In this document: positions 1 to 64,000 of the stretch, piece after piece
Numbering within the stretch: position 1 is the first letter of the stretch
Layout of the letters: each line of letters starts with the position of its first letter
Assembly (NCBI GenBank): GCA_001769215.1
Contig: MEOL01000009.1
Location: 62,001 to 126,000, forward strand
Direction of reading: 5' to 3'
Source: Bacteroidetes bacterium GWF2_41_31
Lineage (GTDB): Bacteria > Bacteroidota > Bacteroidia > Bacteroidales > F082
DNA: 64,000 bases
Notes under the pieces: generated by a model
The model's database searches: none
What the model was told of the DNA's origin: nothing
Seen by the model: only the letters and a program-made list of their open reading frames with translations
Program-made: the position numbers and the translations under genes

Positions 1-1208
1 TAAAACAAAAAATTTCAGGCAGGGTGGGGATCTCTTCTTATTCAAACTTCTCAAACACTCCTGGTGGAAATTCGCAGCGGATGCGGTATACTTTTTCATT
101 GAAAGCAAGGAACATCAGCAATTCCAGATTGTCAGCAGAAACCTATCTTTCTTTTGTCCACAGAAGTGACCATTGGGACGATGTACAGGAGGATGTATTC
201 AATGGGTTGAAGATTTATGCTTTGGCCCTGAATTATCAATTTTCGGATAAAGTTCAGCTTTGGTTGGGGAGAAAGATCAATTCAAATCTCTCAAGCGTAG
301 GAGCCATCGACGGATTGCAATACGAAATGAAATTTAACGCTTTTACTATCGGGTTTGTTGCAGGCAGCAGGCCCGATTACAATAATTACAGTTTCAATGC
401 CAGCCTGCTTCAATTTGGCGGATATCTCAGTCATGAATACAAAACTGATAAAGGCAATGTGCAGAGTTCGTTCGCTATTATGGAGCAGAAGAACAGCGGG
501 ATAACAGATCGTCGTTTTGCCTATTTTCAACATTCAAACACCCTTTTGAAGAATGTTTATTTGTTCGGTTCTGTTGAAGTAGACCTGTATAAGATGGTAA
601 ACGAAGTGCAGAGTAGTACATTTAATCTCTCCAATTTATACCTCTCTGTCCGGTACAGGGTGGTAAAACAGTTGTCGCTGTCGCTATCGTACAGTAACCG
701 GCAGAATGTGATTTATTACGAAACCTATAAAGATATTGTCGAGCGCCTTCTGGATACGGATGCCATGCAGGGGTATCTTTTCCAGGTTAACTATCGACCC
801 GGCAAAAATATCTTTATGGGAGTAAAAACAGGGTACCGTTTTCGCAAACAAGATCCCCGCCCCACAAAGAACATGTATGGCTATGTAACCATGAACCGGG
901 TGCCGGGTTTGAATGTTTCGGCAACTGTTTCGGCTACTTTGCTCGAAACCGCCTATATGTCGGGAAAAATTTACAGCATTGGATTCAACCGTGAGCTGGT
1001 TCCTGGTAAGTTGGATGGTGGTTTAAATTACCGGTTTGTTGATTACAAGTTTCTTAGTTCTGAATCATCGCTTGTTCAGAACATGGCTGAGTTGAACCTG
1101 ACCTGGAGAATATTTAAAAAGACCTATTGCTCGTTCAATTTTGAAGGAACCTTCGAGAAAGATTACAAATATCAAAGGCTTTATATCAACCTGACTCAGC
1201 GCTTCTAA
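1..1208 (+). CDS. Outer-membrane beta-barrel protein, 5' end cut by window edge
   Basis: The reading frame is open back to the first bases of the window, so the GTG at 24 is probably not the true start and the gene begins upstream. About 400 residues are visible. They are rich in alternating hydrophobic/polar stretches with many Tyr, Phe, Asn and Ser, as in transmembrane beta-strands (for example RYRVVKQLSLSLSYSNR). The chain ends in Phe (LTQRF), the usual last residue of Bacteroidota outer-membrane barrels. I do not recognise the family, and no catalytic motif is visible. Transcription appears to stop at the strong hairpin at 1335-1370, shared with a convergent small gene. It may be a porin or surface barrel of unknown substrate. 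Confidence 0.75.
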   Translation, partial: KQKISGRVGISSYSNFSNTPGGNSQRMRYTFSLKARNISNSRLSAETYLSFVHRSDHWDDVQEDVFNGLKIYALALNYQFSDKVQLWLGRKINSNLSSVGAIDGLQYEMKFNAFTIGFVAGSRPDYNNYSFNASLLQFGGYLSHEYKTDKGNVQSSFAIMEQKNSGITDRRFAYFQHSNTLLKNVYLFGSVEVDLYKMVNEVQSSTFNLSNLYLSVRYRVVKQLSLSLSYSNRQNVIYYETYKDIVERLLDTDAMQGYLFQVNYRPGKNIFMGVKTGYRFRKQDPRPTKNMYGYVTMNRVPGLNVSATVSATLLETAYMSGKIYSIGFNRELVPGKLDGGLNYRFVDYKFLSSESSLVQNMAELNLTWRIFKKTYCSFNFEGTFEKDYKYQRLYINLTQRF

Positions 1209-1334
1209 GCTGATGTAAAGAAATGATAACTGGCAATTCTGGCATTGGACTGTAGTCGCAATGCAATGAATTTGAGCTGGTTTATTCTTCTTCACACACA
1301 CAAATAGCCTGTGCAATTCCAAATTGGTTTATAA

Positions 1335-1370
1335 AAAATAGATGCAGTCGCGAGAGACTGCATCTATTTT
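1335..1370. terminator. Bidirectional rho-independent terminator
   Basis: A perfect 15-bp inverted repeat (arms 1335-1349 and 1356-1370) encloses a 6-nt loop GCGAGA. The arms begin and end in A/T runs, so either strand gives a stem followed by U residues. It lies between two convergent genes (beta-barrel on +, 52-codon gene on -) and can serve both. Confidence 0.88.
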
Positions 1371-1413
1371 AACGAAAACGTTAATCCTTTTTAATACGTC
1401 CGGTTAAAAAAAC

Positions 1414-1572
1414 CTATGGCTTTTTGTTGCCAATACGCGACAAATACCGCTCCTTGGCTTGATGAGGATCTTCATCGAGGGCAATGTAAATTTTTGTTCT
1501 ATGGTCAATGATAACTACCTGCAATTGTGCAAGGTCAGGCGACACAAACGGAGCCTGTTTTTTTTCATACAT
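1414..1572 (-). CDS. Small conserved-looking hypothetical protein, 52 aa
   Basis: A 52-codon frame begins MYEKKQAPFVSPDLAQLQVV and ends in SRIGNKKP. An AAGGAA ribosome-binding site sits about 8 bases before the ATG, unusually good for this phylum. The gene is followed by the hairpin at 1335-1370. A second ATG four bases in (1568) leads to an early stop in another frame, so 1572 is the start. The middle (VIIDHRTKIYIALDEDP, then an Arg/Lys-rich helix) looks like a compact folded peptide. No signal peptide or membrane segment is seen and I do not recognise a named family. Clean start signal, sensible composition and terminator argue that it is real. Confidence 0.6.
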   Translation of the reverse strand: MYEKKQAPFVSPDLAQLQVVIIDHRTKIYIALDEDPHQAKERYLSRIGNKKP

Positions 1573-1806
1573 AAAATATTTCCTTTCTAATTAATGTGAT
1601 AATCTATCGTAAATGGGGTAATGGCCTTCAAATAAACATGTTTCATTTTCTATCTGCAGGAAATTCGAACGGGTGGTTTTTTACATCACAATCGCAGATA
1701 TTACAGAATCGTGGTAAGATACCACCTATTTTCGACATAACAGTAAAAGATTTCATTTATTTTTAATAATACCTAAAATGGGGGTCCGAAGTAGCGCTTT
1801 TGTTTT

Positions 1807-1876
1807 GAATGTGTGAATCATGTAACTCTTAACCCAAATTATGTAATGTTTTTCGAATGGAATGATCAGATCTTTG
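1807..1876 (+). promoter_or_regulatory. Composite activator-type promoter (site A) for csbD
   Basis: TGTGAATCATGTAAC at 1812-1826 contains the first half-site ATGTAAC (1820-1826). A second, ATGTAAT, is at 1841-1847, exactly 21 bp later. The -7-like box GATCTTTG (1869-1876) ends 29 bp after the second half-site, giving a predicted start near 1880, about 36 bases before csbD. The bases 1807-1830 recur with one mismatch at site B. The region 1573-1915 holds no gene that I can see. Confidence 0.65.
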
Positions 1877-1915
1877 TGCAGTGAAAATATATTCACAAAT
1901 TAAATTATCAATACC

Positions 1916-2101
1916 ATGAATACAACAGTGATAAAGGGAAACTGGAAGGAGCAAAAAGGGCGGCTAAAGCAAAAATTCGCGATACTAACAGATGACGATT
2001 TGCTTTTGGGAAAGGGTAAAATGGATGAGATGATAGGAAGACTTCAAATAAAGCTCGGCAAAACCAAAGAGGAAATGCAAAAGATTATTGCAGCGCTTTA
2101 G
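1916..2101 (+). CDS. CsbD family stress-response protein
   Basis: This 61-residue protein matches the CsbD family: a short charged N-terminus, then KGNWKEQKGRLKQKF, an acidic turn and a Lys-rich helical tail. CsbD proteins are small cytoplasmic proteins induced by general or envelope stress in many bacteria; their molecular role is not known. The length is typical. It lies behind the composite promoter at 1807-1876, whose element recurs before tamBL, a small OMP and a cupin gene, so a stress- or signal-dependent regulator is inferred. A small two-helix membrane protein follows. Confidence 0.88.
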   Translation: MNTTVIKGNWKEQKGRLKQKFAILTDDDLLLGKGKMDEMIGRLQIKLGKTKEEMQKIIAAL

Positions 2102-2153
2102 AGTTCACTTTATTCCGGAATATCATTGTTAATATCTATTAATCGATGAGAAA

Positions 2154-2252
2154 ATGTTTGATCCATCGCGCATCTGGTTTATCTTCATTACCAACCTTGT
2201 TCATCATAAATTACGTGAATCGTTTAAAGTACTAAAACAATTATTAACATGA
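2154..2252 (+). CDS. Possible 32-aa leader or small protein overlapping the next gene
   Basis: A 32-codon frame (MFDPSRIWFIFITN at its start) fills most of the gap between csbD and the next gene. Its TGA overlaps that gene's ATG in an ATGA arrangement, the usual sign of translational coupling. The composition (aromatic/hydrophobic first half, basic second half) could be a membrane-associated peptide. No good ribosome-binding site is visible and I know no homologue, so this may be chance. Confidence 0.25.
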   Translation: MFDPSRIWFIFITNLVHHKLRESFKVLKQLLT

Positions 2253-2461
2253 AAAAAACCTCAGGAATTGCCCTTGTTATCATAGGTATTGTTATGATCG
2301 CATATACAGGTTTCAATTACGTAACTACTGAAAAAGTGGTCGATCTGGGCTCAATTGAAATCAACAAGGAAAAGAATCATTTTGTTCAATGGCCACCGAT
2401 ATTGGGCGTAGTACTAATTATTGGAGGCGTTGTAATGTTGGTCGTTGACAAAAAAAAATGA
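2249..2461 (+). CDS. Small membrane protein with two transmembrane helices
   Basis: The 70-residue protein has one hydrophobic helix at about residues 7-25 and a second at about 49-66, joined by a charged loop (VDLGSIEINKEKNH) and ended by DKKK. Proteins of this shape are common beside csbD, DUF5670 and ytxH genes in Bacteroidota stress loci, but I cannot assign a function. It probably sits in the inner membrane, and being downstream of csbD it may share its promoter. No catalytic residues are evident. Confidence 0.7.
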   Translation: MKKTSGIALVIIGIVMIAYTGFNYVTTEKVVDLGSIEINKEKNHFVQWPPILGVVLIIGGVVMLVVDKKK

Positions 2462-2492
2462 AATGAATCCATGAAATCAGTTGAAGCGCCCT

Positions 2493-2562
2493 GAATGTGT
2501 GAATCATGTAATTCTTTTCGTGAAATGTGTAATAATTTCCGGATGAATGCGAAATACTTTTG
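2493..2562 (+). promoter_or_regulatory. Composite activator-type promoter (site B) for the OMP at 2599
   Basis: The sequence 2493-2516 repeats 1807-1830 with one difference. Half-sites are ATGTAAT (2506-2512) and GTGTAAT (2527-2533), 21 bp apart. A canonical -7 box TACTTTTG (2555-2562) ends 29 bp after the second. The predicted start near 2566 excludes the upstream TTG at 2560 as start codon of the next gene. Confidence 0.7.
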
Positions 2563-2598
2563 TTTATGTTAAAATCATTAAAACTAAAATATGAACCT

Positions 2599-3150
2599 AT
2601 GAAAAAAATCACTTATACACTGCTCGCCTTACTCATCGTGGCAGGGCTTACTGCATCAGCTCAGGAGCGTGCCTACCCTGAAAAATTCGGCAAAACATTA
2701 AATCTCGGATTAGGATTGGGATATTACGGTTATGTTGGTCACCCCTTGCCTGTTTTTCACGCCGATTTTGAATTTGATGTGGTAAGGAATTTTACTTTGG
2801 CGCCATTTATCAATTTTTATTCTTATCGCAATCGATACAATCACCAGGACAATTACTATTATTATTATGAAACAGTGATCCCAATTGGGGTGAAGGCAAC
2901 TTATTACTTTGATGAATTACTCAATGCCAATAATAAGTGGGACTTCTATCTGGCAGGTTCGTTGGGATTTGCTATCAGAAATTCGCATTGGGATGATGGC
3001 TATGATGGTGATCCGGATAATTATCATGGTGCCAACCCTCTATACATAGACCTGCATATTGGGTCGGAATACCATTTTAACAATAAGCTGGGTGCATTTC
3101 TTGATTTATCCACCGGCGTATCTACGATAGGTTTAGCTGTTCACTTTTAA
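2599..3150 (+). CDS. Small outer-membrane beta-barrel protein with signal peptide
   Basis: From the ATG at 2599 the 183-residue product has a clear signal peptide (MKKITYTLLALLIVAGLTA, then SAQ cleavage site) followed by glycine- and tyrosine-rich amphipathic strands typical of an eight-stranded barrel. The C-terminus is VHF, ending in Phe as outer-membrane proteins do. The frame is open from a TTG at 2560, but that codon lies inside the -7 box of site B, so it cannot be on the transcript. The ligand is unknown. Genes for DUF5670 and YtxH-type proteins follow at 11 and 28 bp, suggesting one transcript. Confidence 0.8.
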   Translation: MKKITYTLLALLIVAGLTASAQERAYPEKFGKTLNLGLGLGYYGYVGHPLPVFHADFEFDVVRNFTLAPFINFYSYRNRYNHQDNYYYYYETVIPIGVKATYYFDELLNANNKWDFYLAGSLGFAIRNSHWDDGYDGDPDNYHGANPLYIDLHIGSEYHFNNKLGAFLDLSTGVSTIGLAVHF

Positions 3151-3161
3151 AATATTATATC

Positions 3162-3314
3162 ATGGGAAGTTTACTTTATATAATTGCCATCATCCTGATA
3201 ATAGGATGGGCCATCGGTTACTTTGCATACAGTGCAGGAGAAATGATTCACATTCTACTTGTGATTGCCGTTATTGCCATCTTGTTCAGGCTGATCAGTG
3301 GAAGAAGAGTGTAA
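3162..3314 (+). CDS. DUF5670 / lmo0937 family small membrane protein
   Basis: The 50-residue frame starts MGSLLYIIAIILIIGWAIGY and continues with FAYSAGEMIHILLVIAVIAI before the tail RLISGRRV. This is the recognisable pattern of the lmo0937/DUF5670 family: two hydrophobic helices around a YSAG turn and an Arg-rich end. Function is unknown; these genes often accompany csbD and ytxH stress genes, as here. The product should span the inner membrane twice. It starts 11 bp after the OMP stop. Confidence 0.85.
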   Translation: MGSLLYIIAIILIIGWAIGYFAYSAGEMIHILLVIAVIAILFRLISGRRV

Positions 3315-3342
3315 AACCAATTTTTAACACCTAAATATTATC

Positions 3343-3576
3343 ATGATGAATTCTGGAAAAGTTTTTTTAGGTATACTGGCCGGACTTGCTGCCGGTGCCA
3401 TGTTAGGATTGTTATTTGCACCCGAAAAAGGTGCTGATACCATTAAAAAAATAACGGATATGGGAGATGATTTTACAGATGATTTAGATCAGAAATTCGA
3501 TCATTTTCTGGATGTAATTGCAAAAAAAATAGATCATTTAAAGGAAGATGTTTCTACAATTGCTAAACGAGAGTAA
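3343..3576 (+). CDS. YtxH domain-containing protein
   Basis: The 77-residue product has the YtxH pattern: a single N-terminal glycine/alanine-rich membrane helix (VFLGILAGLAAGAMLGLLFA), the PEKG turn, then an acidic/basic amphipathic helix likely to form a coiled coil. YtxH proteins are membrane-anchored stress proteins of unclear mechanism. Two adjacent ATG codons (3343, 3346) could start it. It lies 28 bp after the DUF5670 gene and probably belongs to the same stress-induced transcript. Confidence 0.85.
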   Translation: MMNSGKVFLGILAGLAAGAMLGLLFAPEKGADTIKKITDMGDDFTDDLDQKFDHFLDVIAKKIDHLKEDVSTIAKRE

Positions 3577-3707
3577 GTAGCAGCCAATCAAACCTGGCAA
3601 GACGCAAGGGTACTCAAATTGAATGAGATGAAAGCTGAAATTTAGTTACTTTTTCTTTTAGCTGATGAAGTGGAGTGTATCCAAACAAAAATTGAATCGT
3701 TGACGCT

Positions 3708-4811
3708 ATGAAGGATCGTAATTTTACACTGCCTTTTTATGCCAGAGCATCGGTATTTTTCGTTGGACTCTATGTTGTTGTCTCTATTTTGTATATAACT
3801 CAAGGTATTGTTATTCCTCTTATTTTCGCCCTGGTTATTTCCATAGTGCTTCATCCGGTTGTCAATTTTTTTGTAAAAATAAAAGTAAACAGGATCGTAG
3901 CCATTGTTATAACCCTGATACTAACCTTAGCGGTGATTGGTAGTTTTGGTATGTTATTGGTTTCTCAGGCAAGCTTATTTAGTGAATCATGGCCAAAGTT
4001 TGTTGTCAAGTTTACCGAAATATTTAATGAGTCAGTTACCTGGGCTTCAGGTTATTTTGATATCAGCCCTCAAAAAATCGAGGCGTGGGTTTCAAAGACC
4101 AAAGGTGAAATGTTCAATACCAGCGGATCGTCAATTAAACAAACAATCACAAGTGTAGGTAGCGGGGTCGTGACATTGTTTATCATCCCGGTATACATCT
4201 TTATGTTTTTGTATTATAAACCGCTGCTGCTGGAATTTTTTCACAAACTATTTAGTGAAGAAAACCATAGTGCTGTTGGTGAGGTAATTAACCAGGTAAA
4301 AACGGTAATTCAACGCTATCTTATTGGATTGGTACTGGAAGTCATCATTATTGCCACACTTAATTCTGTTGGTTTGTTGATATTGGGAATTGATTATGCC
4401 ATATTACTGGGGATTATTGGTGCATTGCTCAACCTGATTCCGTATATCGGCGGAATTGTTGCTGTGGCATTGCCAATGATGATTGCCATCGTCACCACTT
4501 CTTCGCCAATAAATGCGTTGTACGTTCTGGCCATATATTATTTCATCCAACTCGTTGATAACAATTACATTGTTCCTAAAATTGTGGCATCAAAAGTTAA
4601 AATCAACGCGCTTGTCTCCATCATTGCTATATTTGCATTTGGTGTTTTGTGGGGCATCCCCGGCATGTTCCTGTCAATTCCGCTTGTCGCCATACTTAAA
4701 GTCATATTCGATCATTTTGAATCGTTAAAACCCTGGGGATTTTTGTTGGGAGATACCATGCCGGTAATAGATCTGTTTAAACTTAAACTTAAAACGAAAA
4801 GAAAAAGCTGA
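3708..4811 (+). CDS. AI-2E family transporter (UPF0118/PerM-like permease)
   Basis: The 367-residue integral membrane protein has paired hydrophobic helices at the N-terminus (about 14-55), another near 65-85, a large middle extramembrane region, then a C-terminal membrane block containing LLNLIPYIGGIVAVALP and IVPKIVASKVKINALVSIIA, which identify the AI-2E/PerM family. Members export small molecules or ions (autoinducer-2, Na+/H+); the substrate cannot be read from sequence. Length is normal. It lies in the envelope stress island, 131 bp after ytxH and 53 bp before mlaE, so co-expression with either is possible. Confidence 0.9.
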   Translation: MKDRNFTLPFYARASVFFVGLYVVVSILYITQGIVIPLIFALVISIVLHPVVNFFVKIKVNRIVAIVITLILTLAVIGSFGMLLVSQASLFSESWPKFVVKFTEIFNESVTWASGYFDISPQKIEAWVSKTKGEMFNTSGSSIKQTITSVGSGVVTLFIIPVYIFMFLYYKPLLLEFFHKLFSEENHSAVGEVINQVKTVIQRYLIGLVLEVIIIATLNSVGLLILGIDYAILLGIIGALLNLIPYIGGIVAVALPMMIAIVTTSSPINALYVLAIYYFIQLVDNNYIVPKIVASKVKINALVSIIAIFAFGVLWGIPGMFLSIPLVAILKVIFDHFESLKPWGFLLGDTMPVIDLFKLKLKTKRKS

Positions 4812-4864
4812 ATGAAAGCCCTTCGTCAGTAATTTAGCTTAGCAGATTAATTTAGACTTACGAT

Positions 4865-5704
4865 ATGAAAAATCTACATCCGGTTATAAAAATAAGAAGT
4901 TTTGCTACCGGGAAATCCGTTAAGATCAGCGAAAAAGCAATTGAGAAAACACAATTGGCTACTGAATTCTTTTCCGACATTGGAAATATGGCGATTTTTA
5001 TAAAGCAAATTGTAAAGGAAACGTTTTCACGGGATTTTGAATTCAAGGAATTTTTACGTCAGTGTTATGAAATAGGAAACAAATCGTTGCCATTGATTGC
5101 CATTACAGGAGCCATTATGGGTGTGGTACTCACGATTCAATCGCGTCCGGCGCTTGAAGATTTTGGAGCTGTTACCATGCTTCCAGGAATGGTAGCCATA
5201 TCCATTATCAGGGAAATAGGTCCGGTGATCACGGCATTAATACTTGCCGGAAAAATTGGTTCAGGAATGGGTGCTGAATTGGGATCGATGAAAGTTTCGG
5301 AGCAAATAGATGCTATGGAAGTTTCGGCAACCAATCCTATGCGTTACCTGGTCGTAACTCGTGTGCTTGCCGCCACATTCATGGTTCCTATTCTTGTATT
5401 ATTCGCTGACGCTTTAGGGCTGTTTGGAAGTTGGGTCGGCGTGAATATTAAAGGAGATGTAAGCCTTGTTTTGTTCTTGTCGCAGGCATTCAGTTCAGTT
5501 GAGTTCATCGATTTCTTTCCGGCGCTGGTCAAATCGTTTTTCTTTGGAAGTGTGATTGGCATTGTTGGATGCTACAAGGGGTATAATGCCGGACGAGGTA
5601 CCGAAAGCGTTGGCGTGGCAGCGAACTCGGCGGTTGTTTTATCGTCGCTGCTTGTTATTGTTGTTGATTTGATTGCAGTACAAATAACCGATATGATCTT
5701 ATGA
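4865..5704 (+). CDS. mlaE: MlaE family ABC transporter permease
   Basis: The 279-residue protein is the permease of the Mla-type phospholipid transporter in the inner membrane. It has a cytoplasmic N-terminal extension (about 1-75), then five or six hydrophobic segments. Family marks are IREIGPVITALILAG followed by GSGMGAELGSMKVSEQIDAM, where the SEQIDAM segment contacts the ATPase. Its TGA overlaps the ATG of mlaF in ATGA (5701-5704), so the two are translationally coupled. As usual in Bacteroidota, no mlaA, mlaC or mlaB is nearby. Direction of lipid transport cannot be deduced. Confidence 0.92.
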   Translation: MKNLHPVIKIRSFATGKSVKISEKAIEKTQLATEFFSDIGNMAIFIKQIVKETFSRDFEFKEFLRQCYEIGNKSLPLIAITGAIMGVVLTIQSRPALEDFGAVTMLPGMVAISIIREIGPVITALILAGKIGSGMGAELGSMKVSEQIDAMEVSATNPMRYLVVTRVLAATFMVPILVLFADALGLFGSWVGVNIKGDVSLVLFLSQAFSSVEFIDFFPALVKSFFFGSVIGIVGCYKGYNAGRGTESVGVAANSAVVLSSLLVIVVDLIAVQITDMIL

Positions 5705-6483
5705 AAAACCTGCAAAAAGAACCAATCCCTGCTATTTCTACGGAGGAAAAACCCGGTAGAAAGATGATAGAAATTATTGGCCTGAAAAAAGGTTTTAACA
5801 ACCAGGAGGTGTTAAAAGATATTTCGTTACAACTTTTTAGTGGCGAAAACCTGGTAGTTCTTGGAAAATCAGGATCAGGTAAGTCGGTACTGATTCAATG
5901 TATTATACGATTGTTGGTTCCTGATGCAGGATCGATTGAAGTGTTAGGCAGTGATGTCAATTCACTTAACAAGAATGAACTGGATGAGTTAAGAAGGAAA
6001 ATTGGTTTTCTTTTCCAGAGTGGTGCCTTGTATGATTCAATGACGGTGAAACAAAACCTGGAGTTTCCACTGCGGAGAATAAGAAAACACCTGACTGAAA
6101 AGGAGATTAAAGAGAAAGTGAATGAAGTACTCGAAAATGTGGGGCTGGCAGATGCTTTGAACAAGATGCCTTCGCAACTTTCTGGTGGGATGCGTAAACG
6201 GATCAGTTTGGCACGAACCATTGTGATCGACCCGTCGATCATGTTATATGACGAACCTACCACTGGTCTCGACCCGGTAACATCCGATGAAATAAGTGCG
6301 CTTATCAATGAGGTACAGAAAAAATATAAAACATCTTCCATCATCATCACACATGATATTGAATGTGCAAAAGCCACTGCTGACCGGATCATGATGCTGC
6401 AAGACGGAGAGGTGTATTTAGAAGGAAAAGTTAAAGACTTTGAAAATTCAACTGACCCCATCATAAAGTCATTCTTTAAGTAA
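5701..6483 (+). CDS. mlaF: MlaF-type ABC transporter ATP-binding protein
   Basis: This 260-residue ATPase powers the MlaE permease. Visible motifs are Walker A GKSGSGKS (residues 55-62), a Q-loop in FLFQSGALYDSMTV, the signature LSGGMRKR, Walker B with the catalytic Glu in IMLYDEPTTGLDP, and the switch His in IIITHD. The first 20 residues are an extra charged N-terminus; a second ATG at residue 22 could also start it, but the ATGA overlap with mlaE favours 5701. mlaD follows after 41 bp. All catalytic residues are intact. Confidence 0.93.
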   Translation: MKNLQKEPIPAISTEEKPGRKMIEIIGLKKGFNNQEVLKDISLQLFSGENLVVLGKSGSGKSVLIQCIIRLLVPDAGSIEVLGSDVNSLNKNELDELRRKIGFLFQSGALYDSMTVKQNLEFPLRRIRKHLTEKEIKEKVNEVLENVGLADALNKMPSQLSGGMRKRISLARTIVIDPSIMLYDEPTTGLDPVTSDEISALINEVQKKYKTSSIIITHDIECAKATADRIMMLQDGEVYLEGKVKDFENSTDPIIKSFFK

Positions 6484-6524
6484 CTAGAACATGATTATAA
6501 ATTTCATTTTAAAGATATATTGTT

Positions 6525-7238
6525 ATGAAATCAACACATTTTAAAGTCCGTTTGGGTCTGTTTGTAGCCGGTGGATTCTTACTGCTTGCTTTAGCCATAT
6601 TCATGATTGGAAAGCAGAAAAACCTGTTTAATCCTGTTTTTACCATCTATGCCAATTTCTATAATGTAAGCGGACTTCAGGTTGGCAATACCATCCGGTT
6701 CTCCGGGATCAATGTAGGAACAGTCGACAATATAAAAATAGTGAATGATTCTACCGTCAAGGTGGACATGATTATTGAAAGAAAGGTCCAGCCCTTTATT
6801 AAGACCGATAGTGAGGTTACCATTGGTTCGGAAGGAATTATCGGCGACCGTGTTTTAATTATTACTCAAGGCACCACCGATGCTCCGTCGATCAAGGAAA
6901 AACAATTCCTCGATTCTGTGGAACCAGTTGAATTGGATGCCATCATGGCAAGTCTCGAGGTTACAGCTTTAAATGCTGAGGTCATTTCCCAACAATTGGT
7001 AGAGATTATGATCAATATTAACGAGGGAAAAGGATTAATTGGAATGCTTATCAAAGATACAACCATAGCCGGGAATATCGATCAGACGATCGTCAACCTT
7101 AAGGAGAGCAGCAAAGGGTTGGATGAAAATATGGATGCCGTAAAAGGCAGTTGGCTGTTAAGAGGCTATTATAAACGTAAAGCCAGAAAAGCCGAGAAAG
7201 CGCTTGAGGATAAATTGGATGAAAATAAAGCGGACTAA
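6525..7238 (+). CDS. mlaD: MlaD/MCE family lipid-binding protein
   Basis: The 237-residue protein has one N-terminal membrane helix (about 9-27) and an MCE domain at about residues 38-115, recognisable by NVSGLQVGNTIRFSGINVGT and GSEGIIGDRVLII. A helical periplasmic tail follows, ending in a very basic/acidic stretch (KRKARKAEKALEDKLDENK). MCE proteins form hexamers on the periplasmic side of MlaE and channel lipids. It is the third gene of the MlaEFD set. The tail lacks the long hydrophobic needle seen in PqiB-type proteins. Confidence 0.92.
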   Translation: MKSTHFKVRLGLFVAGGFLLLALAIFMIGKQKNLFNPVFTIYANFYNVSGLQVGNTIRFSGINVGTVDNIKIVNDSTVKVDMIIERKVQPFIKTDSEVTIGSEGIIGDRVLIITQGTTDAPSIKEKQFLDSVEPVELDAIMASLEVTALNAEVISQQLVEIMININEGKGLIGMLIKDTTIAGNIDQTIVNLKESSKGLDENMDAVKGSWLLRGYYKRKARKAEKALEDKLDENKAD

Positions 7239-7254
7239 AATATAACTTAAAAAA

Positions 7255-7443
7255 ATGAAAGTATTTAAATTAGTAATCGCTGTTATATTTTCCATTGGGC
7301 TTGTGTTTGGAACAAGCTCATGTGCCACATTTACCCATCACGACAGTGGACAGCATAGAGGATGGAACAAAAATTCAAATAACCCGCATCACTACAACTC
7401 TACCAACCCTGGAAACGCCAAAGGGAAGCATAAGAATAAATAG
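7255..7443 (+). CDS. Small putative lipoprotein, Asn/His/Gly-rich
   Basis: The 62-residue product begins with a hydrophobic signal segment ending in GTSSC, a plausible lipobox with Cys23 as the lipidated residue. The mature part is about 40 residues, rich in His, Asn, Gly and Lys (RGWNKNSNNPHHYNS, then a basic tail). Such composition suggests a flexible exported peptide, perhaps metal- or polymer-binding; this is inference only. It lies 16 bp after mlaD and probably ends that operon. The 227 bp after it hold no gene. Confidence 0.7.
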   Translation: MKVFKLVIAVIFSIGLVFGTSSCATFTHHDSGQHRGWNKNSNNPHHYNSTNPGNAKGKHKNK

Positions 7444-7670
7444 GGCTAAAGTATTATTGGTAATACCTGGGTAAATACCTCGTGTCTCCGATGTGTAACA
7501 CTCTTCCTGAAGGAAGGTGATTTTGTATTGATATTCAATTAAATAGCAATTTAAGTAATTCATATTTTTTCTTTCCGGTTTGGATTGAAACAACCAGATT
7601 AAAAAAAAAAAGACGATTTTTCAAAATCTTATTTTTTCTATTATCTTTATCTTTTCAAAAAAGTAAGAAT

Positions 7671-8231
7671 TTGAAACTCTATATTCGGTATATGGTTAGC
7701 CTTCGTTGTAAAATGAAGGTAAAAGAGGAGTTGAGTAAATTGGGTTTGCATTATATCCTTGTGAATCTGGGTACGGTTGAAATTCTTGAAAACATTACAG
7801 ATTTACAACACCAACAACTAAAAGAAAACCTATTCAACTCCGGGCTGGAATTATTGGACGATAAAAGAAGTATACTGATTGAAAAAATAAAGGCAGTCAT
7901 CGTTGAAATGATTCACTATGCGGAGGAATTACCTAAGGTTAATTATTCTGACCATATCAGTGAAAAACTGAATCTCGATTATACCTATCTTTCCAATGTA
8001 TTTTCTGAGGTCACAGGCATTACCATCAGGCAATATATCATCGTCCATAAAATTGAAAAGGTTAAGGAGTTGCTTTTATATGACGAGCTTAACCTGACAG
8101 AGATTTCGTATAGGATGCAATACAGCAGTGTAGCTCATCTATCCAACCAGTTTAAGAAAATTACCGGGCTCACACCCACTTTTTACAGGCAATTGAAGAA
8201 AAGACGAGAATCCAACCTCGAAAACCTCTAA
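7671..8231 (+). CDS. AraC family helix-turn-helix transcriptional regulator
   Basis: The 186-residue protein has a short N-terminal sensor-like domain and a C-terminal AraC DNA-binding domain at about 90-180. The second helix-turn-helix is seen in LTEISYRMQYSSVAHLSNQF followed by KKITGLTPTFYR, a standard AraC signature. The start is TTG at 7671: the product then begins MKLYIRYMVSLRCKM, which I recall as the usual start of this Bacteroidota subfamily; an ATG at 7692 would remove it. No ligand is known. It is transcribed alone, between the mla operon and convergent tamL, and its targets cannot be inferred. Confidence 0.85.
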   Translation: MKLYIRYMVSLRCKMKVKEELSKLGLHYILVNLGTVEILENITDLQHQQLKENLFNSGLELLDDKRSILIEKIKAVIVEMIHYAEELPKVNYSDHISEKLNLDYTYLSNVFSEVTGITIRQYIIVHKIEKVKELLLYDELNLTEISYRMQYSSVAHLSNQFKKITGLTPTFYRQLKKRRESNLENL

Positions 8232-8303
8232 AAGGTTGACCTTCAATGTTTGTCTATTCCATTTATAATGACTTAACAAAACTTATTGTTCTCATCCGGG
8301 TAT

Positions 8304-8324
8304 ACCGTGGTTTTCACCCACGGT
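8304..8324. terminator. Weak hairpin between convergent genes
   Basis: ACCGTGG (8304-8310) and CCACGGT (8318-8324) form a 7-bp stem with a 7-nt loop in the gap between the AraC gene and tamL. There is no long T-run on either side, so terminator function is only suggested by position. Confidence 0.35.
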
Positions 8325-8494
8325 TATTGAGATTTATTCCCGTCAGGGATTTGAATGAGTAAAAAACATGACCACTAACCATAACTTATTTGATATACCA
8401 ACGGTTTTAATCAACAGAATAAAACATTGTTGGCCAGTATGCTGACATGCAGTCTGATACAATAGGTTTTCTGAGGCAAAGAATTTTGTTTTGC

Positions 8495-10804
8495 TTAGAA
8501 TGGATACCCAATGGCAATATTTAATACGAGGTTTTCTCTTCGCCATGTAGAACTACCCGGGCTAATCTCATTGATGACCCACCTTCTGTTTTCTTCAAGC
8601 CAAGGTTTTCGTAATGGGATGGCCAAATCAAATCGCAAAACAAAGAACGAAACATCTATTCGTAATCCTACGCCTGCCCCAACAGCTACTTCGTTAATAA
8701 AATTGGAAAACGAAAATGGATTTCCTGTGTTCGCGGGATTTGATTTTAATTCCCAGACATTTCCTGCATCAACAAATAATGCCCCTTTAAAAAAGCTGAT
8801 AATGTTAAAGCGGTATTCGCCGTTCAATTCCAATTTTACATCGCCACCCAATTGCAGGAATATACCGCTATCGGTACTCTGATTGTAGTTTCCGGGACCC
8901 ACGGAGTTGATATGAAACGCGCGAATGCTATTGGGCCCGCCACTAAAAAATTGCTTGCTATAGGGGAGGGTTTGACTGTTGCCATAAGGTACGGCCAATC
9001 CCATGAAAATTCTCGACACCAATTTATTCTGATCATGTAAGTTGTAGTAACCACGCCCATCGACACTGATCCTTGCAAACTGCGAAAAGACTGATCCGAC
9101 CACTTTTAAGGGCTCATCAGAGGATATTTTTTTCCCACCTATTATTTTTACCAATGACAAGGAGTTTCCCGCGAATTCTGTTGCTAAATGGAAATAGTAT
9201 TGCATCTTTTTGCCCAGCAAAACTTGTTCATTATACGTGAAGGAATAACTCCCTCCGGCGATAAATTGCTCTTCATAGCTTTTTTTAAGAAAAGGGTTGG
9301 ATGCCAGTAAGGCCAGGAATTCAGCTGATTGGTTGCCAAATGAAGAATAACTAATACTGATGGGGTTTAATTCATGTTCTTTTCTGATTTCTTCTTTCCA
9401 TTTAAACCCGTAAATGATTTCGAAGGTGCGCATATCGTAATAGTTTACCATTTTTAAAAAAGTAAACGAAAGTGAAAGACGGGTTTTTGGAGTATACATG
9501 CTACTTTCTCGTATCTTAAAAGGCAACAGAAAACGCGGAAAATACATCTCCACTTTGGGACTTATGGAATAAGAAAACAAATTTTTATTTTTCCCACTTA
9601 GCTGGGCCTCAAATCTTCCATCGATTTTTAAATTAAGCAATTCAGCTCCTTTAAAAGTATTTCTATTCAGAAAACTCAAATTCAATTTTGGGCCTGTATA
9701 GTTATTTGATTTTGAAATGATGTCCACTTCTGCCTTGAAAGTGTGTTTTGACATGGGTGTCATGAATATGAGCACATCTAAAAATCTGTTGAGTACGGTA
9801 TCACTTTCAGAAAATTTCACCCGTACAAATTTGAAATTGCCCATCGACATCAACCGGTTAAGTGTCATGCTGTGGTTCTTTCGTGAATAGAGTTCCTGTT
9901 TTTTTAAAAAAACCGATCGCAATATAACCCTTGGCCTGATTTCCATTTCCGCTTCCTTCCCCAGAAAAATAGTACCTTGATAATGGATCGTGTCTTTGGT
10001 TTGTACACTATCAGAAGCAGCTAAAGAATAGTCTTGATCGATAATCACCTGGTTTATGCGATAGGCTATCGTTGCATTTTGTGGAATGCTGTCTTTTAAT
10101 TCGAGATTGAATGATACCGTTCGGTTTATTTCAGAAGTGTCGGCCTTAAAGATCAAATAGTCGGGATTAAAGTAGAAGTAACCGTGGTTTTTCAACAAGG
10201 CATCCATCCTGTTTCTTTCGGTTTTTAATTTTTCAAGGTTATAATCTTCACCTGGTTTAATCAACGTTTCATCATTTCTATTCAGAATCAATTGACGCAC
10301 ACTATCATTCGAAATGCTGTTAATAAGCTCCTTTGTCGTATAGGGTTTATGGATACTACTGGTGTAAATCACTTTCGCCGTACGTTTTTTTTCGATGATG
10401 TTAAATCGGGTAATGCCCTTGAATATCCCAATGTTATAAAGTTTGGCATTGATGATGTCGGATGTCATCGAAGGGTTCACCTGGCTCATCAAAACAGGTG
10501 CTTCCCCTGTTTTCTTAAGCCACTTCTTAAATTTACTTTTTGGATGATCTCCGGCTAACAAGTATATCCATAATTTAGGTCGCATGCCTAAATAACTTTT
10601 GTTGGGTTTTGGCAATAGTCCATTTTCTGCCGTCTTTTTAATAAATCGGATTTTTGATTTTTTGATGTTGTCTTTTGATTCCAGTTTTATCACCCCGCCC
10701 GCATATAGTTTTTCTCCTTCCGGTAAATGCCGTGTTCCGATACATGCTGTAATAAGCAGCAACATAATCATCAGTATGCTTTTATTTAGGATTGATCCCT
10801 TCAT
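8495..10804 (-). CDS. tamL: TamL, BamA-family (Omp85) outer-membrane lipoprotein
   Basis: The 769-residue protein begins with a lipoprotein signal (MLLLITAC, Cys21), continues with POTRA-like periplasmic repeats (to about 330), and ends in an Omp85 barrel; QFFSGGPNSIRAFHINSVGP is the conserved barrel motif and the protein ends NIAIGYPF. A lipidated Omp85 protein beside tamB is the TamL arrangement of Bacteroidota, which takes the place of TamA in assembling outer-membrane or surface proteins. The frame also opens at a GTG (10828) overlapping the tamB stop as GTGA, so coupling from there is possible; I prefer the ATG at 10804 because it gives a normal signal-peptide N-terminus. Transcribed with tamB. 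Confidence 0.9.
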   Translation of the reverse strand: MKGSILNKSILMIMLLLITACIGTRHLPEGEKLYAGGVIKLESKDNIKKSKIRFIKKTAENGLLPKPNKSYLGMRPKLWIYLLAGDHPKSKFKKWLKKTGEAPVLMSQVNPSMTSDIINAKLYNIGIFKGITRFNIIEKKRTAKVIYTSSIHKPYTTKELINSISNDSVRQLILNRNDETLIKPGEDYNLEKLKTERNRMDALLKNHGYFYFNPDYLIFKADTSEINRTVSFNLELKDSIPQNATIAYRINQVIIDQDYSLAASDSVQTKDTIHYQGTIFLGKEAEMEIRPRVILRSVFLKKQELYSRKNHSMTLNRLMSMGNFKFVRVKFSESDTVLNRFLDVLIFMTPMSKHTFKAEVDIISKSNNYTGPKLNLSFLNRNTFKGAELLNLKIDGRFEAQLSGKNKNLFSYSISPKVEMYFPRFLLPFKIRESSMYTPKTRLSLSFTFLKMVNYYDMRTFEIIYGFKWKEEIRKEHELNPISISYSSFGNQSAEFLALLASNPFLKKSYEEQFIAGGSYSFTYNEQVLLGKKMQYYFHLATEFAGNSLSLVKIIGGKKISSDEPLKVVGSVFSQFARISVDGRGYYNLHDQNKLVSRIFMGLAVPYGNSQTLPYSKQFFSGGPNSIRAFHINSVGPGNYNQSTDSGIFLQLGGDVKLELNGEYRFNIISFFKGALFVDAGNVWELKSNPANTGNPFSFSNFINEVAVGAGVGLRIDVSFFVLRFDLAIPLRKPWLEENRRWVINEISPGSSTWRRENLVLNIAIGYPF

Positions 10805-10824
10805 GTCTATTGGTTTTCGATGAA

Positions 10825-13800
10825 TCACTTTTGTTGTTTTAGTTTCTTAAAGAATTCTTTCCATTGATCGAAATCGCGCACGTATATAATACCTACACCG
10901 GTTTCAACCAGCTGACCTTCGATGGCACCTGCGTATCGATTGTGACTAAAACCAACCAGCCGATACCTGCCATCCCTGGTCAATTTATATTCTACTGTCA
11001 CGTCACTTGTTACATCGCTTAACGAATTTTGTTTGGCCCTGGCTCCTTCAACATCTACAACACCTCCAATCTGAACAGATAACCGTTCGTTAAAAAGCTG
11101 TTTTTTTAATCCGATGTCCACTTGAGTTCTTCCAATAGCCTGGCTCGATTCATAATCATCATACGAACGTACATCAAAATTCAATTCCACTCCGGGAACC
11201 ACCTTTGAACTTAACTTATTAAGTTCAGCCGATAAAAATTTGCCAACTGTGGCACGCACCAGGGCTGATGTTCCATCACTGGTACCGGTTTGTAACGGGT
11301 TTTCCTGGACAAACCTGCCCAATACTAATAGAGCAAATACCTGTTTGTTTAAGGCTGATGGATCTTCATTTAATAGGTTCAATTTTGCATTTACTGCACC
11401 ACCTAAAATTCCCTTGTCTTCAGGGGGCAATTGTATTTCGAAACTGATTTCGGGATGTAAAATATCTCCGCGGAGTTTTAGCAACACCAGGAACAGATAG
11501 CGTTGTTTATAGGTGTTCTTTTCGCTTTCGCTTAATCCGGTTATCTGATCAGCTACCAGGTTGATTGGCGAAGTACGAACCGAATAAACTGCATTAATCG
11601 AAATTTCGGCATCGAGAGGGTCACCATTCCAAATAATGGTACTTCCACCCTCAATGGCAAATTTCCTTTTTACAATAGATTCCAGCGAAACAATGTAGCT
11701 GCCTTCGTTTAGATGATAGGCTCCGGTGAGGCTTATTTTCCCGCTTCTGTCCATCGTAAAGTTTAAGGCAGCTTCACCTCTGACTACCAGAGAATCGGTG
11801 GACGTTGGATCCATTAACAACCGGAGTGTTGCTTGTTTATCGATTTCAATGGTGGAAGAAAGGTCGAATCCTTTAAAATTGGATTTTTGTATTTGTTTTT
11901 GCTCATCCCTGTATAATATTTCATTATGGTCTGAAGGATCATTAAATGATACAACACCTTCGCCTTTGTTGGTGGAGAGTTTGTTTTGGGGAACGGCAAA
12001 GGTAAAGTTTGAACCTTTTTTCATCTTTAAATCTGCATTAACAACAGGAAGCGACATGGGACCGGTTATATCAATCTTGCTGTCGATGATCATTTTTCCA
12101 AAGAATACTTTGTTGTCTTTTACGGTAGTGTTGAACAATAAAAAGTCCTTCGTTTTGACGTGCAAATCAAAAACGAAATTTCCGAATTGTTTCATTTTAA
12201 CCGAACCATTAATGGTGGCTGTATGCTGATTGGTGTCTGCCATAGTAAAAGAGTTAAAGTAGACTCCGTCATTTTTCAATTGCACGGTTTCGTGTTTTAA
12301 CTCCAGGCGGTTGTTTAATACAGCGGGTTTGATAAACGCATTGTTAAACACCAGTTCACCAGTGATCTCGGGAGAATTGGTTGCTCCCTTGATTAAAAAG
12401 TTTCCCGAAACAGTCCCGGAGGCTTCTTTAATTTGCCCCATCGAAAATGCTTCAATGGTTTTCATCGAGAGCGATTTGAACTCCCCGTTTATATGGATTG
12501 AATTGTCACCTCCGCCCGGAATAATATAGCCATTGGCTCTCAAGTCGTTGTCCATGCCCGATAACCTGACATCCAATTCGAATCTCTCGGTGGTTGGGTT
12601 CTCGGCTTTCAGCGATAAATTACCGACAGAAACATTTTGTACGACCAGATCGGTTATTTGGGCATCGGCCACTATTCCATACGAGTTGTTAGCCTTTTTT
12701 AATAAGATGTTCCCATCCACGACTCCATTAACCAGGTTGCTGTCTTTTTCGATAATCCCGAAGAGGTCGTTTAGTTTGAAATGCTGAATGGAAATATTCA
12801 GGTCATCATTGAATTTTTCGTGTACGGAAGAAAGGCTGACCTCACTTGTTGCTTTGTTAAAAGTCAGGTTGTGGATTAAAATTCCCTGTGATCCGAATTT
12901 GATGTAATGATCCGATGCAATATCCCAGCGGTCGTTCATCAGATAAAAGTCAGAGGGGTTGAGGGTGAGTTTGTAATGAGTGGCTTCTCTGTTGAGTTGA
13001 GACCGAATCAACAACTTTTTGTGCTGCTGGTCATCTGTAGACGAAACGTTTGCCCACATTGTATTCTCCGATAGTTTTCCATCAAACAAAAAATGATCCA
13101 CCTTGATTTGTGGGTTTGAAATGTTGCTGCTCGAAATTTTATAATTCAAGGCATTCGAATCCGAATTCACATCCAAAACAAGGTCATTAACTTCGATATT
13201 TCCATACATCAGGTGGTTCATGGTGGCGTTCAGTTTCAACTCCTTTTTAGGGTTATTAAAACCTCCACGAATGAAAACGGGATCGAAATCTGCTGGCAGA
13301 GGAAGTAAAATTTTTGAAAGAATGGGATGGTTACGAATCTGGATTTCAAAATTAAATTGTGAGAGTACGCTGTCGCTGAGTTGAGGGATAGAATCTGAAA
13401 ATTGAAAATATTGATTTATAAACCGGTTAAGTTCCGAGGGAAGCCCGGACGGAGAAACCGTTCCTGCAAATTGTAAGCCAATGACTGCACTGCTGGAAGT
13501 TAACTTGCTGTCATTGGTTTTATTTATCGAAGCAGCAAATACGGAATCAACACCATATCTTTCACCTTCATACATAAGGATGAGGTTGTTAACTGCTGCT
13601 TTTCCAACCATTTTATTGGCTGAATCCTTTTTTAAATTGGCTGACGCGACCAATCCTATTTGCAGGTCATCTGTTGTGAGTTGAAGTTTTTGAAGGTCGG
13701 CTCCCTGCACGTTTAACAAAAATTTAACCTCTTCCTCTTTTGGCTTTAGGTTCACTAATCCATCCAAATCAAATACAGCGTTTTCGTCGTTCAGGTTTAT

Positions 13801-15783
13801 TTTTCCGCCAAATTGCCGCCCGTTTATATTGCCGTTTATTTTAAGATGTTGGTAGTTGTAACCATTTAGAACCATCTGAGATACCTCACCTACTATTATT
13901 GCCTGAATGCTATCCGGGTTTAGGCCCTGGCCGGTAGTTTCAAGATTCAATGAAACCGGTCCAAACAGAGCGGTATCGTTGAGCAGGCGGCCAAGATTGA
14001 AATCCAGGATGTTCACTCTTCCCTTGAAATTCTCATTTGGGTCGATTGTGGCGAAAATGGTGGCTGCCCCAAAACTACTGCCCATGCTTATCGTTGATTC
14101 AAATTCCTTCAGCCGCCCGTTAAAATCGATTTGCAACTCAATGTTTTCGGGAAGTTCCATGTTGTTTGGAATCGATGAAGCGGCTATCATTTCAATGTCC
14201 TTTCTGCCCGAAATAATATTCAGATTGGGAAAATCATAATGAGCAGTTTGTAGGTCAGGCAAGCCTGTAATACTGAAATCGGTTTGTAACAGGGTACGGC
14301 TTCCGGTGCTTATTGCCAGATTTTTCCCGCTAAGATCATTCACAGCCCCAGTAACAATTCCTGATATGGTGGTGGTGATTGCAGGGTCGTTAAAAAAAGG
14401 AAGCTCAATAAGTTGAGGGCTAAAATAGAGGATATCCGAATTTTTAAAACGGACATTTTTCAGGTTTACATTCAGTACCATGAAAGGAAATGAATCTTTC
14501 AATGAATTTAAAGAAGGAAATTGAATGGCCAGGTCCGCATCAATCGAGGTATTGGCGGTTTTAAGTTTCAATTTATCTGCCGTGATTGAATGTTGGTCCA
14601 TACTGAAATCCGTTTCAAATTGGACAATTGAGATGTGATCTTCATCCACGGCGCTGAATTTTTTAATTGAAGCCAGGATGGTATCCGATGAATAGGCAAC
14701 ATCTGTTGCAACAAGGGTTATGTGCTGATAATCCAGGTGATCTTCATCAAATGTGTTTGTTGTGTCCGTTTTATCTCCTTTATGGTATGCCAGTGAATTG
14801 TTATCCAGGTCGATGCTGTTGGTGGTAATTTTCCAATCACCTTTTTCAGAAGCACCAGGAAGCGGAGCAAGGGTGTCATGAGATGATTTTTGGTCACTTG
14901 TGTTAAATTGCAATTCGCTTTTTAACAAGGAGAGCTGATCCAGCGAAACCAACTGCTTTTGCAAATCGACCACTCCCTTTTTGAGTTCAAACTGGTTGAT
15001 GTCGGCCTTAATCGTTTGATTGTTTGTCGAGTGCCCATAATGAACAGTCGAGTTTACGATCTGAACGTAATTGGCTGATATTAATGGTAATATTCCAGTT
15101 GAACTGCTCCTTGAAGATTGGGTGGATTCCGTGATTTGGACATGAGCATCCAGACTCTCAACCAGCAATTCGTTGACAAGAAAAACAGATTTTTCGAGAT
15201 CAATCCCGTCTACATGCAATTTCAAATTTTTAAGCGTGGTCGATAAATTCATTCCGCCGTATGCATCATCATAGTGAAAGCGGATATCGTTCATGTTCAC
15301 CTGACCAACACTGAAAGTCCAGGCCGATTTTGTTTTATTGTCTGCCTTTTGTTGTTTGGTAGTATCGCTAAAGGCTTTAATTAGGAAATTGTAATTGAAC
15401 AATGAATCGGATGCGGGCCTGTTAAGGTTGAGATTCACATTCTCAAGAGCAAAAGAGAGGATATTTATCTTATTTGACAGCAAGTCGAACAGTGCGATGT
15501 TAATTTTTAGCTCCCCGGCGTACAACAGCGTATCCTTTTTCAAATCTTCCAAAAATAGGCCCTCAATAACAACTGATTTTGGAAATGAAATCCGGATCTT
15601 TCTGATATCAACTTTGGTATGCGTTTTATTGCTGACAAATGATGCGCCTGAATGGACTATTTTTGTTTGAATGGCAGGAACTTGAATCAGCACTGCGATA
15701 CTGATCAAAAAAATTAATAGGGCAAAGATCATCCACAGGATGACATGAAGTGATTTCTTTATAAATAAATGTCTTTTACTCAT
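10825..15783 (-). CDS. tamB: TamB, inner-membrane-anchored translocation/assembly protein
   Basis: The 1652-residue protein has one N-terminal membrane helix (about residues 13-32) followed by a very long periplasmic stretch of repeated short beta-strands, the AsmA/TamB taco fold. The last 400 residues carry the conserved DUF490 domain (KISLTGAYHLNEGSYIVSLE, later ALLVLGRF). TamB bridges the inner membrane and the Omp85 partner and is implicated in protein assembly and phospholipid movement to the outer membrane. The length is normal for the phylum. It is followed directly by tamL and preceded by the composite promoter site C, with a leader of about 125 bases. Confidence 0.92.
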   Translation of the reverse strand: MSKRHLFIKKSLHVILWMIFALLIFLISIAVLIQVPAIQTKIVHSGASFVSNKTHTKVDIRKIRISFPKSVVIEGLFLEDLKKDTLLYAGELKINIALFDLLSNKINILSFALENVNLNLNRPASDSLFNYNFLIKAFSDTTKQQKADNKTKSAWTFSVGQVNMNDIRFHYDDAYGGMNLSTTLKNLKLHVDGIDLEKSVFLVNELLVESLDAHVQITESTQSSRSSSTGILPLISANYVQIVNSTVHYGHSTNNQTIKADINQFELKKGVVDLQKQLVSLDQLSLLKSELQFNTSDQKSSHDTLAPLPGASEKGDWKITTNSIDLDNNSLAYHKGDKTDTTNTFDEDHLDYQHITLVATDVAYSSDTILASIKKFSAVDEDHISIVQFETDFSMDQHSITADKLKLKTANTSIDADLAIQFPSLNSLKDSFPFMVLNVNLKNVRFKNSDILYFSPQLIELPFFNDPAITTTISGIVTGAVNDLSGKNLAISTGSRTLLQTDFSITGLPDLQTAHYDFPNLNIISGRKDIEMIAASSIPNNMELPENIELQIDFNGRLKEFESTISMGSSFGAATIFATIDPNENFKGRVNILDFNLGRLLNDTALFGPVSLNLETTGQGLNPDSIQAIIVGEVSQMVLNGYNYQHLKINGNINGRQFGGKINLNDENAVFDLDGLVNLKPKEEEVKFLLNVQGADLQKLQLTTDDLQIGLVASANLKKDSANKMVGKAAVNNLILMYEGERYGVDSVFAASINKTNDSKLTSSSAVIGLQFAGTVSPSGLPSELNRFINQYFQFSDSIPQLSDSVLSQFNFEIQIRNHPILSKILLPLPADFDPVFIRGGFNNPKKELKLNATMNHLMYGNIEVNDLVLDVNSDSNALNYKISSSNISNPQIKVDHFLFDGKLSENTMWANVSSTDDQQHKKLLIRSQLNREATHYKLTLNPSDFYLMNDRWDIASDHYIKFGSQGILIHNLTFNKATSEVSLSSVHEKFNDDLNISIQHFKLNDLFGIIEKDSNLVNGVVDGNILLKKANNSYGIVADAQITDLVVQNVSVGNLSLKAENPTTERFELDVRLSGMDNDLRANGYIIPGGGDNSIHINGEFKSLSMKTIEAFSMGQIKEASGTVSGNFLIKGATNSPEITGELVFNNAFIKPAVLNNRLELKHETVQLKNDGVYFNSFTMADTNQHTATINGSVKMKQFGNFVFDLHVKTKDFLLFNTTVKDNKVFFGKMIIDSKIDITGPMSLPVVNADLKMKKGSNFTFAVPQNKLSTNKGEGVVSFNDPSDHNEILYRDEQKQIQKSNFKGFDLSSTIEIDKQATLRLLMDPTSTDSLVVRGEAALNFTMDRSGKISLTGAYHLNEGSYIVSLESIVKRKFAIEGGSTIIWNGDPLDAEISINAVYSVRTSPINLVADQITGLSESEKNTYKQRYLFLVLLKLRGDILHPEISFEIQLPPEDKGILGGAVNAKLNLLNEDPSALNKQVFALLVLGRFVQENPLQTGTSDGTSALVRATVGKFLSAELNKLSSKVVPGVELNFDVRSYDDYESSQAIGRTQVDIGLKKQLFNERLSVQIGGVVDVEGARAKQNSLSDVTSDVTVEYKLTRDGRYRLVGFSHNRYAGAIEGQLVETGVGIIYVRDFDQWKEFFKKLKQQK

Positions 15784-15911
15784 TACCAGGTTTATTCAAA
15801 ATAGCAATACAGGCTGTCAAAGGTCGAAGATTCATCATGTATTTTCAGCCAGGGTGAATATGTTTCATCAAACATAAGATATTCTTAAAATCATCTGTCA
15901 TTAGCAGCTAT

Positions 15912-15975
15912 CAAAGATAGCTTGATTTAGTTCTGTTTTATTACATTACTTTGGCTAAGAGTTACATCATTCACA
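15912..15975 (-). promoter_or_regulatory. Composite activator-type promoter (site C) for tamB-tamL
   Basis: Read on the minus strand: TGTGAATGATGTAAC (15975-15961) holds half-site ATGTAAC; the second, ATGTAAT, is at 15946-15940, 21 bp on. The canonical -7 box TATCTTTG (15919-15912) ends 28 bp after it. The box is at the centre of an inverted repeat, AGCTATC-AAA-GATAGCT (15906-15922 as written on +). Bases around the two half-sites closely match site A, including CTCTTA and CCAAA. Confidence 0.7.
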
Positions 15976-16115
15976 TATTATCAATGGTGATGAGTGCCTG
16001 ATAAAAATTGAGAATACAATTTCCTTCTTGTTAAAATCAAATTAATGGTGATAAAGGGATTCTCATTCTTTGTGGTGGTAATTGTAAAAATGGAGGGAAA
16101 AGCTTCCCAAAAACG

Positions 16116-16180
16116 TGTGAAATGTGTAAAGATTTTCAGAACCGATGTAACACATTTTTGACCATAATGAATCAAATTTG
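16116..16180 (+). promoter_or_regulatory. Composite activator-type promoter (site D) for the cupin gene
   Basis: TGTGAAATGTGTAAA (16116-16130) holds half-site GTGTAAA; ATGTAAC follows at 16145-16151, again 21 bp later. A -7-like box CAAATTTG (16173-16180) ends 29 bp after it. Sites C and D are divergent within the same 522-bp gap (15784-16305), which otherwise shows no gene. Confidence 0.6.
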
Positions 16181-16305
16181 CATTCAGATTATAAGTAACA
16201 CACTTTATGCTTAAAATACATTAACTAAGCTGTCACCCAAGTCCCCTCATTTCATAAATGTGGGTCAACTTCGAACGAATATTAAAAAATAAAACACGGT
16301 TTCCG

Positions 16306-16662
16306 ATGAAATATAGTGAAGACAGTGTGGAATTAAAAAAAACAATGGTGCATGTGGTGGTCGAAATTATTACATATAAGCCCAATGCAGTGGTAAGAAA
16401 GACGATCATCAAAAGACCCACGGGTCACATCATGGTATCTTCTTTTGACTTGGGGGAAGAGCTTGTTGAAAAAATTGAACCATTCGATAACTACATTCAA
16501 ATTATTGAAGGGAAGGCCAACATGATGATTGATGACAAAGAATTTGTCCTTTGCCTTGGTGAAGGAATTATCATTCCTGCCCACGCGAAACTGAAATTTC
16601 ATGCCAACGAACAATTCAAGATGGTTTCCACGATGATTAAAAGTGGGTACGAAGGTTTTTAA
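16306..16662 (+). CDS. Cupin domain protein
   Basis: The product (118 residues from ATG 16306; 134 from ATG 16258) is a single-domain cupin. Visible are ITYKPNAVVRKTI, SSFDLGEELVEK, YIQIIEGKANMMIDDKEFVL and GEGIIIPAHAKLKFHANEQF, the paired motifs of the small RmlC-like barrel. The first motif lacks the usual metal-binding histidines, so it may bind ligand without a metal or act as a sensor. The later start is preferred because related small cupins begin 15-20 residues before this strand. It is monocistronic, divergent from tamB, behind site D. Confidence 0.75.
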   Translation: MKYSEDSVELKKTMVHVVVEIITYKPNAVVRKTIIKRPTGHIMVSSFDLGEELVEKIEPFDNYIQIIEGKANMMIDDKEFVLCLGEGIIIPAHAKLKFHANEQFKMVSTMIKSGYEGF

Positions 16663-16839
16663 ATCGAACTGGTTGATGCCTTACAGATGCCAGACGAAAT
16701 TTATTTGAACCGGGGATCAATTTCAATAAATAAGATGGGCGATTGGCTCGAATACCCGATTTCTGTATTAAGAAAGTGACTAAATTGCAACAATTAACAT
16801 AATTAAAGGAATAAATCCAAGAATCTCAATAATTTAGAG

Positions 16840-16847
16840 TATCTTTG
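16840..16847 (+). promoter_or_regulatory. -7 box of the cold-shock gene promoter
   Basis: TATCTTTG matches the Bacteroidota TAnnTTTG box. Transcription would start near 16851, leaving a leader of only about 18 bases before the ATG at 16869, and ruling out the in-frame TTG at 16845. No clear -33 TTTG is seen. Confidence 0.6.
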
Positions 16848-16868
16848 CAGCTCACAAATATTATAACA

Positions 16869-17060
16869 ATGAATAATGGTACAGTAAAATTCTTTAATGA
16901 CGAGAAGGGATTCGGATTTATTAAAGATGCAAATTCATCAAAAGAGTATTTTGTACATTCAAATGGTCTTAAAGACATGATCAGTGAGAATGACGAAGTA
17001 ACCTTTGATTTAGAAGAAGGAAGAAAAGGATTAAATGCAGTCAATGTTAAACTAGCATAG
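16869..17060 (+). CDS. Cold-shock domain protein (CspA family)
   Basis: The 63-residue product is one cold-shock domain with both nucleic-acid-binding motifs: RNP1 as KGFGFIK and RNP2 as YFVHSN. It starts MNNGTVKFFNDEKGFGFI, the usual N-terminus, and is full length. Such proteins bind single-stranded RNA/DNA and melt RNA structure in the cytoplasm. The gene has its own promoter and a strong terminator at 17088-17116. The short predicted leader is unlike the long regulatory leader of enterobacterial cspA. Confidence 0.95.
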   Translation: MNNGTVKFFNDEKGFGFIKDANSSKEYFVHSNGLKDMISENDEVTFDLEEGRKGLNAVNVKLA

Positions 17061-17087
17061 TTTATTATATTCAACATTTAAAATTTT

Positions 17088-17116
17088 AAGTCCCGCTTTT
17101 AGCGGGACTTTTTTTT
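17088..17116 (+). terminator. Rho-independent terminator after the cold-shock gene
   Basis: Perfect 10-bp stem AAGTCCCGCT / AGCGGGACTT (17088-17097 and 17101-17110) with a TTT loop, extended by six further T residues. Confidence 0.92.
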
Positions 17117-17271
17117 GTTAACCCAACTTACAATTAATCTGAACGGAATTATTGTCTTTCAATCAATTGGTGTTTTTTTTGAGATGCCTTTTTATTTTTT
17201 TTCCAATCAGCACATCGATGCGTTTTTCGATCACCATTCATTGGTAAAATATTTCAATATGCCGAATCACG

Positions 17272-18102
17272 TTACCAGGAAACCAGAATTTCGTGGCTTA
17301 GGATCAAACGCAATCCAATAACCACAAAAAGGGTGGTTATAACAATTGCTTTTGAGAGGCTGATGTAACGGTCCTCTTCATCAAAGTATAGGGTTTCCAT
17401 GTAATTGACCCGGCCAAAAATAATAATCAGCAATACTCCCAGGCTCATCCATGAGTATCTTTCCTGAAAACGCAAATCAGGCAGAAAATAGAGGGTGTAT
17501 AATAAGGTGCCCGCAACGAAAGGAACGATGATTTGAGCAGTAAAAAAGAAGGGAAAGTTTTTTTCGCTCAGTTTGTTATAATAACTATTAGCAGAAATGG
17601 CTACTGGTTTCGACATAAAATAGGCAGTTGCCAGAAGTCCAAAGAACCCTACCAATGCGACCAGCATTTTAGTGGTGTCGGTAAAATACATCCAGTTGAA
17701 AACGTGGCCAACGCCTTTCTTAAAAATGTTACCTATCAGCAAACCGCCAAAAAAATAATTTAATGCATGCAAAGTAAGCCACATGAAAAAGGTCTTTATC
17801 CGGGCAGGTTCTTCTACAAGAGAATAAAAGGCAATTAAAGAAATAAGTCCGACCAGAAGAATTAACATGGGGCCGGCACTGAAAATCAGCTTCACGGCAT
17901 CGTGCGTCCATTCATAAGGTTCTACATGATAATAAATAATGTTCCAGTCGAAGCTTACTTCATAACCAAACGAACCACTGGTAAGTATATTGGCAAAATG
18001 ATTGACATAAAAAACAAAAAGGAAGGCCAACACATACGAAGCCGTTGAGTTAATGGCAATAATCCAGAAATTTTTTTTTGTTTCTGTATTTGTAGGCTTC
18101 AT
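17272..18102 (-). CDS. Polytopic membrane protein of unknown function
   Basis: The 276-residue protein has about seven hydrophobic helices (near residues 14-35, 75-95, 100-125, 140-165, 190-215, 222-238, 250-270) and little outside the membrane. Motifs such as HALNYFFGGLLIG and FGRVNYMETLYFDEEDRYIS might be distinctive, and one His is in a helix, but I recognise no family. It lies downstream of the serine palmitoyltransferase gene on the same strand, separated by 49 bp that contain a GC-rich hairpin, so it may be partly co-transcribed and connected with lipid or envelope metabolism. That link is inference only. Confidence 0.75.
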   Translation of the reverse strand: MKPTNTETKKNFWIIAINSTASYVLAFLFVFYVNHFANILTSGSFGYEVSFDWNIIYYHVEPYEWTHDAVKLIFSAGPMLILLVGLISLIAFYSLVEEPARIKTFFMWLTLHALNYFFGGLLIGNIFKKGVGHVFNWMYFTDTTKMLVALVGFFGLLATAYFMSKPVAISANSYYNKLSEKNFPFFFTAQIIVPFVAGTLLYTLYFLPDLRFQERYSWMSLGVLLIIIFGRVNYMETLYFDEEDRYISLSKAIVITTLFVVIGLRLILSHEILVSW

Positions 18103-18115
18103 CTGGATTTAATAG

Positions 18116-18142
18116 TTCCGGGCAGGTTGGCACTGCCCGGAA
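18116..18142 (-). terminator. GC-rich hairpin between the spt gene and the membrane-protein gene
   Basis: Perfect 10-bp stem TTCCGGGCAG / CTGCCCGGAA with a 7-nt loop just after the spt stop codon. On the minus strand it is followed by CTATTAAAT rather than a U-run, so it may be a partial terminator, attenuator or mRNA-stabilising end. Confidence 0.5.
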
Positions 18143-18151
18143 TGAAATTTT

Positions 18152-19396
18152 TTAGGCAGTTTGTTCTTTAAAAACATGGGCGTATTCATTGTTCTCTAAT
18201 TTGGCTTTCACCACCTCAAATGCCTTAATGGTATATTCGACATCTTCAAGCGTGTGGTTGGCTGTTGGAATAAGCCGAAGCAGGATCATGCCCTTGGGAA
18301 TGACCGGATAAGCCACAATCGAACAGAAAATATTAAAGTTTTCGCGCAGGTCATAGGTAATTTGAGTGGCTTCGGGAACGCCACCGTTCAGTATCACCGG
18401 AGTTACCGGGGAGTTGGCATTACCTAAATTAAAGCCCCTTGCCCGAAGTCCTGATTGCAGGGCATTTACAATTTTCCAGAGATTTTCACGGTGTTCCGGT
18501 TGGGTGCGCAACATTTCTAAACGTTTCATGGCACCAATAACCATGGGCATTGGAAGCGATTTGGCAAAAATCTGCGAGCGCATGTTATACATCAGGAATT
18601 TGATAACTTCTTTTTTACCGGCCACAAAACCACCAATGCCGGCCATTGCTTTTGCAAAGGTGCCAAAATACAGGTCAACCTGATCCTGAATACCAAAATA
18701 TTCGTCGGTTCCTGCACCTGTTGGCCCCATGGTTCCAAAACCGTGTGCATCGTCGATAAACAACCTAAAGTTGAATTTTTTCTTTAGAGCAACAATCTCG
18801 TCCAGTTTTCCTAAATCGCCTGCCATTCCGTAAACACCTTCCGTTATCACCAGGATGCCACCTCCTGTTTGTTCAACAATTTTGGTAGCCCTCTCCAGTT
18901 CCTTGGCCAGGTTCTCCATGTTGTTGTGCGGATACACGAAGCGCTTTCCGAAATGCAAACGCATCCCGTCAATGATACAGGCATGGGCTTCAGAATCATA
19001 TACAATCACATCTTTTCTATCAACAATCGCGTTGATAATGGATATCATTCCCTGGTAACCGTAGTTGAGCAAATAGGCAGCTTCACGACCCACGAATTCA
19101 GCCAGTTGCCTTTCCAGTTCTTCATGGTATTTCGTTTGCCCCGACATCATCCGGGCTCCCATGGGATAAGCTAAACCCCATTCTTTGGCAGCATCGGCAT
19201 CGGCCTTGCGAACCTCCGGGTGATTGGCTAAACCAAGATAATTATTTAAACTCCAAACCAGTCGCTCTTTTCCCATAAACTGCATCTTGTTGCAAATCTC
19301 ACCTTCCAGTTTCGGAAACATGAAGTAACCTTCCGATTGTGTTGCATATTGACCCAAAGGGCCCATGTTTGAAACGCATTTGTCAAAAACATCCAT
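18152..19396 (-). CDS. spt: Serine palmitoyltransferase-type PLP aminoacyl-CoA synthase
   Basis: The 414-residue enzyme belongs to the alpha-oxoamine synthase family (fold-type I PLP). It contains NNYLGLANHPEV, GARMMSGQTKYHEELE, the cofactor-binding FIDDAHGFGTMG and the Schiff-base lysine in FGTFAKAMAG. In Bacteroidota this form usually condenses serine with a fatty acyl-CoA to begin sphingolipid synthesis; 2-amino-3-ketobutyrate CoA ligase is the main alternative. The frame extends 48 codons upstream, but a -7 box lies inside that extension, so ATG 19396 (MDVFDKCVSNMGPLG) is the start. It is divergent from bamD. Confidence 0.85.
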   Translation of the reverse strand: MDVFDKCVSNMGPLGQYATQSEGYFMFPKLEGEICNKMQFMGKERLVWSLNNYLGLANHPEVRKADADAAKEWGLAYPMGARMMSGQTKYHEELERQLAEFVGREAAYLLNYGYQGMISIINAIVDRKDVIVYDSEAHACIIDGMRLHFGKRFVYPHNNMENLAKELERATKIVEQTGGGILVITEGVYGMAGDLGKLDEIVALKKKFNFRLFIDDAHGFGTMGPTGAGTDEYFGIQDQVDLYFGTFAKAMAGIGGFVAGKKEVIKFLMYNMRSQIFAKSLPMPMVIGAMKRLEMLRTQPEHRENLWKIVNALQSGLRARGFNLGNANSPVTPVILNGGVPEATQITYDLRENFNIFCSIVAYPVIPKGMILLRLIPTANHTLEDVEYTIKAFEVVKAKLENNEYAHVFKEQTA

Positions 19397-19421
19397 ATTT
19401 TGATACTTTAAAGTTAAGGTG

Positions 19422-19429
19422 CAAAAGTA
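19422..19429 (-). promoter_or_regulatory. -7 box of the spt promoter
   Basis: On the minus strand TACTTTTG matches TAnnTTTG, and CTTG lies 19 bp upstream in the -33 position. Predicted start near 19418, about 22 bases before the ATG. Confidence 0.6.
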
Positions 19430-19643
19430 TGGATTTCCTTTCACAGGACAAGATGTTTCGCCTAATTCATTCCAAATGCAATTGACAGAGACTTTTTTTG
19501 AGGGAGGATTTGTCTTTTTATTGAATTTTAACAATGACACCCAACCTTCTCAGGTTGGTTTCTTTGCATCTTTGCAAAAGTGAGTGTTTTATCGCATGAA
19601 TAAATATCTTTTCTGTGGTATACCACACACGGTAAAAAATCGT

Positions 19644-19673
19644 TTTGTACTTCAATTATTTATGTTAATTTTG
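19644..19673 (+). promoter_or_regulatory. bamD promoter (-33 and -7 boxes), apparently leaderless
   Basis: TTTG (19644-19647), an 18-bp spacer, and TAATTTTG (19666-19673). The -7 box ends four bases before the bamD ATG at 19678, so the transcript should start at or next to the start codon. Confidence 0.6.
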
Positions 19674-19677
19674 CGCC

Positions 19678-20475
19678 ATGTTAAAAAGGAATGGTTTATA
19701 CTCTTTACTTATTGTAATTCTGTTTGTTATATCCGCCTGTAATGGGCCACAAAAGGTACTTAAAAGCGGTAACAACGAATTGAAGTACGAAACAGGAGTT
19801 GATTTATACGAAAAGGGCGACTATAATAAAGCACTTCAGTTTTTTGATATTCTCAGGGCGGTATACCGTGGAACCGAAAAAGGGGAGAAGCTGACCTATT
19901 ATTCTGCCAACTGTTATTTTCAAATGCGTGACTATCAAATTGCCAGCTACTATTACGAACAATACGTTCAAATGTATCCAAGAGGCGAGCATGCAGAAGA
20001 ATCAGCTTATTTAACGGCCTACTGCAGCTATCTCGAATCACCCAGGAGCACCCTCGATCAAACCAGTACATTTCAGGCTTTACGCCAGTTACAGTCGTTT
20101 ATCGACATGTACCCTAAAAGCCCAAAAGCAACGGAAGCCACCAAACTGATGGACGATTTGCGCTATAAGCTTGAAATAAAGAGTTATCACATTGCAGTAT
20201 TGTACTTTAAAATGGAGGATTTTCAGGCAGCCATTACTTCATTCGAAAATCTAATGGAGAATTATCCAGATACCGAATTTAAAGAGGAAGTCCTGTTCTC
20301 CATCACAGAAGCATATTATTCTTATGCCGAAAAGAGTATTATCACAAAAAAAGGAGAGCGGTACGAAAAAACAGTAGAAGCTTTCAACAACTTGAAATAC
20401 ATGTACCCCGATAGCAAATTTTTAACCATAGCACAGACTTACAATGACAATGCAATGAAGCATCTAAGTAATTAA
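19678..20475 (+). CDS. bamD: Outer-membrane assembly factor BamD
   Basis: The 265-residue lipoprotein has a signal peptide ending VISAC (Cys21 lipidated) and a superhelix of TPR-like repeats, seen in YEKGDYNKALQFFD, YYSANCYFQMRDYQIASYYY and YPDTEFKEEVLFSITEAYY. BamD is the essential partner of BamA in beta-barrel insertion and sits on the inner face of the outer membrane. Length is typical. It heads a cluster with rpoZ, coaBC and a DUF4835 gene, an order conserved in the phylum. The ATG at 19678 lies just behind its -7 box. Confidence 0.93.
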   Translation: MLKRNGLYSLLIVILFVISACNGPQKVLKSGNNELKYETGVDLYEKGDYNKALQFFDILRAVYRGTEKGEKLTYYSANCYFQMRDYQIASYYYEQYVQMYPRGEHAEESAYLTAYCSYLESPRSTLDQTSTFQALRQLQSFIDMYPKSPKATEATKLMDDLRYKLEIKSYHIAVLYFKMEDFQAAITSFENLMENYPDTEFKEEVLFSITEAYYSYAEKSIITKKGERYEKTVEAFNNLKYMYPDSKFLTIAQTYNDNAMKHLSN

Positions 20476-20487
20476 TAATCAAATAAT

Positions 20488-20817
20488 ATGGATTACAAAA
20501 AAGTAAAAACAGAAACTTCTGCCGTTACTCGTCAAAAAGACAAATTTTACGAACAAACCGGAAATATCTACGAAACAGTCGTCATTTTGGCAAAACGTGC
20601 CAACCAGATCGGCTCCGATATCAAAGTTGAACTGGATCAGAAAATTTCAGAATTTGCTCCCCCCAGCGACAACCTGGAGGAAGTTTTTGAAAACAGGGAA
20701 CAAATTGAAATCGCCCGTTTTTATGAAGGCCTCCCAAAACCAACACTGCTTGCCGTTAACGAATTTCTTAATGAGGAAATTTACTTTAGAAATCCCCACA
20801 AGGAAATGACAAAGTAG
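20488..20817 (+). CDS. rpoZ: DNA-directed RNA polymerase omega subunit (RpoZ/Rpb6-like)
   Basis: The 109-residue product follows the Bacteroidota omega pattern: MDYKKVKTETSAVTR, then TGNIYETVVILAKRANQIG and NLEEVFENREQIEIARFYE. Omega helps assembly and stability of RNA polymerase by holding the beta' subunit. It is somewhat longer than the proteobacterial subunit, with an acidic C-terminal half, which is normal for the phylum. It starts 12 bp after bamD and ends 7 bp before coaBC, so it is within the operon. Confidence 0.9.
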   Translation: MDYKKVKTETSAVTRQKDKFYEQTGNIYETVVILAKRANQIGSDIKVELDQKISEFAPPSDNLEEVFENREQIEIARFYEGLPKPTLLAVNEFLNEEIYFRNPHKEMTK

Positions 20818-20824
20818 TTTTTGA

Positions 20825-22033
20825 ATGTTAAAGGGAAAAAAAATATTAATCGGTATAACGGGAAGCATTGCTGCCTATAAAATTCCTTTTATTATTCGCC
20901 TGCTTAAAAAGGCTGGTGCTGAGGTGCAGGTGATCATGACGCCGATGGCCTGTGATTTCATCACTCCCTTAACATTATCTACTTTATCGGAACGCCCCGT
21001 TTTAGTTGATTTTTATGACAAAAGTGATGGTAGCTGGCACAGCCATGTTGATCTTGGATTATGGGCAGATTTGTACCTCCTGGCTCCGGTTACGGCCAAC
21101 ACCATGGCCAAAATGGTTTCCGGAATAGCCGATAACTTATTGTTGACCACTGTTTTGTCGGCCAGATGTCCTTTGTTTTTTGCACCGGCTATGGATTTAG
21201 ACATGTACCAGCATCCTTCCACCCAGGACAACGTTAAACGGTTAATGAAGTTTGGCTACCAACTGATTGAACCCACAAAAGGTGAGTTGGCCAGTGGCCT
21301 TCATGGATTTGGCCGACTTGAAGAACCTGAGGTCATATTCCAAAAGATAGTTACCTATTTAAGTAATAATAAGCCATTAGCCGGAAAGAAATGTCTCGTA
21401 ACAGCAGGTCCTACCTATGAACCCATTGATCCCGTGAGGTTTATTGGAAATTTTAGTTCCGGCCTCATGGGTATTGAAGTAGCCAATTCATTAGCCGCTT
21501 TGGGCGCGCAGGTGCAGCTTGTCCTGGGCCCTTCTTCCATTGAAGTGTCTCATTCAAACATTGAAGTTACAAAAGTAACTACTTCAGAACAAATGCTTTC
21601 TGCCTGTTTGAAATATTTTAGTTCTTCTTTTATAACAGTCATGGCAGCTGCTGTAGCAGATTTTAAACCCACCATTGTAGCCGATAAGAAAATTAAAAAA
21701 TCAGGCAAGTTAAGTACTCTTGAGCTTGAGCCTACTTCGGATATTCTGGCAATTTTAGGAAAAACCAAACGCGATAACCAATTTTTAATCGGATTCGCAT
21801 TAGAAACCAACCAGGAAGTAGCCCATGCCAGAGAAAAACTCATAGCCAAAAACCTGGACATGATCGTCTTGAATTCATTAAATGATACTGGCGCGGGTTT
21901 TGGTTATTCCACCAACAAAATTACACTCCTTAAACCGGCAGGTGAAATACTTAGCTTTCCATTGAAATCGAAAAAGGAAGTTGCCATGGATATTGTGAAT
22001 GCCATCCTCTCCCTAAAATCACAACCAAAATGA
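20825..22033 (+). CDS. coaBC: Bifunctional phosphopantothenoylcysteine decarboxylase / phosphopantothenate-cysteine ligase
   Basis: The 402-residue fusion carries two steps of coenzyme A synthesis. The N-terminal CoaC flavoprotein (about 1-180) starts with KILIGITGSIAAYK and has the catalytic His in DGSWHSHVDLGLWAD and the FMN/substrate segment APAMDLDMYQHP. The C-terminal CoaB ligase (about 190-400) shows TAGPTYEPIDPVRFIGN, then FSSGLMG, and a metal-binding AAAVADFKP. Both halves are complete. Its TGA overlaps the next ATG as ATGA (22030-22033), so it is translationally coupled to the DUF4835 gene. Confidence 0.95.
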   Translation: MLKGKKILIGITGSIAAYKIPFIIRLLKKAGAEVQVIMTPMACDFITPLTLSTLSERPVLVDFYDKSDGSWHSHVDLGLWADLYLLAPVTANTMAKMVSGIADNLLLTTVLSARCPLFFAPAMDLDMYQHPSTQDNVKRLMKFGYQLIEPTKGELASGLHGFGRLEEPEVIFQKIVTYLSNNKPLAGKKCLVTAGPTYEPIDPVRFIGNFSSGLMGIEVANSLAALGAQVQLVLGPSSIEVSHSNIEVTKVTTSEQMLSACLKYFSSSFITVMAAAVADFKPTIVADKKIKKSGKLSTLELEPTSDILAILGKTKRDNQFLIGFALETNQEVAHAREKLIAKNLDMIVLNSLNDTGAGFGYSTNKITLLKPAGEILSFPLKSKKEVAMDIVNAILSLKSQPK

Positions 22034-22929
22034 TAAGAAAAGGATTTGTCACGTTTTTTTTCATCCTGATTGCTCATCTGAGTTATAGTCAGGAGTTTCT
22101 GGGCAATATCCAGGTTCAATCACAGAAAATACAGGGAATCGACCCCACGGTTTTTACCACCATGAAAACCTCCATGTTCGAATTCATGAACAACCAAAGT
22201 TGGTCCGATTATCGTTTTAAGATTGAAGAACGCGTCGAGTTCGCGATGGTATTCACTATCAATGAGGTGATTGGAGGTGACGATTTTAAAGGCACGCTTA
22301 ACCTGGTGCTTAAACGGCCTGTTTATGGAACCGATTACAACTCAGATGTCATCAACATAATCGACAATGATATCCATTTTAGGTATGTTCCTTATCAATC
22401 AATGGAGTTTGTTGATGGAACTTATTCCAATAACCTGTCCTCCATTCTGGCATTTTATGCGTATATCATGATGGGGCTTGATTTTGATACCTTCAGCTTG
22501 CTCGGGGGAACAGCCTATTACGAAAAAGCCATGGCCGTTGCCACCGCTGCCCAAAGTTCCAATGAACGTGGATGGCAGGGTTTTGAAGGACCGAAGAACA
22601 GATATTCACTCGTCGAGAACCTCCTGAATCCGTCTTATGAAGACTTAAGGAAATTCCTTTATGAGTACCACCTGAAAGGACTTGATGAGATGGCAAAAAG
22701 TGTGGACGGAGGACGAACCTCCATTGGGAAAACGCTTAAGTATTATCAGAATGTTTACAATAAACGACCTGGTTTGTATTTACTTCAGGTGTTGCTTGAA
22801 TCAAAAAGAGACGAAATCATTAATATTTATAAAGAAGCCTCTCCCGCCGAAAAAATAAGCATGATCAATATGATGAAAGAGATTGACCCGGCCAATGGTA
22901 CCCGCTACGAAATGGTCAACGAAAAGTAA
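22030..22929 (+). CDS. DUF4835 family exported protein
   Basis: The 299-residue protein has a signal peptide (FVTFFFILIAHLSYSQ) and the DUF4835 pattern, including TMKTSMFEFMNNQSW, YQSMEFVDGTYSNNLSSILA, FYAYIMMGLDFDTFSLLGG and the GWQGFEG segment. The family is specific to Bacteroidota, probably periplasmic, and of unknown function; it regularly follows coaBC, as here. In related genomes recN usually comes next, but it is absent here and a sensor kinase follows after 203 bp. Confidence 0.9.
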   Translation: MIRKGFVTFFFILIAHLSYSQEFLGNIQVQSQKIQGIDPTVFTTMKTSMFEFMNNQSWSDYRFKIEERVEFAMVFTINEVIGGDDFKGTLNLVLKRPVYGTDYNSDVINIIDNDIHFRYVPYQSMEFVDGTYSNNLSSILAFYAYIMMGLDFDTFSLLGGTAYYEKAMAVATAAQSSNERGWQGFEGPKNRYSLVENLLNPSYEDLRKFLYEYHLKGLDEMAKSVDGGRTSIGKTLKYYQNVYNKRPGLYLLQVLLESKRDEIINIYKEASPAEKISMINMMKEIDPANGTRYEMVNEK

Positions 22930-23043
22930 CTTCACCCTCGCAATCATCTATTTTATTGTCCATTAGTTTGTATTAAGCATCTGAACCGAACGTTAAGAAT
23001 TTGCAATATTGGCGAATTCAAGTAGGTCAATTGATAAAATAAT

Positions 23044-23051
23044 TACCTTTG
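23044..23051 (+). promoter_or_regulatory. -7 box upstream of the hybrid kinase
   Basis: TACCTTTG matches TAnnTTTG. Start predicted near 23055, about 78 bases before the ATG at 23133. No convincing -33 box. Confidence 0.45.
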
Positions 23052-23132
23052 CTCTCTGGCAACAGGAAATAATCTTAAAACGGTTCGGGAACTACATATG
23101 ATAATTCGAAAAGTATTGATTTGATTTTATCT

Positions 23133-25136
23133 ATGGAAAATCGATTACATGATATTCCGGATAATCCATCCACAGCCAAGTGTGAAAATCTGAACACTTT
23201 GGTTATGGAAGGTGCCCGGTTATTACAAGTACCTTTCATGGCGTATCTAATCGCTGAATCAAATCAAGGATTACAGATTGAAGTCACCACGGAATTGATT
23301 GAGGAAAATCATAAAATAGCTATACCTGCTTTTTTATTGGAATATCTTCATGGGCAATCAATTGAACCATTACAAGTTTCAGCTTCAGCCATAACACAAT
23401 TTGACACTCCTGATTCGTTCATTCAATACTTTAAGTTGGTTTCATTTGTTGCAGTTCGGGTAGGTCATTTAGATCATACGATCGGGCTTCTCGTTATGGG
23501 TGATCATCAGTCAAGAGTTTTCGATCAGAGAGAACTCGATTCGTTATCTGCTTTGAGTGCTGTTGTGGGTAGTATTTCAACAAGTATTTCCAGAGAAAGT
23601 GAGTTAATAAGTACTCTTGGCAAATATAAGTCGGTATTCGACCATGCCAGTAATGGGGTTTTATTACTTATGGATAATGTAATTGTTGATGTTAATCCCA
23701 GAGCTTGTGAAATGTTTGGGATGCCTTGTGATGTTATTATAGGTTCCAATTCGGATGATTTGTCTCCCGATGATTTCATGGTTAATGGCGTGGTTCAACA
23801 TTCAGATGTTACAGGTTATACCCAAAAAGCAGTTCAGGGACTACCTCAGCATTTTGAATGGGTACATCAGAAAAAGGATGGCACCTTATTTACTGCAGAG
23901 ATTACTCTTACGCGCATAGAGGGCCATAACGAATTTAACCTGCTGGCAATAGTGCGCGATATAAGTTTGCAAAAAGCTTATGAAAATCAGTTAATTCAGG
24001 CCAAGGAAGAGGCCCGTGAAGCCAATCGCCTGAAATCTTCCTCTCTTGCCTCCATGTCGCACGAAATAAGAACTCCATTAAATTCAATTATCGGCTTTTC
24101 TGATTTACTTCTTGATCCGGATGCTACAGATGAGGATAGAGAAACCTTCACCAAACTGATCCTGGTAGCTGGAAAGTCACTTTTACAACTTGTGGCAGAT
24201 ATTATTGATATCTCAAAAATTGAAGCTGGTCAAGTCACGATCCATGAAGAAGAATTTCGTCTCAACGCGTTTTTGAAGGAAATTTATGAGGTTTTTATTC
24301 ATGATCATATTCAGAACCGGGAAAACAACTTTGAATTGCGGTTAGTGAAAGCTTCATCAGATGAAATCACCATCAAAACCGATCAATTAAGACTTCGTCA
24401 GATTTTTAACAATTTAATTACCAATGCCCTAAAGTTTATTGACAAGGGTTTTGTGGAATTTGGCTATTCCGCTGTCTTGCCAGGAAGCGTTTTGTTCTAT
24501 GTTAAGGATACAGGTGTGGGTATTGCTAAAGACAAGCAACATGAAATATTTTTGCAATACGGGCAAGACTCGAGTACCTTTCAGCGTAACAGGGAAGGAA
24601 CCGGTTTGGGGCTTGCTATCAGTAAATCGTTTGTCGAACTTTTAGGAGGGAAATTATGGCTTGATTCTGAAAGAGGCTCAGGCTCAACCTTCTACTTCAC
24701 TATCCCCATTACATCAGAAAACACTAACACGCCTTTAGTTCAAAATAAGCAAGAACTCTTTAAAATTGACCTCAAGGGAAAAAAAGTACTGATTGTGGAT
24801 GATATCCAGGAAAATTGTGTGCTCCTTAAAGGCCTTTTTCAACGAACCGATGCAGAAATATTTGTTGCAAACAATGGTCTTGTGGCGATGGAAACAGCAC
24901 GAAAAAACGGTCCTTTCGATTTAGCACTGGTAGATGTCCGCATGCCCGAAATGGATGGGTATGATACCACCCGGTTGCTTCGCGAAGAGTTTCCTTCCAT
25001 GATCATCGTGAACCTGACAGCTTACCCAAATGATGCCGGGCAATTAAAGTGCATGGCATTGGGAAGCAACGAATATTTGAATAAACCTTTGTCAATACAG
25101 GAACTTCTTCGGTTGCTTCAACGATATTTCAATTAA
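23133..25136 (+). CDS. Hybrid sensor histidine kinase with GAF, PAS and receiver domains
   Basis: The 667-residue cytoplasmic kinase has no membrane helix. Order: GAF-like domain (about 15-150), PAS domain (about 165-280, NGVLLLMDNVIVDVNPRACE), HisKA with His310 in MSHEIRTPLN, HATPase (N-box NNLITNALKF, G-boxes DTGVGIA and GTGLGLA), and a C-terminal receiver with the acidic pair in VDD, Asp601 in LVDVRMPEMDG, Thr in NLTAY and Lys in NKP. All receiver residues are intact. The ATG at 23133 is preferred to a TTG four codons upstream. No cognate regulator is adjacent, so the signal and output are unknown; it occupies the place often held by recN. Confidence 0.92.
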   Translation: MENRLHDIPDNPSTAKCENLNTLVMEGARLLQVPFMAYLIAESNQGLQIEVTTELIEENHKIAIPAFLLEYLHGQSIEPLQVSASAITQFDTPDSFIQYFKLVSFVAVRVGHLDHTIGLLVMGDHQSRVFDQRELDSLSALSAVVGSISTSISRESELISTLGKYKSVFDHASNGVLLLMDNVIVDVNPRACEMFGMPCDVIIGSNSDDLSPDDFMVNGVVQHSDVTGYTQKAVQGLPQHFEWVHQKKDGTLFTAEITLTRIEGHNEFNLLAIVRDISLQKAYENQLIQAKEEAREANRLKSSSLASMSHEIRTPLNSIIGFSDLLLDPDATDEDRETFTKLILVAGKSLLQLVADIIDISKIEAGQVTIHEEEFRLNAFLKEIYEVFIHDHIQNRENNFELRLVKASSDEITIKTDQLRLRQIFNNLITNALKFIDKGFVEFGYSAVLPGSVLFYVKDTGVGIAKDKQHEIFLQYGQDSSTFQRNREGTGLGLAISKSFVELLGGKLWLDSERGSGSTFYFTIPITSENTNTPLVQNKQELFKIDLKGKKVLIVDDIQENCVLLKGLFQRTDAEIFVANNGLVAMETARKNGPFDLALVDVRMPEMDGYDTTRLLREEFPSMIIVNLTAYPNDAGQLKCMALGSNEYLNKPLSIQELLRLLQRYFN

Positions 25137-25192
25137 TTCTACTATCTTTATTCTTACATTAATCTACGGCTGCATTTAAGTGCAGCAGGAAA

Positions 25193-27124
25193 ATGAGAGT
25201 TGAAGCAAAAAAAATATTGGTTAAGTATTGGGGGTATCCTGATTTTCGACCCATGCAGGAGGATATTATCATGTCGGTAGCCGAAGGACATGATACCCTG
25301 GCTTTGTTACCTACCGGTGGGGGTAAATCCATCTGTTTTCAGGTACCTGCCCTCATGGTTCCAGGAACCTGCATTGTTGTCACCCCTTTAATAGCATTGA
25401 TGAAAGACCAGGTGGATAACTTGAAAAAGGTAGGCATAAAAGCCGCTGCCATCTTTACTGGAATGCACAGCTCCGAAATTGAATCGGTTTATTCAAACGT
25501 GGTGGCCGGTACCTACAAATTTTTATATGTATCTCCCGAACGACTCGACACGGAGATTTTTAAACAAGTTATTTCTAGGGTAAAAGTCAATCTACTTACC
25601 GTAGACGAAGCCCATTGCGTGTCGCAATGGGGATACGATTTCAGACCACCTTACCTGCGTATTGCAGAAATAAGGCCCTATATTCCTGATGTGCCGGTTT
25701 TGGCATTAACAGCCACAGCCACACCGGAGGTGGTTGCAGATATTATGAGTAAACTGGAATTTAGGCGAAACAGGGCATTTCGTTCCACCTTCGAACGTAC
25801 CAACCTGGCCTATCATGTAGCCAAAGAATATGATAAGCCGGCTTTTCTAATGAGCTTTTTTGCCGATACCAAAGGTTCTGGAATCGTATATGTCCGCAAT
25901 AGAAAAAAAACCAGGGAATTGGCCGAAATCCTCACGAAAAAAGGAGTGAGTGCTACTTTCTACCACGCAGGTCTGGATGCGCATACCCGGGATGAAAGAC
26001 AAAAACAATGGAGTACAGGTCAGGTAAAAGTGATGGTTTCAACAAATGCCTTTGGGATGGGAATAGACAAAGCGGATGTCAGGAAAGTAATTCATTACGA
26101 CTTGCCCGATTGTATAGAGTCGTATTTTCAGGAAGCAGGTAGGGCCGGCCGCGACCAAAAACCTTCTCAGGCAGTTTTACTTTATACCCACCACGATATA
26201 ATAAATGCCAAAGAACTACTAAAAACCTCTTATCCACCCATCGATGAAATTAGAATTATTTACAACGCGCTGGGCAATTACTTGCAGCTTGCCGAAGGGA
26301 GTGGCAAAGATATAAGCTTTGATTTTAAGATCAGTGATTTCGCAAATAACTACAATTTCAATTTGTTACAGGTTTATAGTGCCATAAAAATATTGGAACG
26401 CGAAGGATACCTGATGTATGTTGAGTCGGCCGGACAGTTTTCAAAACTATTTGTACCACTTTCAAAAGAAGATTTGTATCGGTTCATGGTGGAAAACCCG
26501 AGAAGTGAACGCATCATAAAAGAAATCATGCGCTCCTATTCGGGGATATTTACCGACTATATCAATATCAACGAAAGTATGCTGGCCAAACGTGCGGAAA
26601 TGGCCAGAGAGGAAGTTGTGAAACAATTGAGTTACCTCCATAAGTTGAAAGTAATTACTTACATTCCCATCACTACCATGCCACAGTTGGTTTTTTCTTC
26701 AGGCAGGATGAATGCCAAATACATACAGCTTTCTGATCAAAATTACCGGTTTCTGAAAGAAGCCGCCGAAAAACGGCTTGAAGCCCTGCTGCACTTTATT
26801 ACCGACAACCTGAAATGCAGGAGCCAACAATTGTTGGCTTATTTTGGTGAACAAAAGAGCCAACGCTGTGGTATCTGTGATGTGTGCCTGTCAAAAAACA
26901 AATCGAACTTAAACGAAATGGAGTTTGAGCAATTGGTCGGCTCGATAAATGAAATGTTGATCTCAAAACCCCGATATCTGAACGATGTGATACAAAACCT
27001 CTCACAGTATACCGAAGACCAAATTATTGATGTAATTCGGTGGCTGATGGATCATGGTAAAGTGATCAGAGGCAAGGATGAGATGTTGGGCTGGCACAAT
27101 CAATTGAACATTGCTTTTGAATAA
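25193..27124 (+). CDS. recQ: RecQ family ATP-dependent DNA helicase
   Basis: The 643-residue superfamily 2 helicase shows motif 0 (YPDFRPMQEDII), Walker A LPTGGGKS, the DEAH box VDEAHCVSQWG, motif III LALTATATP, STNAFGMGIDKADVR and the arginine-finger motif QEAGRAGRDQ. The cysteine cluster CRSQQLLAYFGE...CGICDVC lies late (about 545-570), after the winged-helix-like part, rather than directly after the helicase core as in E. coli RecQ; this is the Bacteroidota short form without HRDC. It unwinds DNA in recombination and repair. AGGA lies five bases before the ATG. Confidence 0.93.
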   Translation: MRVEAKKILVKYWGYPDFRPMQEDIIMSVAEGHDTLALLPTGGGKSICFQVPALMVPGTCIVVTPLIALMKDQVDNLKKVGIKAAAIFTGMHSSEIESVYSNVVAGTYKFLYVSPERLDTEIFKQVISRVKVNLLTVDEAHCVSQWGYDFRPPYLRIAEIRPYIPDVPVLALTATATPEVVADIMSKLEFRRNRAFRSTFERTNLAYHVAKEYDKPAFLMSFFADTKGSGIVYVRNRKKTRELAEILTKKGVSATFYHAGLDAHTRDERQKQWSTGQVKVMVSTNAFGMGIDKADVRKVIHYDLPDCIESYFQEAGRAGRDQKPSQAVLLYTHHDIINAKELLKTSYPPIDEIRIIYNALGNYLQLAEGSGKDISFDFKISDFANNYNFNLLQVYSAIKILEREGYLMYVESAGQFSKLFVPLSKEDLYRFMVENPRSERIIKEIMRSYSGIFTDYININESMLAKRAEMAREEVVKQLSYLHKLKVITYIPITTMPQLVFSSGRMNAKYIQLSDQNYRFLKEAAEKRLEALLHFITDNLKCRSQQLLAYFGEQKSQRCGICDVCLSKNKSNLNEMEFEQLVGSINEMLISKPRYLNDVIQNLSQYTEDQIIDVIRWLMDHGKVIRGKDEMLGWHNQLNIAFE

Positions 27125-27196
27125 TTAATTAACTTTGAACCTACATTTGATGTTGACGTTTATATTCTACACCATGTCACTATAAATAATTGAATC

Positions 27197-27913
27197 ATGG
27201 ATAAAACACTTAAGTTATTGATTTTGTTAGTGATATTGCCATTTATAACACTGGCACAGTCGTCAAAGCGGCAATATGTCGGTCTTTCAATCGGGCCCTC
27301 CATACCTCTGTCCGATTTCGCAAGGAAGGACTTGAACGATTCAACTTCAGGATTTGCCAAAACAGGAGTGGCATTAAATTTTACCTATGCCTATCGGTTT
27401 TCTCATAATTTCGGAATGCAGTTGGTGGTTAATTACAGCGGTAATAAGTTGGACAATGTCGCCTATGCTGATGGACTGATGAAGGCTCATCCCGGTTATG
27501 GGGTTACCGTTGAGAGTACTCAAAACTGGAGTAGCGGTGGTGCGTTTGGAGGACCTTATTTCAGATTTCCTATCGGAGATGCCTTCTCGATCGACGTGAG
27601 GGGATTGATAGGATACTTTGGCAGCAATTCTCCAAAAGCAACCATTTATACTGCCAATATTAACAACACTTCTGATAAGGGCACCTATTACCGTGAAAGC
27701 AGTCGTTCAACCGGATTTGGGTACCTTTTGGGAGCCGGTTTTAAATATCGTTTAAGTCATTATTATATAACGGCATTTGCTGACTACATTGGATCAGAAC
27801 TTTATTTTAAAGAGGTTATCGGTTGGAATTGGGATAATGAACCCTACGCCACCTCATTTGCTCAAAAGATTAACTATCTGTCTTTGACCTTAGGTCTTGC
27901 CTATATCCTTTGA
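27197..27913 (+). CDS. Outer-membrane beta-barrel protein (PorT/OmpA-barrel like)
   Basis: The 238-residue protein has a signal peptide (LLILLVILPFITLAQS) followed by amphipathic strands with the start motif YVGLSIGPSIPLSDFA, typical of small eight-stranded Bacteroidota barrels. No peptidoglycan-binding domain is present. The last residues (LSLTLGLAYIL) do not end in Phe or Tyr, a minor oddity. Its stop codon overlaps the TTG start of the glycosylase gene, so the two are probably coupled although unrelated in role. Ligand unknown. Confidence 0.8.
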   Translation: MDKTLKLLILLVILPFITLAQSSKRQYVGLSIGPSIPLSDFARKDLNDSTSGFAKTGVALNFTYAYRFSHNFGMQLVVNYSGNKLDNVAYADGLMKAHPGYGVTVESTQNWSSGGAFGGPYFRFPIGDAFSIDVRGLIGYFGSNSPKATIYTANINNTSDKGTYYRESSRSTGFGYLLGAGFKYRLSHYYITAFADYIGSELYFKEVIGWNWDNEPYATSFAQKINYLSLTLGLAYIL

Positions 27914-28530
27914 TTTTGATTCAGCGTGTTATACAGGAATCCTATTATTGCAACGAAGATGTTGTGTTTCTCGCGAAAGATTTATTGGGAAAATTAATCA
28001 CCCTAAAGAATGCTGATGGGTTTGTTTCGGCGATTATTACGGAAACGGAAGCCTACGCGGGAGTTACTGATAAAGCCTCTCATGCTTACGGTGGCAGACG
28101 AACTCCGCGCAACGAGGTCATGTATGGCTCTGGTGGGATGGCTTATGTGTTTTTGTGCTATGGCATACATTATTTATTTAATGTGGTTACCGGCCCTAAA
28201 AACACTCCCCATGCAGTGCTGATAAGAGGGGTCATTCCCCTTGAAGGGATTGACCTGATGTTGGCTCGAAGGAAGCTAAACTCAATTGACAACCGAGGAT
28301 TTAATGGTCCCGGAAAAGTAACCTCAGCGCTTGGGATCAATTTAAGTCATAATGGTGCATCATTAACCGGATCAGCCATTCAGATTAAAGAAATTGGAGT
28401 GGCAGTTACTACCAGTCAAATAAAGGTAAGCAAACGTATTGGCGTGAATTATGCGGAGGAAGACGCCTTGCTACCATACCGGTTTGAGTTGTTGGACAAA
28501 ATGATTGTAAAAAAAAACGTCCTGTTATAA
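27910..28530 (+). CDS. DNA-3-methyladenine glycosylase (AAG/MPG family)
   Basis: The 206-residue enzyme removes alkylated purines from DNA. The catalytic region ITETEAYAGVTDKASHAYGG contains the active-site Glu, and GSGGMAYVFLCYGIHYLFNV and RGVIPLEGI are family motifs. No ATG is available; TTG at 27910 overlaps the upstream TGA (TTGA), and a second TTG at 27916 is also possible. The stop codon TAA lies at the edge of the loop of the terminator at 28510-28549, so translation ends inside the terminator hairpin. Confidence 0.92.
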   Translation: MILIQRVIQESYYCNEDVVFLAKDLLGKLITLKNADGFVSAIITETEAYAGVTDKASHAYGGRRTPRNEVMYGSGGMAYVFLCYGIHYLFNVVTGPKNTPHAVLIRGVIPLEGIDLMLARRKLNSIDNRGFNGPGKVTSALGINLSHNGASLTGSAIQIKEIGVAVTTSQIKVSKRIGVNYAEEDALLPYRFELLDKMIVKKNVLL

Positions 28531-28549
28531 TTAACAGGACGTTTTTTTT
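28510..28549. terminator. Bidirectional terminator between the glycosylase gene and hup
   Basis: An 18-bp perfect stem (28510-28527 with 28532-28549) has a 4-nt loop TAAT. The core is ACGTCCTGTTA / TAACAGGACGT with an A-run on one side and a T-run on the other, so it works for both convergent genes. It overlaps the last codons of the glycosylase gene. Confidence 0.92.
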
Positions 28550-28564
28550 CTAGATGTAAAGTTG

Positions 28565-28837
28565 TTATTTTACAACTTTTGATAGATCGGCACCTGCTTT
28601 AAACTTAACCACTTTTTTGGCAGCGATATTAATTTCTTTGCCAGTTTGTGGATTACGTCCTTTGCGGGCAGCTCTTGTAGAAACGGAAAACGATCCGAAA
28701 CCAACTAAAGCAACACGGTCACCAGTTTTTAGAGCATCACCTGTTGAGGTAACGAAAGCATCGAGTGCTTTTTTTGCATCACTTTTACTGATGCCAGCTC
28801 CGGCGGCCATTGCATCGATTAATTCAGCTTTGTTCAT
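28565..28837 (-). CDS. hup: HU family DNA-binding protein
   Basis: The 90-residue histone-like protein is standard length. It starts [20 protein letters not shown] and has the dimer-core and arm motif [19 protein letters not shown], where the Pro at the beta-arm tip intercalates into DNA, followed by [19 protein letters not shown] bends and compacts DNA and supports replication and repair. Single gene with its own promoter (28881-28888) and shared terminator. Confidence 0.96.
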
Positions 28838-28880
28838 CGTGAATAGAATTTTTAATTAACACTTAGGGTATTTATCTTAA

Positions 28881-28888
28881 CAAATGTA
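28881..28888 (-). promoter_or_regulatory. -7 box of the hup promoter
   Basis: Minus-strand TACATTTG matches TAnnTTTG; a TTG about 19 bp upstream may serve as -33. Start near 28877, 40 bases before the ATG. Confidence 0.6.
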
Positions 28889-29050
28889 GTGTTTATCTGA
28901 TTAAAATCAAGCAATAGCGCACATTTTAATAGTTTTTGTTGATAAATGCGTCATTTTGTTAATAAAACCGCCATAAATAGGGTTGTTTTTATGCAAAATC
29001 CTTTACCAGGCCGTTGAATTTTGCTCATTTTGTGGTGCCGACAGAAAATT

Positions 29051-30022
29051 TTATCTGAGATAACCTGGAGAAAAATGACCAATTCCTCTCAGAAATTCGT
29101 CCGCATGAAGGCGTTTTTTGCCCGATTGCTGTAGTTCTTCAATGCTGATAAATCCATCTTGAACAGCTACCCATATCTTTTTATTGTCCGGCGTTTTTAT
29201 CGTTCCGGGGGAAAGATCATGTTCCGCCGGCATGAATTCTGTCTTAAAAATCTTTATTGAAACTTCGTCGCCATTGTTTTTATGTAAAATTGAGATGGCG
29301 GCAGGGTAGGGGCTTAATCCCCTTACGAAGTTATCAATTCTCTGTCCTGACAACTGCCAGTTAATGAAGCAGTCTTGTTTAAAGATTTTTGGGGCTTTTT
29401 TAAGTTCGTAATTGGATGCCACAACTTCGGATTGTGAGATGGGGTTAATTTGGTCATGAAGAATCGAATCGGTGGTTTTTATGATGAGGTTTGAGCCCAA
29501 TTCCATGAGTCTGTCGTGTAATGTGCCGGCATCATCATCCGGGCCGATTTGAATCGATTCCTGATAAAGAATTTTTCCCGTGTCGATATCCTTGTCCAGT
29601 AAAAAAGTGGTTACCCCTGTAATTGTTTCACCATTGATCAGCGCATGATTTATGGGTGCTGCACCCCGATATTGTGGTAATAAGCTCGCGTGTAAATTAA
29701 ATGTTCCCAATGGGGGCATTTCCCAAACCTGGGGGGGCAGCATCCTAAAAGCGACTACAATCTGTAAATCAGCTTTCAAGGCCTTTAACTCGTCAATAAA
29801 AGCAGGGTCTTTAAGGTTTTCAGGTTGAAGAATGGATAAACCCAGCTCCATTGCACACGACTTGACAGCCGAGTGTGTTATCGTTTTACCACGCCCCGCC
29901 GGACGGTCTGGTGCGGTAATCACCCCAACAACATGATATCCATTGTTGACTAATGCCATTAAGGATGGAACAGCGAAGGGTGGTGTTCCCATAAAAACGA
30001 TTCTGGCTTCACTTTTATTCAT
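29051..30022 (-). CDS. fmt: Methionyl-tRNA formyltransferase
   Basis: The 323-residue enzyme formylates initiator Met-tRNA with 10-formyl-THF. It starts IVFMGTPPFAVPS, carries the catalytic Asn-His-Asp set in FNLHASLLPQYRGAAPIN and DKDIDTGKIL, and has a C-terminal OB-type domain (from about 205). The frame stays open 15 codons further upstream, but those codons are the terminator of the preceding gene (30035-30064), so ATG 30022 is the start. Full length. Confidence 0.94.
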   Translation of the reverse strand: MNKSEARIVFMGTPPFAVPSLMALVNNGYHVVGVITAPDRPAGRGKTITHSAVKSCAMELGLSILQPENLKDPAFIDELKALKADLQIVVAFRMLPPQVWEMPPLGTFNLHASLLPQYRGAAPINHALINGETITGVTTFLLDKDIDTGKILYQESIQIGPDDDAGTLHDRLMELGSNLIIKTTDSILHDQINPISQSEVVASNYELKKAPKIFKQDCFINWQLSGQRIDNFVRGLSPYPAAISILHKNNGDEVSIKIFKTEFMPAEHDLSPGTIKTPDNKKIWVAVQDGFISIEELQQSGKKRLHADEFLRGIGHFSPGYLR

Positions 30023-30034
30023 TCCGGTAAAAAT

Positions 30035-30064
30035 AAAAAAAAACCCGGCATTAAGGCCGGGTTT
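30035..30064 (-). terminator. Terminator of the TPR gene
   Basis: Minus-strand stem AAACCCGGC / GCCGGGTTT (9 bp, 6-nt loop) followed by a long T-run, placed between the TPR gene stop (30083) and the fmt start. Confidence 0.88.
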
Positions 30065-30082
30065 CATCCTGTGAAAACAGGT

Positions 30083-30784
30083 TTATTTATTTTCTTTTGA
30101 AGTGGTGGCCCGGGCTATGTACTTATCTATGCTGGCGGCTTCTTTGCTTTTAACAAAATCGGCTTTTATCCGCTGGTAAGTACTGATGGCTTCATCATAT
30201 TTACCCATCAGCTCATATACATTTCCGGCTTTCATTAAAAACAAGGGAGCAGTGAACCCATTGGCATCCTGGTTGGCGGCTTCAAGATAAAAAGCCACCG
30301 CTTTTTTCTGGTCACCAAGTTCCAGATGTGCATCACCTATCGCACCGGTAGCCATGGGACCAATAAGATGATCGTCACCTTTGAATTCATCAAGATAATC
30401 AATGGCCTGGTTAAAATCTTTTTTCTTTAAAAAGCAAATCCCTGCATAATAATTAGCTAAGTTCCCGGGTTTTGTGGAGCCGTATTCATCTGCGATGTCT
30501 AGAAAACCAAGGTTATTTCCATCCCCATAAAGCGCTTTTTCAAGCGAATCCTGCTCAAAATATCGCTGAGCAGCAAACATTTGCTTCGAAGCCTCCATGC
30601 TTTTTGGGGCTATATAGTATCTGTTGTATGCAAAATATCCAATAATGCCAATTACTATAATAAGCACAACAACCGAAATATTCTTTTGGTTGCTAAATAT
30701 AAACTGTTCTGTTCTGGTCAGGGTTTCTTCAATGTTCTCAAGGCGTTGATCGCCTTTTTCATCCTGATTCTTTTTATCGGCCAT
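30083..30784 (-). CDS. Membrane-anchored tetratricopeptide repeat protein
   Basis: The 233-residue protein has a charged cytoplasmic N-terminus, one membrane helix at about residues 36-54 (NISVVVLIIVIGIIGYFAYN), then TPR-type helices outside, including ANYYAGICFLKKKDFNQAID, DAHLELGDQKKAVAFYLEAA and YELMGKYDEAISTYQRI. This resembles YfgM/Tol-Pal-type scaffolds, but the partner is unknown. The frame runs 19 codons upstream, but a -7 box lies there, so ATG 30784 is the start. It has its own terminator before fmt. Confidence 0.85.
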   Translation of the reverse strand: MADKKNQDEKGDQRLENIEETLTRTEQFIFSNQKNISVVVLIIVIGIIGYFAYNRYYIAPKSMEASKQMFAAQRYFEQDSLEKALYGDGNNLGFLDIADEYGSTKPGNLANYYAGICFLKKKDFNQAIDYLDEFKGDDHLIGPMATGAIGDAHLELGDQKKAVAFYLEAANQDANGFTAPLFLMKAGNVYELMGKYDEAISTYQRIKADFVKSKEAASIDKYIARATTSKENK

Positions 30785-30805
30785 AGTCTTTTCAATTTGA
30801 GGATG

Positions 30806-30813
30806 CAAAAATA
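30806..30813 (-). promoter_or_regulatory. -7 box of the TPR gene promoter
   Basis: Minus-strand TATTTTTG matches TAnnTTTG; start near 30802, about 18 bases before the ATG. Confidence 0.55.
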
Positions 30814-30919
30814 TATCTTTATTCCCAATAATAAAAACCATCCGATAATTATTAATTTTGCTTTTTCCACCGGGTTATTAACAGTTCCCTACTATTAATT
30901 ATTGGATATAGTTCTTGAA

Positions 30920-31738
30920 ATGAAGTATTTACCTTGGATTTGGATAGTGTTTCTTCTATTATCGGCTGCCGGTACTTGCCGGGGAGGTTGGGTAATTTCT
31001 GAAACCAATAGAGATAACTATGGAAATAAATCTTCTCAAAGCACATTTATTCAACAAAACCAAATCCGTTTCGAAAATGCTTCGACCATCACCATTTTTA
31101 ATTTAAACGATAGTACGCTCACCATTGTCTTCCCCACATTGCGGGCGTATTGGCATGGAGTTCCTGCGGAATTGATAACAGGTATGTTCGATGCTTTCGA
31201 GGTTCAGTTACAAACGCTAATTGTTGAGCTTCCATATGATCAACAACCTGTTTATCAACAAATGTACGATAGCCTGAAAGTCCGGATGCGGCATCAGGAC
31301 ACATCCACAGTTACCAATAGAATGACCCTCGAGAGAATCGATAGTGCAATGAAAATCAATCAGTTCAAAGTTGATGGGTACCGCATTGTGATGGATCGTG
31401 TTACGAAAGAGGAGTTTTGGATGACGCGGGACGTGAACCCTTATACCGAAGTCGATATTCATCTGTTTATTGAAATGAATAATAGGATAAACCCCTATTC
31501 GCGCAAGGGAACTACCTTAAATTCGTTGGAATACATTAATTTATTAAGCAACGGGCTGATCGTAAAATCCAAAAAGTTTGGACAGAACGGCCATTTTATC
31601 GAAACCGAGGTTGAAAACGTAAAGCAAACACCCATTCCAATCGATTTCTTTTATCCTCCTGTTAATTACCGCAAAGTAAGTTTGGTAGACGTATTTAACC
31701 TTCCAACCATTGAAGCCGATGATTATCCTAAAAAGTAG
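30920..31738 (+). CDS. Exported protein of unknown function (DUF4412/LolA-like)
   Basis: From the ATG at 30920 the 272-residue product has a signal peptide (YLPWIWIVFLLLSAAGTC) and a body of beta-strands and amphipathic helices. The segment IRFENASTITIFNLNDSTLTI followed later by VDGYRIVMDRVTKEEFWMT resembles the half-barrel of LolA/DUF4412-type periplasmic proteins that read out or carry hydrophobic ligands; this is a tentative match by pattern only. The upstream TTG at 30902 is rejected because it adds residues before a complete signal peptide. It stands alone between two convergent or divergent neighbours. Confidence 0.65.
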   Translation: MKYLPWIWIVFLLLSAAGTCRGGWVISETNRDNYGNKSSQSTFIQQNQIRFENASTITIFNLNDSTLTIVFPTLRAYWHGVPAELITGMFDAFEVQLQTLIVELPYDQQPVYQQMYDSLKVRMRHQDTSTVTNRMTLERIDSAMKINQFKVDGYRIVMDRVTKEEFWMTRDVNPYTEVDIHLFIEMNNRINPYSRKGTTLNSLEYINLLSNGLIVKSKKFGQNGHFIETEVENVKQTPIPIDFFYPPVNYRKVSLVDVFNLPTIEADDYPKK

Positions 31739-31787
31739 TCTGAATTTCCAACCTGACACCAGACGATCGTTAAATAGAAAGGGAAGA

Positions 31788-32399
31788 TTATTTTACATTA
31801 AAATCGAGTAATTTTTGATCTTCGATGTACGCTTCAAAGTGATCGCCAATTTTAGTTGGCCCCACACCGGCAGGGGTTCCGGTAAAAATAAAATCCCCGA
31901 TGCGCAAGGTAACGAATCTGGAAACGTAAGCAATCAGTTGGTTAAAATTGAATAACATTTCCCGGGTGGTGCCAGTTTGTTTGCGTTCGTGATTGATGTC
32001 GAGCCAAAAATGGATGTTTTCGGGATCGGGCAACGTGTCAAGTTTAATAAATGTACCAACGGGTGCCGATTGATCAAACGATTTGGCGATTTCCCATGGG
32101 AGGCCTTTTGCTTTGCAATTGTTTTGCAGGTCACGTGCCGTAAAATCGATTCCAACAGATATTTCATTGTAATAGCGACGTGCAAAATCCTGCTCAATGT
32201 GCCTTCCGTTTTTACTGATTTTAATTACAATCTCGGTTTCGTAATGTAAGTCCCTGGTAAAAGATGGGTAAAAAAAAGGATTGTTTTTCAACAACATGGC
32301 AGTATCCGGCTTCATGAAAAATACCGGTGACTCAGGTATCGCATTGCTCAGCTCCTGGGCATGTGCTGCGTAATTTCTGCCAATACAAATAATTTTCAT
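31788..32399 (-). CDS. Fumarylacetoacetate hydrolase family protein
   Basis: The 203-residue enzyme has the FAH fold of small acylpyruvase/oxaloacetate decarboxylase-type members (FAHD1/YcgM size). It begins KIICIGRNYAAHAQEL, has PVFFMKPDTAML, the metal-binding acidic set in HYETEIVIKI and VGIDFTARD, and ends with GDFIFTGTPAGVGP. It probably cleaves a C-C bond in a dicarboxylic keto acid; the substrate cannot be named. The frame extends 30 codons into the exonuclease gene; ATG 32399 gives the usual N-terminus. It starts 11 bp after the exonuclease stop, so the two are co-transcribed. Confidence 0.9.
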   Translation of the reverse strand: MKIICIGRNYAAHAQELSNAIPESPVFFMKPDTAMLLKNNPFFYPSFTRDLHYETEIVIKISKNGRHIEQDFARRYYNEISVGIDFTARDLQNNCKAKGLPWEIAKSFDQSAPVGTFIKLDTLPDPENIHFWLDINHERKQTGTTREMLFNFNQLIAYVSRFVTLRIGDFIFTGTPAGVGPTKIGDHFEAYIEDQKLLDFNVK

Positions 32400-32410
32400 G
32401 GGATATAATT

Positions 32411-33217
32411 CTATTGTAATTTCATTTTTAGTTTGATGTTGGTAAGCAGATTCTTGGTAAACAACGGGAAATCGGAATTCATTACCCAATTATAGTAAGA
32501 AGGCTCAACTTTTAATACTTCTTCCACCTTTTTGCCTTTGTGCTTTCCAAAGTTGATCACCTCTTCATCATTTTCATTAAAAATGATTTGTCCGATGAGG
32601 TCAGCATTGCGGTGGTGGCTCGAAAATTCATGAAGGGCGTCCATGTCGTTTTTTACCGGGATTGAAGCTGTGCCCTTTTTATCGGTAAAAGTTGTGTTTT
32701 CGTATTTGTCGAGTTGGGCTTTGAGTATTTCGTAGGTTGCCATCGCATCGGCTTCTGCCCCGTGTGCATCCTGTAATTCTTTTTGTAAGTAAAACCTGTA
32801 GGCTGCTGACAGGGTACGTTGTTCCATTTTCATGAAGATGTTTTGAACATCGATTAGCCGCCGTTTCTTTATATCAAAATCGATATCAGCTCGTAGAAAT
32901 TCTTCAACCAACATGGGGACATCGAATTTAATGGCGTTGTAACCTGCCAGGTCACAGTTGTGGAGAAACTTGCTGATTTCCTTAGCTACTTGCTTAAAAG
33001 TGGGTTTGTCCTTGAGGCTATCATTGCTGTAACCATGAATTTGCTCTGCCTCCTCACTGATGGGATAATCGGGATTGATAAGCCAGGTATTGCTTTCTTT
33101 GGTTCCGTTTGGGTTTACTTTAAGGATATACAATTCAACAATGCGGTCCTTTATGATGCTGAGTCCTGTGGCTTCGATATCAAAAAAAGCAAGTGGTTTC
33201 TTCAGGTTTAATTCCAT
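32411..33217 (-). CDS. DEDDh 3'-5' exonuclease (DnaQ-like)
   Basis: The 268-residue protein shows the DnaQ exonuclease core at about 1-180: Asp-Glu in FFDIEATGL, Asp in GYNAIKFDVPML and His/Asp in DAHGAEADAMATYE. The remaining 85 residues include INFGKHKGKKVEEVLKVEPS and YYNWVMNSDFP, a small module found behind such exonucleases in Bacteroidota. It likely trims DNA or RNA 3' ends, as a proofreading-like or repair nuclease. ATG 33217 is the start because the 16 upstream codons run through the terminator of the E2 gene. Confidence 0.9.
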   Translation of the reverse strand: MELNLKKPLAFFDIEATGLSIIKDRIVELYILKVNPNGTKESNTWLINPDYPISEEAEQIHGYSNDSLKDKPTFKQVAKEISKFLHNCDLAGYNAIKFDVPMLVEEFLRADIDFDIKKRRLIDVQNIFMKMEQRTLSAAYRFYLQKELQDAHGAEADAMATYEILKAQLDKYENTTFTDKKGTASIPVKNDMDALHEFSSHHRNADLIGQIIFNENDEEVINFGKHKGKKVEEVLKVEPSYYNWVMNSDFPLFTKNLLTNIKLKMKLQ

Positions 33218-33230
33218 GGTAATAGTTCTA

Positions 33231-33262
33231 AATAAAACCGGGGAGGTTAGACTCCCCGGTTT
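33231..33262 (-). terminator. Terminator after the E2 acyltransferase gene
   Basis: Minus-strand stem AAACCGGGGAG / CTCCCCGGTTT (11 bp, 6-nt loop) followed by TATTT, between the E2 stop (33272) and the exonuclease start. Confidence 0.85.
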
Positions 33263-33271
33263 CAATGATAT

Positions 33272-34594
33272 TTATATCTGAGTTTCAGGATCGAAGCCTT
33301 CTAAAAGTTCTTTCATTCTTTTTAGATACTTACCACCCAAGGCGCCATCTACTATCCGGTGGTCGTAGGCCAGTGATAAGATCATGATGTGACGGATTCC
33401 AATCAGGTCACCTTCCGGAGTTTCTATTACGCTGGGCTGCTTTCTTATGGCGCCAAGTCCAAGAATGGCTACCTGTGGTTGGTTTATGATGGGTGTTCCT
33501 GTGAGGCTGTCGAACGAACCAAAGTTGGTGATGGTGAAAGTGCCCCCTTGAATTTCATCAGGAAGCAATTTGTTGATCCTGGCACGGTTGGCAAGGTCGT
33601 TCACAGTTTTAACTACACCAAGCAGGTTTTTCTGGTCGGCGTTTCTGATGACCGGGACGATCAGGTTTCCACTTGGTAAAGCGGTGGCCATACCAATGTT
33701 AATATTTTTACGGTAAATGATATGGTAGCCATCCAGAGAGACATTGATTTGAGGGAATTCCCTAAGAGCCTGGGCCGCAGCATGAATAAAAATAGGAGTG
33801 AAGGTGATTTTTTCTCCCTCACGTTTGGAGAAGTTGTCTTTTACCCTGTTTCTCCAATTAACGATGTGGGTTACATCTGCATCAATAAACGATGTGACAT
33901 GTGGCGATACCTGTTTTGACATCACCATGTGATCTGCAATCAGCTTGCGCATGCGGTCCATTTCAACCACCTGATCGCCTTCACCGGAAGTCACCACAGG
34001 GGCTGATTTTGCAACAGAGGCTGGCTTGGCAGGTGTGCTGGCCTGAATTTGAGCACCACCAGCTTTCTGCTGATCGAGATATGCCACAACATCTGATTTG
34101 GTAACCCGGTTATCACGGCCTGAGCCTGTGATCTTTTCAAGTTCGGACAGGCTGATGTTTTCAGTTTTTGCCATGCTCTTCACCAGGGGAGAATAAAACC
34201 GCTCACTTTTAGAGAAGTCAGCGATGTTCTCCTGATCGGTGGTGATTTTTTCTGGTGATTCTTCTTTTTGTTCCTCTACAGGGATTTCGTTTTCGGGTTT
34301 AACAGCTTTATCTGTTTTAACACCTTCGTCGGCAGGTTTTACGCCCTCTTCACCGTCCATTTCAATCCACGCGATAACCGTGCCTACCGGTACCACATCC
34401 CCTTCGTTGAAGAGGGTTTTTACCAGCTTTCCTTCCACAGGACTGGGTATTTCGCTGTCCACTTTATCGGTGGCTATTTCTACCAGCGAGTCATCCTCTT
34501 CAACGGATTCTCCCACATTTTTCACCCAACGTGTTATGGTTGCTTCTATGATGCTTTCGCCCAACTTGGGCATGATGATTTCAAATTTTGCCAT
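33272..34594 (-). CDS. 2-oxoacid dehydrogenase E2 acyltransferase (dihydrolipoamide type)
   Basis: The 440-residue E2 has a lipoyl domain with the attachment Lys44 in IATDKVDSEI, an acidic Pro/Glu linker, an E1/E3-binding domain (about 128-170, with SGRDNRVTKSDVVAYL), an Ala/Pro linker, and the catalytic domain ending in AYDHRIVDGALGG with the HxxxDG active site. It carries acyl groups in a pyruvate, 2-oxoglutarate or branched-chain complex; sequence alone does not decide which, though the MPKLGESI start is common in branched-chain E2. No E1 or E3 gene is nearby. ATG 34594 is used rather than a TTG two codons earlier. Confidence 0.9.
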   Translation of the reverse strand: MAKFEIIMPKLGESIIEATITRWVKNVGESVEEDDSLVEIATDKVDSEIPSPVEGKLVKTLFNEGDVVPVGTVIAWIEMDGEEGVKPADEGVKTDKAVKPENEIPVEEQKEESPEKITTDQENIADFSKSERFYSPLVKSMAKTENISLSELEKITGSGRDNRVTKSDVVAYLDQQKAGGAQIQASTPAKPASVAKSAPVVTSGEGDQVVEMDRMRKLIADHMVMSKQVSPHVTSFIDADVTHIVNWRNRVKDNFSKREGEKITFTPIFIHAAAQALREFPQINVSLDGYHIIYRKNINIGMATALPSGNLIVPVIRNADQKNLLGVVKTVNDLANRARINKLLPDEIQGGTFTITNFGSFDSLTGTPIINQPQVAILGLGAIRKQPSVIETPEGDLIGIRHIMILSLAYDHRIVDGALGGKYLKRMKELLEGFDPETQI

Positions 34595-34896
34595 GGTCAA
34601 TTTTCAACTTTATTAAAATGCTTAAAATCAGTATTTTTGCAAGTGTAAATGATTGATCCCAATCGTCTGCAAAATTAGCGATTAATTTAAAATAGCGGAC
34701 TGGTATGGTGAATTTATTTATACTTATTATAATTAAGGTGATCAGTATGTTTCAATTGGTAAAGAAAATGGTTCGGATGGATGCAAAAGTCATTAAATGT
34801 ATAACCTGATCATAATCGGGATTCTTCTTGTTGATTAAAACACCAATTGCGGCTATTGTCGCCAGTCCGGCATTCCTTTTAATTATTAAATGTGTA
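34595..34896. other. Intergenic region with the E2 gene promoter
   Basis: A minus-strand -7 box TAATTTTG (34677-34670) would start the E2 transcript near 34666, about 72 bases before its ATG. A TATTTTTG also occurs on the plus strand at 34632-34639 with no gene behind it. Nothing else recognisable is seen between here and the desaturase stop. Confidence 0.5.
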
Positions 34897-35982
34897 TTAC
34901 CTGCCCAAAACTTTAAGCATTTTGAAATGGCTGTACAAAGCAATGAAAAAGTTGCGTTGAACATGATAAGGCAGTTCGTATTTTTGGGTCGCTGATTTAA
35001 CCAAATTTGATATGTTCTTGTAGTGAACATGGCTGATGTTTGGAAACAAATGGTGCTCTACCTGGAAATTTAATCCACCGATCATCCACGAGAAAATCCT
35101 GCTTTTTGGCGCATAATTAGAAGTAGTCATCAACTGATGTATGGCCCAGTTGTTCTCCAAATTCCCGTTTTCGTCGGGCAGGGGATAGGCCGAAGTAGGC
35201 ATAACATGGGCGGTTTGAAAAATGGCGCTGAGGACCAGTCCGCTAACAAAATGCATCGCGAAGAAAAAGGTCACGGTCCAATACCACGAAACGGGCAGAA
35301 TGATCAATGGAATAATCAGAAAAATGAGGTAATATAACGTCTTTGTCAGAATCAGATCAACAAGCAATTGATTGTATTTATGCCCATCGTTTAACTTTAC
35401 CTCCATTTTCCGATATCTGGAAAGCTGGTTGAAATCCTTTAGGGTGGCCCACGACAGCGTCATGAGACAATAGAAAAACCAGGCGTACCATTGTTGAAAG
35501 CGATGAATTTTAAAAAGGGGACCATGAGGTGAAAAACGAAGCACTCCTGCGGGATTGATATCTTCATCTTGTCCATCGACATTGGTAAAGCCATGATGCA
35601 GGATATTGTGCTGTTGTCGCCAATTGGGAGGGAATCCGCCAAGTAAGTACAACGATTTACTTAAAAAACGGTTAATCTGTTGACTTTTTGAGAAAGTACG
35701 GTGGTTGGCATCGTGCATGAGCACCATGCCTACTCCCGACATGCCTATCCCCATGACAATCCAACAAAGTAAGATACCTGGTAATGAAGAAACTATCCCT
35801 GTTAACATCAGGGCATAAGGCATGAAATAGAGTAAAATCATAAAAATGGATTTCATTACCAAAGTGGAATTACCATATTTTGAAATGTTGTTCGTTTCGA
35901 AGTATTCTTTTACCTGGTGCCTTAATTCGTTGATGAAATCAGGTTTGTTTTTGTTGGGGTATTTTAGTTGATGTGTTGACAT
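34897..35982 (-). CDS. Membrane fatty acid desaturase (acyl-CoA/acyl-lipid, delta-5/6 type)
   Basis: The 361-residue di-iron enzyme has the three His boxes HDANH, HNILHH and QVEHHLFPN (the front-end-desaturase-like QxxHH form), between four main hydrophobic segments. It introduces a double bond into membrane lipid acyl chains using O2 and reductant, which fits an organism exposed to oxygen. The frame continues 26 codons upstream without a good start; ATG 35982 (MSTHQLKYPNKNKPDF) is preferred. No fused cytochrome b5 domain is present, so it needs a separate electron donor. Monocistronic. Confidence 0.92.
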   Translation of the reverse strand: MSTHQLKYPNKNKPDFINELRHQVKEYFETNNISKYGNSTLVMKSIFMILLYFMPYALMLTGIVSSLPGILLCWIVMGIGMSGVGMVLMHDANHRTFSKSQQINRFLSKSLYLLGGFPPNWRQQHNILHHGFTNVDGQDEDINPAGVLRFSPHGPLFKIHRFQQWYAWFFYCLMTLSWATLKDFNQLSRYRKMEVKLNDGHKYNQLLVDLILTKTLYYLIFLIIPLIILPVSWYWTVTFFFAMHFVSGLVLSAIFQTAHVMPTSAYPLPDENGNLENNWAIHQLMTTSNYAPKSRIFSWMIGGLNFQVEHHLFPNISHVHYKNISNLVKSATQKYELPYHVQRNFFIALYSHFKMLKVLGR

Positions 35983-36198
35983 TGAAGGGCTGAATAATAG
36001 AAATGAGTAGTACAACTTAGTTACAGTGGTTGGTAAAGATAGACAATGCCTGTCTGTCAACAGGATTTTTTATATATTTTTATAAATATAGCAGTGTTTG
36101 AATTTATAAAAAACTTCCTTTATGTTTAGTAAAAAATTAATGATCTGATTCCCACTAAATAGGTTTACCTGCGAAACTTGAGCAAGTTTATATTCGGT

Positions 36199-37149
36199 TT
36201 ATTTTGAATCAGAAGCTTTCCTGGTGTAATCCGTTTTAATAATCGTTTGAATACCAATTGTATAAGAGGTTGGTTTGATACCGAAACGCGTTTCAAATTT
36301 GCTGCTGTCGAAAACATAGTTGCGGTCGTACTGATAGATCATTTCCACCATTTCTTTCATGACAGGGATGAATAAACCCAAAATCCAAACCAGGAATTTT
36401 GGGGCCACCTGAACCTTTGGCTTTACACCCATTTCCCCGGCGATGGCCATAATCCATTCTTTTCCTGTCATCGGGTTTGTATCAGTAGGCAGATGCCAAA
36501 CCTGGTTGTAGGCATCTTCTGAATTTCCTAAAAGGGCGGTGGCTTTTCCTGCGTCAGGAGCATAAGTAAAAGAATGTTTGTAGTTAATCGAACCCATCCA
36601 AGTGGCTTTTTTACCCAGGCTCAGGGGTTTGAAAACGGTTTCGGTCAGCATACTCACATTCTGAATCGACGGGCCATAAAAATCAGCCGACCTGGCAATG
36701 AGTGCCGTAAGGTGACCAGCCTTGACTTCATCCATTATTCTCTTTGCAACCAGTGCCCTGATCTTTCCCTTTTTACTGGGGGGATTGATAGGGGTTTCTT
36801 CGGTCATTCCATCCAGGTAATTCTCATCATACATATAAATATTATCGAAGAATACCAGTTTGCAACGATGTTGTTTACACGCCTTTATAACATTCTCAAT
36901 GAGTTTTGGCCATTTTTTTGACCATACTTTTATATTGTATTCAAACCCAACGGTAACATACACCACTTTAGATCCTGTAACGGCTTTTTGAACATCATCA
37001 TAGTTTAATAAATCCGCTGAAAATAGTTCGTCCCCATCGTTTACTTTCTTTGGATTCCGGCTGACTAACCTGATATCAGTGGTGTATGATTGAAGTGCTT
37101 TAGCCAATTCAATTCCAATGGCGCCACCTGCACCTAAAATAGTTTGCAT
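36199..37149 (-). CDS. NAD(P)-binding extended SDR (epimerase-like)
   Basis: The 316-residue protein has an N-terminal Rossmann fold with the nucleotide motif GAGGAIG (residues 6-12) and an extended SDR layout: VYVTVGFEYN, FFDNIYMYDENYLDG, ALIARSADFYGPSI and NQVWHLPTDTNPMTGKEW. It lacks a clear Tyr-x-x-x-Lys pair in the usual place, like atypical or complex SDRs that act as reductases or regulators. The substrate is not known. It starts 3 bp after the mscL stop and is therefore in the same operon. Confidence 0.85.
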   Translation of the reverse strand: MQTILGAGGAIGIELAKALQSYTTDIRLVSRNPKKVNDGDELFSADLLNYDDVQKAVTGSKVVYVTVGFEYNIKVWSKKWPKLIENVIKACKQHRCKLVFFDNIYMYDENYLDGMTEETPINPPSKKGKIRALVAKRIMDEVKAGHLTALIARSADFYGPSIQNVSMLTETVFKPLSLGKKATWMGSINYKHSFTYAPDAGKATALLGNSEDAYNQVWHLPTDTNPMTGKEWIMAIAGEMGVKPKVQVAPKFLVWILGLFIPVMKEMVEMIYQYDRNYVFDSSKFETRFGIKPTSYTIGIQTIIKTDYTRKASDSK

Positions 37150-37152
37150 AAA

Positions 37153-37581
37153 TTACTTTTTTAATAAATCACGAATTTCAGTCAATAAAACTTCTTCCTT
37201 CGATGGGGGTGAGGGTACCACGGGAGCCTCAGCTTCATGCTTCTCCATTTTTTCTTTCATCTTATTATAGACCTTAACAACCATGAATATGGCAAATGAA
37301 ACAATGAGGAAGGTTACAATCGTATTAATAAAAATACCGTAGCCGATTGCCACCTCTGCCACTCCATCTCCGGCTCCTGCCATTGATTCAGCAATTCCTG
37401 GTTTGATAACCAGTTTTAAGTTTGAAAAATCAACTCCACCCAAAAGAATGCCGATGGGTGGCATGAGAATGTCGTTGACCAGTGATTTGATAATGGCTCC
37501 AAAATATAGTGCCATAATAAGACCAACAGCCATGTCGATCACATTTCCTTTGCTAATAAATTTTTTAAATTCATTCATCAT
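37153..37581 (-). CDS. mscL: Large-conductance mechanosensitive channel MscL
   Basis: The 142-residue channel subunit starts EFKKFISKGNVIDMAVGLI, with the pore helix M1 (about 15-45), a periplasmic loop shaped by IKPGIAESMAGAGDG, helix M2 (about 80-105) and a charged cytoplasmic helix ending in EIRDLLKK. It forms a pentameric safety valve in the inner membrane during hypo-osmotic shock. Two ATG codons (37581, 37578) could start it. Its promoter is at 37676-37683. Confidence 0.95.
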   Translation of the reverse strand: MMNEFKKFISKGNVIDMAVGLIMALYFGAIIKSLVNDILMPPIGILLGGVDFSNLKLVIKPGIAESMAGAGDGVAEVAIGYGIFINTIVTFLIVSFAIFMVVKVYNKMKEKMEKHEAEAPVVPSPPSKEEVLLTEIRDLLKK

Positions 37582-37675
37582 TTTAGTTATTTGATTAGAT
37601 TATTAAAATGAATACACATATTAAAATAGGTTGAAGAAAAATCTTTTCAAAATGTTAGAAAATAGTCTCCGATTA

Positions 37676-37683
37676 CAAAGATA
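37676..37683 (-). promoter_or_regulatory. -7 box of the mscL promoter
   Basis: Minus-strand TATCTTTG matches TAnnTTTG, with TTGG 20 bp upstream as a possible -33. Start near 37672, about 90 bases before the ATG. Confidence 0.5.
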
Positions 37684-37766
37684 ACTTTATAATAATCCGG
37701 AATCCAACAAGGTCATTTGCAAATAAAAAAAAATGAGCAGTTTCATTAAACATGTAATAAGTTCCT

Positions 37767-38687
37767 CTATTCAGCATAGGTAATCGAGGCAAAGGTTCTT
37801 CTGATTCCTTTAGCGTATTTGACTTTAGGATACCCGAAAATAACAAATATACCTTCCCGGCAGGGGTACTTGATTCCATGTCTTTCCCGAAATTTTCTGG
37901 CCTTATTACCACTTTGGATCAATGGATGAATGCCGCCCAACATACATGTTCCCAGCCCGAGTGATTCACCGGCAATCATGGCATAATTGGCTGCAATCAA
38001 TGGATCGGCAGGATCAGCGTAGGGAGAACCATAAAAATACATGGCCAGTGGCGCATCATATGTCACCATATCGATCCCTTGACTCATGTTTTCGATATAA
38101 ATACGAAACAATGGTTTTACAAATTGTCGGAACAATTCATCGTTCGATTTGCCCCAAAAAGGACTCATGAGTGTTAAAAACCAATTTGATACAAACCATC
38201 TCATTTTTTCCAGGTAGTCGCAAAAATCTTTTGAAAAAGACCTGACTTTTACTTTATTGTCAAAAATAAGCACGTTCACATCCGAAGGAGGAAGTCCCAT
38301 AGGTGCTGTTAGTGAAACGGCGAGAATTTTATTAATAGAGTACTGCTCAACGGGCTTGTCTTTGAATTCACGGATGCTTCTTCTGGATTGTAATAAGCTC
38401 ATTACCTGATTATAGCTGGCGCGTGTTTCTTTATCCGGCAAATCAAACAGATCGTTGGGCGAGCACTCACGCCCATGGATTTCAATGGCACCTGTCGGAC
38501 AAATGGTCATACAGTGTCCACAAGCGATACAACCAAAAAAAGGATTCTCTGTGGTAGTTACTTTCCCGTTGACCAATTGTAAACTAAAATCTTTGCATAC
38601 AGAAACGCACAATCCGCATCCGTTACAAATTTCTGTGCTGATTCTTATTTCCGCTTTTACTTTGGTTCTTGATGTAGGAATAGCCAT
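37767..38687 (-). CDS. Nitroreductase with N-terminal ferredoxin domain
   Basis: The 306-residue flavoenzyme has two [4Fe-4S] motifs near the N-terminus, CNGCGLCVSVCKDF and CIACGHCMTICPTGAIE, then a nitroreductase domain (from about 90) with RRSIREFKDKPV, where FMN binds, and GESLGLGTCMLGG. It probably reduces nitro groups, flavins or quinone-like compounds with electrons delivered directly through the clusters. ATG 38687 is the start; a TTG eight codons upstream is less likely. The SnoaL-like gene lies 63 bp upstream on the same strand. Confidence 0.9.
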   Translation of the reverse strand: MAIPTSRTKVKAEIRISTEICNGCGLCVSVCKDFSLQLVNGKVTTTENPFFGCIACGHCMTICPTGAIEIHGRECSPNDLFDLPDKETRASYNQVMSLLQSRRSIREFKDKPVEQYSINKILAVSLTAPMGLPPSDVNVLIFDNKVKVRSFSKDFCDYLEKMRWFVSNWFLTLMSPFWGKSNDELFRQFVKPLFRIYIENMSQGIDMVTYDAPLAMYFYGSPYADPADPLIAANYAMIAGESLGLGTCMLGGIHPLIQSGNKARKFRERHGIKYPCREGIFVIFGYPKVKYAKGIRRTFASITYAE

Positions 38688-38750
38688 AAGGTTGGTTTTA
38701 GGATTTATCAATGACTGTGTAAAAATAATAAATCCGTAAATATGTTTTTT

Positions 38751-39119
38751 TCAATCAATCAAATTCTTTGGTGTTGGCAAGCCATGTTGTTTTAAAAAAG
38801 ATAATTTATCCCAATATCCGCGTTGCAGTTTTATTTTTCCATTTACTACATGAAAAAACCCACAACCTCTTAACCCAAGTGGATCTTTCCATTCAAGGAT
38901 AGCCCATTCTCCGTTTTCAAAAAGTTGCTCCACCAAACAAACCATGTTTGCAGAACCAAATTCTCGTTTAAACATTTCATGAATAGCTGTTCTTCCAATA
39001 ACAGGTTCATTTGCCACCTGATGGTTTATTGCATTTTCATGGTATAATGCTGCCAGGAGATCAGCATCGCCTGAGTTGAATATCTCAACCCACTTTTTTA
39101 CCAATTCTTTTGGTTTCAT
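38751..39119 (-). CDS. SnoaL-like / NTF2-fold protein
   Basis: The 122-residue protein has the NTF2-like fold pattern: helix VKKWVEIFNSGDADLLAALY with HENAINHQVANEPVIGR, then strands AILEWKDPLGLRGCGFFHV and a final GKIKLQRGYWDK. SnoaL-type proteins are small cyclases, isomerases or ligand-binding proteins; an active-site acid such as the Asp in WKDPLG or YWDK could be catalytic. Function is not known. It is next to the nitroreductase gene, which suggests joint action on a small molecule, but only by position. Confidence 0.8.
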   Translation of the reverse strand: MKPKELVKKWVEIFNSGDADLLAALYHENAINHQVANEPVIGRTAIHEMFKREFGSANMVCLVEQLFENGEWAILEWKDPLGLRGCGFFHVVNGKIKLQRGYWDKLSFLKQHGLPTPKNLID

Positions 39120-39372
39120 TTTCCTGAACTTTTGCTATTACAAGTACTCCCAAAATTACAAATTTTTATTCTGTGAAAAGTCGTATTGAGGTAAAGCATA
39201 ATTTATAAATCTTCATAACAGGGGATGAGTAGTGATCAATTAAAAGATCCGGATAAAATCAAATGCTTTCACGATATGATCTTAGGAATAGCAAATAGAA
39301 AGGATCATTTACTTGATATTGGGTAGTAATTATCCTTCGGATCTAGAGGATAATTAACGTTTGTAAGTGTTT

Positions 39373-39393
39373 ACAATTGTAATTTACATTTGT
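39373..39393 (+). repeat. 21-bp inverted copy, left member
   Basis: Identical, in reverse orientation, to 39687-39707; it contains ACAATTGTAA and TTACATTTGT, i.e. two overlapping operator-like palindromes 13 bp apart. The copies are 293 bp apart, and flanking bases do not match. Confidence 0.8.
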
Positions 39394-39686
39394 GGATTAT
39401 GAATGATAATTAACTCATTTTAAGAAGATATACAATTGTATAAACTGGATTTAATACGATGAATAAATTTACATAGGTGTAAGTTTTGACATGAGACAAT
39501 AGAATAAATATGTAATCATTATAATAATCATAAAACCAGTATTATAAAATGAATAATCAATAAAACAAATTAAATAAAATTGATCATAAATTGAATTATA
39601 AACTTCATTCAATATTGATATAATTAATTATATAACAATTAAATACAATATATTATCTAGATTATAAATTCGATTACTCCTAATGT

Positions 39687-39707
39687 ACAAATGTAAATTA
39701 CAATTGT
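39687..39707 (-). repeat. 21-bp inverted copy, right member
   Basis: The exact reverse complement of 39373-39393, lying 67 bp before the XRE start codon. It contains the same two palindromic sites, here as ACAAATGTAA and TTACAATTGT. Confidence 0.8.
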
Positions 39708-39720
39708 TTTGATTATTTTG

Positions 39721-39760
39721 TTACATTTGTAATCATATGCATAAAATATTGTTAACTTTG
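39721..39760 (+). promoter_or_regulatory. XRE promoter with overlapping operator
   Basis: The palindrome TTACATTTGTAA (39721-39732) covers a TTTG that could be the -33 element; TAACTTTG (39753-39760) is the -7 box, with a long 23-bp spacer. Transcription would start near 39764, only about 10 bases before the ATG. The operator position suggests autorepression. Confidence 0.55.
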
Positions 39761-39773
39761 TAAACAAAAAATC

Positions 39774-40241
39774 ATGCTTGATCGAATCAAAAAATTGATG
39801 GAAAAGCGGGGTTTGTCACCTGCTCAATTTGCCGATGAAATCGGTTTGAAGCGTTCTTCCTTATCCCATATTTTATCTGGGCGTAACAACCCAAGTTTGG
39901 ATGTAATCATGAAAATAAAAAGCAGGTACGATGAAGTGAATACCGATTGGTTGCTTTTTGGTGCCGGCCAGCCGGTGGGCAAGGAAGATAAAACCCGAAA
40001 GGGTGAAAAAGATGAACTAAAAGAACCGGTTTTACAGGAAACAAAAAAGGCAGGTGGTCAGCAATTATTATCATTTGAAACGGATGACTCCAATGTTACG
40101 CTAAAACAAGCGATTCCAACCTCTCAGGACAAACCCATTTCAATTTCAACAGTTTCCCGTGAGACGGATAAAACAGCAAAAGCCGTAAGAATGGTGGTGT
40201 TTTATAGCGACCAAACCTTCGAATCCTTCGAAAGCAGATAA
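39774..40241 (+). CDS. XRE family transcriptional regulator
   Basis: The 155-residue protein has an N-terminal lambda-repressor-like helix-turn-helix at about 1-62: LSPAQFADEIGLKRSSLSHI, then LSGRNNPSLDVIMKI and TDWLLFG. The C-terminal 90 residues are low-complexity, charged and Gln/Lys/Thr-rich, probably flexible, with a conserved-looking end VRMVVFYSDQTFESF. It lacks a LexA-type protease domain. It probably binds the TTACAnnTGTAA palindromes before its own start and controls itself. It converges with ndk, whose terminator overlaps its stop. Confidence 0.88.
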   Translation: MLDRIKKLMEKRGLSPAQFADEIGLKRSSLSHILSGRNNPSLDVIMKIKSRYDEVNTDWLLFGAGQPVGKEDKTRKGEKDELKEPVLQETKKAGGQQLLSFETDDSNVTLKQAIPTSQDKPISISTVSRETDKTAKAVRMVVFYSDQTFESFESR

Positions 40242-40265
40242 AAAAAAGACCGGATCTCTCCGGTC
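40241..40265 (-). terminator. Terminator of ndk
   Basis: Minus-strand stem GACCGGA / TCCGGTC (7 bp, 4-nt loop) followed by seven T residues, 25 bp after the ndk stop and abutting the stop codon of the XRE gene. Confidence 0.88.
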
Positions 40266-40290
40266 AAGTTCATCAGAATTAGGGTTCTAT

Positions 40291-40710
40291 TTAGAACCTT
40301 TCGAATTCAGAAAAGAAAAAAGCACCCTCATTAACAGCATTTTCATCACTATCTGAACCGTGCACGGCGTTGGCTTCGATAGAAGTCCCATAAAGTGCCC
40401 TGATCGATCCGGCAGCAGCGTCAGCAGGATTGGTAGCTCCTATGTAATTGCGGTAGTTGAGTACAGCATCTTCCTTCTCAAGGATTGCAGCCACTATTGG
40501 GCCTGAGCTCATAAACGATACCAATCCTTCAAAAAAGGGCCTTTCACTGTGAACAGCATAAAACTTCCTGGCCTGATCTTTTGTTAACCTGGTTAATTTC
40601 AGGGCTTTGATATTAAAACCACCTTGAGTAATTTTAGCAATAATGTTTCCCATGTTCCCATCGGCAATGGCTTTTGGTTTGATCATGGTAAATGTGATGT
40701 TTCCAGACAT
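40291..40710 (-). CDS. ndk: Nucleoside-diphosphate kinase
   Basis: The 139-residue enzyme interconverts nucleoside tri- and diphosphates. It starts [20 protein letters not shown] and carries the phosphohistidine in [12 protein letters not shown] near residue 118, with the [11 protein letters not shown] and RALYGT motifs. Full length and single domain. It has its own promoter at 40733-40740 and a terminator, and is divergent from nrnA. Confidence 0.96.
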
Positions 40711-40732
40711 GTGTTTGATTTTAGATTTTTTG

Positions 40733-40740
40733 CAAAAATA
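40733..40740 (-). promoter_or_regulatory. -7 box of the ndk promoter
   Basis: Minus-strand TATTTTTG matches TAnnTTTG; start near 40729, about 19 bases before the ATG. Confidence 0.6.
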
Positions 40741-40893
40741 CTTTTTTTTGTCTAACTACCTATACTTCAGTAAGTGTTAGTTTGTCTATTTACCCTGTTG
40801 ATAATTAGTGTGTTACTAGTGATGGACAGGTAGAACAAGATCTATGCATTTTTGCCTCAACTGGCAGATATTGAGCTGTTGTCTGCTTTTGTT

Positions 40894-40901
40894 TATCTTT
40901 G
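40894..40901 (+). promoter_or_regulatory. -7 box of the nrnA promoter
   Basis: TATCTTTG; start near 40905. It excludes the in-frame TTG at 40852 and favours ATG 40927 (22-base leader) over ATG 40912 (7-base leader). Confidence 0.6.
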
Positions 40902-40926
40902 CAGCCTTCAAATGAAATTTCTTATT

Positions 40927-41958
40927 ATGCTCACTCATACCGAAAAAGAAGAACTTAAGGCTTTATTAAAGACTAAAAAAAAGATTGTATTGTCATCGCA
41001 TTCCAACCCGGATGGCGATGCCATTGGTTCGTTATTGGCGATGTATTACTATTTAAGAAACAAAGGACATGAGGTTTACATGGTTGTTCCAAATAAATTT
41101 CCGGAGTTCTATGATTGGATGCCAGGTAGTGATCTGATCATTAACTATGAAAAAAACGCAAAAAAAGCCCAACAGTTATTAAAGTCGGCCGATATTTTCT
41201 TTAGCCTGGACTATAATGCCCTCAACAGGATCGGCCCGGTTGCTGAATTTATTCCACCTTCCCCTGCCACGCGGATTCTGATAGATCATCATATTGATCC
41301 TGAACGTGATAAATTTGATTATTGTTATTCCAACACGGCATTTTCATCTACCGGCGAGCTCATTTATTCCTTTATTTCGACTTTAGGCGATATACAGTTT
41401 ATCGATAAATCGGTTGCCGAAGCTCTTTATACCTGTATAGTTACTGATACGGGTTCATTTAGCTTCTCTTGCAACCGGCCTGAAACCTATGAAATTACAG
41501 CCGCTTTGCTCAAATTGGGGATAGATGCTGAAAAGATGCACCGATTGATTTATGATACATTTTCGGAGCAGCGTTTGCGCTTATTGGGTTTTGCTATCAG
41601 TAACAGAATGATTGTGTGGGATGACCTGCATACATCGCTGATTTATCTCACCAAAGCTGATTTAATTAAATTCAATTTTGAAGTGGGTGATACGGAAGGA
41701 GTTGTTAATTATCCTTTGATGATGAAGAAGGTGAACCTGAGCATTCTAATCACGGAGAAAGACAACAAACTCAGGCTTTCATTCCGGTCGAAAGGTAATT
41801 TTTCGGTGAATGATTTAGCCCGCAAACATTTTAATGGAGGCGGACACAGAAATGCTGCCGGTGGAAATGTAAGCAAACTGGTAAATGAATTAATCGACGA
41901 ACTAAAAGTAGTGTTGGTTGATTACTCGAAAGAATTAGATTATGAACTTGTATACTAA
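40927..41958 (+). CDS. nrnA: DHH/DHHA1 phosphoesterase (NrnA-like oligoribonuclease)
   Basis: The 343-residue protein has the DHH motifs SSHSNPDGDAIGS (residues about 23-35) and DHHIDPE, which bind two Mn ions, and a C-terminal DHHA1 domain with FNGGGHRNAAGG that grips the substrate. NrnA-type enzymes degrade short RNA oligomers and 3'-phosphoadenosine phosphate; cyclic dinucleotide breakdown products are an alternative substrate. ATG 40912, five codons earlier, is a possible start. Two FKBP lipoprotein genes follow at 6 and 3 bp, a common Bacteroidota grouping. Confidence 0.92.
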   Translation: MLTHTEKEELKALLKTKKKIVLSSHSNPDGDAIGSLLAMYYYLRNKGHEVYMVVPNKFPEFYDWMPGSDLIINYEKNAKKAQQLLKSADIFFSLDYNALNRIGPVAEFIPPSPATRILIDHHIDPERDKFDYCYSNTAFSSTGELIYSFISTLGDIQFIDKSVAEALYTCIVTDTGSFSFSCNRPETYEITAALLKLGIDAEKMHRLIYDTFSEQRLRLLGFAISNRMIVWDDLHTSLIYLTKADLIKFNFEVGDTEGVVNYPLMMKKVNLSILITEKDNKLRLSFRSKGNFSVNDLARKHFNGGGHRNAAGGNVSKLVNELIDELKVVLVDYSKELDYELVY

Positions 41959-41964
41959 TCTCAG

Positions 41965-42507
41965 GTGAAAGTTTTCTCTGTTGTAATACCAATACTTTTA
42001 ATAGGTATCCTTTTTGGTTCCTGTAACAGGGAGGAAGAGCAGGGTACACATACCGGTAATACCACAGCCAAGTCAAAAGAATCGCTGGTAGTCGTCAATC
42101 GATATCTTACCAGAACCGAAGAAGAAGACATAAAATATTATATTGAGCGTCATGATTTAAAGGTGGTAGAAACAGGTTCCGGTCTACGCTATTCTATTGT
42201 GAAACAAGGAGATGGATCATTGCCTAAACGAGGTGACCTGGTGACTCTCGAATACAAGGTTCGTCTGATAACGGGTGAATTATTGTATTCATCCGATGAA
42301 AGTGGTCCTTTGGTTTTTCAGGTTGGTAAGGGGGGCGTAGAAAGTGGATTAGAAGAAGCAATTTTACATTTAAAAGTGGGCGACCGAGCAGTTATTATAT
42401 TACCTTCGCACCTTGCTTTTGGATTGCTAGGAGACCATAAAAAGATCCCCAAAAGAGCGACCATTATTTATGAAATTGATTTTAAAAAACTTAGTAAAAA
42501 GCAATAA
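41965..42507 (+). CDS. FKBP-type peptidyl-prolyl isomerase lipoprotein
   Basis: The 180-residue protein starts at GTG 41965 with a lipoprotein signal ending ILFGSC (Cys20). One FKBP domain follows at about 75-178: GDLVTLEYKVRLITGELLYSS, GVESGLEEAILHLKVGDRA and IILPSHLAFGLLGD. It should catalyse prolyl isomerisation during folding of exported proteins. The active-site aromatic set is only partly conserved (the usual FDSS is YSSD), so activity could be low. It starts 6 bp after nrnA. Confidence 0.9.
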   Translation: MKVFSVVIPILLIGILFGSCNREEEQGTHTGNTTAKSKESLVVVNRYLTRTEEEDIKYYIERHDLKVVETGSGLRYSIVKQGDGSLPKRGDLVTLEYKVRLITGELLYSSDESGPLVFQVGKGGVESGLEEAILHLKVGDRAVIILPSHLAFGLLGDHKKIPKRATIIYEIDFKKLSKKQ

Positions 42508-42510
42508 AAA

Positions 42511-43389
42511 ATGAAAAAAACTCTGTTATCAGTAGCCTTGGTGCTGGCCGCACTGGCTTTTTCTTTGGTTTCGTGTAATCAAGGAAACAATCTACCCGAT
42601 GGATTTAAAAAAAATGAACAAGGATTGATTTACAAGTACCATAACCATGGCACCGGTGAAGCAACTCCTAAAGAAGGCGACTTTGTCACCCTTTCGATGT
42701 CATATACCGATGGCGACACTGTACTCTTCGATAGTAAAAAACTCGGGTATCCGATGAAACTACCCATGATTAAATCCACTTTTAAAGGTGATGTGTATGA
42801 TGGATTGTCCATGATGAAAGTGGGCGATAGCGTTAGTATCATGTGTAACGCGGATTCTGTTTTCCTGAAACTTTTCAGGATGCCTTCAGTACCTCCGGAC
42901 ATGGATTCTGTTAAATATATTTACTTTAACATGGGCTTGTCCAATATACAGTCGGCTGAACAAATACAGCAGGAAAAAGAAGCAGAAACTAAAGCTTTGC
43001 TTGAGAAAGAAGCATTGCTGCGTAACGAATACCTTGCAGCCAATTATCCAGATGCTGTTGCTGCCGAATCGGGATTGTATTTAATTTCTCTTAATAAAGG
43101 AAAAGGAAAAAAAGCAGAAGCCGGTAAAACAGTTAAGGTTCATTACACAGGGAAATTTTTAGATGGGTCGGTTTTCGACAGTTCCGTGGAAAAAGGCGAA
43201 CCTATTGAGTTTATCTTAGGTCAGGGCCAGGTGATTAAAGGTTGGGATCAAGGCATTGGCATGATGCAGGTTGGAGACAAAGCGATTCTCGTTATTCCAT
43301 CCGATTTGGCTTATGGTCCCGGTGGCAGAGGAAGTATCCCTCCATCTTCTACCCTGGTTTTTGAGGTAGAACTGATTGATGTAAACTAG
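42511..43389 (+). CDS. Two-domain FKBP-type peptidyl-prolyl isomerase lipoprotein
   Basis: The 292-residue lipoprotein (signal ending SLVSC, Cys22) has a degenerate FKBP-like domain (about 45-145) and a canonical one at about 190-292, with VHYTGKFLDGSVFDSS, GQVIKGWDQGIGMMQVGDKA and IPSDLAYGPGGRGSIPPSST. A charged helix (about 146-175) joins them. The second domain has all ligand-pocket residues and should be an active isomerase acting in the periplasm or at the outer membrane. It starts 3 bp after the preceding FKBP gene and ends at the terminator at 43412-43445. Confidence 0.93.
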   Translation: MKKTLLSVALVLAALAFSLVSCNQGNNLPDGFKKNEQGLIYKYHNHGTGEATPKEGDFVTLSMSYTDGDTVLFDSKKLGYPMKLPMIKSTFKGDVYDGLSMMKVGDSVSIMCNADSVFLKLFRMPSVPPDMDSVKYIYFNMGLSNIQSAEQIQQEKEAETKALLEKEALLRNEYLAANYPDAVAAESGLYLISLNKGKGKKAEAGKTVKVHYTGKFLDGSVFDSSVEKGEPIEFILGQGQVIKGWDQGIGMMQVGDKAILVIPSDLAYGPGGRGSIPPSSTLVFEVELIDVN

Positions 43390-43411
43390 AAAATTAAGAT
43401 TTATCTTGTCG

Positions 43412-43445
43412 ATCGTGGTAGCTTTGGTTACCACGATTTTTTTTT
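43412..43445 (+). terminator. Terminator of the nrnA-FKBP operon
   Basis: Stem ATCGTGGTA / TACCACGAT (43412-43420 and 43429-43437, 8-nt loop) followed by eight T residues. Confidence 0.9.
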
Positions 43446-43447
43446 GG

Positions 43448-43861
43448 TCACATATTATCAGGAATCACGAAATGTGAAAAATGTCGGGCAACGGTGGTTA
43501 ATAAATCGATGGGTTTATAAGGTTTACTAATATGGTCGTTCATTCCGGCGTTAAGACAATTTTCCTTGTCAAGCGGATAGTTGAAAGTCGTTACCGCGAT
43601 AATAACCGTAGGTTTTTTAATTCCGTTTTCCTTTTCAATTTTCCTGATGTACATGGAGGCTTCTATCCCGGTCATCACCGGCATTTGTATGTCCATCAAG
43701 ATTAGATCGTAGGTTTTTTCCTTAAATAATTCTACACCGATTTTTCCATTTAAAGCCACATCCACCTCATGTCCGATTCTTTTAAAAAGGGTCGCTGCCA
43801 GCTTTTGGTTGATCAGGTTATCTTCGATAACAAGTATAGATAACGGTTTGCTATCGCTCAT
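43448..43861 (-). CDS. Single-domain response regulator (CheY-like)
   Basis: The 137-residue protein is one receiver domain with intact sites: acidic pair in VIEDN, phospho-acceptor Asp in LILMDIQMPVMTG, Thr in AVTT and Lys in SKPY. There is no output domain, so it acts by protein contact or as a phosphate relay. It lies downstream of the TPR hybrid kinase on the same strand, 148 bp away, with hairpins between. Because that kinase has a degenerate receiver, this protein could be the real phosphate acceptor (inference). Confidence 0.93.
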   Translation of the reverse strand: MSDSKPLSILVIEDNLINQKLAATLFKRIGHEVDVALNGKIGVELFKEKTYDLILMDIQMPVMTGIEASMYIRKIEKENGIKKPTVIIAVTTFNYPLDKENCLNAGMNDHISKPYKPIDLLTTVARHFSHFVIPDNM

Positions 43862-43963
43862 ATAAAATTATTCATTTAATTAATTTCTTTACCAAGAGAT
43901 ATGCCAAAGGCAGCTATCTTCGTTTAATCAATTAGTTGGTACCTTTTTATTTTCAGTAATTAT

Positions 43964-43997
43964 CCAAAATGTTTCCCATTTTGGAATTTTTTTCCAA
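43964..43997 (-). other. Overlapping hairpins between the TPR kinase and the response regulator
   Basis: CCAAAATG / CATTTTGG (43964-43971 with 43977-43984) and an overlapping palindrome TTGGAA-A5-TTCCAA (read on the minus strand) form alternative structures just after the kinase stop. No U-run follows on the minus strand, so partial termination or attenuation is possible. Confidence 0.4.
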
Positions 43998-44009
43998 ATA
44001 TACAAACTT

Positions 44010-46337
44010 TTATTCTTTCGTTTCAAGCACTTGATTGACAGTTAGCATCAAGTCGCTTTTTATGATTGGTTTTGCAATACATGCGGCAAACCCGTTTTCA
44101 ACGAGGTTCCTGGGTTCATCAGACAACGAATAGGCAGCTAAGGCCACTACAGGAACATATTGATAAGATGGATATTCAGATTTTATTTTTTGTAGAAATT
44201 GAATTTCATCTGTTGCATCAAGTACGTTTACATCCATCATGATCAGATCAAAATGCTGGTTATTGACAGCTAACTCGTTCAACAGGGTTAAGGCAAGTTC
44301 TTTGCTTCCAACTACTTGAATTTGTGCTGTGTTTCCCAGCATTTTCTTTACAATCAATTGATTTAGCTTGTCAGGCTCCACCAACAGAATGCTCCTGTTC
44401 TCAATTCTTTCATTTAAAGTTTCATTCTTGTTATCAAAAGGTTGATTAGCGTTTGCAATAGTAACTTTTTGATACTTCATTGGGAGTGAGAGGTGTACCG
44501 TCGTACCTATTCCTTTTTTTGATTCCAGGTTAATGATTCCTCCCAGTATTTCAGTTATTTTTTTTGTCAATGGCAAACTAAGCCCTGCTCCCTGATAAAT
44601 CGTCGAATATCCCAATTTTTCTTTGCGATAGGGCTCAAAAACATCCTGTATATAGGCTTTGTCGATGCCGATCCCCGTATCTTTAATCTGAATAACTACC
44701 TGTTTTTTGCCCTCATCATATTCAGCACTCATCTTGATATATCCTTTTTCAGTAAATCGGACCGAATTATCAAGTATCATCGTTAACATATTCTTAATGA
44801 GTTTAATATCCGATTCCATTAAAGCCAATTCTCCTGGCGATACAACAATCCTGATGCCTTTTTGAGAAGACAAGTGTTCAAATTTTAATGCCACCTCATT
44901 CATTAATTCATGGATATTGAATGTTGAAATAGTGACTTTTAACTTGTTAGAATTGATCAGGCTTAACTCGAAAAGATTATTTAGTAAATCAATCAGGCTT
45001 TGGCCACTTTGCGTGATAGTTGAAGCATATTCGTAAAGTTCCTGGTTTTCCATTTCGGCCAGTTCGGTTTCGAGCAAGGAGGTAAAACCAAGAATGGTGG
45101 TTAACGGACTGCGCACCTCATGACTAAGTTTGGTTAGGAACATGTCTTTGAGATATTCTGATTGTTTGGCAAATTCGATAGCCTGTTCAAGTTTTTGCAC
45201 AGCATCTGCTTTTGCTTCTATTTCATTATTAATCACTAAAATGGATTTATTTAACTGTAGTTCTACCGCTATTTTAAAATCAATTAATTCTGATTGAAGT
45301 TCCTCGTTGGTACTGTTTAGTTTTTCAATATTTGAAAGCAATTGTTTTCTGGTTTTCTTGCTTTTGGTCAATAAATACAACAAAATCAGGATGAACAATC
45401 CCAGGAAAATGGACCAAAAATATATGTAAGTGCTCTTTTCTGTTTTAATTTCAGGAATATTTTCCAGTATCAGGTTGTAACGATCTTGTATTGAGGTGCG
45501 ATTTTGTTTGAAAAATATTTTCTGTGTTTCATGGGCTGCCTCCAGGAATTCAAGTCCCAACAAGGTATCTCCTTGTTGAAGTGCGCTTCGGCTCAACTCA
45601 ATTAAAATGGTCTCTTTTTGTTCAAGATTATCATGTAAACGACTCAAATCCAATGCTTTTTTAAGATATTCCAATCTTCGGTTTTGATCCCCGGACTTAG
45701 AATAGAACGTTGCCTGATGAAGATAGATGTTCTCAAGCAGGTCGGTATTTTCAACCCGGGTCACCAACATTTCAGCCCTATTAAGTTGAATTTTCACACG
45801 GCTTGTGTCATTCATTTCAAAAAGGCCGTCAACCAAATCCAACAAGGTATTCGCATAGAGCAGTTGGTTTTTGTTGTCACGAGCCAATATTTCCGCGGTT
45901 TCAAAATAGAGCTTTGCTTTTTGAAACTCTTTTTGTTTCATTTGCATATCGCCCAATTGCGACAGTGCTTTCAGCTGACCGTTGGTATCATTCGCGGTTT
46001 CAAATTTTCGTAAAGCTAGCTTTAGGATTTTTTCAGCCTGTTCGGGTTGATTCGCAGTCAACAGGTTAGATGCTTTTATGAGTAAACATTTCCCAAACAG
46101 ATCATCGTTTTCCTTAACAAATGGTTGGTCAATCAGGCTTTGGATAATTTCATTGCTTAGGATAGGGTCGAGTAGGCTTATTTCTTCTGCTAACGTGCAG
46201 AAAAGCTGACTGTTGGACAAGGAAGGCGGTGATTGTTGGAGCCTGTTCCATAATTGAATCCGGGTGGTATCAGCACCAAACAGGTAACTTGTTGCTGTGA
46301 TCCAAAAAATAAAACCATATACCAACCAGTTTTTCAT
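44010..46337 (-). CDS. TPR-containing hybrid histidine kinase at the end of the polysaccharide operon
   Basis: The 775-residue protein has an N-terminal signal/anchor (about 1-21), periplasmic TPR repeats (about 80-275, e.g. LSQLGDMQMKQKEFQKAKLY), a membrane helix at 305-323, HisKA with His406 in KLSHEVRSPLT, HATPase with N-box LDNSVRF and DTGIGID, and a C-terminal receiver. Asp702 and Lys756 are present, but the acidic pair reads VEPD and the usual Thr/Ser is Ala (ALAAYS), and the ATPase G2 box is GAGLSL, so phosphorelay may be altered. It starts 5 bp after the methyltransferase gene and should be co-transcribed with the polysaccharide genes. Confidence 0.92.
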   Translation of the reverse strand: MKNWLVYGFIFWITATSYLFGADTTRIQLWNRLQQSPPSLSNSQLFCTLAEEISLLDPILSNEIIQSLIDQPFVKENDDLFGKCLLIKASNLLTANQPEQAEKILKLALRKFETANDTNGQLKALSQLGDMQMKQKEFQKAKLYFETAEILARDNKNQLLYANTLLDLVDGLFEMNDTSRVKIQLNRAEMLVTRVENTDLLENIYLHQATFYSKSGDQNRRLEYLKKALDLSRLHDNLEQKETILIELSRSALQQGDTLLGLEFLEAAHETQKIFFKQNRTSIQDRYNLILENIPEIKTEKSTYIYFWSIFLGLFILILLYLLTKSKKTRKQLLSNIEKLNSTNEELQSELIDFKIAVELQLNKSILVINNEIEAKADAVQKLEQAIEFAKQSEYLKDMFLTKLSHEVRSPLTTILGFTSLLETELAEMENQELYEYASTITQSGQSLIDLLNNLFELSLINSNKLKVTISTFNIHELMNEVALKFEHLSSQKGIRIVVSPGELALMESDIKLIKNMLTMILDNSVRFTEKGYIKMSAEYDEGKKQVVIQIKDTGIGIDKAYIQDVFEPYRKEKLGYSTIYQGAGLSLPLTKKITEILGGIINLESKKGIGTTVHLSLPMKYQKVTIANANQPFDNKNETLNERIENRSILLVEPDKLNQLIVKKMLGNTAQIQVVGSKELALTLLNELAVNNQHFDLIMMDVNVLDATDEIQFLQKIKSEYPSYQYVPVVALAAYSLSDEPRNLVENGFAACIAKPIIKSDLMLTVNQVLETKE

Positions 46338-46342
46338 TTAGT

Positions 46343-47161
46343 TTAATCTTGTTTAGGTGATTTATGTGCAACGTAGAGTTCTTCCTTTTTATTGAGGGCG
46401 TATTTAGATAGGTGATTGATGTTCCATTCCTGCGTATATGGACTTTGTTTTTCTACGAAAAATCCCACTGCTTCAAGCCTTTCCTTGTAATCAGACCCAT
46501 AGACCCTCACATGGTCGAACTGGCCAAACGCTTCGTGACGTTCTTCCGGTTTAATGATGGTGAAGTCTTCGATGGTTTTTTCAATTTTATTAGAAATAGG
46601 GACTTGAAGAATAGCGTAACCTCCTGGTTTTAATACCCGAAACAATTCGGCCATCGCTTGTTTGTCATCCTGGATATGTTCAAGAACATGATTGCAGATA
46701 ATGACATCGAAGTTATTATCAGGAAAGGGAATCGACAACAGGTCGAAAAACGAAATTCCTGCCGGGTAATACAATCCTTCAGCATATTTTGTACCTATTA
46801 AGTAGGTTAGGTTGGTGGCCTTTTTAAAGATACGATGAAGTGAAGGTTCGGGGCTGATGTGAAGCACGCGATTGGAGATGTTAAAAAATCGTGTCCTGTT
46901 TTTTAAATATAAAAACACCAACCTGTCGCGGTCGGTACTTAAGCAATAAGGGCAAATGTTATGAAGGCGATACCCTGCACCTATGATTTCAAGTTTATTA
47001 ATCACGTCAGCATGAAATCCCCCGGGCAACATTTTTCGGAATCCGTGGCTGCATATAGGGCATTCTACAGTGCTTCCATGATAATAAAACAGCCTTCCAA
47101 ACAGAAACACTTTCTTCGTCAACTGTTTTACTGATATTTTAAATTTTTGGGCGAAACTCAT
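46343..47161 (-). CDS. Class I SAM-dependent methyltransferase with N-terminal zinc-ribbon
   Basis: The 272-residue enzyme has two cysteine pairs, CPICSHGFRK (about 35-44) and CPYCLSTDRDR (about 72-82), likely a zinc site, then a methyltransferase domain (about 90-235) with VLHISPEPSL, the acidic SAM residue region, FPDNNFDVIICNHVLEHIQD and LKPGGYAILQVPI. It probably methylates a sugar, lipid or the growing polysaccharide, given its place in the operon; the acceptor is unknown. It lies 17 bp after the beta-helix gene. Confidence 0.9.
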   Translation of the reverse strand: MSFAQKFKISVKQLTKKVFLFGRLFYYHGSTVECPICSHGFRKMLPGGFHADVINKLEIIGAGYRLHNICPYCLSTDRDRLVFLYLKNRTRFFNISNRVLHISPEPSLHRIFKKATNLTYLIGTKYAEGLYYPAGISFFDLLSIPFPDNNFDVIICNHVLEHIQDDKQAMAELFRVLKPGGYAILQVPISNKIEKTIEDFTIIKPEERHEAFGQFDHVRVYGSDYKERLEAVGFFVEKQSPYTQEWNINHLSKYALNKKEELYVAHKSPKQD

Positions 47162-47178
47162 GGCTTTATAACGATTGA

Positions 47179-48810
47179 TTACAAAACTGTAAATTTTTGA
47201 TAAAATATTCCTTTTTTTGTTTTTACTTCCAAAATAAAGATGCCGCCTGATAGATGTTTGATGTTAAGAATAGTAACTTCATGATTCAGTATTTCAATCC
47301 GGGCCATGTTCTCAACTACTTGACCTGCTGTATTTAAAACTCTGCATGAAATGGATTCGGTTCCTGGAACAGAATGGGTTAAAGTAATATAATCAAGAGC
47401 AGGATTGGGATATAAACTTATCAGCTCATCGTTAGGCAACTCATTAATGTCGGCAAAGGGATCATAACATTCATAAGCTCCTATATCAAAATAGGTATGA
47501 AATGGACGTTCACGGTTGATAATATCGAACGCAACACCCACTCCGCTGAGGTTAGTTCCGCTATTAACAGCCGGTGAATTGGGTTTTAAATCATATGGGT
47601 TGGGGCTTTGACCGAGGAAGCGTGCAGAACCATTTTCAGGAGTGAAAAAATTGGTACTTTTCTGGATGGTGGGTTGTGTCCCGTTGATATAGGCTTGATC
47701 TCCTTCGACAGAAAATCGTCCCGGATTGGTGATCAGGTTGTTGATGAAACTGGCTCTGATCGCTTCATCGTTGGAGTATTTAATTCCGTCTGATTTCGGG
47801 CTTACGATGGTATTGTTGAAAAAGTCGAATGTAGCATTGGGTGTGGTAACCGTTTGACCCACATAAATACCATGTTTAAAAGCCAATGGATCATCGGGTT
47901 TGAATGTCCTTCCCGCATTCACTATCAGGTTGTTGTACACTTTCATATTGCCCAGGCCAAGAATATCGATCCCATCGCCTTTGCCATCAAATATCTGGTT
48001 GTTAAAGCAATCGCAACTACTTCCACCACCGATTAGTATACCTGACATCTGGTATTGATATTCTTCGTAGGAGTTGTTCCTGATGGTGTTGCCAAATACC
48101 TGACAGTTGCTTTGAGCCGAACTTACCTGAATGCCATCCCATCCGGTATTTTCGACGATATTGTTATAGATGCGGGCTCCAATGATCACATGTGGAAAAA
48201 CAGTGGTGTCTTTTCCATTGCAATTAATGGTTTGTCCCGTGTATTTTGAGCTGCCAATATATAAGCCTTCATCGGCAATGTCGTGTAAATAACAATCATG
48301 CAGCCAAAAATTATTCATGGTAAATTTATCACGGGTAGAATTAAACAAACAATCGGGTTCCGATTTGGCATAAACTCCTGCAATAGAAGTATTTGCAATC
48401 TCTACGTAGTCAATTTCCACATCAGTGCTAAGCTCGGTAACAGATATTCCGGTTCCGTTGTCCACCCTAAGCACTTGTATTCCATAGGTAATTTCGCTAT
48501 CGCCGCTACCCGACAACCTGATAAAGGAGCAATTGGCAATTTTTATCCCATAATAATGGTTCGTTTCAATGGTAATTGCACCTCCGCTGTTGATGAAGGT
48601 GATGGGGTTATCCGCGGTTCCATGAATGTTCTTCAAATACAAATATTCTTTACTGCCACCTTGCAGGCAAACAGTACTACCAGGTTGAAACTGTTGGGGA
48701 GTTCCATCGATGAAAAAAACATCAGCAGGGATGAGGGTATCACATTGGGCTACACCCTCTGAGATGCCTGCAAAAGTGACAAGTAAGCTGATGAGGAGTA
48801 GTTTATTCAT
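47179..48810 (-). CDS. Right-handed beta-helix protein with T9SS sorting domain
   Basis: The 543-residue secreted protein has a signal peptide (LLLISLLVTFAGISEGVAQ), about 400 residues of parallel beta-helix repeats with Asn/Gly/Ile ladders (PHVIIGARIYNNIVENTGWD, QIFDGKGDGIDILGLGNMKV), and a type A T9SS C-terminal domain (about 455-543; LISLYPNPALDYITL, with GGIFILEVKTKKG and FTVL at the end). T9SS would export it to the surface. Beta-helix proteins often bind or cleave polysaccharide, so it may be a lyase, epimerase or anchor for the polymer. Its start overlaps the upstream GT2 stop as ATGA. Confidence 0.92.
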   Translation of the reverse strand: MNKLLLISLLVTFAGISEGVAQCDTLIPADVFFIDGTPQQFQPGSTVCLQGGSKEYLYLKNIHGTADNPITFINSGGAITIETNHYYGIKIANCSFIRLSGSGDSEITYGIQVLRVDNGTGISVTELSTDVEIDYVEIANTSIAGVYAKSEPDCLFNSTRDKFTMNNFWLHDCYLHDIADEGLYIGSSKYTGQTINCNGKDTTVFPHVIIGARIYNNIVENTGWDGIQVSSAQSNCQVFGNTIRNNSYEEYQYQMSGILIGGGSSCDCFNNQIFDGKGDGIDILGLGNMKVYNNLIVNAGRTFKPDDPLAFKHGIYVGQTVTTPNATFDFFNNTIVSPKSDGIKYSNDEAIRASFINNLITNPGRFSVEGDQAYINGTQPTIQKSTNFFTPENGSARFLGQSPNPYDLKPNSPAVNSGTNLSGVGVAFDIINRERPFHTYFDIGAYECYDPFADINELPNDELISLYPNPALDYITLTHSVPGTESISCRVLNTAGQVVENMARIEILNHEVTILNIKHLSGGIFILEVKTKKGIFYQKFTVL

Positions 48811-50006
48811 GATCCACGTTTTGCTCTTTCCCAGTTAACCGATTGTTGTCCTTTAAAATAGCGGTTGATTCCCAATATCACCGCGTAATTCATGATAAAA
48901 AAGTAATATGGGATGAAGAATATTTTCGATTTTAACTTTCTGTTTTCCAGCGACCATCCTATAAATGCCATGATATAAAACAGGAGCTGAAGATAGAAAA
49001 GCCAGGTATAGATGTTTGAAAAATTGGTCCATCCGGCCAACGCGGCCAAAAAGAAATTAAACACCAATATAAGTGGCAACGAAAGTGGGGCGATGGTCCA
49101 TCGCAGTACCCGGTGTGAAATAAACTGAAAACTCAACACACCATGTTTGAATGGATTTAATAACGGACTTAACCTGAATATACTTTGGATACCGCCTGCC
49201 GCAATTCTGATTTTACGTTTTAGCTCTTCTTTTACATCGGCCGATGCGCTTTCTATGGCGTAGGCTTCGGGGTCGTATTGGATCGTATATCCATTCATGG
49301 CAATGCGCAGCGAAATGATAAAGTCATCCAACAAAGTATCTTTTTCAACTTCCTGAAACAAATGGGTTCTGATGGCAAACAATTCGCCCGCGGCACCAAC
49401 AACAGAATAGAGTTCTGCATCCCATTTTTTAAGTGTAGATTCGTATTTCCAATAAATACCTTCCGAGCCAACTGCCGTATCCGATTCTTTACTGAAAATC
49501 CTTTTCTCACCTGATACACAGCCTACTTTAGGATTTTTAAACAGGTTAACGATTCTCATGATCGATTCTTTTCCCAACATGGTATTGCCATCCGAAAAGA
49601 TAACGATGGGCGTTTTTACGAAGGCCATGCCTCTGTTCATGGCGCCAATTTTTCCACCTCTTTTATTTTCATGAAATACCGCTACACCCTGATGTTTGTA
49701 TTTGTTAAGAATGTCGGGTGTTCCGTCATCTGAACCATCGGTTACCCAGACTTGTTTGACTTTTTCTTTTGGGTAATCAAGACTAAACGAGTTTTCAACT
49801 TTGGCATCTACATAATCCTTTTCATTGTAAGCCGCAACAAACAGGGTTACTTCCGGCTCATAAGCTTCATTGGGATCGAGAGGACTCTTTTTTCCAGGAA
49901 TGGCTCTTTTTATTAAAACCAATCCATAGAGTACAATGCCATATCCGAAATAGGCGTAGAATACGATGAATAACAGCACCCAAAATAAGATATTAATTGT
50001 TTCCAT
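48807..50006 (-). CDS. Membrane-bound family 2 glycosyltransferase
   Basis: The 399-residue protein has an N-terminal membrane helix (about 5-30), a GT-A domain with VTLFVAAYNEKDYVDAKV, VTDGSDDGTPDIL and the metal-binding FSDGN, a catalytic base region TLLDDFIISL, and C-terminal membrane helices (about 300-385). The usual QxxRW is replaced by KRKIRIAAGG. Processive GT2 enzymes of this shape add sugars to a lipid-linked chain on the cytoplasmic face. It is followed by the beta-helix gene (ATGA overlap). Confidence 0.9.
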   Translation of the reverse strand: METINILFWVLLFIVFYAYFGYGIVLYGLVLIKRAIPGKKSPLDPNEAYEPEVTLFVAAYNEKDYVDAKVENSFSLDYPKEKVKQVWVTDGSDDGTPDILNKYKHQGVAVFHENKRGGKIGAMNRGMAFVKTPIVIFSDGNTMLGKESIMRIVNLFKNPKVGCVSGEKRIFSKESDTAVGSEGIYWKYESTLKKWDAELYSVVGAAGELFAIRTHLFQEVEKDTLLDDFIISLRIAMNGYTIQYDPEAYAIESASADVKEELKRKIRIAAGGIQSIFRLSPLLNPFKHGVLSFQFISHRVLRWTIAPLSLPLILVFNFFLAALAGWTNFSNIYTWLFYLQLLFYIMAFIGWSLENRKLKSKIFFIPYYFFIMNYAVILGINRYFKGQQSVNWERAKRGS

Positions 50007-50015
50007 AATCCCATT

Positions 50016-50804
50016 TTATTTTTTCTTGGCGGCCATGTTTAATGAATCGACATTTAATACTTCAAAATCACATACCGAAAGCAACTCCATGGTCAGTTTT
50101 TCTTTTCCGCTGTGAATTGATTCCATTACAATGAGCAAATGCGGGTATTTTTGAATAAACCTGGCAGCTCCTTTTAACACGTCTATTTCCATCCCTTCTA
50201 CATCTATTTTGACCAGGATTTTTTTGGATGGGTCAATGTTCATTTCATCTATCAGGCTGTCGAGAGTCACAATCTGAGAATCTTCAAATTCAGGATTGGC
50301 TATCTCTTCTGCCGCGATTTGATCGTCAGTTAGATGAGAAGCACCCGTGTTTACCGGATCGAATGTAAAGTTGGCTGTACGATTAACATTTCCAAGGGCA
50401 AATGGCATGATTTTTACTTTGTCTTGCAAGTGGTTAAGTTCAATGTTTTTGGTTAAAGCCATCAGGTTACTTTTAACCGGCTCGAATGCAAATCCGGTGA
50501 GTCCTTTTCCTGCAAATAAAATGGCATAAGTGCCTATGTTGGCCCCTATATCAAGGAAAACATCATACTCATCCACATGTTGATAGACGAACTTCTTTAC
50601 TTCCCATTCGTAAGCAAAATTTCCAAATTGAAAGTCAAGGCTGCCCTTTCTTACAAAGAATCTCCCCAGGCTACTTTTATAATAACTGGATTTGCGCGGG
50701 GTACTTCCGTTAACAACATAAGCAATTGAGTAATATAAGAACCTGAATTCGTTATGTTTGATGAAATCGAAAAAATATCGCAAGTAAGTAAATAGTTTGT
50801 TCAT
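50016..50804 (-). CDS. FkbM family methyltransferase
   Basis: The 262-residue enzyme shows the FkbM pattern: VFLDIGANIGTYAILFAGKG (SAM site), GFAFEPVKSNLMALTKNIEL, LDSLIDEMN and ILVKIDVEGMEIDVLKGAA. Such enzymes O-methylate hydroxyls, often of sugars in surface polysaccharides. The frame extends 18 codons upstream into the acyltransferase gene; ATG 50804 is used. It lies 9 bp before the GT2 gene. Confidence 0.9.
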   Translation of the reverse strand: MNKLFTYLRYFFDFIKHNEFRFLYYSIAYVVNGSTPRKSSYYKSSLGRFFVRKGSLDFQFGNFAYEWEVKKFVYQHVDEYDVFLDIGANIGTYAILFAGKGLTGFAFEPVKSNLMALTKNIELNHLQDKVKIMPFALGNVNRTANFTFDPVNTGASHLTDDQIAAEEIANPEFEDSQIVTLDSLIDEMNIDPSKKILVKIDVEGMEIDVLKGAARFIQKYPHLLIVMESIHSGKEKLTMELLSVCDFEVLNVDSLNMAAKKK

Positions 50805-50836
50805 AGATGATTGGTTATATGTATAAGGGTAAGAAA

Positions 50837-51457
50837 TTAATCCCTGACCCTTTCCCATAGTTTAGTTGTTTGATTATATTGTTTAAGTATTTTGGCAGGA
50901 TTTCCACCAACGATAGAGTAGGGCGGTACAGATTTCACTACAACCGATCCGGCCGCCACAATGCTGTGTTTTCCTATGGTTACTCCGGCGGTGATAACGG
51001 CATTGGCGCCAATCCAAACTTCATCTTCCACCACGATTGGTTTAGTCGAAATGGCCTGGTCGCTGATGGGCAGGCTGATATTTTCGTAGCCATGATTTAA
51101 CCCGGAAAGCACGATGTTTTGAGCGAACATGATATCGTTCCCGATGGTTATCGGGCCAATAAGTGTATTTCCGAGCCCAATCCTGACTCGATCTCCAATC
51201 AGCACGGCTCCAACACCATTGTTGATGGTGGAAAAATCCTCGATGGTTGAATTATCGCCCAAGGAAAAATAATTAAATGGCATTACATCCATGCGCACAC
51301 TGTGTCGTATGAGCGATCCTTTCCCTTTGTGGTGCTTGAAAGGATTAATAAATAGTTTTACCCATAACCGGGGCCTGGCCTGATTTTTAGGCATTAACAA
51401 ATACAGAGCCAGTTTTTTTAGCTTCGGATTTGATTTTATTTTTGAAACTATTTCCAT
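50837..51457 (-). CDS. Hexapeptide-repeat acyltransferase (left-handed beta-helix)
   Basis: The 206-residue protein has the imperfect hexapeptide ladder of LbH acetyltransferases: GVGAVLIGDRVRIGLGNTLI, GPITIGNDIMFAQNIVLSGL and VWIGANAVITAGVTIGKHSIV, then AAGSVVVKSVPPYSIVGGNP. It probably acetylates a sugar hydroxyl using acetyl-CoA. It lies 5 bp after the glycosyltransferase gene. The sugar cannot be deduced. Confidence 0.92.
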   Translation of the reverse strand: MEIVSKIKSNPKLKKLALYLLMPKNQARPRLWVKLFINPFKHHKGKGSLIRHSVRMDVMPFNYFSLGDNSTIEDFSTINNGVGAVLIGDRVRIGLGNTLIGPITIGNDIMFAQNIVLSGLNHGYENISLPISDQAISTKPIVVEDEVWIGANAVITAGVTIGKHSIVAAGSVVVKSVPPYSIVGGNPAKILKQYNQTTKLWERVRD

Positions 51458-51462
51458 GGTTT

Positions 51463-52668
51463 TTATGCTTTTTCAATCTGTTCAATTCTTTTATAAATCT
51501 CATTAACATTGGCTTCCCATGTATGGCCGCGTGCAAATTTTTCTCTGGCTTTTTCCTTTTCAGGCGAGTTTTCATTTAGGGCTAAGTCCACCAGTGCGAG
51601 ATAATCTTCTTTGGTGACCGCCAAATAGGTGTATTCGGCAAAAACGCTCATGGCTTCAGTCTTGGTTGCAACCGTTGGTTTACCCATAGCAAGGTATTCA
51701 TCTATTTTGCGTGGATAATTTCCAATGGTTACTTCGTTGAGCTTTTGTGGGTTCAGCGCCACATCAAAATAATTAAGATAGGCAGGTAGTTCTTCCATTT
51801 GCTTGCTGCCAAGGAAAAATACGTTGGTCTGTTGGTGCAATTCACTGGCCGAAAAGGCTTCATCTTCAGGACCAACAAAAACGAAACTATAATCGGGACG
51901 GCTTTTGGCAAGAAATTCAAGCACTTCTATGTCTAACCGAAGGTTAAATAGGACGCCAATATAGCCAATAATGGGTTTTTTTAATGCCAATATGGGTTCC
52001 ATATCCAAAGGTGGTTTATCAATCAGTTTCTTGTCGAAAATGCTGACATCGCAACCCTGCCCCACATAAAAGGAATTTGGGTTAAAACGTTGTGCCAATT
52101 CAGCCAGATAAGTTGAGTTGGCAACCACCAGATCGGATTTAGCCATGAGCGCAGCCTCTATTCTGATGCCCTGAGTTTTCCAAAAATCAACGGCGATCAT
52201 GTTATCACGTGTATAATAGACGTATGTTTTTGCTCCAATGTTTTCTTTAAGGTAGAAACTACGAAACATATCGGTATCGTTAAAAACGATTATATCAGTA
52301 AAAACAAGTCGTTTGATGGCTTTATTGACTTCTTTGGCGAGTCGTTTATTGTTGATCTTGTTCAGGATGTCGAATAGCCAATTTGCAGGAAGTTGGCTGA
52401 TGGATTCGAGGACGGTTGCAGGGTACAATGTCCAGAAATTATCTTCCAGTTTCACCAGGTTGGGCTCATCGCTTTTCATTCGTTGTACCCTGTTTTGCAC
52501 GACCGAATCATTTTTATCGCGCCACATGGTAAACCTGTCGATGGGATAATTCACATAGAGAACCCGGTTGTTTTTAGCAAATTCATGAGCCAGGTTGATT
52601 ACATTGCTTCCAATTCGGCTGTCCAGGGCAGCAAGGCCTACGACGACAATATCTCTGTTCTTTATCAT
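51463..52668 (-). CDS. GT-B glycosyltransferase (TuaH-like)
   Basis: The 401-residue cytoplasmic enzyme has a GT-B fold. The N-terminal half starts DIVVVGLAALDSRIGSNVI, and the C-terminal half has LKKPIIGYIGVLFNLRLDIE, VFVGP and the donor-binding LNEVTIGNYPRKIDEYLAMG with KPTVATKTEA. It resembles TuaH-type enzymes in overall pattern. It transfers a sugar from a nucleotide donor onto the repeat unit; donor unknown. Intergenic gaps are 12 bp upstream and 5 bp downstream. Confidence 0.88.
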   Translation of the reverse strand: MIKNRDIVVVGLAALDSRIGSNVINLAHEFAKNNRVLYVNYPIDRFTMWRDKNDSVVQNRVQRMKSDEPNLVKLEDNFWTLYPATVLESISQLPANWLFDILNKINNKRLAKEVNKAIKRLVFTDIIVFNDTDMFRSFYLKENIGAKTYVYYTRDNMIAVDFWKTQGIRIEAALMAKSDLVVANSTYLAELAQRFNPNSFYVGQGCDVSIFDKKLIDKPPLDMEPILALKKPIIGYIGVLFNLRLDIEVLEFLAKSRPDYSFVFVGPEDEAFSASELHQQTNVFFLGSKQMEELPAYLNYFDVALNPQKLNEVTIGNYPRKIDEYLAMGKPTVATKTEAMSVFAEYTYLAVTKEDYLALVDLALNENSPEKEKAREKFARGHTWEANVNEIYKRIEQIEKA

Positions 52669-52680
52669 TTTTCCAACTAA

Positions 52681-53835
52681 TTAGTAATGATTATTGTACA
52701 CTTCATGGTATAATTTCAATACATCTTCAGCCATGTGCTTCCATGAAAACTTTTCTGCCTGCAGGAGGCCTTTTTTTCTTAAGTCATCTCTTAAAATGCT
52801 GTCGGACAATAGTTTTTCAATACCTACAGTAATTTCTTCTGGTTTATATGGATCTACAATGTAGGCTGCGTTACCCGAAACTTCGGGCATGGAGGAGGTG
52901 TTGGAGGTAATCATGGGAGTTCCGCACCGCATGGCTTCCAACATCGGTATTCCAAAACTTTCACGCAATGAGGGGTATAAGAAAACTTTACACAGGTTGT
53001 AAATAGCAGGTAAATCGGTATTTACAACATATCCTGTAAGTATAATCCGTTCAATCAACGCCTTGTCACCGATATCAGATAGGATTTTCTCAAGAGAGGC
53101 TCGTTCGTAATCCAACATAACGAGATAGAGATCAGGATCCCTGGTCTTTTTTAAGTAATCAGAAAAGGCTTTTAAAGTACCCGGGGTGTTTTTCTTGGGG
53201 TCGGTATTTCCCAAAAAGAACAGAAACCGATCGGGGAGATGGTATTTGGTTTTTACACGTTGGAGTTCATTTTGATTGGTGATAGGAATAAAATGTTCGC
53301 TTACTCCGTTGTATATGGCGACTAGCCGGTTATCATCATGAGAAATACCAAAGAAATCAGCGATTCGATTTTTTTCAAACTTGGAGACGGTAATGATTTT
53401 ATCACTTTTTTTCACGATGGAGGGTACAACAAACCTTCGGTACATATTGCCTGTTTTCTGGTACCACGTTCCTGATTTCTTGAACAGGCTGATGCTTTCC
53501 ATGTAAATAATGTCATGCAGGGTTACAATCAGAGGAATGTCGGAACAAACAGGAGCTGTATTGCTGGTACAATGCAGTATGTGACAACCCTCTTGTTTTG
53601 CGGCTTTTGGGAGCGCCCATTGTTCCCAGGTAGGGTAGGGCCCCCCTTTTAATTCAACAATTTTGAAATTGGATGTAGCCTTTAAAGTGGCTGTATCTTC
53701 GTCAGGTTTTACAAAAACAACATACTCGTTTTCATGGTCAAGTTTCTGAAGTTCATTAATTAACTCCAGTGCAACCATGTCCATACCATGTTTTTTTGTT
53801 CTTAACAACCGTTGTCCTTCGATCCCTATTTTCAT
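52681..53835 (-). CDS. Family 4 glycosyltransferase
   Basis: The 384-residue GT-B enzyme begins MKIGIEGQRLLRTKKHGMDM and has the GT4 core: FLFFLGNTDPKKNTPGTLKA, the E-x7-E motif in RESFGIPMLEAMRCG and TPMITSNTSSMPEV. These enzymes use nucleotide sugars or mannosyl donors with retention of configuration. Full length. It lies 11 bp after the GT2 gene at 53847 and is soluble or membrane-associated. Confidence 0.92.
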   Translation of the reverse strand: MKIGIEGQRLLRTKKHGMDMVALELINELQKLDHENEYVVFVKPDEDTATLKATSNFKIVELKGGPYPTWEQWALPKAAKQEGCHILHCTSNTAPVCSDIPLIVTLHDIIYMESISLFKKSGTWYQKTGNMYRRFVVPSIVKKSDKIITVSKFEKNRIADFFGISHDDNRLVAIYNGVSEHFIPITNQNELQRVKTKYHLPDRFLFFLGNTDPKKNTPGTLKAFSDYLKKTRDPDLYLVMLDYERASLEKILSDIGDKALIERIILTGYVVNTDLPAIYNLCKVFLYPSLRESFGIPMLEAMRCGTPMITSNTSSMPEVSGNAAYIVDPYKPEEITVGIEKLLSDSILRDDLRKKGLLQAEKFSWKHMAEDVLKLYHEVYNNHY

Positions 53836-53846
53836 TGGTTTTGGTA

Positions 53847-55043
53847 TTATTTTCTTTTCTTTTTAATTTGAAAGGCATTGTACGTGTGCTTTGTGTGAAT
53901 AAAGCGTTCGTTAGCCTTGTGCATTCTCAATAATGAACCGACCATCGACATGAAACCAATGGGAAGTGCCCACATGGCATTTAATGTCCTAAAAGTATAA
54001 AATTTCCCGGGTATGGCGAACGCAAATACTAAAATTAACAAAACGAAGTCAAATGTCCAGAATAAATTCCACGGGTAGAAGTTAAATATCCAGCTGGTGA
54101 AGGTAAGGAAAAAGAGCAATCCAAGTAACAATATCCTGGGTAATTGCATGTATTGTAGCGATTTAAAAAAGTATTCATAATTATTTTCCCTAACCATCAT
54201 CTTAAATGAAGGAAGCAGGTTTTTTCCGAAAAAATGAAATTGAGCAGAAAGCCAACGGCGGCGTTGTTTGCCAAAAACCTGGGCATTTTGCACTTTTTCG
54301 TCATAAACAAGGGCATCGGGGAGGTACTCGATGGTCATTTTTTTAGAAAAAATCCTCATTTCTATTTCCTTATCAAAACCACCCACCACTTCAACCTCTG
54401 CAATCATCTCTTTAAAAAACGAAAAATCAAATGCCATGGCACTGCCAATCAAGGTAGAAGAAAATCCCAGAACGCGTTGTCCATACCTGAAGATATGGTT
54501 GTTTATTTCCTCACTTATGGCATCCAGAATGGCAAAGTTGGTGTTGGTATTTTTGGCTACCCTATGTCCCTGAACAGCAATAAATCCATTGCTGAATGCA
54601 GCGTTAAGTTGTTGTAAAAAGTCGGGGGCCATGAGGTTATCGGCATCCAGTATGCAGGCAACATCATAATCGCCTGTTAGCTGTTCGAAGGCATATTTCA
54701 AAGCCCTGGATTTGGTGCTGATTTCGAAATCCTTTGCCAGCACGATGGCCTTTGTCATTTTTAACAGCTCTATGGTTTCAGGTCGAAATTTATCCGCGAT
54801 AACCACCACATCAAATTTTTCGGCCGGATATTGTTGCTTCAGTGCATCTGTTACAACTTCTATGATTACTTCATCTTCCTGATATGCAGGTATTAGCACT
54901 ACAAACTCGCGTTGTACTTGATCTTTTGCCTTTGGAGGGGTATAGGTGAACAGGCTTGCAAATGAAAAAAGGAGCAGCATCAATATTGTTCCCGTAACAT
55001 ATATAAACAGCACTATTTGAATGATTAACAGAATTGTTCCCAT
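53847..55043 (-). CDS. Membrane-bound family 2 glycosyltransferase, copy B1
   Basis: The 398-residue enzyme has an N-terminal membrane helix, a GT-A domain (VVIADKFRPETIEL, CILDADNLMAPDFLQQL), a catalytic acid in GGFDKEIEMRIF, the donor/acceptor motif QRRRWLSAQ, and two or three C-terminal helices. It closely resembles the gene at 55976, with the same domain order and shared phrases such as ALKQQYPAEKFDVVVIADKF and AVQGHRVAKNTNTNFAILDA. It is one half of the duplicated A-B gene pair. Confidence 0.92.
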   Translation of the reverse strand: MGTILLIIQIVLFIYVTGTILMLLLFSFASLFTYTPPKAKDQVQREFVVLIPAYQEDEVIIEVVTDALKQQYPAEKFDVVVIADKFRPETIELLKMTKAIVLAKDFEISTKSRALKYAFEQLTGDYDVACILDADNLMAPDFLQQLNAAFSNGFIAVQGHRVAKNTNTNFAILDAISEEINNHIFRYGQRVLGFSSTLIGSAMAFDFSFFKEMIAEVEVVGGFDKEIEMRIFSKKMTIEYLPDALVYDEKVQNAQVFGKQRRRWLSAQFHFFGKNLLPSFKMMVRENNYEYFFKSLQYMQLPRILLLGLLFFLTFTSWIFNFYPWNLFWTFDFVLLILVFAFAIPGKFYTFRTLNAMWALPIGFMSMVGSLLRMHKANERFIHTKHTYNAFQIKKKRK

Positions 55044-55046
55044 AAA

Positions 55047-55976
55047 TTAAAGGCTTGGATTTTCATGAATTTCTGACGAGAACGCATTTTTGATATTCCA
55101 GCCAATGGCCTGGTAATAAGCTAGAAAAAGTTGAAGTTTACCTTTTATCAGGAACTTGAAAGCATTTTTTGGTATTGCGATCAATAATTGATAGAAAAGG
55201 GCGTAGATAAATTCTTTCCCATGAATATTTCTTCGTAGATAAACCAAACGGTTTCTGTTTTGATAATATATTTTCATTACACTTAACCGCCCGGTCGATA
55301 CTGACTCCTTGTGCAACACATAAGAGTTGTGAACGTAAAACATTTTGTATCCGGCCTTGCGAATACGAGCGCACCAATCAGCTTCTTCATAATAAAGAAA
55401 AAAAATATACGACATCAGCCCAATTTCCCTAACCACACGCATGGGCACCATCATAGCCGCCCCATGGGTAAAAGGGGTTTCCCTATCCTGATCATATTGT
55501 CCTTTGTCTTTTTCCCAATAACCGATGGCTGCATTCCGCATGGTTACCGGGTTAAAAGGGGTAAATCCGGCAAACTGCAATGTGTCGGGCTGATAATAGA
55601 ATTTTATTTTTGGGCTTACTGCACCAATTCCCTGGTTGTTTTCCAGTTTATTAACCAGAGGTTCAATAAATCCTACAGGTACTTCGATGTCGTTATTCAG
55701 CAACATCACATAATCACCTTTCGCCCGCATCAATCCAAAATTATTGCCCGCAGCAAATCCATAATTGATTGGGTTTTTGATGAATACAATATTAGGAAAT
55801 CGCTGTTTTATGATGTCGGGGTCGTCTTCGGTAGAATTGTTGTCCACTACAATCACTTCAAAGTTTGGATAAGTAATTTTGTTGAGTGACGCAATCAAGG
55901 CACAGGTAACTTCCGATTGATTGAAGTTGACCGTGATGATGGATACCAGTGGATAATATTTCCTACTTGCAGCCAT
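55047..55976 (-). CDS. Family 2 glycosyltransferase (WbbL/rhamnosyltransferase-like), copy A1
   Basis: The 309-residue enzyme has a GT-A core with VSIITVNFNQSEVTC, VIVVDNNSTEDDP, YGFAAGNNFGLMRAKGDYV, the metal-binding LLNNDIEV and YYEEADWCARIRKAGYKM. It lacks large C-terminal membrane bundles except a short hydrophobic part. This is the usual shape of rhamnosyl- or related transferases of the cytoplasmic repeat-unit assembly. It overlaps the next upstream gene by one base (TAATG at 55976). It is a duplicate of 57220. Confidence 0.92.
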   Translation of the reverse strand: MAASRKYYPLVSIITVNFNQSEVTCALIASLNKITYPNFEVIVVDNNSTEDDPDIIKQRFPNIVFIKNPINYGFAAGNNFGLMRAKGDYVMLLNNDIEVPVGFIEPLVNKLENNQGIGAVSPKIKFYYQPDTLQFAGFTPFNPVTMRNAAIGYWEKDKGQYDQDRETPFTHGAAMMVPMRVVREIGLMSYIFFLYYEEADWCARIRKAGYKMFYVHNSYVLHKESVSTGRLSVMKIYYQNRNRLVYLRRNIHGKEFIYALFYQLLIAIPKNAFKFLIKGKLQLFLAYYQAIGWNIKNAFSSEIHENPSL

Positions 55977-57217
55977 TATTGACCCTTGTTGGATGAAGGG
56001 GGCGAACTATCGGCATGACCATGACTTGTGTGAAGGAACTTTTTACTTGCACCTTTAATTTTTAACAGGCTGATCACCATCAAAATAAATCCTTGTGGTA
56101 CCCGCAACAAGGCACGGTAGGTGCGTTTATTATAGAATTTTTTTGGAATTGAAAATAGGAGCGCGAGTACTGTAAAAATAAACAACAATAACCAGGCATA
56201 AGTACCCGGGACAAAAAATTGGCTAACAGAAGCAGGGGCGAGCCATTGGACGGCTGCAATAACGACTGTTAAGATGAACAGTACCCCTGTAAGCAATATC
56301 CGTGGCGGTTGTATCATTTGCAACACCTTATCGAAGTAGTCAAAGTTACCTTTGGTAAACAATTGAGATAATCCGTCGAAGAAATGACTTTTAAAATAGT
56401 CGAGTTGCGCAGCTATCCAGCGGCGCCGTTGGTTTACAAATACATCTGACTTCTGTGTTTTTTCATCATAAATGATGGCATCATCCGCGTATTCAATTTT
56501 AATGCCCCGGCGAATAATTTTCAATTCTACCTCTTTGTCTTCACCAACCGAATCTACTGTAGCCATAGTAGTTTTAAACAATTGGTAATCAAGCCCCATA
56601 CCTGAACCTATCAAAGCTGATGACATGCCGAGTACGCGGTGTCCTTTTCTGAAAATATGGTTGTTTATCTCCTCGCTCAGACCATCCAATATGGCGAAAC
56701 TGGCGTTGAGATTTAACGCGGTGCGATGACCCTGGACGGCCATAAATCCCCGGTCGAAGGCCGAATTGATAATTGAAAGCACATCTGGTTCCATGATATT
56801 ATCGGCATCCAGGATAAAGGCAACATCATAATTGTCACCAATTACTTCCATACATTTATTGAGTGCTTTTGATTTTTTGCTTACTTCAAAAACAACTTCA
56901 ATCACCCGAATAGGCAATTTGTTTAATTGATCTATGGTTTCTTTTGAAAAATGATCGGCAATCACTATAACTTCATAATGATCTGCCGGGTAATTTTGTT
57001 TTAATGCCTGTTTGGCCACATTCACAATCACGGCATCCTCTTTGTAACCGGGAATGAGTACCGCGAACTTTCGCAGTTTCGATACCATTGAATCGGACCG
57101 AACTTGTTTGTAATACAAACCCGCTGTTGCATAGATAAAAATATAGGCGGTAGCCAATACCAGATAAGCAAAAAGAACATATTCAATCAGGTGGATGAGG
57201 AGGAGAATGATTTCCAT
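55976..57217 (-). CDS. Membrane-bound family 2 glycosyltransferase, copy B2
   Basis: The 413-residue enzyme has an N-terminal membrane helix (about 5-30), a GT-A domain with VIVIADHFSKETIDQL, FILDADNIMEPDVL and SVGEDKEVELKI (catalytic acids), the QRRRWIAAQ motif and C-terminal helices. It is paralogous to the gene at 53847. A Ser/His-rich tail (HTSHGHADSSPPSSNKGQ) is extra. It follows the A2 copy after 2 bp. Confidence 0.92.
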   Translation of the reverse strand: MEIILLLIHLIEYVLFAYLVLATAYIFIYATAGLYYKQVRSDSMVSKLRKFAVLIPGYKEDAVIVNVAKQALKQNYPADHYEVIVIADHFSKETIDQLNKLPIRVIEVVFEVSKKSKALNKCMEVIGDNYDVAFILDADNIMEPDVLSIINSAFDRGFMAVQGHRTALNLNASFAILDGLSEEINNHIFRKGHRVLGMSSALIGSGMGLDYQLFKTTMATVDSVGEDKEVELKIIRRGIKIEYADDAIIYDEKTQKSDVFVNQRRRWIAAQLDYFKSHFFDGLSQLFTKGNFDYFDKVLQMIQPPRILLTGVLFILTVVIAAVQWLAPASVSQFFVPGTYAWLLLFIFTVLALLFSIPKKFYNKRTYRALLRVPQGFILMVISLLKIKGASKKFLHTSHGHADSSPPSSNKGQ

Positions 57218-57219
57218 AA

Positions 57220-58164
57220 TTAGCTTTTAATCAGTTTTGGCATTTCGAATACGATTCCTTTTTGATGCGTTATGTTCCATCCAACTGCTTTCCAGAACGC
57301 CCACACCAAATCGGGGCGGCGTTTGATGAGAAAGCTGAGTGTAATTTTAGGTAAAGTTATAAAATTTAGGTAAAGAAAGCTTAATATTTTTTTATAGCCG
57401 TGTGTGTTCCTTCTGGCAAACAGAATTCGTCCACGGGTGAGGTAGTAAATTTGAAAAGGGCTGTTCTTTACAGTAGAAATACTTTCTTTATGAAGAACCA
57501 GTGAACTACCACAATAGTAAATTTGATACCCTGCTTTTTTAACGTGGGAGGCCCAATCGTGTTCCTCATAGTATAAAAAAAACACCTCGGCCATCATGCC
57601 TACTTCTTCAATTACTTTCATCGGAACCAGCATGGCAGCGCCAAAAATGGATCCCGTTTCGCTGGTATCGTTGAATTGACCAGTATCTTTTTCGCCAAAT
57701 CCGATGGCGAAATTACGGGTGGTTATCATGCTAAAAGGTGTAAAACCGGCAAATTGCAACACCTTCTCTGAATGAAAGTATTGTATCCGCGGGCTGACCA
57801 TCCCAATCTTTTTATTCGATTCCAGCAGGTTAACCAAGGGCTCCAGGAAACCGGGTTCTACTTCTGTATCGTTGTTGATAAACAGGACGTATTTACCTTT
57901 GCAGTAAGGCAAGGCAGCGTTGTTTCCACCTGCAAAGCCAAGATTATGACTTGTTTTCATCAACGTTACCCAGGGGAAATTTTGTTTTATTATCTCGGGA
58001 TTGTCGTTTGGAGAAGCATTATCTACAACAAAAACCTCGTAGTTAGGATAGCTTATTTGTTGAAAGGAATTAAGAAATTCGCAAGTTGCCCCCGATTGGT
58101 TAAAGTTGACAGTGACAACCGAAACCAATGGAAATGTGTGGTGTTCTGTGTGAGTAATCGACAT
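57220..58164 (-). CDS. Family 2 glycosyltransferase (WbbL-like), copy A2
   Basis: The 314-residue enzyme has VSVVTVNFNQSGATCE, FVVDNASPNDNPEIIKQNF, LGFAGGNNAALPYCKGKYV, the metal-binding FINNDTEVEPGF and YYEEHDWASHVKKAGYQI. It is a paralogue of 55047. ATG 58164 is the start; a TTG two codons earlier also opens the frame. It lies 9 bp after the polymerase gene. Confidence 0.92.
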   Translation of the reverse strand: MSITHTEHHTFPLVSVVTVNFNQSGATCEFLNSFQQISYPNYEVFVVDNASPNDNPEIIKQNFPWVTLMKTSHNLGFAGGNNAALPYCKGKYVLFINNDTEVEPGFLEPLVNLLESNKKIGMVSPRIQYFHSEKVLQFAGFTPFSMITTRNFAIGFGEKDTGQFNDTSETGSIFGAAMLVPMKVIEEVGMMAEVFFLYYEEHDWASHVKKAGYQIYYCGSSLVLHKESISTVKNSPFQIYYLTRGRILFARRNTHGYKKILSFLYLNFITLPKITLSFLIKRRPDLVWAFWKAVGWNITHQKGIVFEMPKLIKS

Positions 58165-58173
58165 ATTCAAAAA

Positions 58174-59670
58174 TTAATCCACCTGTTTATGAAAAGCTCT
58201 GGGAGATAGACCTTTAGATTCCAGATATGTATATTCCCTATCGAGCTGTTGTGCTATAAAGATAAATACCCAACTAAAATACACCAAAGCCCCGGTAGGC
58301 ATTTGACCTAAGACGCCATTGCCATAACTGGCACCCATTATTCCAATGTACCCTGCAAGCAGGGCACCCAGAATTCCAATAAGTTCCCTGTTTTTTATTC
58401 GCACCATAACCAGGTAAAAGCCTTTTAAGGCAATGAACGACAAGATAAACAGATGAAAAAACAGCCCTACAATGCCTTGTTCAGCCCAAATTTGCACGTA
58501 CCAGCTGTCTGTTGCCACATTGGCAAGAAATCCCTCAGGTGAAAATCGTTGTCCCCAGTTTCCTGCACTTCCTATTCCACCTCCAAAAGGTTTGTCGGCC
58601 AGATAGGTTTTAAGGATGGCCCTGTTTTGAAGCCGAACCTGGTAGGATGCATCATCTGTGGGACGAAAGGCCGTTCGCATACGGGCTATCTGGTAGTTGC
58701 TTTCTCCAATGTAGGTCATGGCGAAAAAAACATACATCACCGACATCACAAAACCTCCAATCAACAAAACCCGGACATTTTTACTCAGCACCAGGTAGGT
58801 AATGCCACCAATCATGGGTACAATCATGGCACCCCTGGTTCCGGAAATCATCATTCCCCATAGTCCCATGAATCCCATCAGAAAAAAGAAAATTTTATTG
58901 AACCTGCCTTTCATGGTTGTTGCGATGAGTATTCCAACAACGCCTGCCGCTCCTTGTGCTGCTCCGAACTGACCTGCATCGCTAAAAAAGGAAAAAATAC
59001 GAAGCCGGCCTAAAACGATGTGGGTGATACCACCAATGGTATCAATCCAAAACTGTTCCGCATAGTCAAGTCCAAGATACAGTTGCTGAAGTCCTTTTAA
59101 AGTGGCTATAATGGTAAAGGCTCCCCAGATATATAAAAAGTAGTACATGTATCGCAGCCGGTTGAAAAGCATGAGTCCTAATGGAACAATTAATACCGGA
59201 TACATCGACATCCCGCGCATGGCATAAAACCAGGCGGTCCTACTTAGTGCCTGGGGATTAGCAAGTTCCAGTACACCATAGGCAAACCAAAATGCAAGTA
59301 AATAGCTGATGTCGCGGTTGGCCTGATCAAAATTGATCCTGGAATAAAACTTTTTAAAAAATAAGGCCAGATAGGTGATCACAATCAATCCATCAATACT
59401 CAACCCCAAAGGTACGTTCATGATGTATCTCGTTAATCCAATGGCCAGAAACGACATGACAAGCAGTGTGAAAATTCCAATCTGTGGACTGTTGAACAAC
59501 CTGTTGAGGAAAAGGAGGGCAGGAATAAGCGCCACCAGTGCAACTGCCACAATTAACCCACCCCTGGCAATGATCAAAGCGAAAAGTACGGTCATTAACA
59601 ACAGGGTAATCACCACCAACGGATGTTGCAGCTTACTAGCCCCGACCATATTTTTTAAACGTGTAAACAT
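58174..59670 (-). CDS. O-antigen ligase/polymerase family membrane protein (Wzy/WaaL-like)
   Basis: The 498-residue protein has about twelve membrane helices and a large periplasmic loop before the last ones, which contains KPFGGGIGSAGNWGQRFSPE and TDSWYVQIWAEQGIVGLFF, the O-antigen ligase signature. In this operon a polymerase joining repeat units is most likely; a ligase is the alternative. Repeated G(T)RGAMIVPMIGG lies in the middle. It lies 5 bp after the flippase gene. Confidence 0.9.
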   Translation of the reverse strand: MFTRLKNMVGASKLQHPLVVITLLLMTVLFALIIARGGLIVAVALVALIPALLFLNRLFNSPQIGIFTLLVMSFLAIGLTRYIMNVPLGLSIDGLIVITYLALFFKKFYSRINFDQANRDISYLLAFWFAYGVLELANPQALSRTAWFYAMRGMSMYPVLIVPLGLMLFNRLRYMYYFLYIWGAFTIIATLKGLQQLYLGLDYAEQFWIDTIGGITHIVLGRLRIFSFFSDAGQFGAAQGAAGVVGILIATTMKGRFNKIFFFLMGFMGLWGMMISGTRGAMIVPMIGGITYLVLSKNVRVLLIGGFVMSVMYVFFAMTYIGESNYQIARMRTAFRPTDDASYQVRLQNRAILKTYLADKPFGGGIGSAGNWGQRFSPEGFLANVATDSWYVQIWAEQGIVGLFFHLFILSFIALKGFYLVMVRIKNRELIGILGALLAGYIGIMGASYGNGVLGQMPTGALVYFSWVFIFIAQQLDREYTYLESKGLSPRAFHKQVD

Positions 59671-59675
59671 GTTGG

Positions 59676-61130
59676 CTAAAAGTACAACTTTTGTTTATCA
59701 CCCGGGTGGATCAATCTCTTAAAAAATTCCCAGTAGAATAAAAATCCTTCTATAAGTATCATTCGGTAGCGAATCTTCATCTCCTGGTTCAAATAATAAA
59801 ACCCTACCATAATCCCAATGATTGTAAACAAAATGGTGATAATGGCCACCAACTCGAGTATGGTAATCGTGGTGAAAGTGGTAGAAACAAGCACCAAAAC
59901 GGACGATTCGTATACTCCCGACAACAAAAGTGTAACTACGGACGACATCAAAATGATAAAGGTAAGACCGAAAACAACAATGGAATCGCCAATAATATTT
60001 GCCAGGGTCATGTACACGACTTTGAAAAAATTTTGATTAGGTCTATTTACACTATCCAGTGCCACGCCGATGAACCTGTCAATGGGCAGTAAAAGGCCAT
60101 ATAGACAAAAAATCTGAAAAATTCCGGAGGTCTGAGTATATTCCGGTCCTCCCAGAATGGTAACAAATTCTTTCGCGAAGATGAAACAGAATAGCATCAC
60201 GGGAACCATCATTAAAAACATCCCACCGGCATTGCGATAAAATATATGTTTCACCCATTCTTTATTTCCTTCAATACTGGCTTTCGACATGGTTGGAAAT
60301 GCCGTCATGGCAAAGCTACGTATGGGGATTTCGATAATTTCAGTCAATTTTAATGGAATGCTGTACAAGGCAACACCGGTGGTTCCTAAAAATGGACTCA
60401 ACCCAATAATAAAGGTGTCAGCACTTTTAAGCAGGTTTGAGCCGATTAATGTACCTGAAGTATATTTGCCGAAATCCAATATAATTCGATTGGTCTTTGA
60501 ACTTGCTTTTCCTATATAACGGATTCCATCCCAGTTAAAAATACTGGCTATCATGCTTGTGGCCAGGTTTGTAATGATGTAGTACCAGGTAACCTCCAAA
60601 AGGCCTGAATGAAAAAAGTAATAATTCAGTACCAGATAAATCATGAACGAACCAACATTAAACATGCGTAGCAACAATATCAGGTCAAAACGTAAGCGTG
60701 CTTGCAACACCGATAAGGCATTGTTAAAAGGCAGGCTTATGAGTGCTACAACCGGAAACCAGGTAAAGAACAACGAGAAACCGGAATCGGCAATGGCCTC
60801 ATGTGCATAGTAGTTTACCACCAACACTAAAATAATGAGCAATAGTGTACTGGTGAGGTTAATTGCGTAATTAGAACCAATTAATTGTTTGCCCTGGATG
60901 GTATCGGCACCGCTTAAAAACCTGACGATGGCTGTTCGGGTAATACCAAACCTGAGCATGTCGATAAAATTCAGGGTCGTAATAAAAAGCACCCACTCAC
61001 CAAAATCATTGGTTGGTAAAATTCGAACCAGTAGAATAAAGGAGAAAAAACCAAGAACCGCGACTAAACCATTGTTGGCTAGCGAAAGAAAATTATTGTT
61101 CCTGAGTATTTTAGCCAAAATATTTGCCAC
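59676..61130 (-). CDS. Oligosaccharide flippase family protein (Wzx-like)
   Basis: The 484-residue protein has about 14 membrane helices with few soluble parts. The start FLSLANNGLVAVLGFFSFIL and LVRILPTNDFGEWVL is typical of the polysaccharide-transport flippase family, and SIPLKLTEIIEIPIRSFAMT is a family-like segment. It should flip lipid-linked repeat units to the periplasm. It starts at GTG 61130, six bases after the Wzz-like gene's stop; no ATG is near. Wzx/Wzy/Wzz together indicate a Wzy-dependent pathway. Confidence 0.92.
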   Translation of the reverse strand: MANILAKILRNNNFLSLANNGLVAVLGFFSFILLVRILPTNDFGEWVLFITTLNFIDMLRFGITRTAIVRFLSGADTIQGKQLIGSNYAINLTSTLLLIILVLVVNYYAHEAIADSGFSLFFTWFPVVALISLPFNNALSVLQARLRFDLILLLRMFNVGSFMIYLVLNYYFFHSGLLEVTWYYIITNLATSMIASIFNWDGIRYIGKASSKTNRIILDFGKYTSGTLIGSNLLKSADTFIIGLSPFLGTTGVALYSIPLKLTEIIEIPIRSFAMTAFPTMSKASIEGNKEWVKHIFYRNAGGMFLMMVPVMLFCFIFAKEFVTILGGPEYTQTSGIFQIFCLYGLLLPIDRFIGVALDSVNRPNQNFFKVVYMTLANIIGDSIVVFGLTFIILMSSVVTLLLSGVYESSVLVLVSTTFTTITILELVAIITILFTIIGIMVGFYYLNQEMKIRYRMILIEGFLFYWEFFKRLIHPGDKQKLYF

Positions 61131-61136
61131 ACTGCT

Positions 61137-63923
61137 TTACGCTTCTTTATTAATTCTAATTCTATATTTAAATGGATAAGCGAGGATCTCTCTAATTTTA
61201 TGATAAACATCCGGTTTGGTCCGTTTTGGGATATCTGTCAGCAGTTCTTCTAGATTATACAGTTCTACTTCATTTAAAATAACCATGGGTTTGTTTTTAA
61301 CCAACTGGCTAAAAGTTTCCTGCGCTGTGATGTCCGCTTTATTAAGTTTACTGCTGGCTGCCATGACATACAAGGCCAAATCAACCTCTTCAATCAGTTT
61401 AATAGGGTAGGTGTTCAACACCAGTGAGGGCAATTCCAGGAAAATGTACCTGTAAGTTTGGTTTTCTTTTCTCAGATATCTTGAGCTAATTAATTGCTGT
61501 AGGTTCTCCACTTCAATAAAGTTCTCATTGATATCATATTTATAGAAATAATTGAAATCCAACACCTCAGTATCTACATCAGCATCGCTATAATTCAGAT
61601 AAAGTACCTTGTCACCAATTTCTCTCAGCCGGTTAATGATTTTTTGCGAAAGCAGTGTTTTACCCACTTTATCCTGTGTACTGTAAACCAATATTAAAAA
61701 GGGCGATTGATCAGTTTTTATCACCTGTTTATTTAAGAAAAGCTTGATATTTTGAATGATGATGTCGATTAAACGGTTGTTGATAAACACAAGCTCATGC
61801 GCTTTGCCTTTTGAAGTAATCAACGGGAAAGCCCCGGCCAGTTTCATGTTTGTTTCTTTTACTACCCGGGCCGGATTCTTCATCGAAGAATCGAAATATT
61901 CCAGTACAAGGATAATAAAGACCACTAAAAGAAATCCAAATACGGCTGCTGCCAGCACGATGACTTTCGATTTGGAAGGATTTGCCTGGATGGGGAAGAA
62001 AGGAGCATCAACAATTTTTATATTGGTTGCCATTTCTTCGTTTTGTTGTTTCATCTTGGCAATGTTCAAACTTCTTAACAGCTCAAGATACGATTGTTCG
62101 GCTACTTTTATCTCGCGTTCTATGCGGGTCAGCATGGCTCCCAATGGGGCGAACTTTTGATAAGTTCTTACAAAATCAAGTTTGCGTTGTGCCAATACAA
62201 CAAGTGCAGCACGTGCTTCCACATAGGCCAGTGTGTTTTGCAACCATTCATCGAGCAACGACTTAATGGGCATTCCTTGTGTGGAATGACCGTACAGGAA
62301 AAGTTGGTCGACATAAAGTTTTAAGTCGTTGCGAAGTTTTAATTGTCGTTGCTTCAGGCTTTCAATTTTATCGGTGATACGCTCATCGTAATCGGCGGCT
62401 AACTCGTTAATGATAATTTTTTCAGTTACGTCTGAGAGTTCCTTTTTCATTTGATTAATTTCATCGCTCTTCAGGTAAATACTATCGCGAGCGGTGAGGT
62501 TAAGTTCCAGTTCGCGCAGCGAAGCGCTTGAAGCGGAAAGTCTGATTTGCTCATTTTGATAGAACAGATCCAAATCTTCCTTTTGTTCAGCAATGAACTT
62601 ACTCTGTTCGTTGTAATTGATAATGTTGTTTTTCTTGTTGAATTTCAATAATCTGTCTTCTGCCGCCTGAAGTTTCCTGTCGGCTGAATCTACCTGGCGC
62701 TCGAAGTATTTAACTACCAAATCGGTTTCGTTGGCACGCAACGATTTGTAGTTTTTCATGAATACTTTTGAAAGTATCTTTAAAGTTTGCTGGCAAATGC
62801 CGGGATCGTCTGAAGTATAGATAAGCCTTACCAGGTCACTGTTATTGATGCGGTAAATCTGAATTTGGGCAATACTGCTTTCACTATAATGTTTATTCTC
62901 CCCATAATGTAACAGACCATAAATAAAGTTTGTATCGCTTGAGGTATAATACCTGGTCATATTGATCACCGTTTTTTCATAATCCTCCGCATCAACGCCA
63001 GGTGGCACAATGGGATCTTTTTCAAAAACCGAAAGGGTAGAATTTAAGTTGTAGTTATCGTAATCGACATTTGGTTCCTCATTGGCGGTCACAGGTTGAT
63101 CGGTAGTGGTGCTCGACATGAGGCTGGGAGATACTTGTTTCACCGCGTAGTCATACGAATAACTGTCAGTATTGCTCATCAGCGTTTCTTCGATGAGTAA
63201 GGTTTCACCAGGTATTAATGCCCGGTTGGTGAGGTTATTGATTTCGCGGAGCTTTGTAATGTTGAGGCCGTACTTTTTTGCAATGGAATAGAGATTTTCC
63301 CCGGGTTGTACCAGATGGCTTTTGAAATCTTTATTATCATCGGGCTCAACGGGCATTTCCTCTTTTTCAATACCTGTGTTTACATCAGCAGTGTTTTCAA
63401 TGGGCACATTACTTCTGATTTTTTCTTGTGCCGCGTAATTCCGTTTTTTGCTGATTTCCTTTTCAAGTGTATTGATTTCGCGTTCAAGCGAACGGATTTG
63501 TTCTTCTTTTTCGCGTTCAACACCAGATTTATTATTTTTTATAACCAGGTCTTTGATCCGCTTTGGCATATATGCCTGTAACCTGTCGTAGTTTTGGTTG
63601 CTGATGTATTGGGCATTGTGGTGTTCAAGGGATAAATCCTGCGAAAGAAGCCGCAGAGAGGTTTCAATAATGGTCTGTCTGGACTTAAGCAGGTTGATCA
63701 TGTTATCGAATTGAGCACTGGTGCTAAAAAAGTCAGTGGGTCGTTGGGTGGTCGACTCGATGGAATATCCGGTGGTAATCCCGGTGTAGATCACGGCTTC
63801 TGATTGGTATACTTTGGCTTGGTTCCGGGTAAAATAAAAAGTAAATACTGCCAATAAAATGGGTACAGCAATTAACATCAACATGTTGCGCTTCAAAAGT
63901 GTTAATATTTGAACTAAATCCAT
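61137..63923 (-). CDS. Wzz/BY-kinase-like co-polymerase with LysM insertion and decayed kinase domain
   Basis: The 928-residue protein has a first membrane helix at about 13-31, a Wzz domain with long coiled coils (about 130-170, 400-530, 570-640), a LysM domain at about 203-246 (HLVQPGENLYSIAKKYGLNI) and a second helix at about 652-675 preceded by the Pro-rich PFFPIQANPSK. The C-terminal part (from 740) follows the BY-kinase fold, but Walker A reads YSTQDKVGKTLLS, Walker A' lacks the LxDxD pattern (LYLNYSDAD), Walker B reads FLELPS and no C-terminal Tyr cluster is present, so kinase activity is unlikely. It would control chain length and may contact peptidoglycan. Confidence 0.9.
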   Translation of the reverse strand: MDLVQILTLLKRNMLMLIAVPILLAVFTFYFTRNQAKVYQSEAVIYTGITTGYSIESTTQRPTDFFSTSAQFDNMINLLKSRQTIIETSLRLLSQDLSLEHHNAQYISNQNYDRLQAYMPKRIKDLVIKNNKSGVEREKEEQIRSLEREINTLEKEISKKRNYAAQEKIRSNVPIENTADVNTGIEKEEMPVEPDDNKDFKSHLVQPGENLYSIAKKYGLNITKLREINNLTNRALIPGETLLIEETLMSNTDSYSYDYAVKQVSPSLMSSTTTDQPVTANEEPNVDYDNYNLNSTLSVFEKDPIVPPGVDAEDYEKTVINMTRYYTSSDTNFIYGLLHYGENKHYSESSIAQIQIYRINNSDLVRLIYTSDDPGICQQTLKILSKVFMKNYKSLRANETDLVVKYFERQVDSADRKLQAAEDRLLKFNKKNNIINYNEQSKFIAEQKEDLDLFYQNEQIRLSASSASLRELELNLTARDSIYLKSDEINQMKKELSDVTEKIIINELAADYDERITDKIESLKQRQLKLRNDLKLYVDQLFLYGHSTQGMPIKSLLDEWLQNTLAYVEARAALVVLAQRKLDFVRTYQKFAPLGAMLTRIEREIKVAEQSYLELLRSLNIAKMKQQNEEMATNIKIVDAPFFPIQANPSKSKVIVLAAAVFGFLLVVFIILVLEYFDSSMKNPARVVKETNMKLAGAFPLITSKGKAHELVFINNRLIDIIIQNIKLFLNKQVIKTDQSPFLILVYSTQDKVGKTLLSQKIINRLREIGDKVLYLNYSDADVDTEVLDFNYFYKYDINENFIEVENLQQLISSRYLRKENQTYRYIFLELPSLVLNTYPIKLIEEVDLALYVMAASSKLNKADITAQETFSQLVKNKPMVILNEVELYNLEELLTDIPKRTKPDVYHKIREILAYPFKYRIRINKEA

Positions 63924-63933
63924 CTTATATCAA

Positions 63934-64000
63934 TTACCTTAGTACATTAATTAAGTTAAACCGGATTCCGGTAATGACCTCCAGGATTTGATAGAGTTTA
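63934..64000 (-). CDS. C-terminal end of an upstream gene, cut by window edge
   Basis: On the minus strand one frame stays open from the window edge to a TAA at 63936-63934, ending ILEVITGIRFNLINVLR. It stops 10 bp before the Wzz-like start, matching the tight spacing of this operon. By position an SLBB/Wza-type outer-membrane export protein is expected, but 21 residues cannot prove it. Another frame ends slightly earlier. Confidence 0.4.
   Translation of the reverse strand, partial: KLYQILEVITGIRFNLINVLR

Follow-up and report, generated by a model that had tools for sequence, protein, structure and literature searches.

How stress and envelope genes are coordinated is a standing question in Bacteroidota, because we know of no RpoS, SigB, or EcfG in this phylum. 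It is approached here through a window of 64,000 nt (the whole stretch of DNA that was analysed; Bacteroidetes bacterium GWF2_41_31, contig MEOL01000009.1, positions 62,001-126,000), in which four promoters share an upstream repeat element, and it becomes a matter of which protein reads that element. Computation directly shows the element, its fixed geometry, where it stands relative to genes, how widely the phylum carries it, its co-occurrence with genes of one AraC-type clade, and, in many genomes, its physical joining to them. We read the whole as a stress and envelope regulon that is widespread and has so far gone undescribed, in which an AraC-type activator would bind the element and, upon some signal, activate the genes behind it.

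Four Elements in One Window

An earlier note on this DNA had located four sites, with TGTGAA beginning at 1812 (+), 2498 (+), 15975 (-), and 16116 (+), and had described half-sites with starts 21 bp apart, a TTTG box ending 29, 29, 28, and 29 bp past the second half-site, and a long repeat that the first and second sites share but for a single mismatch. Each of these features was found again in the sequence, the 21-bp spacing of TGTAA starts in all four sites. They are given below with bit scores from a weight matrix trained solely on 88 sites from other genomes and with E values from model R1.

Site 1, 1812-1876, + strand: TGTGAA 1812-1817, TGTAAC 1821-1826, TGTAAT 1842-1847, TTTG box ending at 1876; upstream of csbD; 45.3 bits, E 3.8e-10
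Site 2, 2498-2562, + strand: upstream of a small outer-membrane protein gene and the genes after it; 41.9 bits, E 2.6e-8
Site 3, 15912-15975, - strand: upstream of tamB-tamL, TTTG spacing one base shorter; 41.5 bits, E 1.4e-7
Site 4, 16116-16180, + strand: upstream of a cupin gene; 36.3 bits, E 4.1e-7

The strict wording RTGTAAY-N14-RTGTAAY fits three of the four sites, the first half at 16116 being GTGTAAA. TGTAA pairs spaced by 21 bp occur four times in the window, always at these sites, and the count for every other spacing between 10 and 39 bp is zero to two. The foreign weight matrix returned exactly the same four sites (36-45 bits) and no further position above 8 bits in the whole 64-kb window; 30 Markov-shuffled windows gave one match above 8 bits in total (0.03 per 64 kb) and none above 10. 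The genes around the sites, with Pfam E values where available, are as follows.

1916-2101, + strand: csbD-like gene, first after site 1 (CsbD, 1.9e-12)
2249-2461, + strand: small membrane protein gene between csbD and site 2 (sub-threshold Pfam matches only)
2599-3150, + strand: small outer-membrane-type protein, first gene after site 2 (from sequence and the list of open reading frames; no Pfam family above cut-off)
3162-3314, + strand: DUF5670 (lmo0937-type) small membrane protein (2.6e-15)
3343-3576, + strand: YtxH-like protein (1e-15)
3708-4811, + strand: AI-2E family transporter (1.8e-56)
4865-7238, + strand: mlaE, ABC ATPase, and mlaD genes (MlaE, ABC_tran, MlaD)
7671-8231, + strand: candidate regulator of 186 aa, HMA-like N-terminal domain and AraC DNA-binding domain (HTH_18, 4.1e-18; structure model pLDDT 89; proposed from clade co-occurrence and linkage)
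8495-10828, - strand: tamL-type Omp85 gene (Omp85, 2.4e-28)
10825-15783, - strand: tamB, first gene after site 3 (TamB, 1.2e-63)
16258-16662, + strand: cupin-type gene, first after site 4, exact start uncertain (sub-threshold cupin matches only)

The ATG at 2599 was preferred to the start at 2560 in the list of open reading frames because the predicted transcript would begin near 2567. Proteins judged by eye to resemble that of 2249-2461 adjoin sites at four other loci (L203, L222, L248, and L262).

Distribution of the Element and Its Likely Targets

Across genomes the element has the form TGTGAAtnATGTAAC-N15-TGTAAC, direct repeats spaced by 21 bp, followed by A-N2-TTTG; TGTGAA is a conserved component. 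The pair TGTAA-N16-TGTAA by itself is unspecific, with 35 genome-wide matches versus 19 for the reversed pattern. The R1 search, in which 150 of 2668 candidates were scored, found at least 20 sites in the genome of the window, preceding csbD, ice-binding-like, OmpA, rubrerythrin, kaiC/kaiB, kinase, tamB, and cupin genes, and in many Bacteroidota genomes the element again stands ahead of genes for stress and the cell envelope. It had been proposed that the sites would be discredited if the pattern proved as common inside genes as before them, and they withstood this test when it was run on 146 foreign sites: overlap with predicted coding sequence is at most 5 of 65 bp in 131 and exceeds 32 bp in 10, and in 133 a same-strand predicted gene start lies 45-400 bp from the site start, genes being those of our own simple gene caller. 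Cupin profiles match 10 and 11 of 124 first genes downstream of sites, among the best 25 of 68 families in a Pfam tally that omits 12 of 132 first-downstream genes (short, cut, or doubtful), one of which, L261:1376-1936, is the AraC gene.

The earlier note's suggestion of an undescribed envelope-homeostasis regulon holds in that envelope genes are among the likely targets and the regulon looks undescribed, none such having been found among the open-licence PMC papers that literature searches returned, as judged from titles and some abstract beginnings; it is too narrow in that kaiC/kaiB, rubrerythrin, sensor kinase, and GH130 genes are also linked to sites. What emerges is a single clade of regulators, a precise model of the site, and targets predicted at 80 named loci (drawn from at least 566 relatives), whereby the little-studied CsbD, DUF5670, YtxH, ice-binding-like, and cupin families are joined to one likely switch.

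A Small AraC-Type Protein with an Altered HMA-Like Domain

The protein of 7671-8231 belongs to the AraC/XylS family, with HTH_18 (4.1e-18) and HTH_AraC (5.6e-13) both above cut-off, and most of its 31 Foldseek matches at E <= 0.001 are AraC-type domains. It is a member of the group of relatives termed clade A here, of which a second protein is encoded in the same genome at contig C3:33589-34140, with a CxxC-type paralogue on C28; a protein tree was built from 91 of 146 proteins. The N-terminal domain of about 60 residues is predicted by AlphaFold2 to form strand 2-6, helix 11-23, strands 28-32 and 35-38, helix 44-56, and a short strand at residues 60-61; the structure alignment took in 45 of the 80 named loci together with the window. 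This predicted beta-alpha-beta-beta-alpha-beta order is that of the HMA fold and of the Atx1 copper chaperones, and Foldseek aligned the domain with the Atx1 entries 2xmv and 4a47 at probability 1.00 and TM scores by target of 0.72 and 0.69, with weak E values (0.18 and 0.14). Of eight relatives scanned with an HMA profile, L126 scored above cut-off and two others gave weak matches; the window protein had no Pfam HMA match at E <= 0.01, and no NCBIfam model scored above cut-off in it or in four relatives. The difference from the chaperones lies in their C-x-x-C metal site: in clade A serine occupies the position of the first cysteine in 123 of 125 aligned rows and the second cysteine is kept in all 125, whereas cysteine stands at the first position in 19 of the 21 remaining relatives, which score 90-200 bits. 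Since S-x-x-C thus replaces the C-x-x-C of the relatives, the two-cysteine metal site is broken in clade A, and the domain resembles a heavy-metal-associated domain minus one cysteine.

Co-occurrence and Physical Linkage of Clade and Sites

Among 100 genomes of the family, the mean number of pattern matches is 10.9 in the 17 with clade A (E <= 1e-60, a threshold chosen after the data were seen), 0.40 in the 43 with weaker relatives only (E <= 1e-25), and 0.15 in the 40 with none at that level. Three or more matches are found in 14 of 17 family genomes with the clade versus 2 of 83 without it (Fisher 1.7e-12, genomes being counted as independent of kinship), and the association persists within genera (for example, 14 vs 0 and 0; 13 and 10 vs 1 and 0). 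In 395 genomes of the phylum, with the clade taken down to 1.1e-59, the corresponding figures are 13 of 37 and 6 of 358; with model R1, for which 13 candidates were scored per genome so that counts are lower bounds, any match occurs in at least 28 of 37 clade genomes and at least 18 of 358 others. The correspondence is imperfect in both directions. Nine of the 37 clade genomes in the phylum set have no pattern match, and G008, G046, and G054 carry the clade with one, two, and two; G083 and G074, with three and five matches, lack a complete clade-A gene, a fragment of 76% identity being present in G074, and in G291 there are at least two R1 matches where no relative reaches E <= 1e-8. In another genome of the phylum set, G325, six of seven pattern matches lie inside a TGTAATG microsatellite and eight reversed-pattern matches also occur; it was retained in the counts.

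The gene is also physically joined to the site. A site of at least 14 bits lies at 89 of 125 clade-A genes, 71 at the 3' end and 18 upstream, and in six loci a pair of tandem genes may share one site; random single 200-bp windows from the same loci contained a site in 55 of 3000 cases, the gene test covering two such stretches. Linkage holds for 27 of 47 in loci outside the matrix training. The stop codon falls inside 46 of the 76 3'-end sites of all relatives (37 TGA, 9 TAA), and relatives without a 3'-end site stop at TGA in 14 of 74. The remaining 36 clade-A genes, including both of this genome, have no such site at either end.

Alternatively, the role might fall to a different member of the AraC family, or be shared by clade A with the CxxC-type relatives at large. 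Sites do lie at the 3' ends of some CxxC-type genes (L129, 39 bits; L316, 30; L074, 20; L317, 19), and G110 and G115 carry at least six R1 sites each with only distant CxxC-type relatives, no clade-A gene having been found inside their examined site clusters. The low mean in the 43 family genomes with weaker relatives only, and the small share of CxxC-type genes with sites outside the training loci (4 of 19), make this improbable. Still less probable is the earlier note's assignment of the sites to a LytTR-type response regulator. LytTR regulators too bind direct repeats, as described for AgrA in the accessible portion of PMC4227749; their genes are present in 99 of the 100 family genomes, 15 of them in this one, and their number follows that of sites (Spearman 0.50). 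After genome size is accounted for, however, the partial correlation with site count is 0.25 for LytTR genes versus 0.71 for presence of the AraC clade, and 16 genomes with at least eight LytTR genes, the family being taken as a whole and not by subfamily, and without clade A have zero to five sites. The AraC gene is joined to sites in many genomes, and LytTR was rejected on its distribution across genomes.

Geometry and Proposed Mechanism

The preferred reading is that a clade-A activator acts at the four elements, and on present sequence evidence this is very probable. The elements are the predicted sites of the small AraC-family proteins encoded at 7671-8231 and on contig C3. A dimer would occupy two 15-bp direct repeats, the first consisting of box A TGTGAA and box B TGTAAC, and the second being a weaker copy that ends in TGTAAC. 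The direct repeats are separated by two helical turns and abut the -35 region, counted from a predicted transcription start, an arrangement known from AraC/XylS sites. The promoter-proximal repeat would stand in the position of the -33 element, which would bring the protein into contact with RNA polymerase reading the degenerate -7 box A-N2-TTTG, and stress and envelope genes would be switched on rather than repressed in response to an inducing signal.

The spacings are well conserved. Among the 80 named loci, the TGTAA boxes are separated by 16 bases in 64, by 15 in three, and by 11 in one, and no other value from 10 to 23 occurs. The second repeat ends 21-22 bases ahead of A-N2-TTT in 128 of the 146 foreign sites. 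The downstream box had been written TAnnTTTG, of which the TTTG part was upheld; the T is rare (17 of those 128 sites). An ECF-type alternative sigma factor, to which the element would present -35 and -10 boxes, would also explain a conserved TGTAAC box at a near-fixed distance from a conserved downstream box, but it is most improbable, as ECF promoters have a spacing of 15-18, shorter than this gap, and the full upstream repeat is likewise conserved. The downstream box, moreover, approaches the housekeeping TAnnTTTG at -12 to -5 (PMC9723704, available portion), and spacing and box together led to the rejection of an ECF factor. A CRP/FNR site, suggested by the TGTGA half, was also rejected: the 146-site consensus consists of direct repeats and lacks a TCACA arm.

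A broader proposal, advanced tentatively and a little short of an even prospect, is that clade-A activators govern a phylum-wide general stress regulon of Bacteroidota without an alternative sigma factor; the activator would have evolved from a metal-sensing HMA-AraC regulator through loss of the metal site, and its own gene would often bear the operator of the next promoter across its stop codon.

Comparison with Known Systems

The Sigma-B and RpoS general stress regulons resemble this one in that small stress proteins, CsbD and YtxH-like, are among the likely targets. They differ in that an AraC-type activator would here work at near-housekeeping promoters in place of an alternative sigma factor, the stress link being drawn from gene content. 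The AraC-type hybrid two-component systems (HTCS) of Bacteroides, insofar as the consulted part of PMC3878776 describes them, share a Bacteroidota AraC-type DNA-binding domain and have predicted direct-repeat motifs at an average distance of 21 bp. They are single long chains (periplasmic sensor, kinase, and receiver) devoted to glycan use, whereas the present protein has 186 aa, solely AraC-type domains above Pfam cut-offs, and likely stress and envelope targets; HTCS membership was rejected. A parallel in site architecture is XylS at Pm, described in the consulted parts of PMC5481539 and PMC4225500 as binding two 15-bp direct repeats, each composed of boxes A and B, with the second repeat extending over the -35 box; both systems thus pair two such repeats with an AraC-type DNA-binding domain. 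The boxes differ (TGTGAA/TGTAAC here, TGCA/GGTA in XylS), as does the N-terminus, an inducer-binding beta-barrel in XylS (PMC4225500, same part) and an HMA-like domain roughly 60 residues long in the 186-aa protein, and the element described here occurs at 20 or more sites in one genome.

Element and specificity

Pattern searching and sequence inspection recovered the four promoter elements described in the earlier note:

1812-1876, forward strand, site of the element
2498-2562, forward strand, site of the element
15912-15975, reverse strand, site of the element
16116-16180, forward strand, site of the element

All carry TGTGAA, TGTAA 9 bases on and TGTAA again 21 bases further along, with the TTTG box ending 28-29 bases past the second half-site, and in the window TGTAA-N16-TGTAA occurs solely at these sites. 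By itself this short pattern is unspecific genome-wide (35 matches versus 19 for the reversed pattern); with the TGTGAA box added and up to one mismatch allowed, the genome gives 18 matches and the reversed pattern none. A TGTAATG microsatellite mimicking the motif was seen in another genome (G325, C1:2736204-2736287).

The candidate regulator is a 186-aa AraC-family protein (window 7671-8231). Eighty named loci, kept from those of the 566 relatives listed for it and 1.35 Mb in total, contain 146 matches to the pattern at up to two mismatches and none to its reverse. Alignment of these sites brings out an A-N2-TTTG, absent from the search pattern, that spans offsets 58-64 (A 86%, T 95%, T 97%, T 77%, G 60%); 128 of the 146 have A-N2-TTT at one of two offsets, 57 or 58, and each of the other 23 shifts tried yields 0-5. 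In place of the proposed TAnnTTTG, the box is A-N2-TTTG: the housekeeping -12 T is mostly lost, being kept in 17 of those 128 foreign sites. A weight matrix trained on the 88 of these sites that depart from the pattern by no more than one mismatch, all of them from other genomes, returns precisely the four sites from the window. This matrix and R1, a sequence-only model of the same sites, derive from loci picked by AraC relatedness; the pattern was drawn solely from this genome. We conclude that the element is genuine and very probably serves as the operator of a regulon.

Association with the AraC clade

The sites go with clade A, the close relatives of the candidate regulator, in family and phylum genomes, and the operator is judged to be AraC-type rather than of the LytTR type proposed in the earlier note. 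With kinship ignored, three or more sites occur in 14 of 17 clade-bearing versus 2 of 83 clade-free genomes among 100 of the family. The association persists within six genera, the contrast being weak in g3 and part of g9; in g14, one genome scored clade-free (G074) has five matches and a 76% identical fragment. Among 395 phylum genomes, again ignoring kinship, the pattern matches at least once in 28/37 with the clade versus 49/358 without, and at least three times in 13/37 versus 6/358; for R1 at E <= 1e-4 the figures for any match are at least 28/37 and at least 18/358. The clade is present in 15 of the 17 genomes having three or more R1 matches; in the exceptions, G110 and G115 (L310-L315; six R1 sites each), a clade-A AraC gene was looked for and not found.

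In many lineages the AraC gene runs into the site at its 3' end: the first five bases of the site are the stop codon preceded by positions 2 and 3 of the last sense codon. The stop lies within the site in 46 of 76 3'-end sites (TGA 37, TAA 9), and TGA is the stop in 14 of 74 relatives without such a site. Among 125 clade genes, a site lies at the 3' end of 71 and upstream of 18, making 89 with either (one site possibly counted for two tandem genes in 6 loci), compared with 55 of 3000 random 200-bp windows; outside the matrix training loci the figure is 27/47. By matrix scan, both clade genes of this genome lack a 3'-end or upstream site.

The predicted regulon

In the 4.5-Mb genome, R1 finds at least 20 sites with E <= 0.0012, the next being 0.0145. 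Both main site clusters come with a small AraC-family gene (window 7671-8231 and C3:33589-34140, 59% identical); the genome holds four relatives of this type.

Candidate regulon genes behind R1 sites, assigned by position, with Pfam where run; operon membership is taken from order and strand
Two csbD genes
Small OMP, then DUF5670, YtxH, AI-2E and mla genes
tamB-tamL
Cupin gene
Ice-binding-like proteins (Pfam run on two, others by look)
Two OmpA proteins
DUF5670
Rubrerythrin-like gene, then oxidoreductase
kaiC, then two short kaiB-like genes, C14:116573-119201 (L065; Pfam run on first kaiB)
CHASE3-PAS kinase
Small membrane gene ahead of PAS-type protein (by eye)
GH130
DUF4348-like gene
Heavy-metal-binding-domain gene
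Short gene, C48

The 70-aa membrane protein at window 2249-2461 matched no Pfam family over cut-off; look-alikes lie beside sites in several named loci.

A Pfam tally of 124 first downstream genes (120 foreign, four from the window; best 25 of 68 families) gave Ice_binding 12, two cupin profiles 11 and 10, AraC 9, OmpA 8, CsbD 6, two outer-membrane barrel profiles 6 and 5, DUF748 5 (also matching the window TamB), YtxH 4 and GH130 3; csbD, OMP and cupin targets thus recur elsewhere.

Proposed mechanism

If the promoter box ends at -5, as an excerpt on Flavobacterium psychrophilum states (PMC9723704), the second TGTAAC would occupy roughly -39 to -34, with the first box starting near -69. Excerpts on related systems describe the XylS site as a pair of 15-bp direct repeats of which the second overlaps -35 (PMC5481539, PMC4225500), and give 21 bp as the mean step of AraC-type HTCS motifs in Bacteroides (PMC3878776). 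These positions and geometries suggest that a dimer on one DNA face would recruit RNA polymerase to a weak promoter, and site position points to activation, not repression.

Putative input domain and proposed ancestry

The structure model of the candidate regulator (pLDDT 89.1) has a beta-alpha-beta-beta-alpha-beta N-terminus, which may resemble the copper chaperone Atx1 (E-values weak, 0.14-0.18); one of eight proteins scanned passed the HMA cut-off. CxxC occurs in 19 of 21 relatives outside the clade and SxxC in 123 of 125 clade rows, the change taking two steps on a tree of 91 proteins. We infer that the stress clade derives from metal-sensing regulators. A CxxC-type HMA-AraC paralogue in this genome lies amid genes resembling metal efflux (C28:79840-86436, L308), with a weaker site (20 bits) just past its stop, ahead of a heavy-metal-binding-domain gene.

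The other clade-A gene of this genome (L062, C3:30059-34140) has as neighbours a receiver-only protein and a PAS histidine kinase of 1018 aa that itself carries a receiver domain, so phosphorelay input to this regulator is possible. At L222 an AraC gene is followed by a PAS protein of similar look to the L062 kinase.
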